Positions 1-40,522 of a DNA stretch of 40,522 bases are shown in pieces. A program made the translations under genes and the position numbers. The stretch spans positions 1-40,522 of the forward strand of contig JAEELW010000140.1 in the NCBI GenBank assembly GCA_016282915.1, given 5' to 3'. The notes under the pieces were generated by a model. It worked only from the letters and a program-made list of their open reading frames with translations. It did not search any database and was not told the origin of the DNA. The first letter of the stretch is position 1. Each line of letters opens with the position of its first letter. The DNA is from Lachnospiraceae bacterium (GTDB lineage Bacteria; Bacillota; Clostridia; Lachnospirales; Lachnospiraceae).

Positions 1-37
1 AGCAAAGATGCTCGGCATCAGCTTCGGTGATGAATAA
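1..37 (+). CDS. possible 3' end of an upstream gene (partial)
   Basis: A reading frame open from the window edge ends at a TAA at 35-37, three bases before the dnaX start. It encodes only about 11 residues ending in Gly-Asp-Glu. It could be the tail of the gene preceding dnaX, which would make dnaX translationally coupled to it. The piece is too short to identify, and another frame is also open here until a TAA at 39-41. Confidence 0.3.
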   Translation, partial: AKMLGISFGDE

Positions 38-40
38 ATA

Positions 41-1591
41 ATGTCTTATACTGCTTTATACAGAAAATTCCGCCCCGTAAGCTTTGCGGATGTGAAGGGG
101 CAGGAGCATATCGTGACCACGCTGACGAACCAGCTCACCATGAACCGCATCGGGCACGCCTATCTGTTCTGCGGAACGAGGGGCACCGGAAAGACTACGG
201 TGGCCAAGATCCTGGCACGTGCGGTGAACTGCAGCTCGCCCCTGGAGGACGGCAGTCCCTGCGGGGAATGCGAGATGTGCCGCGCCATCGCGGAGGGGCG
301 GAGCCTGAACGTGGCCGAGATCGACGCTGCTTCCAACAACAGCGTGGAAAATGTGCGCCAGATCATCGATGAGCTGGCTTATCCGCCTGTGGACGGACGC
401 TACCGGGTCTATATCCTTGACGAAGCCCATATGCTGTCGCAGGGAGCGGCCAACGCCCTGTTAAAGACCCTGGAAGAACCGCCCGCCTATGTGATCTTTA
501 TCCTGGCGACGACGGATCCGGCAAAGCTGCCGGTCACCATCATGAGCCGCTGCCAGAGATACGATTTCCGTCGCATCTCCATCGATACCATTGCGGAGCG
601 CATGAAAGAGCTGACGGAAGCGGAAGGGATCGATGTGGAGGAGAAGGCGCTGCGCTATGTGGCGCGTGCTGCGGACGGTTCCATGCGTGACGGTTTAAGT
701 CTTCTGGACCAGTGCGTGGCTTTCCATTTCGGAGAGACACTTACCTATGAAAGAGTCCTGGATATCCTGGGAGCTGTGGATACGGAGGTTTTCAGCCGCC
801 TTTTGCGCGCGGTCATGGCCGGAGAGGTGAGCGGGGCCATGAAGCTCGTGGAGGATGTGGTGATGCAGGGCCGCGAGATCCGTCAGTTTGTTACGGATTT
901 CCTCTGGTACCTGCGTAATATCATGCTGCTCAAGGCTTCGGACGACGGGGATATGGAGGAACTCCTGAACGTGTCCGGAGAGCACCTTAAGGCGCTGAAG
1001 GAAGAGGCGCAGCAGCTTGAGATGAACACGATCCTCCGTTATATCAGCGTATTTTCGGAGCTGCAGCAGAACCTGCGTTATGCGACGCAGAAGCGTATCA
1101 TGCTGGAGACCTGGCTGATCCGCCTGATGCGGCCGCAGATGGATACGGATGTATCCTCCCTGCTGGAGCGTGTACGGGAGCTGGAAAAGCAGCTGAAGAA
1201 CGGTATTCCCGCCGCAGCGGTGAGCGTAAGCGCGAAGCCTGCGCCGGCGGCGGAGAAAGTGCAGCTTTCCAGGGCCGTGCCCGAAGAGGTGAAGCAGATC
1301 GTAAAGGACTGGCCGGTGATCCTCGGAAAGAGCAGTTTTCTGTATAAGGCCATGCTCAAGACCGCGAAGCTGTCCATGGGAGAGAACGGCGCACTCCTTC
1401 TGTGCTTTGAGGAATCGCTTCATGTTAAAACCATGAAGGAACACAGCGAAGAGCTGGCGGAGCTTCTGAACGAACATCTGGGAAAAGAGGTGCCTTTTGA
1501 GATCGCGGGATACGATCCGGGGCAGGAATTCGATACGCAGTTTGCGGATCTGAAGGAATTATTAAATATATCATACGAAGTGGAGGAGTAA
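41..1591 (+). CDS. dnaX: DNA polymerase III subunit gamma/tau
   Basis: This is the clamp-loader ATPase that loads the beta clamp and organises the replicative polymerase. The AAA+ module is complete: Walker A GTRGTGKT at about residues 45-52, the zinc-binding cysteines at about 64, 74, 77 and 80, Walker B LDEAH at about 126-130, and a sensor/SRC segment following a conserved TIMSRCQR. The 516-residue length fits a gamma/tau protein with a modest C-terminal tau region; an Ala/Pro-rich linker lies near residues 385-405. ybaB starts 3 bases downstream and recR follows, the classic dnaX-ybaB-recR operon. No A-rich slippage site was obvious, so production of a short gamma form is not inferred. Confidence 0.97.
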   Translation: MSYTALYRKFRPVSFADVKGQEHIVTTLTNQLTMNRIGHAYLFCGTRGTGKTTVAKILARAVNCSSPLEDGSPCGECEMCRAIAEGRSLNVAEIDAASNNSVENVRQIIDELAYPPVDGRYRVYILDEAHMLSQGAANALLKTLEEPPAYVIFILATTDPAKLPVTIMSRCQRYDFRRISIDTIAERMKELTEAEGIDVEEKALRYVARAADGSMRDGLSLLDQCVAFHFGETLTYERVLDILGAVDTEVFSRLLRAVMAGEVSGAMKLVEDVVMQGREIRQFVTDFLWYLRNIMLLKASDDGDMEELLNVSGEHLKALKEEAQQLEMNTILRYISVFSELQQNLRYATQKRIMLETWLIRLMRPQMDTDVSSLLERVRELEKQLKNGIPAAAVSVSAKPAPAAEKVQLSRAVPEEVKQIVKDWPVILGKSSFLYKAMLKTAKLSMGENGALLLCFEESLHVKTMKEHSEELAELLNEHLGKEVPFEIAGYDPGQEFDTQFADLKELLNISYEVEE

Positions 1592-1594
1592 GAA

Positions 1595-1936
1595 ATGGCA
1601 AAGCGAGGCGGCTACATGGGCGGAGGCATGCCCGGTAACATGAACAATCTGATGAAGCAGGCGCAGCGCATGCAGCGTCAGATGGAAGAAAAGCAGAAGG
1701 AGCTGGAGGAGAAGGAATATGTGGCTACGTCCGGCGGCGGTGCCGTGGAAGCGACGGTCAGCGGCAAGAAGCTCCTGACCAAGCTGACCATCAGCCCCGA
1801 GGCAGTGGATCCCGAGGATGTGGAGATGCTGCAGGACATGATCATCGCAGCGGTGAACGAAGCCGTCAACCAGGCCGAGGAGGAAAGCGACGCATTGATG
1901 CGCGGCATTTCTTCCGGACTGAACGTTCCCTTCTAA
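1595..1936 (+). CDS. YbaB/EbfC family nucleoid-associated protein
   Basis: A small dimeric DNA-binding protein of 113 residues, the normal family length. The N-terminal part is glycine and methionine rich, followed by an MKQAQRMQRQMEE helix typical of the family, then the central beta region and a C-terminal helical end with the usual AVNEAVNQA segment. Family members bind DNA and influence nucleoid structure and, in some bacteria, expression. The gene lies between dnaX (3-base gap) and recR (3-base gap), as in most Firmicutes, so it is almost certainly co-transcribed with them. Confidence 0.96.
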   Translation: MAKRGGYMGGGMPGNMNNLMKQAQRMQRQMEEKQKELEEKEYVATSGGGAVEATVSGKKLLTKLTISPEAVDPEDVEMLQDMIIAAVNEAVNQAEEESDALMRGISSGLNVPF

Positions 1937-1939
1937 ACG

Positions 1940-2536
1940 ATGGAATTTTACAGCGGGGATATCAATCAGCTGATCACGGAACTGGCGGCGCTGCCGGGGA
2001 TAGGGAAAAAATCCGCGGAGCGCATGGCTTTTCATATCCTCAATCTCCCGCTCGAGCGGGTAAAGCGGCTGTCGGGGGCCATACTTAAGGCAAAGGAAAA
2101 CGCCCGTTACTGCAGTGAATGCTGCACGCTGACGGATGCGGAGACCTGTCCGGTCTGTTCCAATCCGAAGCGCGACCACAAGACCATCATGGTGGTGGAA
2201 AACCCGCGGGATCTGGCGGCATACGAGAAAACGGGCAAGTTTGAGGGCGTCTATCATGTGCTGCACGGCGCGATCTCTCCGATGAACGGGATCGGCCCTT
2301 CCGATATCAAGTTAAAGGAACTGATCGCACGGCTGGAAGGGGATGTGGAGGAAGTGATCATCGCGACCAATTCGTCGCTGGAAGGCGAGACCACCGCGAT
2401 GTATATCAGCAAGCTGATCAAGCCGGCCGGGATAAAGGTGACGCGTATCGCCAGCGGCGTGCCCGTGGGCGGCGATCTGGAATATATCGATGAAGTGACG
2501 CTTCTGCGGGCACTGGAAGGAAGAACCGAGATATGA
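1940..2536 (+). CDS. recR: recombination mediator RecR
   Basis: RecR acts with RecF and RecO to load RecA at gaps and stalled forks. The 198-residue protein shows the N-terminal helix-hairpin-helix region (LPGIGKKSAERMAFHIL), a four-cysteine zinc finger at about residues 58, 61, 70 and 73, and a TOPRIM domain starting at the IMVVENPRD segment. Length and domain order match the family. It is the last gene of the dnaX-ybaB-recR unit; a highly structured non-coding stretch follows the stop codon. Confidence 0.97.
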   Translation: MEFYSGDINQLITELAALPGIGKKSAERMAFHILNLPLERVKRLSGAILKAKENARYCSECCTLTDAETCPVCSNPKRDHKTIMVVENPRDLAAYEKTGKFEGVYHVLHGAISPMNGIGPSDIKLKELIARLEGDVEEVIIATNSSLEGETTAMYISKLIKPAGIKVTRIASGVPVGGDLEYIDEVTLLRALEGRTEI

Positions 2537-2545
2537 ACGATGCCA

Positions 2546-2703
2546 GGGTCAAAAGCTCATATGACGGTCATGCTTGCATGAAACGGCATATGAGTTTGGG
2601 ACCCGTCCGAACATGAGCAAGTAGCGGAATGCTTGTGCAGCAAGCATTCCAGCGGATTGCGAATGTTCGCAGGATTGCTTTGTTGAAACGCAGCAAAGCG
2701 ATC
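2546..2703 (+). repeat. structured intergenic element (three consecutive hairpins)
   Basis: Three adjoining inverted-repeat structures fill most of the recR-galM gap. The first pairs 2546-2550 with 2600-2604 (GGGTC/GACCC) and 2556-2563 with 2587-2594 (CTCATATG/CATATGAG). The second pairs 2608-2614 with 2663-2669 (CGAACAT/ATGTTCG) and 2617-2620 with 2657-2660, separated by opposed GA/GA bases, and encloses a perfect 10-bp hairpin, 2626-2635 with 2641-2650. The third pairs 2673-2685 with 2691-2703 with two G-U pairs. No coding frame explains it and no run of T follows, so it is not a simple terminator. It looks like an interspersed repeat or structured RNA; I could not search for other copies. 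Confidence 0.6.
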
Positions 2704-2761
2704 CGTGGGCATCATAAGAGTCGAATATAAAATATCATAAAATAGATCAGGAGGAGATATC

Positions 2762-3808
2762 ATGGCAGTAACAAAAGAATTCTTCGGAACAACGGCTGAC
2801 GGGAAGGCAGTGGACTGCTATACCATCACCAACAAGAACGGCATGCGTGCCGACATCATCACCTACGGTGCGATACTTAAGAATCTGTTCGTGCCGGACA
2901 AAAAGGGCAAAGCTGCCGATGTGGTACTGGGCTACGATAAGCTCTGGATGTATTTCAAAAACGGCAGTTTCTTCGGCGCAACGGTAGGCCCCATCGCCAA
3001 CCGTACCAAACTTGGACAGTACCGTGTGAACGGGAAGAAGGTGCAGCTGCCTGTCAACGACAATAAAACAAATAACCTGCACAGCGATAAGGAGCTCGGT
3101 TTCCACAAACGTCTGTGGGAAGCCGAGAGCGGAAAGAACAGCGTTACGCTCCGCCTGAAAAAGAAGCACGGGGAGATGGGACATCCCGGAAACATGGATG
3201 TGGAAGTAAAGTATACGCTGACGGACAAGAACGAGCTGAAGATCTCCTATCATGCCACGACGGACAGGGATACGGTCATCAATCTGACGAACCATTCCTA
3301 TTTCAATCTGGCCGGGATCGCAAGCGAATCCATTGAGGATCACAGCCTCACGCTGTATGCATCCCGTTATACGGCAGTAGACCGTCAGGCGATCCCTACC
3401 GGAGAGCTGCCCGAGGTGGCGGGAACGCCCATGGATTTCCGCAAGCCCAAGAAGATCGGCAAGGAGATCGGAGCGGATTTCAAACAGCTTCAAAACGTGA
3501 AGGGTTATGACCACAACTGGGTCATCGACGGTGCCAACGGAAAGAAGCGCCTGATCGCGGAAGTGAGCGAGGCGAAGAGCGGCAGAAAGATGCAGGTCTA
3601 TACGGATCTGCCCGGTGTGCAGTTTTATGCCGGCAACTGCATCGGAAAGAACATGGGCAAAGAGAATCATCCGAATCATCCGAGGAAGGGTTTCTGTCTG
3701 GAGACTCAGTATTATCCGGATGCGATCAACCATGCGGAGTGGCCGCAGCCCCTTTTCGGGCCGGATAAGCCTTACGACAGCGAAACGGTATATCAGTTCA
3801 GCTGGTAG
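2762..3808 (+). CDS. galM: aldose 1-epimerase (galactose mutarotase)
   Basis: The enzyme interconverts alpha and beta anomers of aldoses such as galactose and glucose in the cytoplasm. The 348-residue sequence carries the family signature around NLTNHSYFNLAG, with catalytic acid His178, a GYDHNW segment (Asp250, His251) and the catalytic base Glu314 in FCLETQYYPDA. The start is fixed by an AGGAGG about 8 bases upstream. Expression probably begins in the AT-rich stretch 2721-2745 after the hairpin element, though no clear -35 box was found. The DUF5711 gene starts 9 bases downstream. No other Leloir-pathway genes lie nearby. Confidence 0.95.
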   Translation: MAVTKEFFGTTADGKAVDCYTITNKNGMRADIITYGAILKNLFVPDKKGKAADVVLGYDKLWMYFKNGSFFGATVGPIANRTKLGQYRVNGKKVQLPVNDNKTNNLHSDKELGFHKRLWEAESGKNSVTLRLKKKHGEMGHPGNMDVEVKYTLTDKNELKISYHATTDRDTVINLTNHSYFNLAGIASESIEDHSLTLYASRYTAVDRQAIPTGELPEVAGTPMDFRKPKKIGKEIGADFKQLQNVKGYDHNWVIDGANGKKRLIAEVSEAKSGRKMQVYTDLPGVQFYAGNCIGKNMGKENHPNHPRKGFCLETQYYPDAINHAEWPQPLFGPDKPYDSETVYQFSW

Positions 3809-3817
3809 GAAGGCGGC

Positions 3818-5011
3818 ATGAGTTCTTTTTCGGAAAAAGAAGAAAAAGATAAGAGCGGGGTAGACCGGCGCAGTTTTCGTGAGCGCCGCATGAAGCTGAA
3901 GATGCGGCGTCTTATCTTCGGTCTGATCCTTCTGATCGCGGTGGCTGCGGTGATCGTGGTGGTGATCCGCAGCCTGAGCGATCGTGTATATACTGACAGT
4001 GAGCTGATCGGCACCGTCGACTGGAAACCCAGCGGCGGTGCCACGATACTGCCTTACGGCAGCGATTTCATCTCCTACAGCCCCGACGGGATCCACTGTA
4101 CCGATGCCCATGGCAAGGATCTGTGGAGTTTTTCCTATGTGATGCAGGAGCCCATGGTGGAAGTGAAGGGCGACTATGCCGCAGTGGCGGACCGTAACGG
4201 GCGCAATATCTATATCTATGACAAGAGCGGGCTGATCGGGGAGATCAATCTGAGCAACCCGGTCCTGCGGATCCGGCTTTCCGCCGGGGGCATCGTTGCG
4301 GCTGTTCTGGACGATGTGAACGTCACGCCGATCCATCTGTATTATCATGACGGCAGCGAGATCTCGTATTTCCGGACCACCATGTCCCGGAGCGGATATC
4401 CGGCGGCCATCGGCATTTCCGACAGCGGGCAGCTGGTGGCGGTCTCCTATGTCTATGTGGATAATGCCACACTCACGTCCCATGTGGCTTTTTACAATTT
4501 CGGCGAAGTGGGAAAGAACGAGACGGACAATCTGGTGAGCGCTTACGATTACCGTGAGGAACTGGTGCCCATGGTGGAATTCATGGACGAGAACCATTCC
4601 TTTGCCCTGGCCAACGACCGTCTCATGCTTTACGAAGGCGGACAGAAGCCGACCAATGTGGCGAACATCCTTCTGGATGACGAGATCCGTTCGGTCTATT
4701 ACGGAGAGGATTATGTGGGACTGGTCTGCTACGACCGGGAAGGCGAGAGCCGTTACCGCATGGATGTCTACGACCGGAAGGGAGAACAGCGCTGCAGGCT
4801 CCATTTCAATCTGGATTACAATGATATCCGCATCTCCGGGAACCAGATCATGATCTATAATGCCGCCTCCTGCGCAATCTATACGGTGAAGGGAAAGCTG
4901 CGCTACGAAGGGCGCTTTGATGCTTCCGTTTATCTGATGCTCCCCACGAGGAGCGATACGCGTTTTACCCTTGTCACGGACGAGGGGATACAGACCGTAC
5001 AGCTGCGCTGA
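3818..5011 (+). CDS. DUF5711 family membrane-anchored protein
   Basis: Function unknown. The 397-residue protein has a charged cytoplasmic N-terminus (about 30 residues, many Arg/Lys), one transmembrane helix at about residues 31-51, then a long extracytoplasmic part. That part reads as repeated beta strands with regularly spaced Tyr/Asp/Gly turns, typical of a beta-propeller-like fold. This layout matches the DUF5711 family that I associate with Lachnospiraceae. It follows galM by 9 bases and is probably in the same transcript. There is no cleavable signal peptide; the helix acts as an anchor. The family assignment is from recall of the overall architecture, not from a search. Confidence 0.75.
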   Translation: MSSFSEKEEKDKSGVDRRSFRERRMKLKMRRLIFGLILLIAVAAVIVVVIRSLSDRVYTDSELIGTVDWKPSGGATILPYGSDFISYSPDGIHCTDAHGKDLWSFSYVMQEPMVEVKGDYAAVADRNGRNIYIYDKSGLIGEINLSNPVLRIRLSAGGIVAAVLDDVNVTPIHLYYHDGSEISYFRTTMSRSGYPAAIGISDSGQLVAVSYVYVDNATLTSHVAFYNFGEVGKNETDNLVSAYDYREELVPMVEFMDENHSFALANDRLMLYEGGQKPTNVANILLDDEIRSVYYGEDYVGLVCYDREGESRYRMDVYDRKGEQRCRLHFNLDYNDIRISGNQIMIYNAASCAIYTVKGKLRYEGRFDASVYLMLPTRSDTRFTLVTDEGIQTVQLR

Positions 5012-5063
5012 GCTGTCACGGTATCGATCTTAATTCTTACTTTTTTCTTTTCCCTTTATGTGA

Positions 5064-5069
5064 TATAAT
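5064..5069 (+). promoter_or_regulatory. -10 box just upstream of the guanylate-kinase-like gene
   Basis: A perfect TATAAT lies at 5064-5069 in an AT-rich stretch, with a weak T-rich -35 region (5037-5046). Transcription would begin near 5076, only about 3 bases before the ATG at 5079. There is no Shine-Dalgarno sequence in that interval, so the mRNA would be essentially leaderless. Confidence 0.6.
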
Positions 5070-5078
5070 ATTATAGTT

Positions 5079-5669
5079 ATGGGTGGGATTTTTTGTCTGA
5101 TGGGGAAAAGCGCCAGCGGAAAGGACAGCCTGTACCGGCGTCTGCTTGATGATGCGGGGGGAGAGCTGCATCCCGTTGTGCCCTGGACCACGCGCCCGAT
5201 CCGCGAAGGCGAACGGGAGGGCGTGGAATATCATTTTACCGATACGGAAGGGCTGAAGCGCCTGGAAGCGGAAGGCCGTGTCCTGGAGAAACGGGTATAC
5301 CATACTGTCCATGGGGACTGGTATTATTTTACCGTGGATGACGGCAGTATCAGGCCGCGGGAGCGGAAGTATCTGATGATATCGACCCCGGAAGCATTTA
5401 TAAAGCTGAAGGAACACTTCGGTGAGAGCTGTGTGCATCCTCTCTATATCGACGTGGAGGACGGGGAGCGTCTGGAGCGTGCGCTGAAACGGGAACGCAT
5501 GCAGGATGTGCCGAAGTATAAGGAGCTGTGCCGGCGGTTCCTGGCGGACTGCGAGGATTTTTCGGAAGAAAAGCTTGCGGAAGCGGGGATCGGGAAACAT
5601 TTTGATAACCGGGATTTAGAGCAGTGCTTCGATGAACTGAAGAAATACATCGGGGCAGCAGACGGGTAA
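5079..5669 (+). CDS. guanylate kinase-like protein
   Basis: A nucleoside-monophosphate kinase of 196 residues. The GMP-binding signature is clear ([19 protein letters not shown], about residues 35-53), with downstream kinase features. The phosphate loop is unusual: GKSASGKD at residues 9-16, with Asp where guanylate kinases have Ser or Thr. The start at 5079 is chosen because it includes the first beta strand (IFCLMG) leading into the P-loop; a start at 5100 would lose it. It precedes yaaR and holB, the place where many Firmicutes have thymidylate kinase. Guanylate kinase is the best guess, but a shifted substrate range is possible. Confidence 0.8.
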
Positions 5670-5679
5670 GAGAGCGCAG

Positions 5680-6123
5680 ATGGATCCGATTCAGATCGCA
5701 AGACTGACGCAGACGGCTCCGGCAGAGAGCGTGACGCAGGCCGAGCCGAAAGACGACAGCTTCAAGTTCATACTGAGCAGTAATATTCAGGAAAAAGAAC
5801 TGCAGGAGCGGCTCTCAAACCTGATGGGTGAGATCGTGGCGCAGGGAGAGCGGATCGGCAAAAAGAAGGACATCCGTGATATGAAGCGCTACCGCAGCCT
5901 GATCAAGGAATTCATGAACGAGGTGGTGAACCGTTCCCATGAATTCGCGAGGGAGAATTTCCTCGACAAGCGGGGACGGCACCGAGTATACGGTATCGTG
6001 CGGCTGGTGGATGAAAACCTGGATGCACTGGCCAGGCAGCTGTGCGAGGACGAAAAGGATAATATGGATGTTCTGGCGACGATCGGAGAGATCCGGGGGC
6101 TTCTGCTGGATCTGTTTACCTGA
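5680..6123 (+). CDS. YaaR family protein (DUF327)
   Basis: A 147-residue soluble, mostly helical protein of unknown molecular function. The family hallmarks are visible: a variable polar N-terminus, a central basic helix ([20 protein letters not shown]) and a C-terminal [16 protein letters not shown] segment followed by a leucine-rich end. In Bacillus the gene lies directly upstream of holB, exactly as here, 15 bases before it. It starts 10 bases after the guanylate-kinase-like gene. Operon position suggests a link with replication or nucleotide metabolism, but no role can be read from the sequence. Confidence 0.88.
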
Positions 6124-6138
6124 GGGAGGCGAGTACAG

Positions 6139-7143
6139 ATGGCATTTTCGGATATCGTAGGACAGGAACTGATACGGGAACAGCTGCAGGGAGCGATCCG
6201 TGAGAAAAAAGTCGCCCATGCCTATATCCTCTGCGGGGAAAACCGGAGCGGAAAAGAGTTTATCGCAAAGACCTTTGCACAGGCACTGCTCTGCGAGAAC
6301 CCCGCCGCTGACGCCAAAGGAAAACCGGAAGCCTGCGGGGAATGCCATTCCTGCCGCCAGGCGGCTACCGCCAATCATCCCGACATCATATATGTAAAGC
6401 ATGAGAAACCCAATACCATCGGGGTGGAGGACGTGCGCGACGGCATCATCCAGACGGTACAGATCCGTCCCTACAGTTCGCAGTACAAGATCTATATCGT
6501 TGAAGAGTCCGAAAAAATGACACCGCAGGCCCAGAATGCGCTGCTGCGGACCATTGAGGAACCTCCCGAATATGTGGTGTTCCTGCTGCTCACATCCTCC
6601 ACGGAAGCCCTGCTTCCTACGATACAGAGCCGCTGCGTGAAGCTGATGATGAAGCCCGTGCAGGATGAGGATATGCGGAATTACCTGATCCGGCAGCTGC
6701 ATGTGCCGGAGAGCCGCGCCGAGATCTGCATCGCCTTTGCGCGAGGCAACGTGGGACGGGCCAAGGCCCTGGCTTCCAGTGAGGATTTTGACAAGATACG
6801 TACGAGTGCGCTGTCGCTGCTCAAGAATATCCGGGAGATGGATACTTCGGAAGTGATGGATGCGCTGAAGCAGATCCGCGAGTACGGCTTCGATATCAAC
6901 GATTATCTGGATATCTGCGCGGTATGGTACCGGGATATCCTGCTCTTTAAGGCAACACACGACATGAACCATCTGATCTTCAGAGATGAGATCACGAGTA
7001 TAAAAAAGGCGGCACAGCTTTCGGATTATGAAGGCATCGAGGAAGTGATACGCGCGCTGGAGGTGGCCAAGAACCGCCTGCGCAACTCCGTGAATTACGA
7101 ACTGACCATGGAGCTGCTGCTGCTGACGATACAGGAGAGTTAA
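6139..7143 (+). CDS. holB: DNA polymerase III subunit delta'
   Basis: The delta-prime stator of the clamp loader, which works with DnaX and HolA. At 334 residues it has the clamp-loader fold: VGQE near residue 8, a degenerate P-loop GENRSGKE at about 33-40 (delta-prime usually does not hydrolyse ATP), a cysteine cluster CGECHSC that would bind zinc, the NALLRTIEEPPE segment and the IQSRC motif of the SRC region. A GAGG-containing site precedes the ATG. ricT begins 4 bases after the stop, so the two are co-translated. The order yaaR-holB-ricT is strongly conserved in Firmicutes. Confidence 0.95.
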   Translation: MAFSDIVGQELIREQLQGAIREKKVAHAYILCGENRSGKEFIAKTFAQALLCENPAADAKGKPEACGECHSCRQAATANHPDIIYVKHEKPNTIGVEDVRDGIIQTVQIRPYSSQYKIYIVEESEKMTPQAQNALLRTIEEPPEYVVFLLLTSSTEALLPTIQSRCVKLMMKPVQDEDMRNYLIRQLHVPESRAEICIAFARGNVGRAKALASSEDFDKIRTSALSLLKNIREMDTSEVMDALKQIREYGFDINDYLDICAVWYRDILLFKATHDMNHLIFRDEITSIKKAAQLSDYEGIEEVIRALEVAKNRLRNSVNYELTMELLLLTIQES

Positions 7144-7147
7144 TGAA

Positions 7148-8071
7148 ATGAAGACCATTGTAGGCGTGCGTTTCCGCACGGGAGGGAAGGTTTATTATTT
7201 TGAACCCGGAGACCTGAAGATCGGCCGGGGAACGCATGTGATCGTGGAAACGGCCAGAGGCGTGGAATTCGGCACCGCCGTGGCGCCGCCGCAGGAACTG
7301 CCGGATGAAAAGGTCACACAGCCTTTAAAGCCGATCATGCGTCTTGCTACGGAAAAGGATGAGCGGCAGGATGAGGAGAACCGGGAAAAGGAAAAGGCCG
7401 CGATCCCGGTGGCAAAGGAAAAGATCCGCGCGCGCGGGCTGGATATGAAGCTGATCGATGTGGAGTATACCTTTGACCGGAACAAGATCGTATTCTATTT
7501 TACCGCGGACGGGAGAGTGGATTTCCGTGAGCTGGTGAAGGATCTGGCCGGGGTCTTCCGCACACGTATCGAGCTCCGGCAGATCGGCGTGCGTGACGCC
7601 ACCAAGATGCTGGGCGGGCTCGGAAGCTGCGGCAGGGTGCTCTGCTGCCATTCCTATATGAGCGATTTTATCCCGGTCTCCATCCGTATGGCGAAGGAGC
7701 AGAATCTTTCCCTCAATCCGGGGAAGATCTCCGGCATGTGCGGACGCCTGATGTGCTGCCTGCAGTACGAGGCGGATACCTACGCCTATCTGAACCGCCG
7801 TCTGCCCCGGGTGGGCGACGAAGTGACCACGCCTTACGGCACGCCGGGCATCGTGCACGATGTGGATGTGCTGCGGCAGCGCGTGCAGGTGATCGTGGAT
7901 GTGGGCGATGAAAAGGAAATGGAAGAGTATCCGGTGGAGGAACTGAAATTCACCAGACGGCCGCGCGGCGGTAAAAAGGATAAGCAGGATAAACAGGATA
8001 AGAACCGCGAAAAGCTGACCAAAGAGGAACTGAAGGAACTGGAAAAGCTGGAGAAGCAGGATGAAGGCTGA
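7148..8071 (+). CDS. ricT: PSP1-domain protein RicT (YaaT)
   Basis: RicT is part of the RicA-RicF-RicT (Y-complex) that in Bacillus carries iron-sulfur clusters and promotes RNase Y-dependent mRNA processing; it also affects sporulation and competence there. The 307-residue protein shows the PSP1 core with its conserved cysteine groups, GSCGRVLCC and SGMCGRLMCC (about residues 160-200), the expected cluster ligands. The last 35 residues are very rich in Lys, Glu, Asp and Gln. It sits between holB and trmN6 as in other Firmicutes. yabA, which lies next in Bacillus, is absent. Confidence 0.93.
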   Translation: MKTIVGVRFRTGGKVYYFEPGDLKIGRGTHVIVETARGVEFGTAVAPPQELPDEKVTQPLKPIMRLATEKDERQDEENREKEKAAIPVAKEKIRARGLDMKLIDVEYTFDRNKIVFYFTADGRVDFRELVKDLAGVFRTRIELRQIGVRDATKMLGGLGSCGRVLCCHSYMSDFIPVSIRMAKEQNLSLNPGKISGMCGRLMCCLQYEADTYAYLNRRLPRVGDEVTTPYGTPGIVHDVDVLRQRVQVIVDVGDEKEMEEYPVEELKFTRRPRGGKKDKQDKQDKNREKLTKEELKELEKLEKQDEG

Positions 8072-8089
8072 GCTGCGTTCCTGTCCCTT

Positions 8090-8761
8090 ATGATACGTGA
8101 AGATGACCTGCAACTGAACGGCCTGCGTATCCTGCAGGATAGCGAGCGCTTCTGTTTCGGCAGCGATGCGGTGATCCTGAGCGATTTTGTCCGTGTGGAA
8201 AAGGGCGGAAGGCTTCTGGATATGGGCTGCGGCAACGGCGTGCTGCCGCTTCTCCTGTCGGCAAAGACGGAAGCGGCCGAGCTGGTGGGCCTGGAGATCC
8301 AGAAAGAGAGTGCGGCGCTCGCGGAGCGTAATGTGGAGCTGAACGGTCTGAAGGACCGTATCCGCATCGTCTGCGGGGATCTGCGCGAAGCCGGGGAGCT
8401 GTTCGGAAGGGAAGCGTTTTCCGCGATCTGCTGCAATCCGCCCTATATCGCGGACGGGGCCGGACTTTTAAGTGAGAGTTCCCCGAAGGCGCTGGCCCGG
8501 CATGAGCTGCTCTGCCGTTTTGAGGATGTGGCAAGGGAGAGCGAAAAGCTCCTCCCCCACGGAGGGAGTCTCTTTCTGGTACACCGTCCGGAGCGGCTGG
8601 CGGAACTGATCGTGACGCTCAGAAAATACCGCCTGGAGGTGAAGCGCCTCCGTTTTGCGCATCCGGGAACGGAACATGCGGCGGTGCTGGTGCTGATCGA
8701 AGCGTTGAAAGGCGGAAGACCGGGGATGAAGACCGAGGCACCGCTTTTGCTGGAAACCTGA
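8090..8761 (+). CDS. tRNA1(Val) (adenine37-N6)-methyltransferase family protein
   Basis: A class I SAM-dependent methyltransferase of 223 residues. The SAM-binding motif LLDMGCGNGVLPLLL lies at about residues 43-57 and the catalytic NPPY motif of N6-adenine methyltransferases at 116-119. The N-terminus (DSERFCFGSDAVIL) is typical of the TrmN6/YabB family that modifies A37 of a tRNA. The start at 8090 lacks a good ribosome site, so initiation may depend on coupling to ricT, which ends 18 bases upstream. It precedes rsmI, as yabB precedes yabC in Bacillus. Confidence 0.9.
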   Translation: MIREDDLQLNGLRILQDSERFCFGSDAVILSDFVRVEKGGRLLDMGCGNGVLPLLLSAKTEAAELVGLEIQKESAALAERNVELNGLKDRIRIVCGDLREAGELFGREAFSAICCNPPYIADGAGLLSESSPKALARHELLCRFEDVARESEKLLPHGGSLFLVHRPERLAELIVTLRKYRLEVKRLRFAHPGTEHAAVLVLIEALKGGRPGMKTEAPLLLET

Positions 8762-8810
8762 AACAAGCCGGAGCAGTTTAATACCGGGCCGGGGAAAAGA
8801 AGTAAGCGCT

Positions 8811-9650
8811 ATGCTTTATATCTGTGCAACTCCGATCGGAAATTTAAAAGATATCACACAGCGGGTACTCGAAACACTGGAAAATGCAGATCTGATCGCC
8901 GCGGAAGATACGCGGAACAGTCTGCATCTCCTGACGCATTTCGGGATCAGGACACCGCTTACCAGTTATCATGAATACAATAAATACGATAAGGCAGAGA
9001 CGCTGATCCGTAAGATGAAGGAAGGAATGGATGTGGCGCTGATCAGCGATGCCGGAACGCCGGGGATCTCGGATCCCGGGGAAGTGCTGGTGCGCCGCTG
9101 TATCGAGGAAGGGATCACGGTGAGCAGCCTGCCGGGGCCCGCGGCCTGCATCACGGCGTTGACGATGTCCGGCCTGCCTACCGGCCGCTTCTCGTTTGAG
9201 GCCTTTCTTCCGGCGGATAAAAAGGAACGGAAGCGCATCCTGGATGAGATGCGCGATGATACGCGTACCCTTATCGTATATGAGGCGCCGCACCATCTGG
9301 AGGCGACGCTGAAGGACCTTCTGGATGTTCTGGGAGACCGGCCGCTGGCTGTCTGCCGTGAACTGACGAAGCGTTTTGAAAGCGTGGAGCGCATGCGGCT
9401 TTCGGAGGCCGTAAGCTATTACGGCGAAAATGAAGCCAGAGGTGAATTTGTGCTTGTGATCGGCGGCAGGGATGCGGCCGAACTGAAAAAAGAACAGCAG
9501 CAGCAATGGGAGAACATGCCTGTGGAAGAGCATGTGGCCCGCTACGAGGCGGAAGGCCATGACCGCAAGGAGGCAATGAAACTTGCAGCCCTGGACCGGG
9601 GCATACCCAAGCGGGAGATCTATAACATGCTGCACAAGGGAGAGCTATGA
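8811..9650 (+). CDS. rsmI: 16S rRNA (cytidine1402-2'-O)-methyltransferase
   Basis: RsmI methylates the ribose of C1402 in the decoding centre of 16S rRNA. The 279-residue protein has the tetrapyrrole-methylase-like fold motifs: ATPIGNLKDIT near the N-terminus, AAEDTRN, SDAGTPGISDPG, LPGPAA and the conserved YEAPH segment. Length is normal. The stop codon overlaps the start of the following lipoprotein gene (ATGA at 9647-9650), so translation of the two is coupled, which is unusual for an RNA methylase and an exported binding protein. Confidence 0.96.
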   Translation: MLYICATPIGNLKDITQRVLETLENADLIAAEDTRNSLHLLTHFGIRTPLTSYHEYNKYDKAETLIRKMKEGMDVALISDAGTPGISDPGEVLVRRCIEEGITVSSLPGPAACITALTMSGLPTGRFSFEAFLPADKKERKRILDEMRDDTRTLIVYEAPHHLEATLKDLLDVLGDRPLAVCRELTKRFESVERMRLSEAVSYYGENEARGEFVLVIGGRDAAELKKEQQQQWENMPVEEHVARYEAEGHDRKEAMKLAALDRGIPKREIYNMLHKGEL

Positions 9651-12001
9651 AAAGAACAGGGACGATCCGGAGAAGTCCGCACAGCTTTGGAAAAACGGGA
9701 CTGTTTCTGGCGGCAGTACTGCTGCTCGGAGGCTGCGGAGGAGAAGAAAAACCGGCGGTATCCTCAAATGCCACGCCGACAACAGCAGCGGTGGCAACAC
9801 CCACGGAAGAAGCAAAGGAAGAACCCAGGATACTCCGGGTGGGCTGCGGGGGATTTTCGGGCGTTTATGACGGCATCTTTACCGAGGCGGAGAGCGACAG
9901 CCTGGCAGCGGAGCTGATCCAGCTGCGCCTTCTGGAAAGGGACCGTTCCGGTGATATCGTAAGGCACGGGATCGAGGGAGAGACAAGAAGCTACAACGGC
10001 AGTGAATACAGCTATAAAGGCATTGCGGACTGTGATAAAAAAACAGGCTCCGACGGGAAGCTGACCTACGAGATCACTTTACGCGAGGATGTCTGCTTTT
10101 CCGACGGGGAAGCGCTGACGGCGGACGATGTGATCTTTACCTGGTATGTGCTGAGTGACCCTTCCTACAACGGCCCGAATGCATTCCGTACCCTGCCGGT
10201 GGAAGGCATGGATGAATACCGTCTGGGTGCAAAGAGCATGCTGGAACTGATCCTGGAGGGCGGCGAGGAGAATACGCGCTTTGCCTGGTATACGAAGGAA
10301 CAGCAGGAGCAGTTTTTTGCAACGGACCTGCCTGCGGCGGGAGAAGCTTTTGCACAGAGCATTTCCGATTATTGTCTCGCGAATGATATCGTGACCGGCC
10401 TCGATGCGGTGGATTCCCATCCCATTGCCAACGCCATGGTCAACTGGGGCATCGCCGTACTCGGAGCGGACGGTTCCGTAACGGCCCAGCCTTCGGGAAC
10501 GGTATGGACGATGCAGGGAAATGCGGTGCCCACGGCAGCGGACTTTTTTGACGAACTGATGATCCGTTATTCCGGGGATGTCCTGAAGCTTTCCGAGAAG
10601 GAAGCGGCGGACCGGCCTTTGCAGGATTTCCTGCCGGAATGGTATCTTCATACGGTTGGTGAGGGCATATCGGCGGCAGCATTGAAGGGCATCACGAAAA
10701 CCGGGGATTACAGCGTGTCGCTGACGCTCACGGAAGCGGATGAGCGGGCGGAGGAGCTCCTCGGGGGCTATGTCCTGCCGATGCATTATTACGGAGATCC
10801 TTCCTATTATGATTATGAAAAGAACCGTTTCGGTTTCCACAAGGGGGATCTGGACGGGATCCGGGCCATGGGTGCCATGCCTCTGGGAGCAGGGCCGCTG
10901 GTACTGGAAAACAGTGAAGAAGGAAAGCTGAGTTTTTCTCCCAACACGCATTATTATGACGGAGCTTTGCAGCTGACGGAGCTTCAGCTCATCACATATC
11001 CCGAGGAGGAACGGCTGGCAGCGCTGCAGCGGGGAGAACTGGATCTCTTTGCACTTCCCGCGGAAAGAGAGCTTCTTGATACGGCAGGCCGGGATCTGGC
11101 CATCAGCTGCCGCAATCTTCCGCATTATGATTTTATCGGCATCAACTGTGAGGCAGTGAGCGTCAGCGGGAATGCCGCCTCGCAGGAATCGGTATATCTG
11201 CGCCGTGCCCTTGCCACCGTGCTATGGGCATACCGTGATGCGGCAATGGAGGAAAGCTACGGCAGTGCGGTCCTGCCCATCGCACATCCGCTCTATTCCG
11301 AAGGAAGGATGCTCTGGACGGATGAGGAAAACGCGGCGGAATGCTATGGGAAGGATGTAAACGGAAAAGACATTTTCAGCGAAGGAATGAGCGCGGAGGA
11401 GCGCGGGGCGGCGGCGAAGAAAGCTGCCCTGGGATATTTTGAGGCGGCAGGCTACACCGTGGAGGAAGGCGTGCTGAGCGCGGCGCCCGACCGCGCAAGA
11501 CTGGAATACGAGCTGACGGTGATCGGCGGCGGAACGGGAGATGATCCGGCTTTTTCGATGCTGACCCGGGCTTCGGATACCCTGGCGGAACTGGGGCTTA
11601 CGCTCTCGATCCATGACATCTCCGATCCTGCCGGCCTGCAGCTTGCGCTGGAAGGCGGCAAGACGGATCTGTGGGTCGACAGCCGTGAGGGCAATGCTCT
11701 GACAAGCCTGTATATGCAGTATTATCCGGAAAGCGGCAACGGCTACCGCCTGCGCATCTTTGATGAACGCTTTGACGAGCTGCTCTTTGCCGAAGAGGCC
11801 GAGACAGACCGCGCCCGGAAGGATGCCGATGCGAAAAAATGTCTGGAATTCCTGACGGATTACGGCGCGCTGATCCCTCTGTGGCAGTACAGGGCCTGCA
11901 CGGTCTATGCGGCGGAACGTCTGGACGAAAGTACCGTCATGCGGGACGAAACGGCCTTTTATGACTGGACCAGGGAGCTTGCGGCGCTCTCCGTAAAATA
12001 G
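9647..12001 (+). CDS. ABC-type peptide/solute-binding lipoprotein (SBP_bac_5-like)
   Basis: A 784-residue secreted lipoprotein. The N-terminus has Arg/Lys residues, a hydrophobic stretch and a lipobox LLGGC with the lipidated Cys at residue 30, then a short Thr/Ala/Glu-rich linker. The mature part resembles the family 5 extracellular solute-binding proteins that bind oligopeptides or other bulky solutes: YEITLREDVCFSDGEALTADDVIFTW is the classic signature, and the C-terminal lobe carries further family-like segments. At 784 residues it is larger than the usual 500-600. No permease or ATPase gene is adjacent, so its transporter must be elsewhere, or it serves as a sensor. It overlaps rsmI by 4 bases. 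Confidence 0.85.
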   Translation: MKRTGTIRRSPHSFGKTGLFLAAVLLLGGCGGEEKPAVSSNATPTTAAVATPTEEAKEEPRILRVGCGGFSGVYDGIFTEAESDSLAAELIQLRLLERDRSGDIVRHGIEGETRSYNGSEYSYKGIADCDKKTGSDGKLTYEITLREDVCFSDGEALTADDVIFTWYVLSDPSYNGPNAFRTLPVEGMDEYRLGAKSMLELILEGGEENTRFAWYTKEQQEQFFATDLPAAGEAFAQSISDYCLANDIVTGLDAVDSHPIANAMVNWGIAVLGADGSVTAQPSGTVWTMQGNAVPTAADFFDELMIRYSGDVLKLSEKEAADRPLQDFLPEWYLHTVGEGISAAALKGITKTGDYSVSLTLTEADERAEELLGGYVLPMHYYGDPSYYDYEKNRFGFHKGDLDGIRAMGAMPLGAGPLVLENSEEGKLSFSPNTHYYDGALQLTELQLITYPEEERLAALQRGELDLFALPAERELLDTAGRDLAISCRNLPHYDFIGINCEAVSVSGNAASQESVYLRRALATVLWAYRDAAMEESYGSAVLPIAHPLYSEGRMLWTDEENAAECYGKDVNGKDIFSEGMSAEERGAAAKKAALGYFEAAGYTVEEGVLSAAPDRARLEYELTVIGGGTGDDPAFSMLTRASDTLAELGLTLSIHDISDPAGLQLALEGGKTDLWVDSREGNALTSLYMQYYPESGNGYRLRIFDERFDELLFAEEAETDRARKDADAKKCLEFLTDYGALIPLWQYRACTVYAAERLDESTVMRDETAFYDWTRELAALSVK

Positions 12002-12004
12002 AGA

Positions 12005-12034
12005 TTGACAAAACAATGGCACTGTGCCTATACT
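12005..12034 (+). promoter_or_regulatory. promoter of the acyl carrier protein gene
   Basis: TTGACA at 12005-12010, an 18-base spacer and TATACT at 12029-12034 make a strong housekeeping promoter starting 3 bases after the preceding stop codon. Transcription would begin near 12041, giving a leader of about 88 bases. The leader contains a small imperfect hairpin (AACC 12059-12062 with GGTT 12082-12085). Confidence 0.8.
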
Positions 12035-12128
12035 CTCTATAGAAAGCGGTATCCGCCGAACCTGCGGGCCGTCGGGACGCGGGTTTCAAAAGAATATGCA
12101 GGAATATCGTACTCAAGGAGGGGGCACT

Positions 12129-12368
12129 ATGTTGGACAGGATCATTGAACTGATCAGAGAGCAGCTTCATATCGCGGAAAACGTTCCGATCACAGAAGAG
12201 ACATCGTTTCAGCAGGATCTGCGGGCCGATTCCTTTGAACTGATGGAACTGATCATGGCCGTGGAGGAAGAATACGGAGTGAAGGTTGAGGATGATGATC
12301 TGGAAAACCTGCAGACCGTGGGTGATGTGATGGATTACATCAAGGATCAGGGAATCGATATTGAATAA
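12129..12368 (+). CDS. acyl carrier protein
   Basis: A 79-residue acidic helical protein. Ser35 in the ADSFELMEL motif is the expected 4'-phosphopantetheine attachment site. Most housekeeping acyl carrier proteins read DSL at this place; DSF here is a variant. The frame is open upstream to 12024, but the start at 12129 is chosen because AAGGAGG (12115-12121) sits 7 bases before it and the N-terminus then matches the family. It has its own promoter and terminator and no fatty-acid synthesis genes beside it, so it could be either the general acyl carrier or a dedicated one. Confidence 0.93.
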   Translation: MLDRIIELIREQLHIAENVPITEETSFQQDLRADSFELMELIMAVEEEYGVKVEDDDLENLQTVGDVMDYIKDQGIDIE

Positions 12369-12398
12369 AGCATTTTCGTAATGTTGAGAGCTAAGAGG

Positions 12399-12429
12399 AT
12401 CTCCCCGAAATCAGGGAGATTTTCTTTTT
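12399..12429 (+). terminator. terminator/attenuator between acyl carrier protein and aminotransferase
   Basis: ATCTCCC (12399-12405) pairs with GGGAGAT (12414-12420) and is followed by TTTTCTTTTT. The next gene's AGGAGG begins at 12430, directly after the T-run, leaving no room for a separate promoter. The aminotransferase must therefore be made by read-through of this element. Confidence 0.85.
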
Positions 12430-12438
12430 AGGAGGTAT

Positions 12439-13533
12439 ATGGACAGGATCATGACAAACCGGCCGGACCGGTGTTTTCAGCGGTATCAGAGCGAATTCGA
12501 AGAGGCTGCGCTGCGGGTGCTCCGGAGCGGCAGATACATACTCGGAGAAGAACTGGAACGCTTTGAAGAAGCTTTTGCGGAATGGCTCGGCGTGCGTTTC
12601 TGCGTGGGCGTCGGAAACGGCCTGGATGCGCTGACCCTGGCCTGCAGGGCCTGCGGGATCGGTGAGGGAGACGAGGTGATCGTTCCGGCCAATACCTTTA
12701 TCGCCAGCGCCCTGGCGGTAAGCGCGGCGGGGGCCGTACCGGTCTTTGCGGATGTGGATGAGTATTATCTGCTGGATCCGGATAAACTGGAAAGCCGTAT
12801 CACGGAGCGTACCCGGGCGGTCATGGCGGTTCATCTGTACGGGCAGACCTGCCGGCTGGACAGGATACTTGCGATCTGCAGGAAACACGGGCTGAAGCTT
12901 CTGGAGGACTGTGCGCAGTCCCACGGGGCGGCCTACCGCGGAAGGATCAGCGGGACCGTCGGTGAGGCGGGCTGTTTTTCCTTTTATCCGACAAAGAATC
13001 TGGGAGCTTTCGGGGATGCGGGAGCGGTGGTGACCGATGACGAGGAGCTTTATGAGCATCTGAAAAAGCTCAGGAATTACGGAAGCAGCCGCCGTTATTA
13101 CCATGAGGAGCAGGGCGTCAATTCGCGTCTGGACGAGCTGCAGGCCGCTTTGCTCGCGGTGCGTCTTTCCCATATGAAGGAGCTGACGGCGGAGCGTATC
13201 GCCTGTGCGGAAGCTTATAATGAAGGGATACGTAACGAAGCCATCGAAAAGCCGCGCCTCTGTCCCGGCGCGGAGCATGTTTACCACCAGTATGTGGTAA
13301 GGACAAAGGAGCGTGACCGTCTGATCGCGCATCTGAAGCTCCGCGGGATCGATACCCTCATCCATTATCCCGTTCCCTGTCATCTGCAGGGAGCCTATGC
13401 TTCCCTGGGATATGAGCGGGGGGCGCTTCCGCAGGCCGAACTGTATGCGGATACGGTGCTCTCCATCCCCATCTACAACGGGATCAGCAAAAAGGAACAG
13501 CAGCGCGTGATCGAGGCATTGAATGAGTTTTGA
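12439..13533 (+). CDS. DegT/DnrJ/EryC1/StrS family aminotransferase
   Basis: A PLP-dependent aminotransferase that normally aminates nucleotide-linked keto-sugars for cell-surface glycans or antibiotics. The 364-residue sequence shows VGNGLDALTLA (PLP phosphate contacts), PANTFIAS, DVD, LLEDCAQSHGA (Asp157 contacting the pyridine nitrogen) and SFYPTKNLGAFGDAGA with the Schiff-base Lys at 186. The start has AGGAGG at 12430-12435. No partner dehydrogenase, dehydratase or glycosyltransferase gene is nearby, so the sugar substrate is unknown. The CCA-adding enzyme gene overlaps its last 11 bases, indicating coupled translation. Confidence 0.93.
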   Translation: MDRIMTNRPDRCFQRYQSEFEEAALRVLRSGRYILGEELERFEEAFAEWLGVRFCVGVGNGLDALTLACRACGIGEGDEVIVPANTFIASALAVSAAGAVPVFADVDEYYLLDPDKLESRITERTRAVMAVHLYGQTCRLDRILAICRKHGLKLLEDCAQSHGAAYRGRISGTVGEAGCFSFYPTKNLGAFGDAGAVVTDDEELYEHLKKLRNYGSSRRYYHEEQGVNSRLDELQAALLAVRLSHMKELTAERIACAEAYNEGIRNEAIEKPRLCPGAEHVYHQYVVRTKERDRLIAHLKLRGIDTLIHYPVPCHLQGAYASLGYERGALPQAELYADTVLSIPIYNGISKKEQQRVIEALNEF

Positions 13534-14923
13534 TACCGATATCGAAAAAAAGATACCGCCTGCCGTCGTGAAGATACTGCGACGGATCGAAGAGGCCGGC
13601 TTTGAAGCCTGGACCGTGGGGGGCTGCGTCCGCGACTGCATGCTGGGACGTACGCCGGCGGACTGGGATATCACGACAAATGCCCGTCCGGAACAGATCA
13701 AGCGTATCTTTAAGAGAACGCTGGATACGGGGCTTCAGCACGGCACCGTTACGGTACTGGAATACGAGGAGCACCGTCCGAAGGGTTATGAGGTGACCAC
13801 CTACCGTATCGACGGGGACTACGGGGACGGAAGGCATCCGGACCGGGTGGAGTTTACCGCCGATCTGGCCGAGGATCTGAAGCGCAGGGATTTTACGATC
13901 AATGCGATGGCCTATGCGCCGGGGAAAGGGCTGAAAGACCTGCACGGCGGTATGGAGGATCTGGAAGCGGGCGTGATCCGCTGTGTCGGAGATGCGCGGG
14001 AGCGTTTCTCGGAGGACGCGCTCCGTATGATGCGCGCGATCCGCTTTGCCGCGCAGCTGAACGCGCGGATCGAGGAGAATACCTGGCGCGCCGTTACGGA
14101 GATGGCCGAAGGGATCGTAAGGGTGAGCGCGGAACGCATACGCGTGGAGCTGGAGAAGCTTCTGATGAGTGATCATCCATCTTTTTTCCGGCTTTTTTAC
14201 GACAGCGGACTGAGTGCGTATTTTCTGCCGGAGTGGGAAGCCTGCATGCATACCGAGCAGGAAAACCCGCATCACTGTTATAATGTGGGCGAGCATATCC
14301 TGCACTGCCTGGAATGCGTTGACTGTGAGGGCCTGCGCAGGGAACTCGGGGAAGAAGCGTATCCCCGCGCACTGCGTACCCTGCGGCTGACCATGCTCAT
14401 GCATGATATCGCAAAGCCTCTGTGCAAGACCATCGATGAGGAAGGTGTGGCGCATTTTACGGGCCATCCGGAGCGTGGTGCCGTGATGGCGGAGGAGATC
14501 CTGCGGCGCCTGAAATACGATAATGACACGATAAGGGATGTCAGACGGCTCGTGGAAAGCCATGAGGGACGTTTCCCGGCAGAAGCACGCGCACTGCGCC
14601 GCGCCATGAGCAGCATCGGTGAGGAGTATTTTCCTCTGTATTTTTATATCCAGGAAGCCGACCTGCTGGCACAGAGTACCTATAAGCGTGAGGAAAAACT
14701 CGCACGCGTACGCAGGCTGCGGGAGCTGCGTCTTGAGATCCTGAGAGAAAAACAGTGCCTGAGCCTGAAAGATCTTGCGGTAAAAGGCAGTGATCTGGCG
14801 GCGGCGGGGATCGCTCCGGGACCGGAGTATAAGAGGATATTGAACGAGATGCTCTCCGATGTACTGGAAGAGCCGGAGCATAATGATAAGGAGTATCTGC
14901 TGAAGAACCATGTCCGGGCATAG
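13523..14923 (+). CDS. cca: CCA tRNA nucleotidyltransferase with HD domain
   Basis: This enzyme adds or repairs the 3' CCA end of tRNAs. The 466-residue protein has the class II head: GGCVRD at about 33-38, the metal-binding DWD (Asp47/Asp49), a TTYRIDGDYGDGRHPD segment and RRDFTINAMAY. A phosphohydrolase-type HD motif (LMHDIAKP, around residue 294) follows, as in CCA enzymes with a C-terminal HD domain. The start overlaps the aminotransferase gene and the 3' end overlaps the next lipoprotein gene by 14 bases, so three genes are tightly packed. Confidence 0.95.
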   Translation: MSFDTDIEKKIPPAVVKILRRIEEAGFEAWTVGGCVRDCMLGRTPADWDITTNARPEQIKRIFKRTLDTGLQHGTVTVLEYEEHRPKGYEVTTYRIDGDYGDGRHPDRVEFTADLAEDLKRRDFTINAMAYAPGKGLKDLHGGMEDLEAGVIRCVGDARERFSEDALRMMRAIRFAAQLNARIEENTWRAVTEMAEGIVRVSAERIRVELEKLLMSDHPSFFRLFYDSGLSAYFLPEWEACMHTEQENPHHCYNVGEHILHCLECVDCEGLRRELGEEAYPRALRTLRLTMLMHDIAKPLCKTIDEEGVAHFTGHPERGAVMAEEILRRLKYDNDTIRDVRRLVESHEGRFPAEARALRRAMSSIGEEYFPLYFYIQEADLLAQSTYKREEKLARVRRLRELRLEILREKQCLSLKDLAVKGSDLAAAGIAPGPEYKRILNEMLSDVLEEPEHNDKEYLLKNHVRA

Positions 14924-16376
14924 ATATCCGACAATCTGCGGAAGTATGGCAGTCCTGTTGCTGCTGCTCCTTGCCGCCTGCGGGAAAGGGACGGAGAAGG
15001 ATCCCGGCCCCGACAGCGGGCAGGAGACGGGCTTTCTGCCTGCGATCCCGGGGAATTACGATTCCCTGGACAGCCCCGTGCTGGTCGCCAAGGATACCGC
15101 GGCAAAAACACTCCGCTTTTACAATCTGGATGTCGGAAAATTCTATACCCTGAATTATGACGGCGCGACGCGCTGGGAGGATAAATACGCCCAGGCACTG
15201 TCTCTGGAGCAGGTTGAAGTGGGGAGCCTTGTGGATATCAGTTTTATGCATGAACGCAGGCGCCTGAACAGCCTGCAGCTCTCCGGACAGGCTTTCCGCT
15301 TTACGGATGTGAGCAATCTTACGATCTCCGAGTCGGCGCCCGTTGTTTTTCTGAAAGGGGAAAATTATACGCTGGCCAAAAAGGCGGTGATCCTGACTCT
15401 GGACGGACCGGGAGAACTGATCGACCTGAATGCCGCCGACAGTCTTTCGGTCTGCGGGATCGGCCACACGATCTACTGCCTCGCGGTGCAGAAAGGGCAT
15501 GCCTATCTGCGGCTTGAAAATGCGTCCCATTTTGTGGGAGGCTTTATCGAGATCGGTGAGAACCGGGTCTATCAGATCACGGAGGATATGCTGCTGGCGA
15601 TCCCCGAAGGGGAATACGACATCACGGTCTCCAACAAAGGCAGCACCGGGACCGAGCGCATCGCGGCACGCGCCGGCGAGGAGCTGAGCATCGATGCCGG
15701 GAAATGGGTATCCGAACCGAAGTACGGCGGTATACTCTTTATCACATCGCCGGCGGAGACAAAGGTCTTTATCGACGGGGAAGCCGTGGAGATCGGGAAG
15801 GAAGTGCGTTTAAGCTACGGGATCCACCAGATGGTGGCCCGTGCGCCGGGCTATGTGACCATCAGCCGTTATATCCGTGTGGGAGAAGCCCTGGCAAAAC
15901 TGAACGTGACGCTGGAGGAGGAGAGCGTTTCCGAAAACAGCGTATCCGGAAACAATACAACGCCCACGCCGACGGGCAGCGCTTCCGACAATTCCGCGTC
16001 CGGAAACAGCGCGTCCGGAAACAGCGCGTCCGGAAACAGCGCCTCGGGCAACAGTGCATCGCAGAACTCGGCATCGGGCAACAGCGCGTCCCAGAATGCC
16101 GCGCCTTCCGCAACGCCTTCACCCAGCCCGACGCCGGATGAGCGGCATGCGGCCGGCACCGATGCGCGTATCTTTATCAATGCGCCGGAAGCCGTGGAGG
16201 TGTATAAGGACGGCAGGTATATCGGGCTTTCGCCGCTGAGCTTTAAAAAAGAAGCCGGTACGGTCATCATCACGCTGCGGAAAGAAGGGTATCAGACCAG
16301 GAGTTATACGATCTCGATGGAGGATGACGGAAGGGATGTGGATTATTCCTTCTCTGACCTGATCCCCCTGCATTAA
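14910..16376 (+). CDS. PEGA-domain lipoprotein with tandem ASxNS repeats
   Basis: A secreted lipoprotein of 488 residues. After a short basic start and a leucine-rich stretch comes the lipobox LAAC (lipidated Cys24). A beta-rich region of unknown family follows, then a PEGA domain at about residues 271-325, a low-complexity linker with eight ASxNS units and Thr/Pro/Ser-rich ends (about 335-415), and a second PEGA-like domain to the C-terminus (about 417-488). PEGA domains occur in surface and S-layer-associated proteins, suggesting a cell-envelope role. The gene begins inside the end of cca and has no visible promoter of its own. Confidence 0.85.
   Translation: MSGHRYPTICGSMAVLLLLLLAACGKGTEKDPGPDSGQETGFLPAIPGNYDSLDSPVLVAKDTAAKTLRFYNLDVGKFYTLNYDGATRWEDKYAQALSLEQVEVGSLVDISFMHERRRLNSLQLSGQAFRFTDVSNLTISESAPVVFLKGENYTLAKKAVILTLDGPGELIDLNAADSLSVCGIGHTIYCLAVQKGHAYLRLENASHFVGGFIEIGENRVYQITEDMLLAIPEGEYDITVSNKGSTGTERIAARAGEELSIDAGKWVSEPKYGGILFITSPAETKVFIDGEAVEIGKEVRLSYGIHQMVARAPGYVTISRYIRVGEALAKLNVTLEEESVSENSVSGNNTTPTPTGSASDNSASGNSASGNSASGNSASGNSASQNSASGNSASQNAAPSATPSPSPTPDERHAAGTDARIFINAPEAVEVYKDGRYIGLSPLSFKKEAGTVIITLRKEGYQTRSYTISMEDDGRDVDYSFSDLIPLH
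15981..16100 (+). repeat. 15-bp in-frame tandem repeat (8 units)
   Basis: Eight consecutive 15-base units lie inside the PEGA lipoprotein gene; units at 15996, 16011 and 16026 are identical (GCGTCCGGAAACAGC) and the rest differ at a few bases. Each unit encodes Ala-Ser-x-Asn-Ser. Because the unit is a multiple of three, changes in copy number alter linker length without breaking the frame. Confidence 0.9.
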
Positions 16377-16493
16377 CAGTGCTTCAGGGCCGCGTCAATA
16401 CCTTTTTTCAACAAAAAAATGCGCTATTTCACGAAAAATACACTACACTTTGTGATAAAATGCTTAAAAAAGGCCTTTATTTAGTGCAAGGTA

Positions 16494-16522
16494 TTGACAA
16501 AAACAGTAAAAACGAATATAAA
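16494..16522 (+). promoter_or_regulatory. promoter of the HU gene
   Basis: TTGACA at 16494-16499, a 17-base spacer and TATAAA at 16517-16522 form a near-consensus promoter in an AT-rich intergenic region (16377-16595). The start would be near 16529, giving a leader of about 67 bases before the HU start codon. The rest of this gap shows no gene. Confidence 0.85.
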
Positions 16523-16595
16523 GGGTATTGTAGCTTTTCGGGAGTCAGAGGACTCCGGAGCAAATAAAACCCAATATGTAGGAGGATTTTTGAAC

Positions 16596-16868
16596 ATGAA
16601 CAAGACAGAGTTGGTTGCAGCAATTGCAGATAAGGCTGGTATCACGAAGAAGGATGCTGATGCGGTGATCGCAGCTTTCACCGAGACGGTGACCAAGGAA
16701 CTGAAAAAGGGCGGCAAGGTTCAGCTGGTTGGCTTCGGAACCTTCGAAGTAAGCAAGAGAGGCGCTCGTACCGGCCGTAACCCCCAGACCGGCGAGACCA
16801 TGAAGATCGCTGCTTCCAAGGCACCCAAGTTCAAGGCCGGCAAGGCTTTCAAGGATGCGATCGGCTGA
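16596..16868 (+). CDS. HU family DNA-binding protein
   Basis: A 90-residue histone-like DNA-bending protein that compacts the nucleoid. The sequence is a canonical HU: N-terminal helices (MNKTELVAAIADKAG), VQLVGFGTFEVSKR, the DNA-binding arm with GRNPQTGE and the C-terminal APKFKAGKAFKDAI. The ORF is open further upstream, but the start at 16596 follows AGGAGG (16580-16585) at a normal distance and gives the standard length. It has a strong promoter and a strong terminator of its own. In Firmicutes an HU gene commonly precedes the rqcP-divIC genes, as here. Confidence 0.97.
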   Translation: MNKTELVAAIADKAGITKKDADAVIAAFTETVTKELKKGGKVQLVGFGTFEVSKRGARTGRNPQTGETMKIAASKAPKFKAGKAFKDAIG

Positions 16869-16900
16869 TAGACCTCTATAGTCTGATAGAAGAAAAGCTT

Positions 16901-16932
16901 GAGGACAGGCACCGCGCCTGTCCTCTTATTTA
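16901..16932 (+). terminator. rho-independent terminator after HU
   Basis: A perfect 10-bp stem, GAGGACAGGC (16901-16910) with GCCTGTCCTC (16916-16925), a five-base loop and a following TTATTT tract. Confidence 0.85.
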
Positions 16933-16945
16933 CGGGAGAAGTATT

Positions 16946-17185
16946 ATGCGTCTGGACAAATTTCTGAAAGTGTCGCGTCTGATCAAGCGGCGCACTGTGG
17001 CCAACGAAGCCTGCGATGCGGGCAGGGTGAGCCTGAATGACAAAGTGGCCAGGGCCAGCGCGGAAGTGAAGGCGGGCGATACGATCACCATCAGCTTCGG
17101 TAACCGCGAAACAAAGGTGCGTGTCCTCTCCGTCCAGGAAACGGTTCGCAAGGAAGACGCGGACGGGATGGTGGAGTATCTTTAA
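16946..17185 (+). CDS. rqcP: S4-domain RNA-binding protein, RqcP (YabO) type
   Basis: A 79-residue protein consisting of one S4 RNA-binding domain (MRLDKFLKVSRLIKRRTVANEAC at the start, then GRVSLND). RqcP acts with RqcH in ribosome-associated quality control, helping add C-terminal alanine tails to peptides on stalled 50S subunits. Size and position just upstream of divIC match the Firmicute gene. The sporulation genes yabP and yabQ that usually follow are missing; the divIC promoter starts 10 bases after its stop codon. Confidence 0.92.
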   Translation: MRLDKFLKVSRLIKRRTVANEACDAGRVSLNDKVARASAEVKAGDTITISFGNRETKVRVLSVQETVRKEDADGMVEYL

Positions 17186-17194
17186 AGCTGACGG

Positions 17195-17223
17195 TTGACA
17201 TAACATTATCATTGGAGTATGAT
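17195..17223 (+). promoter_or_regulatory. promoter of the divIC-like gene
   Basis: A perfect TTGACA at 17195-17200, exactly 17 bases, then TATGAT at 17218-17223. Transcription would start at about 17230-17231, which coincides with the ATG at 17231. An upstream in-frame ATG at 17219 lies inside the -10 box and so cannot be in this transcript. Confidence 0.85.
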
Positions 17224-17230
17224 CTGTAGT

Positions 17231-17542
17231 ATGGCGAAGAATATCGTTGCATTCCGAAAAGAGAAGAAAAAGGGCCGCCTCGGGCTCTTTCTTGTGCTGC
17301 TTACCCTGGGGGTCTTCGTTTCCATGTTTACCTACAACGGCATGGAACTCAGGAAGCAGAAAAAAGAGCTGGAACGCGATACGGCCCAGATGGAAGTGCA
17401 GCTGGAACAGGAAAAGCAGCGGGCAGTCGAGCTGAAAGAATTCGAAACTTATACCCATACGAAAAAATATGCCGAGGAAGTAGCCAAGGAAAAGCTGGGC
17501 TATGTCTACGAGGGCGAGATCATCTTCCAGAAGGATCGCTAG
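17231..17542 (+). CDS. FtsB/DivIC-type septum formation initiator
   Basis: A small bitopic division protein that joins the divisome with FtsL and DivIB. The 103-residue protein has a basic cytoplasmic start, one transmembrane helix at about residues 18-35, a coiled coil rich in Glu, Gln, Lys and Arg (about 38-70) and the C-terminal EKLGYVYEGEIIF segment typical of the family. I use 17231 rather than the in-frame ATG at 17219 because the latter sits inside the -10 box. tilS starts 2 bases after the stop. No Shine-Dalgarno precedes the chosen start, consistent with a leaderless transcript. Confidence 0.9.
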   Translation: MAKNIVAFRKEKKKGRLGLFLVLLTLGVFVSMFTYNGMELRKQKKELERDTAQMEVQLEQEKQRAVELKEFETYTHTKKYAEEVAKEKLGYVYEGEIIFQKDR

Positions 17543-17544
17543 AC

Positions 17545-18531
17545 GTGGATCTTAAGGCAGAAGTAAACGCTTATATCGGGGCACGGGAGCTGATCCGGCC
17601 GGAGGATACCCTTTTGATCGGGGTGTCCGGAGGTGCGGATTCCCTGTGCCTTTTTGATATACTGACGGATGGTGCGCGTGCGGCGCGGACCGCGGTCTGC
17701 CATGTCCATCATCACCTGCGCGCGGCGGCGGATGAGGAAGAGCTTTTTGTGCGGAGACTGTGCGAAGAGCGCGGCGTGGAATACCACCGGGCGGATGTGG
17801 ACCTGTCGACACAGAAGGGCCTGTCCGTGGAGGAGGCCGCGAGAAAACTTCGTTACGAAGCCTTTGCGGAGATCCTGCGCGGCATGCAGCCGGATGCGTC
17901 GAAACGCTGCCTGGCGGTGGCACATACGCTTGACGATGATGCGGAAACCGTGCTCTATCACCTGTTCCGGGGCAGCGGCCTGAAGGGACTGGGCGGGATA
18001 CGTCCCTGCCAGCAGTTGGAGGAATACCGCATCGTGCGGCCGCTCCTGGACGTACCGAGGACTGCGGTGGAAGAGTATCTGACGGCGCGCGGTATGCAAT
18101 GGTGCGAGGATGAGAGCAACCGGAGTGATGTCTATGCGCGTAACCGCATCCGGCATACGGTGCTGCCTGCAGCAGCGGGGATCAACGAAAGGGCTGCGGC
18201 GCATATCCATGATACTGCCGTACAGCTCGCGGAAGCGGAGGATTATCTGGCAGCCGGGACCGCAGCCGCCCTGGAGCGGATCACGGAAGAGATACCGGAC
18301 GGCCTGCGTATCGACAGGAAAGAATTCCTTTCCCTGCATCCCTGTCTGCAGAAACGCCTTTCCCTGCTGTGCCTTCAGCGGGTGAGCGGGCGCGAAAAGG
18401 ATATCTCACAGGTACACGCGGAACTGTTCTGCGGCCTGTTCCGCCTTCCGAAGGGGAAGATGCTGGATCTGCCTTACCGCCTTCATGCGCTGAGGCTTAA
18501 GGATAGTGTGGAATTGTTGCGTAAAAGCTGA
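17545..18531 (+). CDS. tilS: tRNA(Ile)-lysidine synthase, short form
   Basis: TilS converts C34 of the CAU-anticodon tRNA(Ile) to lysidine so that it reads AUA codons. The N-terminal ATP-pyrophosphatase domain is complete, with the PP-loop SGGADS at residues 28-33 and the helical linker region after it (AEEYLTARGMQWCEDESN, RNRIRHTVLP). At 328 residues it stops soon after the catalytic core and linker; many Firmicute proteins have about 430-470 residues with C-terminal tRNA-binding domains. Short TilS forms are known in some bacteria, so it can still be active. The start codon is GTG, 2 bases after divIC, with AAGGA about 10 bases upstream. Confidence 0.92.
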   Translation: MDLKAEVNAYIGARELIRPEDTLLIGVSGGADSLCLFDILTDGARAARTAVCHVHHHLRAAADEEELFVRRLCEERGVEYHRADVDLSTQKGLSVEEAARKLRYEAFAEILRGMQPDASKRCLAVAHTLDDDAETVLYHLFRGSGLKGLGGIRPCQQLEEYRIVRPLLDVPRTAVEEYLTARGMQWCEDESNRSDVYARNRIRHTVLPAAAGINERAAAHIHDTAVQLAEAEDYLAAGTAAALERITEEIPDGLRIDRKEFLSLHPCLQKRLSLLCLQRVSGREKDISQVHAELFCGLFRLPKGKMLDLPYRLHALRLKDSVELLRKS

Positions 18532-18545
18532 AAAAGGTATATAAT
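18517..18545 (+). promoter_or_regulatory. probable ftsH promoter
   Basis: TATAAT at 18540-18545 with TTGCGT at 18517-18522 (17-base spacer), inside and just after the end of tilS. The -10 box is perfect and the -35 box is partial. The start would be near 18552, leaving a short leader containing the GGAGG of ftsH. Confidence 0.6.
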
Positions 18546-18567
18546 AGCTCCCGTTTGGAGGAAGATC

Positions 18568-20376
<1,809 letters not shown>

Positions 20377-20434
20377 GTGGTAAAAGTGCACATAAAAAAG
20401 AAACATCGATTGTAAAATTTGTGATTTTAGCGAA

Positions 20435-20462
20435 TAGACGAAAAAGGGGAATATGATATAAT
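20435..20462 (+). promoter_or_regulatory. promoter of a candidate small RNA
   Basis: A perfect TATAAT at 20457-20462 with TAGACG (20435-20440) 16 bases upstream. A short inverted repeat, TAAAAT (20413-20418) with ATTTTA (20424-20429), sits just upstream of the -35 box and could be an operator or an AT-rich activating element. No protein-coding gene begins near the predicted start at about 20469. Confidence 0.6.
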
Positions 20463-20468
20463 CCATCA

Positions 20469-20558
20469 TGTAACCCCCAATACATTTTATAGTTTTTGCT
20501 ATAACCCCATTAAAGAAATACCTTCTCTGAAAATGACAGTGAAAGCTGTCATTTTTAC
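20469..20558 (+). ncRNA. candidate small RNA with C-rich motifs
   Basis: Between ftsH and gpmA (a 374-base gap without a protein gene) lies a self-contained transcription unit of about 90 bases. It begins with an unpaired UAACCCCC (20471-20478), followed by a hairpin UUAUAG/CUAUAA (about 20498-20515), a second C-rich stretch beginning with CCCC directly after that hairpin, and a perfect terminator. Single-stranded C-rich loops that pair with G-rich ribosome-binding sites are a known feature of Gram-positive regulatory RNAs of the RsaE/RoxS kind. Targets cannot be named from the window alone. Confidence 0.55.
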
Positions 20559-20560
20559 TT
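20530..20560 (+). terminator. terminator of the candidate small RNA
   Basis: A perfect 10-bp stem, AAAATGACAG (20530-20539) with CTGTCATTTT (20546-20555), a six-base loop TGAAAG and a T-rich tail. It is about 150 bases beyond the ftsH stop, so it could also end ftsH transcripts. Confidence 0.85.
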
Positions 20561-20571
20561 TTCTGTTTAAT

Positions 20572-20604
20572 CCCGAGCCACGCACTTCGCTGCGTGGCTG
20601 CGGG
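20572..20604 (+). other. long GC-rich stem-loop upstream of gpmA
   Basis: AGCCACGCA (20576-20584) pairs perfectly with TGCGTGGCT (20591-20599), and CCCG (20572-20575) can extend the stem to CGGG after a one-base bulge. No T-run follows, so this is not a typical terminator. It may be a repeat or a second RNA structure between the small RNA and the gpmA promoter. Confidence 0.6.
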
Positions 20605-20650
20605 CCGGTATTTTGGCTTGCACTTTTACTTTGTTTTTGAAGTGAATCTC

Positions 20651-20679
20651 TTTTCATTTCCCCCTGTTTATGGTATCAT
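20651..20679 (+). promoter_or_regulatory. probable gpmA promoter
   Basis: TTTTCA (20651-20656), 17 bases, then TATCAT (20674-20679). The start would be near 20686, giving a leader of about 65 bases. A 12-codon frame begins with ATG at 20688 and ends at 20723, before the AGGAGG of gpmA. Confidence 0.5.
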
Positions 20680-20750
20680 GATTCGGAATGGTCAGCGCGC
20701 TGCGGCGCTTGACAGCAATGTAAATATTTTATCCTCAGGAGGAAGAATCG

Positions 20751-21497
20751 ATGACAAAACTGGTACTGGTAAGACATGGTGAGAGCGAGTGGAACAAGCT
20801 GAATCTTTTTACGGGCTGGACGGATGTGGATCTTTCGGAGAAAGGTCACGAGGAGGCAAAGGCTGCAGGTAAGCTTCTGAAAGCGGAAGGCTACGATTTT
20901 GATATCTGCTACACCTCCTACCTCAAGCGTGCGATCCACACCCTGAACCATATCCTGGACGAGATGGACCGCAACTGGCTGCCCGTGGTAAAGGCCTGGG
21001 AGCTGAACGAGCGCCACTACGGCGATCTGCAGGGCAAGAACAAGAGTGAAGCCGCCGAGAAATTCGGTGAGGATCAGGTCAAGATCTGGAGACGCAGCTT
21101 TGATGTGAAGCCTCCCGTACTTTCCGACGACGACGAGCGTTCCACCAAGAAGCAGGAGATGTACCGCGATGTGGATCCCTTCTTCCTTCCCCAGAACGAG
21201 AGCCTGGAGACGACCATTGAGCGCGTGATCCCCTTCTACCTCAAGAACATCAAGGCCGACATGAAGGCCGGCAAGCGCGTGATCATCGCTGCCCACGGCA
21301 ACAGCCTTCGTGCTCTGGTGAAATATCTGGACAACAAGAGTGCGGATGAGATCCTCGGTGTGAACATCCCTACCGGAACTCCCCTTGTTTACGAGTTCGA
21401 TGACAAGTTCAACGTGATCAGGAGCTATTACCTCGGTGATCAGGAAGCACTGAAGGCGAAGATGGAAGCCGTCGCAAACCAGGGTAAGGCAAAATAA
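20751..21497 (+). CDS. gpmA: 2,3-bisphosphoglycerate-dependent phosphoglycerate mutase
   Basis: The glycolytic enzyme that interconverts 3-phosphoglycerate and 2-phosphoglycerate. The 248-residue sequence is a typical histidine phosphatase superfamily member: [12 protein letters not shown] with the phosphorylated His9, [12 protein letters not shown], the [12 protein letters not shown] segment with the catalytic Glu, the RRSFDVKPP stretch and a second catalytic His in [10 protein letters not shown]. Length is that of the cofactor-dependent family. AGGAGG lies 8 bases before the ATG. It is probably transcribed from its own promoter. Confidence 0.96.
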
Positions 21498-21532
21498 TGA
21501 TATCTTATCATTAAAGAGAAAGGGGAAACAAC

Positions 21533-22819
21533 ATGGCAGATGATAAACTGCAGGAATACCAATGCCCAAATTGCGGAGGTCCTCTTGAGTTTCACGGCGA
21601 TGTGCAGAAGATGGTCTGTGTATACTGCGACGCGCAGTTTGAAATGTCGCAGTTTAACCAGAACAGCCCCAAGGTAGGGGACGAGCAGCCGACGCACTGG
21701 GAACAGGCCCAGGGCCAGCAGCTGGAAGCCGGCGCGGCCGGAATGAAGGAATTCCAGTGCAACGCCTGCGGCGCGGTCATGGTCAGCGACGGCCAGGTGG
21801 GGGCTACGGAATGCCCTTATTGCGGCAATCCCGCGATACTCGAATCCACCTTCGAAGGGATCAACCTTCCGGACGGCATCATCCCGTTCGTAAAGAGCAA
21901 GCAGGAAGCCCAGGACGCCATGAGCGGCTATTACAGCGGAAAGAAGCTGCTCCCGAACAACTTTATCAGCGACAACCGCGTGGAAAAGATCCAGGGTGTG
22001 TACGTGCCGTTCTGGCTCTTTGACTGCGACGTGAACGGAAGCGCGTTTTACCGTGCGGAAAACCGCCGTACCTACAGCAAGGGCGAGGAGCGCTGGGAAG
22101 AGATCAAGGAATACGCGGTAAGCCGTTCCGCTGTCATGCGTTATGAAAAGGTACCGGCCGACGGTTCCAAGGAGATGAAGGATGAATATATGGATTCGCT
22201 GGAGCCTTACGATTTCAGCAAGATCATCCCTTATCAGCCGGCCTATTTCTCCGGTTATCTTGCAAATAAATACGACGAGTCCGCCGATGATGTGAAGGAG
22301 CGCGTAAACCGCCGCATCAAGAACACTTCGGAACAGCAGATCCGCGATACCGTCAGAGGTTATGACAGTGTACGTACCGAGTCCAGCGACATCCGGATCA
22401 ACAGCGGAAAGATCCGCTACTGCATGCTGCCGGTGTGGATGCTCACGACCCGCTGGAACGGCGCGAATTATACCTTTGCCATGAACGGCCAGACCGGAAA
22501 GGTCACCGGTGATCTGCCCGTGGACAACGGAAAGGCAACAAGGATGTTCCTTCTGACCAGTGTGATCGCTCTTGCGATACTTGAAGCACTTGCATATTTC
22601 ATTTTCTGTCAGGATGAGATCAGTATCTTCGCCCTGATCGGCGCAGCCGTGATCGCATTGATCATCGGCGGTGTCACGGTTTCTTCAGCAAAAGCATCCA
22701 TGGTAAGCCACCTGAAGACGGAAGCGAAAGAATTCCTTGTCAAAGACAGTTTCCGGCTCACAGCCCAGAACGACCGTCATATCGATACAAGACACCGCAA
22801 GATCTCCGGAGGAAATTAA
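21533..22819 (+). CDS. TFIIB-type zinc-ribbon membrane protein
   Basis: A 428-residue protein of unknown role found widely in clostridia. Two zinc ribbons lie at the N-terminus: Cys11/14 with Cys29/32 and Cys76/79 with Cys94/97. A soluble middle region rich in Tyr, Asp and Arg follows, with a PFWLFDCDV segment. Two transmembrane helices lie near residues 338-387 and a basic tail closes the protein. The zinc ribbons are therefore probably cytosolic and tethered to the membrane. The start has AAAGGGGA about 8 bases upstream. The sugar epimerase gene begins 5 bases after its stop, and its ribosome site lies inside this gene's last codons. Confidence 0.82.
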   Translation: MADDKLQEYQCPNCGGPLEFHGDVQKMVCVYCDAQFEMSQFNQNSPKVGDEQPTHWEQAQGQQLEAGAAGMKEFQCNACGAVMVSDGQVGATECPYCGNPAILESTFEGINLPDGIIPFVKSKQEAQDAMSGYYSGKKLLPNNFISDNRVEKIQGVYVPFWLFDCDVNGSAFYRAENRRTYSKGEERWEEIKEYAVSRSAVMRYEKVPADGSKEMKDEYMDSLEPYDFSKIIPYQPAYFSGYLANKYDESADDVKERVNRRIKNTSEQQIRDTVRGYDSVRTESSDIRINSGKIRYCMLPVWMLTTRWNGANYTFAMNGQTGKVTGDLPVDNGKATRMFLLTSVIALAILEALAYFIFCQDEISIFALIGAAVIALIIGGVTVSSAKASMVSHLKTEAKEFLVKDSFRLTAQNDRHIDTRHRKISGGN

Positions 22820-22824
22820 AGATC

Positions 22825-24000
22825 ATGGGCATGCTCGAAGAGGTCCGTCGGGAGCTGACGGAACATATCATCCCGTTCTGGCGCGCATTGCGCGATGACG
22901 AATACGGCGGGTACTACGGTCTGCTGGATTTTGATCTGAAACTGGATAAAAAAGCCGTAAAAGGCTGCATACTGAACAACCGTATCACCTGGTTCTTTTC
23001 CAACGCCTACCTCCTGCTGAAGGACGAGGCGCTGCTGGAGGAAGCAAGGCACGGTTATGAATTTCTGAAGAAGTACTGCCTTGACCGGGAATACGGCGGC
23101 GTATACTGGTCGATGAACTATGACGGTACTCCGGAAGACACCACGAAACACACTTACAACCAGGCCTTCTGCATCTACGCGCTGGCGTCCTACTATGACG
23201 CCGCCGGAGAGCGGGAGGCTCTGGACGAAGCGTACCGGCTCTTCGAGCTCATCGAGAGCAGATGCCGGGACGAGGGCGGTTATCTGGAGGCTTTCGACCG
23301 GAGCTTCCGTCCCGCCGGCAATGATAAGCTTTCCGAAAACGGCGTGATGGCGGATCGTACGATGAACACGCTGCTCCATGTCTTCGAGGCCTATACGGAG
23401 CTTTACCGTGTGGGTAAGGACGAGCGCGTGGGCGCCTGCCTGCGCAGCATCATGGACTGCTTTGCGGAAAAGATGTACAATCCCGCACTGCACCGTCAGG
23501 AAGTCTTCTTCGATCATGAATACAATACGCTGATCGATCTGTATTCCTACGGACACGATATCGAGACCAGCTGGCTTCTGGACCGGGGGCTTGAAGTGCT
23601 GGATGATGCGGAATATACGAAAAAGATCGCGCCGATCACGAAAGATCTGGCAGATAATGTGAAAAAGACGGCGTTTGACGGACATTCCCTTGCCAATGAA
23701 TGCGATAAGGGAGTTGTCAACACCGACAGGATCTGGTGGGTGCAGGCCGAAACGCTGATCGGCTTTATCAATGCCTATCAGAAAGACCCTGCCCGTACGG
23801 ACTTCCTGGAAGCGGCCCGGGCGGAATGGGAATTCATAAAGACCTTTTCCATCGATCACCGGAAGGGCAGCGAATGGTTTTATGCCGTGACTGCCGACGG
23901 GGAGCCGGATACGCAGAAGCGCCCCATCGTGGAGCCCTGGAAGTGCCCCTATCATAACGGACGTATGTGTATCGAGCTTCTGAAGAGAAACGTGGAGTAA
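22825..24000 (+). CDS. AGE family epimerase, probable cellobiose/mannobiose 2-epimerase
   Basis: A 391-residue (alpha/alpha)6-barrel sugar epimerase. Features typical of cellobiose 2-epimerases are the [19 protein letters not shown] region, [23 protein letters not shown] with catalytic-site His residues, [11 protein letters not shown], and the C-terminal GSEWFYAV and [12 protein letters not shown] segments. Such enzymes convert the reducing-end glucose of beta-1,4-disaccharides to mannose and the reverse. Together with the GH130 gene 16 bases downstream this fits mannan breakdown, where mannosyl-mannose is turned into mannosyl-glucose. The exact substrate preference is inferred from the neighbour. 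Confidence 0.88.
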
Positions 24001-24016
24001 GGCCGGAGGAGACAGG

Positions 24017-25201
24017 ATGGCGATCCATCATAAATATCAGGAGATCAAAAAGAAATATGAACAGCTCATCGCCCGGAAGAACAAGGTAGATGAGAATTTT
24101 TATAACGGGGTATACGACCGCTATCTTTATCCTGTGCTGACAAGCCGGCATATCCCGCCGATCTGGAAATACGATCTGAACCCGGTGACGAATCCCTTTT
24201 TTATGGAACGTCTGGGGGTCAACGCCGTTTTCAATTCGGGCGCCCTGTATAAAGACGGGAAATACTACCTGATCGCCCGGGTGGAAGGCTATGACCGCAA
24301 GAGCTTTTTTGCCGTAGCCGAGAGCGAGAGCCCGGTAGACGGTTTCCGTTTCTGGGACGAGCCGGTGATCCTTCCGGATACCGTGGCGGAAGAGACCAAT
24401 GTCTATGATATGCGCCTTACGATGCATGAGGACGGCTGGATCTACGGGATCTTCTGTTCGGAATGCAAGGATAAGGAGAATAAGGATCCCGCGGCAGCCA
24501 TTGCCACCGCAGGTATCGTGCGTACCAGGGATCTGAAGGAATGGCACCGTCTGGATAACCTGAAGACCGTGAATTCTCCCCAGCAGCGCAATGTGGTGCT
24601 GCATCCCGAGTTTGTGGGAGCCAGGAAATACGCCTTTTATACGAGGCCTATGGACGACTTCATCGAAACCGGCAGCGGCGGAGGGATCGGTTTCGGGATC
24701 TGTGCGGATATCGAACATGCGGTGATCGAAAAGGAGAAGATCATCAGCGAGCGGAAATACCATACGATCACGGAGGCCAAGAACGGTGCGGGTGCCGTTC
24801 CGATCAAAACGGAGCGGGGCTGGATCCATATCGCGCACGGCGTCCGGAATACCGCGGCCGGACTGCGTTACGTCCTCTATTGTTTTGCAACGGACCTGAA
24901 CGATCCCGCAAGGGTGATCGCTTCGCCGGGCGGCTATTTCCTTGCGCCGGTGGGCGGCGAGAGGATCGGTGACGTATCCAATGTGGTCTTTAGTAACGGC
25001 GCGGTCCGGAATGAGAATAATGAGATCTATATCTATTATGCTTCTTCCGATACCCGCCTGCACGTGGTATCCACTACGGTAGAAAAGCTGATGGATTATG
25101 TGTTCAACACGCCGGAAGACCGCCTGCGCAGCCGCGGGAGCGTGAACCAGCGTATCGAACTGATCAAGATGAACAAGACACTTTTGGGAATGGAGAAATA
25201 A
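24017..25201 (+). CDS. GH130 4-O-beta-D-mannosyl-D-glucose phosphorylase
   Basis: This enzyme splits Man-beta-1,4-Glc with phosphate into mannose 1-phosphate and glucose. The 394-residue sequence matches the GH130 subfamily 1 layout: [39 protein letters not shown], and TNVYDMRLT with Asp131, the position I recall as the catalytic Asp of the Bacteroides fragilis enzyme. The epimerase gene lies immediately upstream, the pairing described for mannan use in Ruminococcus albus and Bacteroides. It has a good GGAGGAG ribosome site. pflA begins 3 bases after its stop. Confidence 0.92.
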
Positions 25202-25204
25202 GCG

Positions 25205-25969
25205 ATGAAGGGAAGGATTCATTCGACGGAAAGCTTCGGAACGGTAGACGGACCCGGCGTACGCTTTGTGATCTTTCTGCAGGGCTGCCCGATGCGCTGT
25301 GCCTACTGCCACAATCCCGATACCTGGGATCCTCGCGGGGGCACGCCTACGGAAGCTTCCGAACTGATCGAGCAGTTTGAGAGGAACCGCGGCTTTTATG
25401 CCGGCGGCGGTATCACCGTGACCGGCGGCGAACCGCTCATGCAGGTGGATTTCCTACTGGAGCTCTTTACACTGGCAAAGGAAAAGGATATCCACACCTG
25501 TATCGATTCTTCCGGTATCATGTATCACCCGGGAGAGAGCGAATACAATAAAACGCTGGATAAGCTGATGGAGCTGACAGATCTGGTGATGCTGGATATC
25601 AAGCATATCGATCCCGAGAAGCACAAATGGCTCACGGGCCAGCCCAATGACGGGATCCTCGCCTTTGCAAAATATCTGGACGAAAAGCATGTGGACGTCT
25701 GGATCCGCCATGTGGTGGTCCCGGGGATCACGGACGACGATAAATATCTGTCGGAGCTGGGTTATTTCATCGGCGGGCTGAGCAATCTGAAGGCGCTGGA
25801 CGTGCTGCCCTATCATACGATGGGCAAGCCGAAATATGAAAAGCTCGGACTGGAATACCGGCTGGCGGACGTGCCGGCCATGGACAAATCCAAAGCCATC
25901 GAAAAGAAGCAGGTGATACTGGAGGGCGTGAGAAAACGCCGTGCGGAACTTGCGGAAGAAAAAGCCTGA
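25205..25969 (+). CDS. pflA: pyruvate formate-lyase activating enzyme
   Basis: A radical SAM enzyme that installs the glycyl radical on pyruvate formate-lyase under anaerobic conditions. The 254-residue protein has the start GRIHSTESFGTVDGPGVRFV, the cluster motif CPMRCAYC (Cys28, 32, 35), TGGEPLMQ and a DIKHIDPEKH segment, all typical of PflA. The lyase gene pflB is not in the window. Its position directly after the GH130 phosphorylase suggests that sugar breakdown and fermentation may be co-expressed. Two terminators follow. Confidence 0.94.
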   Translation: MKGRIHSTESFGTVDGPGVRFVIFLQGCPMRCAYCHNPDTWDPRGGTPTEASELIEQFERNRGFYAGGGITVTGGEPLMQVDFLLELFTLAKEKDIHTCIDSSGIMYHPGESEYNKTLDKLMELTDLVMLDIKHIDPEKHKWLTGQPNDGILAFAKYLDEKHVDVWIRHVVVPGITDDDKYLSELGYFIGGLSNLKALDVLPYHTMGKPKYEKLGLEYRLADVPAMDKSKAIEKKQVILEGVRKRRAELAEEKA

Positions 25970-25977
25970 AAAAGATC

Positions 25978-26008
25978 AGCGGCCCGCAGGGGCCGCTGTT
26001 TTGTTGTT
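25978..26008. terminator. bidirectional terminator between pflA and the GGDEF gene
   Basis: AGCGGCCC (25978-25985) pairs with GGGCCGCT (25990-25997). A T-rich tract (GTTTTGTTGTT) follows on the plus strand and GATCTTTTTC on the minus strand, so the hairpin can end both converging genes. Confidence 0.8.
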
Positions 26009-26030
26009 CTGAAGTTCATTTTATCTGTCC

Positions 26031-26065
26031 GCAGGAAGTCACGCTTCGCGCTTCCTGCTTTTTTT
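26031..26065 (+). terminator. second plus-strand terminator, inside the end of the minus-strand gene
   Basis: GCAGGAAG (26031-26038) pairs with CTTCCTGC (26051-26058), followed by seven T (26059-26065). The stem and the T-run overlap the last codons of the opposing gene, whose C-terminal Lys/Arg codons supply the A-run. Confidence 0.8.
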
Positions 26066-27925
26066 GACCGCATACATCTCCTCGTCCGCTTTTTTGATCA
26101 CGTTTTTGATATCTGTATGAGGGTACAGTCTGGATTCATAGGTGCCGCAGCTCGCCGAGATGCGGAAGCCCTCTCTGGCACTGCTCTCTGCCGTCATCTT
26201 CTGTATGTTTTCCAGGATGGCCTCTTTATCGCAGGCGACAGGGATCAGGGCCATCATCTCATCGCCGCCGAAACGCACGCAGAGGGATTCCTTCGGACAG
26301 GAAGCCTTCAGGGCCGCAGCACTGGCGGCGATGGCACGGTCTCCCGCGTCGTGCCCCAGAGTGTCATTGATGATCTTCAGGCCGTCCAGATCGGTCATGA
26401 GTATCATCATGGGCCGGCCTTCCTCGGGAAGCCGGGCGATCAGTTCCTGAAGCGCGGCATGGAAGGCAGCACGGTTTAACAGACCGGTAAGGGCATCCAG
26501 ACGGTACATGTCCGCGACCTTTCCCATCAGATACTGCTGGTACTGTGTGGTGATATATCCGCCCAGTCCCATGTTGATCATCTCAGTGATATTTGCGGTC
26601 AGGGAGTACTCGGTGATCTCGGTGCCTTTGAAAGAGTAAACGATATATCCCATGCAGCGGTTCATATAGTCGAGGGCGTGGATCACCAGCGGATAGCCGT
26701 CTTTCAGGCGTTCCTCCGCAAGGGGGAGTATCTTTTTTGTATCAAAAACAGTCCCGGTATCGGCCTTCAGCGCCGAATCGAAAAAGACCGCGTATTCTTC
26801 ATTTTCGCTCATGCATTCCGTAAAGAAGAACTGTTCCTTGGAAAAGCATTTCCGGTCGGCTATGCAGCTTAAGGAGGCCGTAAAACGGCCGGACATCGCT
26901 TTCAGGGCTTCCGCTATGGAAGCGCTTGTTTCTTCCACGGAATTTGAAGTGATGATCCCGGTTATGGAATCGTGCGTCAGACGCGTCTCGTCCTGAAAAC
27001 GGTAGAAGCTCCGGTTAAAACTGTTTAGGGAAGAACGGAGTTTCGCGGTACAGCGCGGACAGCCGCAGCTTTCGTTGAGGATCAGTTCCGGTTCGACCAG
27101 GGGGGCGAGGATCTCGCCATTTATGCAGCGTTCCAGGATCCCGTCGCAGCTTTTCGCCATGACGATGGGAGAGCAGTCCGCCGTGGTGATGGACGGAGCG
27201 ACCATGAATACCTCGTCATAGCCGTCAAAACCGGTGACGAGTACCCGGCCGGGAACGTCCACCCCGGCATTCTGGAGAGTATCGCTGACATTGATGGCCA
27301 TGATATCATTGGCGCAGATGATGGCTTCCGGAAGCTCATCCCGTTTCAGCAGCTCTTCCGTACATTTTCTTGCCGGGATCGCCCAGAACATGCCGAAACT
27401 GATCATGGAATCGTCATAGGGGATGCCGTTGTCCGAAAGCACCTCTTTAAAGACCTCGATACGTTCGTCCGAAAAAGGATTCTCGGGGATGCCGGCCATA
27501 AGATGCGGATGACGTACGCCGTGATCCTCGATCACGTGCCGTACCACACGTTCAAAGCCACTGCGGAAATCAAAACGTATACAGGAACAGCCTTCATAAG
27601 TCCCGTCAAGGACGATGACGGCTTTCCCGGCCGCATGCGCCCGGGAGATGATGTGCTCGGCGACACGGCGGCTTTTGATCTTTTCGTCCATGAGTATGAC
27701 TGCTTCGATCCGCTCAAAGGGGATGAAGTCGAATACCGCACATTCCGCGGACAGAAGGTTTTCCGCCCAGTACTGGTCCGCATTGAGGGCGTAGACGAGC
27801 AGACGAAAACCGCGGGCTTTCAAAAGCCCGGCAAGATTTTCGATGAAGGCATGTACGCCGCTATCATAGACCCGTGAAGTACAGAGGGCTATGAGCCGGT
27901 ATTTTTCTTCCGTCTTCTGTTCCAT
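26039..27925 (-). CDS. LacI-type sensor domain fused to GGDEF diguanylate cyclase
   Basis: A cytosolic protein of about 628 residues. The first 280 residues resemble the periplasmic-binding-protein-like sensor of LacI/GalR repressors (ALCTSRVYDSGVHAFIENLAG, VIVLDGTYEG, ICANDIMAI, VLVTGFDGYDEV) but with no helix-turn-helix in front. A middle helical, Cys-containing region follows, then a GGDEF domain with LTGLLNRAAFH, LMTDLDGLKIINDTLGH and the active-site loop GGDEM in place of GGDEF. It probably makes cyclic di-GMP in response to a sugar-like ligand. The ORF is open to 27943, but the ATG at 27925 is preferred from the promoter position. No signal peptide is seen. Confidence 0.85.
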   Translation of the reverse strand: MEQKTEEKYRLIALCTSRVYDSGVHAFIENLAGLLKARGFRLLVYALNADQYWAENLLSAECAVFDFIPFERIEAVILMDEKIKSRRVAEHIISRAHAAGKAVIVLDGTYEGCSCIRFDFRSGFERVVRHVIEDHGVRHPHLMAGIPENPFSDERIEVFKEVLSDNGIPYDDSMISFGMFWAIPARKCTEELLKRDELPEAIICANDIMAINVSDTLQNAGVDVPGRVLVTGFDGYDEVFMVAPSITTADCSPIVMAKSCDGILERCINGEILAPLVEPELILNESCGCPRCTAKLRSSLNSFNRSFYRFQDETRLTHDSITGIITSNSVEETSASIAEALKAMSGRFTASLSCIADRKCFSKEQFFFTECMSENEEYAVFFDSALKADTGTVFDTKKILPLAEERLKDGYPLVIHALDYMNRCMGYIVYSFKGTEITEYSLTANITEMINMGLGGYITTQYQQYLMGKVADMYRLDALTGLLNRAAFHAALQELIARLPEEGRPMMILMTDLDGLKIINDTLGHDAGDRAIAASAAALKASCPKESLCVRFGGDEMMALIPVACDKEAILENIQKMTAESSAREGFRISASCGTYESRLYPHTDIKNVIKKADEEMYAVKKSRKREA

Positions 27926-27933
27926 ATGAAGAT

Positions 27934-27961
27934 ATTTTACCATAGATCAGCGGAAAATCAA
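27934..27961 (-). promoter_or_regulatory. promoter of the GGDEF gene
   Basis: On the minus strand TTGATT (27961-27956), 16 bases, then an extended -10, TGGTAAAAT, with TAAAAT at 27939-27934. Transcription would start about 2 bases before the ATG at 27925, and no ribosome site precedes that ATG. Confidence 0.6.
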
Positions 27962-28108
27962 AGAGGAACTCCCTCCGGAGCGGGTTTTTCAAAGAGAGAT
28001 ATGCCTAACAAAGATTAAATACCACTAACCAAAAGCGGTATGATAAAATCATAAACGGTGTAAACGGGCGCGCGAGCGCTTTAGAAATACAACAGGAGGT
28101 GAATCATC

Positions 28109-28279
28109 ATGGCATATGTGATCAAAGACGGATGTGTATCCTGCGGAAGCTGCGCAGGCGGCTGCCCGGTTGGTGCGATCAGCGAAGGCGACGGCAAGTA
28201 CGAGATCGATCCCGATACCTGCATCAGCTGCGGTGCGTGCGCCGGCAATTGCCCTGTAGGAGCGATTTCCGAAGAATAA
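28109..28279 (+). CDS. 2[4Fe-4S] ferredoxin
   Basis: A small electron carrier of 56 residues, the standard clostridial size, too short for many ORF filters. Two CxxCxxCxxxCP motifs bind two cubane clusters: [12 protein letters not shown] and [12 protein letters not shown], each followed by the same VGAISE, so the gene shows its ancient internal duplication clearly. AGGAGGT (28094-28100) lies 8 bases before the ATG. A TATGAT/TAAAAT region at 28039-28049 may be its promoter. It can serve pyruvate:ferredoxin oxidoreductase, hydrogenase or other low-potential enzymes. Confidence 0.96.
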
Positions 28280-28296
28280 GTCGTAAAAAAGATCAG

Positions 28297-28326
28297 GATC
28301 CCGTCCTATTGGGCGGGATCTTTTTT
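28297..28326. terminator. bidirectional terminator between ferredoxin and nth
   Basis: GATCCCG (28297-28303) pairs with CGGGATC (28314-28320), followed by TTTTTTC; a run of A upstream (28285-28291) gives a T-run on the other strand. The hairpin includes the last codons of nth, so the two converging genes share it. Confidence 0.85.
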
Positions 28327-28980
28327 CATCTTATGCAGCGTTTTCTTTCCGCTCTCGCAGATATCATTGAGAAAGCATTCCGCACATTTCGGATTCCGCG
28401 AGCTGCAGATGGTCCTGCCCAGGGCGATCAGCTGGGTATTGCAGGAGATCCAGTGGTCCTTCGGGAGTTTTTTCATCAGATCGTATTCCACTTTTTCCGG
28501 ATCTTCGTTCCGGCTCAGGCCCAGACGCCGTGAGAGACGTCCCACATGCGTATCCACGACAACGCTGGGCTCATGAAAGATATTGCCGCGGATCACGTTG
28601 GCTGTCTTTCGACCAACACCGGGCAGCGAGGTGAGGGCATCGATATCGGAAGGCACTTCGCCGTCATAGTCCGAGACGAGTTTCTTACAGCAGGCAATAA
28701 TATTTGCGGCTTTATTCCGGTAAAAGCCGGTGGAGCGTATGAGCTGCTCGAGTTCTTCCTGATCGGCTTCGGCCATGGCCTTTACATCCGGGTAGCGGCG
28801 GAACAGATCCGGCGTGACCAGGTTGACCCGGGCGTCGGTGCACTGGGCGCTCAGGATCGTGGCGACCAGCAGCTGCCAGGCTTCATTATGGTCCAGGTAG
28901 CAGGGGATATCGCGCCCGTATTTTTCATCCAGTCTGTTCAGAAGTATGGTAATGTCGCTTTTTTTCATGCTCTTATCCAT
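28306..28980 (-). CDS. nth: endonuclease III
   Basis: A DNA glycosylase/AP lyase that removes oxidised pyrimidines in base-excision repair. The 224-residue protein has the helix-hairpin-helix LPGVGRKTANVI with the catalytic Lys, the catalytic Asp in VVDTHVGRLS, and the four-cysteine [4Fe-4S] site with C-x6-C-x2-C-x5-C spacing near the C-terminus. An AGGGAG is only 1 base from the ATG at 28980 and 13 from the in-frame ATG at 28968, so the exact start is unsure. It converges on the ferredoxin gene. Confidence 0.95.
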   Translation of the reverse strand: MDKSMKKSDITILLNRLDEKYGRDIPCYLDHNEAWQLLVATILSAQCTDARVNLVTPDLFRRYPDVKAMAEADQEELEQLIRSTGFYRNKAANIIACCKKLVSDYDGEVPSDIDALTSLPGVGRKTANVIRGNIFHEPSVVVDTHVGRLSRRLGLSRNEDPEKVEYDLMKKLPKDHWISCNTQLIALGRTICSSRNPKCAECFLNDICESGKKTLHKMKKDPAQ

Positions 28981-29012
28981 TCTCCCTTCTGTAATTGCGG
29001 TCTTTCTTTGTA

Positions 29013-29041
29013 ATCTTGGGGGATAAAAGCCTTTCTGTCAA
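29013..29041 (-). promoter_or_regulatory. possible nth promoter
   Basis: On the minus strand a perfect TTGACA (29041-29036) is followed after 17 bases by CAAGAT (29018-29013), a weak -10 box. It lies 33 bases before the nth start. Confidence 0.45.
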
Positions 29042-29081
29042 GCATTTCGTTGGACAGTTTTCACAAAAATATAAGAAAATG

Positions 29082-29110
29082 TTGACGATATGGCGAAAAA
29101 GGATTATATT
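29082..29110 (+). promoter_or_regulatory. promoter of the SCP2-like/basic-tail protein gene
   Basis: TTGACG (29082-29087), 17 bases, then TATATT (29105-29110): a strong promoter. The start would be near 29117, leaving a leader of about 58 bases that ends in a GGAGGGAGG-type ribosome site. Confidence 0.8.
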
Positions 29111-29174
29111 GTTACAGAACAAAGGCTGTAGAGCGGATATCTGATCCGTTATATGGAGGGAGGAAAGGAAACCG

Positions 29175-29759
29175 ATGACTTACGAGAAGATTGTTAAATA
29201 TGTAGAGAAGAAGGCTGCGGCGATCAAGACCAAGAGCGATGTGGCCGTACAGGTGGATATCACCGGCGAAGGTGAGGGTGCCTTCTATGTGGCAATTAAG
29301 GATGGCAAGGTTGACGTGGCTCCCTATGAGTATTACGGACACGATGCAAAGGTGATCGTTGACGGCACGAAGCTGATCGATTATCTTGACGGCAAGGCAG
29401 ATGAAAGCGTTCTGTTCATCGAAGGCGATGCGGAGAAGGCTGCATTCTTCAAGGAAATGGTGAGCAAGAAGGCAGAGCCTGCAAAGAAAGCTGCTCCCGC
29501 AAAGAAAGCTGCTCCCGCAAAGAAAGCTGCCGAGAAGCCTGAAGAGAAGAAAGCTGAGCCTGCAAAGAAGGCGGCTCCCGCAAAGAAAGCTGCTGCAAAG
29601 CCTGCAGAGAAGAAAGCAGAGCCTGCCAAGGCTGCTGAGAAGCCCGCCGAGAAGAAGGCAGAGCCCGCCAAGGCTGCAGAGAAGCCTGCGGAGAAGAAGG
29701 CTGAGCCTGCAAAGAAAGCTGCTCCCGCAGCTAAGAAGCCTGCTGCAAAGAAGAAATAA
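29175..29759 (+). CDS. SCP2-like domain protein with histone-H1-like Lys/Ala/Pro tail
   Basis: A 194-residue two-part protein. Residues 1 to about 95 look like a small sterol-carrier-protein-2 domain: an amphipathic start, VAVQVDITGEGEGAFYVAI, DGKVDV and a lipid-pocket-like segment ending in VLFIEGDAEKAAFFKEM. The rest is a repetitive tail built from KKAAPA, EKPAEKK and AEPAKKA units ending in several Lys, much like bacterial histone-H1-like and HU-tail sequences. This suggests binding to nucleic acid or to an anionic surface. Strong promoter, strong ribosome site and own terminator imply high expression. The real function is unknown. Confidence 0.8.
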   Translation: MTYEKIVKYVEKKAAAIKTKSDVAVQVDITGEGEGAFYVAIKDGKVDVAPYEYYGHDAKVIVDGTKLIDYLDGKADESVLFIEGDAEKAAFFKEMVSKKAEPAKKAAPAKKAAPAKKAAEKPEEKKAEPAKKAAPAKKAAAKPAEKKAEPAKAAEKPAEKKAEPAKAAEKPAEKKAEPAKKAAPAAKKPAAKKK

Positions 29760-29782
29760 ATCCGACAGATATCAAAGATCAG

Positions 29783-29808
29783 ACCCCTGCGTATGCAGGG
29801 GTTTTTTT
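29783..29808 (+). terminator. terminator after the SCP2-like gene
   Basis: CCCCTGC (29784-29790) pairs with GCAGGGG (29795-29801) around a GTAT loop, followed by seven T. Confidence 0.9.
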
Positions 29809-29823
29809 ATGTCCTGAAATAAC

Positions 29824-29880
29824 AAAAAAAACCGTCAAGCGTACGCCATGCCTGCATAGCGGTACCGTTGACGGTTTTTC
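29824..29880. terminator. bidirectional terminator upstream of the DUF1858 gene end
   Basis: ACCGTCAA (29831-29838) pairs with TTGACGGT (29868-29875), with further pairing of two GTAC blocks inside. An A-run precedes it and a T-run follows it, so it can stop transcription in both directions, mainly that of the minus-strand DUF1858 gene. Confidence 0.75.
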
Positions 29881-29902
29881 TGATCGGATGATAAAGGCGG
29901 AT

Positions 29903-30187
29903 TCAGGCGCTTTCGCTTTCCTTACCGGCTGAATTGATGGCTTCCAGGATATCGTCTACGTCGAAGCCGTGAACCATAGCGGCTTCCTCGATCGTCTCTC
30001 CCATGGAGGCGGGACAGGAGAAGCAGTACATCCCGGCCTGCATGAGCACCGGTGCGACCATCGGGTTGAGCATTAACGCATCGGTCACCAGCATGTCTTT
30101 GGTGATGCGGTCGTCTGCGCCTTCCGTCTTTTCTTCTGCCGTTGTTTCCGTGTTGACAGTACTTTTTTCTTTCTTTTTCCCGAACAT
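29903..30187 (-). CDS. DUF1858/redox-disulfide domain protein
   Basis: A 94-residue protein. After a basic, Glu/Thr-rich N-terminus comes the DUF1858-type domain (hybrid-cluster-protein-associated redox disulfide): DMLVTDALMLNPMVAPVLMQAGMYC, the CFSC pair (CxxC), then ETIEEAAMVHGFDVDDILEAIN. Such proteins are thought to act in thiol redox or nitrosative-stress metabolism, but no precise function is established. The ORF is open to 30271; the start at 30187 is chosen because AAGGAAAGGA lies upstream and the -10 box is at 30236-30231. It is divergent from the PfkB-like gene. Confidence 0.88.
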   Translation of the reverse strand: MFGKKKEKSTVNTETTAEEKTEGADDRITKDMLVTDALMLNPMVAPVLMQAGMYCFSCPASMGETIEEAAMVHGFDVDDILEAINSAGKESESA

Positions 30188-30230
30188 TCTGATCAGGTCC
30201 TTTCCTTGGAATATCTCTCCCCCGCAAGGC

Positions 30231-30259
30231 ATTCTACCACAAAGCCCTGCCATTGACAA
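30231..30259 (-). promoter_or_regulatory. promoter of the DUF1858 gene
   Basis: On the minus strand TTGTCA (30259-30254), 17 bases, then TAGAAT (30236-30231). The -35 hexamer overlaps the -35 of the opposite promoter base for base except at the ends. Confidence 0.75.
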
Positions 30260-30281
30260 GCCCGCCGGCACAGACTATAAT
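30253..30281 (+). promoter_or_regulatory. promoter of the PfkB-like gene
   Basis: A perfect consensus: TTGACA (30253-30258), 17 bases, TATAAT (30276-30281). Transcription would start near 30288, about 108 bases before the gene. The leader can form a long stem (30289-30296 with 30337-30344). Confidence 0.9.
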
Positions 30282-30288
30282 GTTTGCA

Positions 30289-30344
30289 TTATGATGATAT
30301 CAGCACTGCGGGTGCATGAGCCTTTGAAACGTGAAGCATCATAA
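30289..30344 (+). promoter_or_regulatory. structured leader with a leaderless 17-codon frame
   Basis: TTATGATG (30289-30296) pairs perfectly with CATCATAA (30337-30344), enclosing a smaller GCAC/GTGC hairpin (30303-30306, 30312-30315). The same stretch is an open frame from ATG at 30291 to TAA at 30342-30344, whose start and stop codons lie in the two arms. It could be an attenuator or a small peptide. Confidence 0.4.
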
Positions 30345-30395
30345 AAAAGCCAATGGACCTCAGCATCTGGATTTTTTGGACAGGAGGGAACGGGT

Positions 30396-31328
30396 ATGAG
30401 CAATTTTGTGGTTGCCGGGATCACGCAGCTGGAAACGATCGTGAATGTGGATCATCTGCCCATGGAGTATTCGCCGATGACCAGCGTACCCAATTCCATT
30501 CATATAGCTCCGGGCGGTGATGCCTATAACGAGACGGTGGCTCTTACCTGGCTCGGTGACCATGCCAGGCTTCTTTCGGTGGTGGGCAGGGATACCGATA
30601 TGAATCTTTTCAATCCCCATGACCGCAAGGTGAGCATTTCTACCGAATATATGCTCCCGCTGACCGATACCATGCCCATGCAGGTGATCCTCTGCGATAA
30701 GGAGAGAAACCAGCAGATCTTTGAGGATATCAAGGGCCTGCGTGAAGTGAGCTATGATATGTCCATGGTGCTGCCTGTTGTTGCGGGCAGCGATATGGTG
30801 GTGCTCTCCAATGCAAATTTCTGCCGGCCTTTTATTGAAGCGGCACAGCGCTTTCAGAAGCCCATCGCAGTAAACATTCATGAATACCACAGTGAAAAGG
30901 AACAGTACAGCGAGGATTTTCTGAAGGCAGCTTCGGTGATGTATTTCAGTGATGATACCATCACGGGAGATCCCTTTGATTTTGTCAAAAGCATTGCGTC
31001 ACGTTATACTCCGGATATCATCATACTCGGACAGGGCTCAAAGGGACTGATCCTCTATGATCGTAAGAAGGAGATCAATGTACATTATAATACGGTAAAG
31101 ACCAATGAAGTGGTGAACACCGCAGGTGCGGGAAATGCCCTGCTGGCCTGCTTCCTGCATTTTTATCTGGAGAACGGCGATTCCACGGCCGCGATCAAGA
31201 ATGCGCTGCTCTTTGCGTCCTACAAGATCGGTTATGTGGGGACCAGCACGGGCTTCCTGACTGTGGATCAGCTGGAACAGTGGAGAAATCTGATCTGGGG
31301 GATCCGTACTCCGGGTACGGTGGGATAA
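30396..31328 (+). CDS. PfkB family carbohydrate kinase-like protein lacking the catalytic Asp
   Basis: A 310-residue protein with the ribokinase/PfkB fold. The N-terminal GGDAYNETVALTWLG corresponds to PfkB signature 1 and VVNTAGAGNALLACF to signature 2. The usual DTxGAGD reads NTAGAGN here, with AAT at 31134-31136 encoding Asn in place of the catalytic base Asp. Other features (GQGSKG before the signature, the substrate lid strands) remain, so it may bind sugar and nucleotide without normal phosphotransfer, or react slowly. AGGAGG lies upstream. It has a perfect promoter and runs to within 5 bases of the converging TPR gene. Confidence 0.85.
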   Translation: MSNFVVAGITQLETIVNVDHLPMEYSPMTSVPNSIHIAPGGDAYNETVALTWLGDHARLLSVVGRDTDMNLFNPHDRKVSISTEYMLPLTDTMPMQVILCDKERNQQIFEDIKGLREVSYDMSMVLPVVAGSDMVVLSNANFCRPFIEAAQRFQKPIAVNIHEYHSEKEQYSEDFLKAASVMYFSDDTITGDPFDFVKSIASRYTPDIIILGQGSKGLILYDRKKEINVHYNTVKTNEVVNTAGAGNALLACFLHFYLENGDSTAAIKNALLFASYKIGYVGTSTGFLTVDQLEQWRNLIWGIRTPGTVG

Positions 31329-31333
31329 GGTCT

Positions 31334-31945
31334 TTATTTTTCGCGGAGTTCCCGGAGGGAGCGCCGCAGGGCCGGGGCGGTAAGGCTGTCCAGTTTTTCG
31401 GCACGTTCGAGCAGGGCATCGGCGTCGGCCGTACGGCCCGTCGAAAGATAGAGCTGCATGAGCAGCCGCCAGGAAGCGGACACATCGGTCCTTGTATCCA
31501 GGGCATATTCCAGAAGCTTTATTGCTTCGGCTTCGTGAGTATTTTTCGACAGCCATTCCGCGTACATCTGCAGAGCGCGTACCAGTGAAGTATAATTCTG
31601 GTCGCAGCGGGACAGCTCCGGAAGATTGGCGGCACCGTAACGTTCCTTCAGATCCGTGTTGGTAAGGCCGGTGAGGTTGACGATGCGTTCACTGCGGAGC
31701 GTTTCGAGGATGCGCAGGGCTTCACTGCACTCATGGGCATCGGGATCGGTGGGAAAGCTGTAGAACTCTTCGGGAATATGAAGCTCCTCCAGGTCGTCCA
31801 GGGGTTTGCGGCGTACACTGTTGGCATTGCGTTCCCGTTCCCAGAAGGCGTTCATCTGTTCGTTGAGTCTGCGTTCGTTTTTTTTACCGGCAAGCGCAAT
31901 GATGCCGATCAGAAGCAGCACCGCGGAAAAAACAGGCAGTATCAT
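31334..31945 (-). CDS. membrane-anchored TPR-like protein
   Basis: Function unknown. The 203-residue protein starts with a single hydrophobic helix (about residues 2-19), followed by a basic, Arg/Asn/Glu-rich stretch, a middle helical segment with a few conserved-looking Cys and Tyr, and a C-terminal part with TPR-like helix pairs (ALQMYAEWLSKN, AIKLLEYALDTRTDVSASWRLL, LYLSTGRTADADALLERA). TPR repeats usually mediate protein contacts, so this may be a cytoplasmic scaffold tethered to the membrane. A GGAG lies 9 bases before the start. A 35-residue hydrophobic peptide gene is divergent from it, 36 bases away. Confidence 0.65.
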   Translation of the reverse strand: MILPVFSAVLLLIGIIALAGKKNERRLNEQMNAFWERERNANSVRRKPLDDLEELHIPEEFYSFPTDPDAHECSEALRILETLRSERIVNLTGLTNTDLKERYGAANLPELSRCDQNYTSLVRALQMYAEWLSKNTHEAEAIKLLEYALDTRTDVSASWRLLMQLYLSTGRTADADALLERAEKLDSLTAPALRRSLRELREK

Positions 31946-31981
31946 TTATATCAGCTCCATCATGATAAAGAGGTATTTAAT

Positions 31982-32089
31982 ATGCGAATGAACAACAAAA
32001 AACGTAAGCTTTTCACGACCATTCTGATCATCATTCTGACCATAGCCTTGCTGGCGCCGACCATTGCGCTGGCTTTGGGCGCAGGCTGA
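31982..32089 (+). CDS. 35-residue hydrophobic small protein
   Basis: A short frame with an AGAGG ribosome site 9 bases before its ATG. The product begins with a basic Arg/Asn/Lys stretch (MRMNNKKRKL) and continues as one hydrophobic helix of about 20 residues ending in ALALGAG. It reads either as a single-span membrane peptide or as a bare signal-peptide-like sequence with no mature part. It is divergent from the TPR gene and upstream of the VanW-N-like gene. No homologue is recognised; coding status rests on the ribosome site and composition. Confidence 0.55.
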   Translation: MRMNNKKRKLFTTILIIILTIALLAPTIALALGAG

Positions 32090-32202
32090 GCGGTTTTCGC
32101 ATCCGCATCAAAAATATAACTTATTTTTTGCGAAGATGCAATACTGCGGTGCATAACGGCGGGAAAGCCCTTTTGACAATACAGACAACTGAGGTATGAA
32201 GG

Positions 32203-33066
32203 ATGAAAAATCCGAAGAACTGGCTTCGGCCGGACGGAAAATGGAACAGGGACCGTTTGAGCTCCGTGATCGTGGATGCGCTGATCGTCATTGCAGCCAT
32301 CGTTCTCTTTTTTTCCTACGGGACCAGGCTGCACAGGGACGAGGTGGATCCTGCGGCCCATGAGGCGGCGGCAGGAAGGGAAGCGGATTACGGAGATGTG
32401 CGTTTATTTGATAATCTGCGGATCGGCAAGGTGGATATCTCCGGACTGACGGTGAATGAAGCGAGGGAAAAGGTACAGGATTACGTGGACGGTATACTGA
32501 ACATGCCCTTCGAGCTCATTGTTTCGGGACAGCATTCCGTGCCCGCGACGCTGAGGGAGCTTTCGGCATACTGGGCAAACCCGCAGGTCCTGGAGGAAAC
32601 GGCGGCGCTGCGTGATAAGAAGGATCCGATCGAGGCCTACAAGCTGGAAAAGGATATTGAGACGGCAGGCATGGATCTGACGCTGGAGATCGACTGTGAT
32701 AAAGAGTTTCTGATGAATTACCTGAGGGAAAACTGCACGGCCTGGGATGTGCCGATGACGGCACCCGAGATGGTGACGGAAAACGGTAAGATGAAGATCA
32801 TTCCCGGCACCCCCGGACAGGAACTGAACATTTCGGAGGCCTCGGCAGCCATAGAAAATGTGGCATTCGCCCAGCTGGAACGGAACGATACCCTCTTTAT
32901 CCTTCCGGTCATGGAGATGTATCCGCCTTCGATCCCGGATGGCTATGAAGGGATGGAAGGGATCGAGGAGCTGGTGGAGGAGGCGGCAAGAGAGCAGGCC
33001 GAGGCCGAGGCGGCGGCACAGGAACAGGAACAGCAGACTGAGGGGGAGGCAGAGCCGGAACCCTGA
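32203..33066 (+). CDS. membrane-anchored protein with VanW-N/PG_binding_4-like domain
   Basis: A 287-residue protein. A basic, Trp-containing start is followed by one transmembrane helix (about residues 22-41). The extracellular part resembles the N-terminal domain of VanW/YoaR-type proteins: RIGKVDISGLTVNEAREKVQDYV, a NMPFELIV strand and, further on, the PG_binding_4-like segment ENGKMKIIPGTPGQELN. The VanW domain that normally follows is absent; instead there is a tail rich in Glu, Ala and Gln. A role at the cell wall is likely but unproven. Its last base overlaps the next gene's ATG. Confidence 0.65.
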   Translation: MKNPKNWLRPDGKWNRDRLSSVIVDALIVIAAIVLFFSYGTRLHRDEVDPAAHEAAAGREADYGDVRLFDNLRIGKVDISGLTVNEAREKVQDYVDGILNMPFELIVSGQHSVPATLRELSAYWANPQVLEETAALRDKKDPIEAYKLEKDIETAGMDLTLEIDCDKEFLMNYLRENCTAWDVPMTAPEMVTENGKMKIIPGTPGQELNISEASAAIENVAFAQLERNDTLFILPVMEMYPPSIPDGYEGMEGIEELVEEAAREQAEAEAAAQEQEQQTEGEAEPEP

Positions 33067-33548
33067 TGGATATCGTGATCAGCGGCCCCGTGGGGCTGGA
33101 GGGAACAGCCGGACTGGCGGAGAAATACCGCATGCGTCTGGCGGAGAGATATTCCGCAGCCTATATACGGAGGGCGGAAGCTTTCCGCAGCAGGGAATGT
33201 GAAGCGCCTGTGGATTGTGAAGCGCTTCTGTGCGGTGCGGACGGGATCTGCGGGACCCTGTGGCGTATGGCGGAGGAACGCGGCTGCGGTTTCCGTATCG
33301 ACTTAAGGAGCATACCGCTGATGCAGGAGACCGTGGAATTCTGCAATCTGCTGGATCTGGATCCCTACCGCCTGGACAGCGGGAATTGCAGACTGTTCCT
33401 TTGCAAAGATGGTGCGGCGCTCTTATGGGCGCTTAAGGAACAGGGCTTTGAAGATGCGGCGATCGTGGGCCATACCACGAAGGATCATAAGAAGATACTA
33501 CTCTACGACGGCATTGAGAGGCATCTGACGCCGCCGGGAAGAGAATAA
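33066..33548 (+). CDS. orphan HypE/AIR-synthase C-terminal-domain-like protein
   Basis: A 160-residue protein that resembles only the C-terminal half of AIR-synthase-like enzymes such as HypE. The clearest stretch is SIPLMQETVEFCNLLDLDPYRLDSGNCRLFL followed by AALLWALKEQGFEDAAIVGHTTK, matching the HypE-type IPL-x-xET...LDP...G pattern. The N-terminal ATP-binding half, with the metal- and phosphate-binding residues, is not present here or in the neighbouring gene. It may pair with a partner encoded elsewhere or have a new role. It starts on the last base of the previous gene, so translation is coupled. Confidence 0.6.
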   Translation: MDIVISGPVGLEGTAGLAEKYRMRLAERYSAAYIRRAEAFRSRECEAPVDCEALLCGADGICGTLWRMAEERGCGFRIDLRSIPLMQETVEFCNLLDLDPYRLDSGNCRLFLCKDGAALLWALKEQGFEDAAIVGHTTKDHKKILLYDGIERHLTPPGRE

Positions 33549-33565
33549 AGACAGGAGGAGAAAAA

Positions 33566-34051
33566 ATGCTGAGAGAGGAGATCTTAAAGAATATCGAAAA
33601 GGACAGCCGTGTGGACATTCACGAGCTGGCAGTCCGTCTGGGCGCCTCTGACGAGGAGGTCGGGAGCCAGATGAAGCAGATGGAGGAGGAAGGCATCATC
33701 TGCGGCTATCATACGATGATCGACTGGGAAAAGACCGCAGTCGAGAGCGTAACGGCCCTGATCGAGGTGCGCTGCACGCTGCAGCGCGGACAGGGCTTTG
33801 ACCGTATCGCCGAGCGCATCTATAAATATCCAGAAGTGCGCAGCGTTTATCTGATCAGCGGCGGCTATGATCTGCTGGTCACACTGGAGGGACGTTCGAT
33901 CCGTGAGGTGAGCAGTTTTGTTTCGGACAAGCTCTCCACGATGGAGAACGTGCTGAGCACGGCGACGCATTTCATTCTCAAGAAATACAAGGACCATGGC
34001 ACCATCATGGCTGCTCCGGGCGAAGACGAAAGGCAGGTGATCACGCCGTGA
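33566..34051 (+). CDS. Lrp/AsnC family transcriptional regulator
   Basis: A 161-residue regulator with an N-terminal winged helix-turn-helix (LREEILKNIEKDSRVDIHELAVRLGASDEEV, about residues 2-45) and the C-terminal RAM domain (about 65-140, VTALIEVRC..., VRSVYLISGGYDLLVTLEG) that binds amino acids and oligomerises. Its stop codon overlaps the GTG start of the aminotransferase gene (34048-34051), a frequent pairing in clostridia, so it probably controls that gene and itself in response to an amino acid. An AGGAGG lies 7 bases before the ATG. Confidence 0.94.
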   Translation: MLREEILKNIEKDSRVDIHELAVRLGASDEEVGSQMKQMEEEGIICGYHTMIDWEKTAVESVTALIEVRCTLQRGQGFDRIAERIYKYPEVRSVYLISGGYDLLVTLEGRSIREVSSFVSDKLSTMENVLSTATHFILKKYKDHGTIMAAPGEDERQVITP

Positions 34052-35214
34052 GGGATCCGCTTTCCAAGACGATACGAGAGATCAAACCCTCCGGGATCCG
34101 GAAGTTTTTTGATATCGCCAGCGAGATGAAGGATGTGATCAGTCTGGGCGTGGGAGAACCGGATTTCGACACGCCCTGGCATATCCGTGACGAGGGGATC
34201 TATTCCCTGGAGAGAGGGCGTACTTTTTATACTTCCAATACCGGTCTGAAAGAACTGCGTACAGAGATCACCAATTATCTGAAGCGCCGCATCGGCGTGG
34301 AATATGACCCGGATAAAGAGGTAATGGTCACCGTTGGCGGCAGCGAGGGTATCGATGTCGCGCTCCGCGCCATGCTCGATCCCGGTGATGAAGTGCTGAT
34401 CCCGCAGCCTTCCTATGTTTCCTATGAACCCTGCTGCATCCTTGCCGGCGGCGTGCCCGTGATCATCGAGCTGAAGGAAGAGAACGAATTCCGTCTGACC
34501 GCGCAGGAACTGGAAGAAGCGATCACGGAAAAGACCAAGATCCTGGTGCTGCCGTTCCCGAATAATCCGACCGGTGCCATCATGGAGCGTTCGGACCTGG
34601 AGGCGATCGCCGGGCTGATCGAGAAACATGATCTGTATGTGATCAGTGACGAGATCTATTCCGAGCTTACATATAAGGAGAGGCATGTATCGATCACACA
34701 GCTGCCCGGTATGCGCGAACGTACGGTGCTGATCAACGGCTTTTCCAAGGCATACGCCATGACCGGCTGGCGCCTGGGCTATGCCTGTGCACCGGAAGTG
34801 ATACTGAAGCAGATGCTCAAGATCCATCAGTTTGCGATCATGTGCGCGCCCACCACGAGCCAGTATGCTGCGATAGAAGCATTGAAGAACGGTGATGAGG
34901 ACGTGGCGCAGATGAGGGATGCGTACGACCAGCGCCGTCGCTTTCTTGTGGATGCCTTTAAGAATATGGGACTGAAATGCTTTGAACCTTATGGCGCGTT
35001 CTATATCTTCCCGAGCATTAAGGAATTCGGACTCACTTCGGATGAGTTTGCCATGCGTTTTGTACAGGAGGAGCATGTGGCCGTGGTTCCCGGAACAGCT
35101 TTCGGTAATTGCGGAGAAGGCTTCCTGCGTATTTCCTATGCCTATTCCATCGAGAAGCTGCGCGTAGCCATCGGCCGCCTGGAGACCTTTGTGCAGCGTC
35201 TGAAAAAGGGCTGA
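34048..35214 (+). CDS. class I/II PLP-dependent aminotransferase
   Basis: A 388-residue aminotransferase of the aspartate-aminotransferase fold. Features include SLGVGEPDFDTPWHI near the N-terminus, TVGGSEGIDVALRA, PFPNNPTGA, SDEIYSEL, and NGFSKAYAMTGWRLGY with the Schiff-base Lys at about residue 234. Substrate cannot be decided from sequence; the coupled Lrp-type regulator suggests an amino acid such as alanine, aspartate or an aromatic one. The start is GTG, overlapping the regulator's stop. The radical SAM gene starts one base after its stop codon. Confidence 0.93.
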   Translation: MRDPLSKTIREIKPSGIRKFFDIASEMKDVISLGVGEPDFDTPWHIRDEGIYSLERGRTFYTSNTGLKELRTEITNYLKRRIGVEYDPDKEVMVTVGGSEGIDVALRAMLDPGDEVLIPQPSYVSYEPCCILAGGVPVIIELKEENEFRLTAQELEEAITEKTKILVLPFPNNPTGAIMERSDLEAIAGLIEKHDLYVISDEIYSELTYKERHVSITQLPGMRERTVLINGFSKAYAMTGWRLGYACAPEVILKQMLKIHQFAIMCAPTTSQYAAIEALKNGDEDVAQMRDAYDQRRRFLVDAFKNMGLKCFEPYGAFYIFPSIKEFGLTSDEFAMRFVQEEHVAVVPGTAFGNCGEGFLRISYAYSIEKLRVAIGRLETFVQRLKKG

Positions 35215-35215
35215 G

Positions 35216-36283
35216 ATGACGAGAGAAGAGATCAAAAGAAAGAATCTTGATACCCTGGCTGCCTGGCAGGAGAAGCTCTGTAAAGAGCCTCAACTGCGGC
35301 AGCTTTTTTTGGAGCTGACCCTGCGATGCAACGAGCATTGCTTTCACTGCGGTTCGGGCTGCGCTCCTGATCTGCCCCATGGGCTTACGCTTGATCAGTA
35401 CAGAACACTGCTCGATCATGTGAAGGCGGAGTTTGGTACAAAGCCGCTGATCGCGGTGACAGGAGGCGAGCCGCTTCTGTATCCCGATTTTTTTCCTCTG
35501 ATGGAATACGTCCGTGACCTGGGCTTTCGCTGGGGCATGACGAGCAACGCCACGCTGATCACTAAGGAAGTAGCCGGACGGCTTAAGGAAGCCGGCATGA
35601 GGAGCATCTCCGTGAGCATTGACGGATTGCCGGAGACCCACGACCGTTACCGGGGGCTTAAGGGGGCCTATGAGCTGGGGATGGCCGGCGTGAAGAACCT
35701 GACGGATACGGACGCTTTTACGACCATGGTCACGACCGTCGTGAATCATGAAAACATCAACGAGCTGGATGCGCTTTTTGAGATACTGAATGCGACGGAT
35801 ATCAATGAATGGCGGCTGACAGGGCTGGAGCCCATCGGACGCGCGGAAAAGGCCAAAGGGATGCTGCTGACCCCGGAGGATAACCGGAGACTGATGGATT
35901 TCATACGGGACAAACGCGCACAGGGACTGCCGGTGGAGTATTCCTGCTGTCATTTCCTGGGGCTTGAATACGAAGCCGAGGTGCGGGACTGGTATTTCCT
36001 CTGCAATGCCGGCGTATATGTGGCGGGGATCCTGGTGAACGGGGATGTAACGGCCTGTCTGGACGTGCCACATCATGCGAATACGATACAGGGAAACATT
36101 TTTGAAACGCCTTTCGCCGAGATCTGGCGGAAACGTTTTGATATCTACCGCAGGCCTCTTTCGGAGCGGAACGCCGTATGTGCGGCCTGTCCGGAGGTGA
36201 AATGGTGCCGGGGCGGTTCCTATCACAGCTGGGATTACGTAAAAGATGAGCCGAAGGTGTGCATGAAAGGAACTCTTTTCTGA
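35216..36283 (+). CDS. radical SAM/SPASM domain protein
   Basis: A 355-residue enzyme with the radical SAM cluster motif CNEHCFHC (Cys38, 42, 45), a GGEPLLYPDF motif and an SVSIDG strand. The C-terminal SPASM region has a first Cys in FLCNAGVYVAGILVNGDVTACLD and then CAACPEVKWCRGGS, where the last ligand of the usual CxxCx5CxxxC set is Ser, so one auxiliary cluster is atypical. Such proteins often modify peptides or act as sulfatase-type maturases. No precursor peptide or partner is recognised nearby. It starts one base after the aminotransferase stop and is likely co-expressed. Confidence 0.85.
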   Translation: MTREEIKRKNLDTLAAWQEKLCKEPQLRQLFLELTLRCNEHCFHCGSGCAPDLPHGLTLDQYRTLLDHVKAEFGTKPLIAVTGGEPLLYPDFFPLMEYVRDLGFRWGMTSNATLITKEVAGRLKEAGMRSISVSIDGLPETHDRYRGLKGAYELGMAGVKNLTDTDAFTTMVTTVVNHENINELDALFEILNATDINEWRLTGLEPIGRAEKAKGMLLTPEDNRRLMDFIRDKRAQGLPVEYSCCHFLGLEYEAEVRDWYFLCNAGVYVAGILVNGDVTACLDVPHHANTIQGNIFETPFAEIWRKRFDIYRRPLSERNAVCAACPEVKWCRGGSYHSWDYVKDEPKVCMKGTLF

Positions 36284-36301
36284 AACAGCGACAATCCGTG
36301 C

Positions 36302-36330
36302 TTGATTAGGAAAGGGATTTATGATAATAC
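36302..36330 (+). promoter_or_regulatory. possible promoter of the nicotinate phosphoribosyltransferase gene
   Basis: TTGATT (36302-36307), 17 bases, TAATAC (36325-36330); overlapping AT-rich -10 alternatives exist. It lies about 45 bases before the GTG start. Confidence 0.4.
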
Positions 36331-36375
36331 TATACGGGATGTCACGGAGAACGATTCCGGAAAGGAGCATAAAGA

Positions 36376-37842
36376 GTGGAAAACAGCGGTAATATGAAAA
36401 AAACGATTTATGATGAACGTAATATCGCCATGATGATGGATCTGTATGAACTGACCATGGCGAACGGATATTTCCTGCAGGAGGATCAGAAGTCGCGTGT
36501 GGCTTTTGACGTCTTTTACCGGCGCAATCCCGATGGGGGCGGCTTTGCTGTGTTCGCGGGACTGGAGCAGATCCTGCAGTATCTGGAGGGACTGCATTTT
36601 GACAAAGAGGATGTGGAGTATCTGCGCAGCCTGAAGATGTTTGACGAACGTTTTCTTGAATATCTGGCAAATTTCCGTTTTAGCGGTGATGTGTATGCTT
36701 TTCCCGAAGGCACGGTGATGTATCCCGGAGAGCCGGTGATCACGGTGGTGGCGGATCTGGTACAGGCGCAGATCATCGAGACGGAGCTGCTGGCACAGAT
36801 CAATCATCAGAGCCTGGTAGCGACCAAGGCCTGCCGGATCGTACGGGCTGCAGTGGGACGGGCCGTGAGCGATTTCGGCGCGCGCCGTGCCCATAATAAC
36901 GATGCGGCGATCTACGGAGCAAGAGCCTGCTACATCGGCGGCGTGAACGGTACGGCAACCGTGTCTGCCGGACAGGATTTCGGTATACCGGTGAGCGGTA
37001 CCATGGCTCACAGCTGGGTCATGTTTTACGGGGATGAACTGACGGCGTTTCGGAAGTTTGCCGAGATCTATCCGAACAACTGCATCCTTCTTGTGGATAC
37101 CTATGATGTGCTGAAGAGCGGTGTACCCAATGCGATCCGCGTGTTTGAAGAGATGCAGGATAAGGGCATCCATTCGGCCAATTTCGGTATACGTCTGGAT
37201 TCCGGCGACCTTGCCTATCTCTCGAGACGGGCCAGAAAGATGCTGGACGAAGCGGGCTTCCAGAAGGCCAAGATCGTCGTCAGCAATTCGCTGGATGAAT
37301 ATACGATACGTTCCATCATCGAGCAGGGCGGCCGTATCGATGCCTTCGGCGTGGGTGAGCGCATGATCACCGCGCGTTCCGAACCGGTATTCGGTGCCGT
37401 ATACAAACTCTGTGCCGTGGAACGCGACGGGAAGATGGATCCCAGGATCAAGATCAGTGAAAATATCGAGAAGGTGACCAACCCCGGTTTAAAGCGTGTG
37501 TTCCGCGCTTACAACCGCGACGGACACAGCATTGCCGACGTGCTCGCCAAATATGACGAGGAACCGACAAAGATCCCTTATCTGATCGATCCCGAGAAGC
37601 CCTGGAAAAAGATCCCTATTGAGAATCTGAGCTTTAAGGAACTGCAGCAGTGCATGATGAAGGACGGAAAGCGCTGCATGGAGGTCGAATCCATCGGCGA
37701 GATCCGGGACAGGCTGCGTAAGCAGCTGGACAGCGAGGTCTGGGAAGAGGAACAGCGTTTTGAAAACCCGCATTGGCATTATCTGGATATGACGCCGGAA
37801 TATTACCGGATGAAGATGAAGCTTCTGGGAGCGGAGAGCTGA
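36376..37842 (+). CDS. pncB: nicotinate phosphoribosyltransferase
   Basis: The first enzyme of the NAD salvage (Preiss-Handler) pathway, making nicotinate mononucleotide from nicotinate and PRPP. The 488-residue protein contains the MMDLYELTMANGYF start, DFGARRAHNNDAAIYGARACY, GTMAHSWVMFYGDE with the active-site His, LVDTYDVLKSG and SNSLDEYTI. The start is GTG at 36376 rather than the ATG at 36394 because AAGGAG (36362-36366) is at the right distance for the GTG. A terminator follows. No other NAD genes are adjacent. Confidence 0.95.
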   Translation: MENSGNMKKTIYDERNIAMMMDLYELTMANGYFLQEDQKSRVAFDVFYRRNPDGGGFAVFAGLEQILQYLEGLHFDKEDVEYLRSLKMFDERFLEYLANFRFSGDVYAFPEGTVMYPGEPVITVVADLVQAQIIETELLAQINHQSLVATKACRIVRAAVGRAVSDFGARRAHNNDAAIYGARACYIGGVNGTATVSAGQDFGIPVSGTMAHSWVMFYGDELTAFRKFAEIYPNNCILLVDTYDVLKSGVPNAIRVFEEMQDKGIHSANFGIRLDSGDLAYLSRRARKMLDEAGFQKAKIVVSNSLDEYTIRSIIEQGGRIDAFGVGERMITARSEPVFGAVYKLCAVERDGKMDPRIKISENIEKVTNPGLKRVFRAYNRDGHSIADVLAKYDEEPTKIPYLIDPEKPWKKIPIENLSFKELQQCMMKDGKRCMEVESIGEIRDRLRKQLDSEVWEEEQRFENPHWHYLDMTPEYYRMKMKLLGAES

Positions 37843-37861
37843 TAAAAAAATCGAAGATATG

Positions 37862-37888
37862 AAAAGCGCAGCCGGGCTGCGCTTTTTT
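37862..37888. terminator. bidirectional terminator after pncB
   Basis: AGCGCAGC (37865-37872) pairs with GCTGCGCT (37876-37883), flanked by a run of A and a run of T, so it can also end the minus-strand GH5 transcript coming the other way. Confidence 0.85.
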
Positions 37889-38002
37889 ACTTTGTTACGC
37901 ATGGTGATCTTCTGACGACGGACCGTAAGCAGATCAGCTGCCGGCGCGGGCATGCCGCAGGCGGCGATTGCCGTGCGCAGCTGCCATGTTTTCTCCGGGA
38001 GC

Positions 38003-39625
38003 TCACTCCATGCTGATCTGTGCCGTGCCGAAGCTGCCCGTGCAGCTTACGATGAAGCCGACTTCCACACTGCCTCCCGCGGGGATCTCGCGGTTGAAAT
38101 CTACGGGCGTGACGGCAAGGTCTTTTCCGTTGAGCTGATAATTCCCGTTCCAGGACTGCTCCAGGGCTATATCGGAAGAAAAGCGGATATGCACTTTCCA
38201 GCCGCTGACAGGGACGCTTCCGGTATTCTGTAACGTAAGCGTATACTGGCAGTGGTTTCTGCTGCCGTCGGACCAGCTGTTGGAGGCGCTTAAGCTGACT
38301 TTTGTATTGCCTGCATTTGCGGAGGTGGCCGGAGGCGGTGTGGGAGCGTTAGCGCCGGAAGCCGGAGTCGGTGAGCTGTTTCCGCCGCCGGAGGAGCCCT
38401 GGGCGGGGAGCTTGCCACCGAGGATCCCGATATACCAGCGGCCTTCTTCCGAAAGCTCGGCTTCGGACCAGCCGGAGAGCTTGCTGCAGCTGCTTGCGAT
38501 CAGGGCGGAGCTTTCGTTTTTATTGGAGAGGTTCCAGATGCAGTAACTGACGCCGGCCTTATCCATGGCTTTGATCCACGCGTCGGCCTCGCCGAAGTTG
38601 TTACCGCCGTTTCCGCTGGCATCGCAGGTTCCGAATTCGGTGCAGAATACGGGTATGCCGGCGTTCAGGCAGGTCTGCATCTTGCTGCGCAGGCCGGCTC
38701 CGTGAGTCCCCGCATAGAAGTGGATCGTGTAGGCAATATTGTCATAGCCCTTCAGCGGATCCCTGGAGGCCGTATCCACATCCTGGGACCAGGTGGGGGT
38801 GCCTACGATGATGATGGCATCTTTATCGTTGGCGCGGATCAGAGGGATCAGCTCATTGGCGTATTGTTTGATCTGCGGCCAGGTCGTGCCGCCGTTAGGC
38901 TCGTTGCAGATCTCATAGAGTACATTATCATAGGATGCGTACTTCTTCGACATCTCGTCAAAAAAGAGCTTTGCTTCGGCTTTGTGGATATTGGGATCCG
39001 TGTCGCTTAAGATATGCCAGTCGATGATCGCATACATCCCGAGGTCCGTCGCATACTGTACGCCGTTTGTGACCAGTTTTTTCAGATCGTTTTTATTTCC
39101 GCCGGTACAATAGCCGGCCCCTTCTCCCGTATACATGGCGAGACGTATGCAGTTTGCCCCCCATTCATCGCGCAGGGACCGAAAGGCATCGGCATTGACA
39201 TATTGCGGGAACCAGCCGATCCCGTGGGTGGAGACACCTTTGATCTGGAACGCTTTTCCGTTCTTATCTTTAAGGACCGTTCCGTCATAATGCAGGGCGC
39301 CGTGTACCGCGAGTGGCGTGCCGGAAGCCGAAGTGGCCGGAGTGGGAGCAGCCGAAGCGCTTGTCGGTGTAGTGCCTGACGTGGGCGTTGCGGCCGCCGT
39401 AGGCGTGGGCGTCGGCGTTTCCGTTGCCGAAGGAGCGGTGGTGGGCGTGGCCGTGGCGGCTTCCTCCGCGGAAGGCCGGGCCGCATCCGTTACGCTTACT
39501 CCGTCCTCGGCAGGATCGAGTTCTGTCGCTTCCTTTATCTTATACTGTTCATAATCCACTCCGCTGCAGCCGGCGGTAACGAGAAGCAGCCCGGTCAGCA
39601 GCAGGGCAAAGATCTGTTTCTTCAT
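38003..39625 (-). CDS. GH5 endoglucanase/mannanase-type lipoprotein with CBM2
   Basis: A cell-surface plant-polysaccharide hydrolase of 540 residues. A lipobox TAGC gives lipidated Cys20, followed by an acidic stretch and a Pro/Thr/Ala/Ser linker (about 45-105). The GH5 catalytic domain (about 105-405) contains the acid/base Glu242 in EICNEPNG, HFY at 303-305 and the nucleophile Glu330 in FCTEFG. After a Ser/Gly/Pro linker a CBM2-type module (about 440-540) has surface Trp residues (WSDG, SWNG). The start at 39625 is 6 bases after GGAG; 39628 is possible. Cellulose or mannan is the likely substrate. Confidence 0.88.
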   Translation of the reverse strand: MKKQIFALLLTGLLLVTAGCSGVDYEQYKIKEATELDPAEDGVSVTDAARPSAEEAATATPTTAPSATETPTPTPTAAATPTSGTTPTSASAAPTPATSASGTPLAVHGALHYDGTVLKDKNGKAFQIKGVSTHGIGWFPQYVNADAFRSLRDEWGANCIRLAMYTGEGAGYCTGGNKNDLKKLVTNGVQYATDLGMYAIIDWHILSDTDPNIHKAEAKLFFDEMSKKYASYDNVLYEICNEPNGGTTWPQIKQYANELIPLIRANDKDAIIIVGTPTWSQDVDTASRDPLKGYDNIAYTIHFYAGTHGAGLRSKMQTCLNAGIPVFCTEFGTCDASGNGGNNFGEADAWIKAMDKAGVSYCIWNLSNKNESSALIASSCSKLSGWSEAELSEEGRWYIGILGGKLPAQGSSGGGNSSPTPASGANAPTPPPATSANAGNTKVSLSASNSWSDGSRNHCQYTLTLQNTGSVPVSGWKVHIRFSSDIALEQSWNGNYQLNGKDLAVTPVDFNREIPAGGSVEVGFIVSCTGSFGTAQISME

Positions 39626-39639
39626 CATATTCTCCTTTT

Positions 39640-39657
39640 CCGGGGCATTTTCCCCGG
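39640..39657 (-). other. stem-loop just upstream of the GH5 ribosome site
   Basis: A perfect all-G/C 6-bp stem, CCGGGG (39640-39645) with CCCCGG (39652-39657) around a six-base loop, lies between the two minus-strand genes immediately before the AAAAGGAG of the GH5 gene. It lacks a T-run, so it may control mRNA processing or translation rather than termination. Confidence 0.55.
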
Positions 39658-39668
39658 GACAGTATACA

Positions 39669-40522
39669 CTAATCACGTATCTTCGTCCAGCAGGCGGGAT
39701 CGAAGAGATTTTCTTTGACACGGTACCAGGGACGGTCCGAAGTGTCGACTGCAAAGCCGTTAGAGCCGAGCAGCTTTCCCTTGATCGAACCGTTGTCGGA
39801 AAGCGTCACCGCTATCCCGTTCTTCTTTTCGCCTGTGTCGAGCGGCATACCGGTGAAAGGATTACGCGCGTCTTCGATCAGACCCTCCGCAGCCAGAGCA
39901 GGGACATCGGCATTGCACATGAAATCGCTGCAGACCGAGAAACCGTGGGCGTCGAAATCCTTGATGAGAAGGAGCGGGTTATAGGCGGCGGCATCCACAT
40001 CTTCGTTGAGCCGGAGGCGGTCCAGCTGCTTCAGACCGGTGCCGTGATCCGCGACCAGTATGATGCGGCAGCAGTCGTAGATTTTTTCGGCCTTCAGCCA
40101 GTCGAACCATTCGCAGAGCTTGAGCAGGGCCGCCATATTTACCTGGTAATGGCTGAGCTGCTCTTCACTGTCCAGATGCAGTACGGCGCCGTCCAGTTCG
40201 TAGAAGGAGGGGTCGAGGAAGGAGGAATTGTCGACACGCGCGGTGGGAAGGTAATCCGGCAGCTGCAAAAGCCGGGGCTCATGGGCAGTGTCGTTCTTCC
40301 TGATGCAGAAGCTGTTCTTCCCGCTGTTTTCGATACTGCTCAGTTCCGGCAGCAGGTCGAGTACGGACCAGGCGTCGCCGAAAGCGCCGTCCGGTACCAC
40401 GTCGCGGCTGATGTAGGCGGCGGAAAGATAATGCCCGTGATCGTATATGCTCTCGCGCAGGCAGAGGGGTGAGAGCTTCATCAGGCTGTAGAGCAGGAAG
40501 TTGTATTCCGTTGTTTCTCCCA
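39669..40522 (-). CDS. alkaline phosphatase/sulfatase-superfamily protein (5' end outside window)
   Basis: The frame is open through the window edge, so only the C-terminal 283 residues or so are visible and the true start is beyond 40522. The segment IILVADHGTG is the metal-binding DHG motif of the sulfatase/phosphopentomutase-like superfamily, with further loosely matching parts. The visible C-terminus lacks membrane helices. It probably forms an operon with the GH5 gene, which starts about 43 bases further on. A role in cell-surface glycan or teichoic-acid-type modification is possible but not shown. Confidence 0.6.
   Translation of the reverse strand, partial: GETTEYNFLLYSLMKLSPLCLRESIYDHGHYLSAAYISRDVVPDGAFGDAWSVLDLLPELSSIENSGKNSFCIRKNDTAHEPRLLQLPDYLPTARVDNSSFLDPSFYELDGAVLHLDSEEQLSHYQVNMAALLKLCEWFDWLKAEKIYDCCRIILVADHGTGLKQLDRLRLNEDVDAAAYNPLLLIKDFDAHGFSVCSDFMCNADVPALAAEGLIEDARNPFTGMPLDTGEKKNGIAVTLSDNGSIKGKLLGSNGFAVDTSDRPWYRVKENLFDPACWTKIRD

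Follow-up and report, generated by a model that had tools for sequence, protein, structure and literature searches.

A putative C-rich small-RNA gene downstream of ftsH, with its own promoter and an operator-like pair, in Lachnospiraceae and related families

Positions 20469-20560 of the forward strand of a 40,522-nucleotide stretch of DNA from a Lachnospiraceae bacterium (the window, i.e., the whole stretch that was analyzed) look like an independent small-RNA gene, with an extended -10 promoter, two C-rich motifs and a terminator. Its product, of about 90 nt, is predicted to be a stand-alone, trans-acting small RNA, and most likely a multi-target repressor of translation that base-pairs through its C-rich motifs, a reading in which we have fair, though by no means full, confidence. 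Direct support in the sequence comes from the gene's own promoter, three conserved motifs, a covarying terminator, an operator-like pair upstream and the usual synteny with ftsH. The features are:

18568-20376 (+): ftsH, the usual upstream neighbor (Pfam Peptidase_M41 and AAA; synteny)
20387-20394 (+): putative upstream operator half-site TGCACATA (family consensus TGCACAAA), one half of a conserved inverted pair
20418-20425 (+): putative downstream operator half-site TTTGTGAT (family consensus TTTGTGCA), the other half of that pair
20435-20440 (+): -35 element TAGACG, 4/6 match, spacer 16 (promoter scan)
20454-20462 (+): extended -10 element TGATATAAT, with TG at 20454-20455 and TATAAT at 20457-20462 (promoter scan)
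20469-20560 (+): putative small-RNA gene, about 90 nt, its start inferred from the -10 element and its end from the terminator
20471-20478: C-rich stretch UAACCCCC, read in the sequence
20474-20478 (+): C-rich motif I, CCCCC, which a weak 5′ hairpin (UGUA/UACA) carries in its loop
20487-20504 (+): hairpin 2, UUAUAGU/GCUAUAA, 7 bp by folding (20487-20493 with 20498-20504)
20505-20508 (+): C-rich motif II, CCCC, directly 3′ of hairpin 2
20517-20527 (+): motif III, AATACCTTCTC, the best-kept element of the RNA, anti-Shine-Dalgarno-like
20528-20557 (+): intrinsic terminator hairpin (terminator scan), with a T-rich tail after it and strong covariation
20751-21497: histidine-phosphatase-family gene, phosphoglycerate mutase-like, the downstream neighbor in the window

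A sequence-only reading of this DNA had proposed a C-rich regulatory small RNA downstream of ftsH; conservation strongly supports that proposal, which had understated the matter. The perfect TATAAT that it named is in place and TG-extended, its two C-rich stretches are UAACCCCC and, after a 7-bp internal hairpin, the CCCC of motif II, and its terminator is confirmed as an intrinsic hairpin. It had also described about 90 bases without a coding frame, and in the window's ORF list no same-strand ORF of at least 40 amino acids overlaps the RNA, the overlapping ones being antisense. The arrangement is more than chance: the fold of 20469-20563 (-20.6 kcal/mol, z -5.3) was matched in 0 of 200 shuffles, and the transcript forms a sharp island of conservation. 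The promoter scan, which found 2 promoters where shuffles led us to expect 0.9, is no evidence when taken alone. Lack of an ORF, an own promoter, an intrinsic terminator and exposed C-runs are all features of the C-rich small RNAs of Gram-positive bacteria, the class to which the putative gene would belong. Farther 3′, at 20574-20622 (+), lie a GC-rich palindrome and a second terminator-like hairpin, which are not conserved within the genus.

In a nucleotide search of 98 relatives, 33 of the 35 genomes of the same genus, the window's own included, matched strongly, and G008 and G033 weakly. In an alignment of the same-genus loci with full flanks (32 of 34), which had been picked by RNA similarity and core motifs so that the high inner identity is partly selection, the mean identity to the window base is 0.95-0.99 over 20480-20539. 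This value falls to 0.79-0.82 at both transcript ends, to 0.57-0.68 across the promoter region and to 0.16-0.31 from 20560 onward; the last part of ftsH, with 0.18-0.69, does not reach it either. The C-rich motifs, whose loss among close relatives would have counted against the original proposal, are kept there.

The common order, from 5′ to 3′, is a GUA or GUGA start, a C-run, hairpin 2, a second C-run, AAUACCUUCUC and the terminator. The most conserved part, motif III (AAUACCUUCUC), had not figured in the sequence-only reading; we take it to resemble the 3′ end of 16S rRNA and thus to be anti-Shine-Dalgarno-like. Among 117 relatives picked solely on the middle of the RNA (5 more being cut off), 112 have it letter for letter; of the five that do not, three differ at the first base and two read UUUUC for UUCUC. 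The motif is also invariant in a 19-sequence cross-family alignment, the rows of which were found by a form of motif III. Other locus searches that used the motif are biased for it and dropped L057, which reads AACACCUUCUC, and one own-family covariance match, L095, is entirely without it.

The 5′ part varies in its structure between families. Most Lachnospiraceae, like the window, have a weak 5′ hairpin (UGUA/UACA) and a nearly constant sequence. In families f6, f11, f16 and f17 motif I is instead the loop of a 7-bp stem of the GUGAAAA/UUUUCAC type, which is missing from L314 (f17), and in f2 the 5′ stems are GUAAC or GUAACCU. The arms of hairpin 2 differ yet remain paired, as in UGCAGCAAA/UUUGCUGCA (L061), AGCAAAUA/UAUUUGCU (f2), GUAGC/GCUGC (f17) and ACAGUU/AACUGU (f11), the last with an additional C-run in the loop. 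By single-base shuffles, the z-scores of the 5′ part are -4.0 to -7.4 in f2, f6, f11, f16 and f17, where there are two strong 5′ hairpins with C-rich loops, and -2.1 to +1.0 in f4, f7, f14, f21, f22, f24 and five of the six f1 representatives (the five f1 sequences themselves, -2.1 to +0.8; the sixth, L094, -6.0). Two designs thus exist. In the terminator, 10 of the 12 pairs show changes on both sides in at least one sequence; helices 1 and 2 hardly vary, and their covariation count is therefore of little information. In one genome (G043; L059 1533-1622 (+)) a GGGG run behind the second CCCC (CCCCGAAAGGGG) allows the two to pair, and the seed would then be hidden.

A covariance model, R1, was built from a 38-sequence alignment. 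At E 0.01 it matches 139 of the 246 order genomes searched, among them, by hand count, 31 of the 33 from the window's own family, Lachnospiraceae. In a search of that family at E 0.001, whose strict filters lost weak matches, it found 183 of 250 genomes (151 of 202 of good quality), i.e., carriage in about three-quarters of those sampled. Among the matches listed in a pattern scan of GTDB contigs, most are Lachnospiraceae (e.g., Blautia, Enterocloster, Lachnotalea, Hungatella and Roseburia), and they include a MAG of Lachnoclostridium phytofermentans and one labeled Oscillospiraceae (L107, label as given). A second model, R2, made from 13 sequences (12 from f11 and one from f16), recovers the window gene by itself at E 6.4e-4; since a model from two other families finds this gene, we treat the divergent forms as one family. 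Phylum-wide, R1 matches 16 of 398 genomes, and its eleven matches outside the order (27-35 bits) look spurious, as by eye they have no TATAAT-GTAA-C-run layout. The layout is likewise missing from the sole class-wide R2 match outside the order (G733, 34 bits). An apparent absence of the RNA beyond the order is weakly supported, because the filters of both searches were strict and R2 missed several known carriers from the window's own family (G099, G111 and G184). As part of our best explanation, the RNA is probably an ancestral feature of Lachnospiraceae and of several allied families in the order.

The promoter is conserved along with the RNA. A -10 element matching at least 5/6 occurs in 217 of 219 distinct promoters, with the TG extension in 140. 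The TAAAAT/ATTTTA repeat that had been proposed as an operator is not a conserved element; the pair that is kept consists of TGCACA (20387) and TTTGTG (20418). In the window, TGCACATA at 20387 and TTTGTG at 20418 are spaced by 29 with one mismatch. In 80 of 181 non-redundant promoters CACAAA lies in the first 85 of the 140 upstream bases, against 5.5 expected from shuffles. Exact CACAAA stands 29 bp before exact TTTGTG 58 times (145 anchors), the next most frequent spacings being 20 (11 times) and 19, 53 and 59 (twice each). With one mismatch per half, CACAxA and TTTGTG are 29 bp apart, start to start, in 129 of the 181 promoters and never at 25, 31 or 33; the count at 27 (95 of 181) is read as slippage along an A-run. 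Among promoters chosen by RNA sequence only, a spacing of 29 was seen in 95 of 118, whereas seven further spacings, 27 not among them, occurred in 0-8. Relative to the RNA start, the pair occupies either of two places about 10-11 bp, i.e., one helical turn, apart.

The pair also appears to be found mostly at the small-RNA gene. The 13-mer TTTGTGCACACTT occurs once each in 10 of 25 genomes, always at the small-RNA promoter by coordinates. GCACAAA-N23-TTTGTG occurs in at least 98 of 299 genomes of the family, compared with 18 sites in 16 genomes for the reversed control (hand count); the genome of the window itself, which has a mismatch in the upstream half, is not one of the 98. Of at least 105 unique sites, 48 are at a small-RNA copy on a hand-made list, 19 are elsewhere in genomes on that list and 38 are in genomes not on it. 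By the covariance model, 39 of 50 places examined (L403-L452) adjoin the RNA, namely 23 of 30 and 16 of 20, the latter set having favored sites that resemble true operators; L446, one of the 39, was at first counted as elsewhere, and the other 11 have varied neighbors. From this pattern we infer that a dedicated DNA-binding regulator acts at the putative operator pair. TTTGTGAA was likened by us, as an assumption, to ResD sites, a likeness for which the literature search yielded no support. In one of these 11 places (G1219; L408, around 1500 (-)), the operator-type pair stands upstream of a gene that we take to be glpK-like, possibly a second regulon member or a chance occurrence.

The RNA lies directly after ftsH in most loci, and one could read it as a 3′ UTR product of that gene or as the leader of the gene that follows. 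The neighbors speak against this. Upstream, ORF clustering puts a gene other than ftsH in eight loci (L048, L050, L051, L058, L081, L086, L087 and L089). Downstream, an alpha-amylase-family (GH13-like) gene is the usual neighbor across loci; the gene in this place varies and is sometimes convergent (L004-L006, L009 and L010). Because both neighbors are replaced in some loci, we conclude that neither the 3′ UTR nor the leader reading holds; moreover, the RNA has its own conserved promoter and operator-like pair, and its terminator precedes the next gene. Its copies point the same way. R1 matches several times in some genomes (five in G1035 and G1139, four in G1050), some second matches being the terminator read on the opposite strand (e.g., L405). 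True tandem copies in L126, L397, L398 and L402 keep the promoter, the C-runs and motif III, and each has its own promoter; L397 (G1035) holds four full copies, each with a promoter, the complete set of motifs and operator half-sites or close variants of them. The 3′ UTR or leader reading is thus largely refuted, and we rate it very improbable. Still more improbable is a short coding gene for a micropeptide: frame 1 of the window RNA happens to be free of stops, but a same-strand ORF of 40 amino acids or more is lacking, relatives differ by frame-shifting indels and by the lengths of their C-runs, and 70 of the 84 frames of 28 representatives contain a stop.

A more serious alternative is that the C-runs and AAUACCUUCUC bind an RNA-binding protein, which the RNA would sequester or recruit, as a C-rich counterpart of CsrB. 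Up to the end of motif III, two or three C-runs are present in each of 28 representatives from 12 families, a constancy that would suit a protein ligand, as would the additional copies in some genomes; two or three are nonetheless few for titration, and the length of the first run is variable, from 4 to 9 C in the 38-sequence alignment. Motif III is more invariant than a short seed needs to be, and in f1 it is the sequence rather than the structure that is conserved. This excess of conservation, in motif III and in the nearly fixed, weakly folded 5′ half of f1, counts against pairing and would fit protein binding too. Pairing is also at odds with one of three divergent tandem copies that lie within 800 bp in genome G072 (L233 471-1240 (-)), which lacks the second C-run. 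On balance, we consider a protein-titrating or protein-guided RNA unlikely. A broader proposal is tentative, and we hold it to be possible rather than probable: the RNA would be a core riboregulator that Lachnospiraceae and their relatives inherited from an ancestor, Hfq-free and under its own dedicated bipartite operator, and its C-loops and nearly invariant 11-nt element would bind either one near-universal target or a C-rich-RNA-binding protein.

The preferred reading, that of a base-pairing repressor, implies the following mechanism. The RNA would be expressed from its own promoter, with a DNA-binding regulator acting at the TGCACAAA-N-TTTGTGCA pair, which closely precedes the -35 element. 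It would expose, in hairpin loops and single strands, C-runs complementary to G, together with the anti-Shine-Dalgarno-like 3′ motif, and so could pair with G- or purine-rich ribosome-binding sites of several mRNAs and block their translation, in at least some species without Hfq. This reading is the most likely because LhrC, IsrR and RoxS use C-runs, in loops or beside a stem, on Shine-Dalgarno or G-rich sequences (PMC4132741, PMC9410917, PMC8216469).

With regard to Hfq (PF17209), a search of mostly draft genomes, for which the E. coli and B. subtilis controls were positive, gave matches over the cut-off in four of nine carrier genomes and none in G000, G013, G055, G069 and G075, all of which carry the RNA. 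The window's own genome, one of these five, has only a sub-threshold match, of 22.5 bits. That is, among these nine genomes, mostly drafts, Hfq was not found wherever the RNA occurs, as would be expected of an Hfq-dependent small RNA, and it seems unlikely that Hfq is required throughout the carriers.

Four attempts to find targets yielded nothing conserved. In 45 genomes, sequences exactly complementary to motif III (GAGAAGGTATT) showed no enrichment relative to a reversed control; of 20 such sites from five genomes of the same genus, 19 lie inside open frames of at least 103 codons, and the remaining one (L278) comes just after a stop codon with only a 22-codon ORF behind it. These sites were rejected as targets, given the lack of enrichment and their position mostly within open frames. 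GAGGAGGTATT followed by ATG occurs at 25 sites in 17 of 30 genomes, at no recurrent gene and with no two encoded proteins of more than 40 amino acids alike. A ferredoxin start site was also rejected: GGAGGTAT is kept in 5 of 30 orthologues, the rest having only an ordinary Shine-Dalgarno sequence. The gene at 21533, earlier suggested as a target, did not stand out either, its duplex of -10.5 kcal/mol ranking 7th among 35 window start sites, which came from a home-made ORF caller and include doubtful antisense ORFs. The best predicted duplex in the window (-15.6) is at a guanylate-kinase-like gene at 5100. This gene may really begin at 5079, and the duplex extends into coding sequence. A TATAAT lies about 10 bp before this possible ATG (window 5060-5110 (+)), and the mRNA may be leaderless.

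Lachnospiraceae rank with the most abundant bacteria of the human gut. In the parts of the literature that our search covered, no core regulatory small RNA of the family is described. A widespread RNA with a near-fixed 11-nt element, a covariance model and an operator-like pair would thus offer a handle on RNA-based, possibly Hfq-free, regulation in these bacteria. The literature search, which included the letters of the motifs, found no description of the RNA; an unnamed earlier listing is possible in the tables of a survey of the human microbiome that reports 3161 candidate RNAs (PMC8040213). A start-site map of C. phytofermentans would probably miss the RNA, because its libraries had a 200-bp size threshold (PMC5171806).

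Rfam holds models of both RsaE and LhrC. A gathering-threshold scan of the window with Rfam 15 gave no match at the RNA and one hit elsewhere, and a scan of 15 loci gave tRNAs only. Up to E 10, the window region has four hits, none to a bacterial family; up to E 1, seven diverged loci have six sub-threshold hits, none to RsaE and none at gathering score, two of which overlap the RNA (rnk_pseudo on L061 and SraG, antisense, on L238). No match to the LhrC model appeared in any of these scans. We thus seem to have an RNA family without an Rfam match, of a kind, the C-rich base-pairing small RNA, that is already known. The hit elsewhere in the window is to Clostridiales-1 RNA (RF01699, 102 bits, 2538-2714 (+)), another uncharacterized RNA of the same bacterial group, at a different locus and with a different model.

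The likeness to RsaE/RoxS noted at the outset holds as an analogy and fails as homology. C-rich single-stranded seeds of that type are present (motifs I and II), a property common to many Gram-positive small RNAs, and RoxS/RsaE likewise has C-rich regions that pair with G-rich sequences, wide conservation and a regulated promoter (PMC8216469); however, the RNA described here has no meaningful score with any Rfam small-RNA model, and the analysis yielded no ResD or Rex site for it. LhrC of Listeria is similar in its size of about 110 nt, its two hairpins, its three CU-rich motifs in loops and a single-stranded stretch, its multiple copies and a promoter with a conserved regulator-responsive element (PMC4132741), whereas the present RNA lacks an Rfam match, occurs in genomes without a recognizable Hfq and carries the additional, nearly invariant AAUACCUUCUC. 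IsrR of staphylococci shares the three C-rich regions in loops or next to stems, conservation throughout a genus, a conserved operator and a variable terminator (PMC9410917). The operator of IsrR consists of Fur boxes and its distribution is that of one genus, whereas the RNA described here has the TGCACAAA/TTTGTGCA pair and spans many families.
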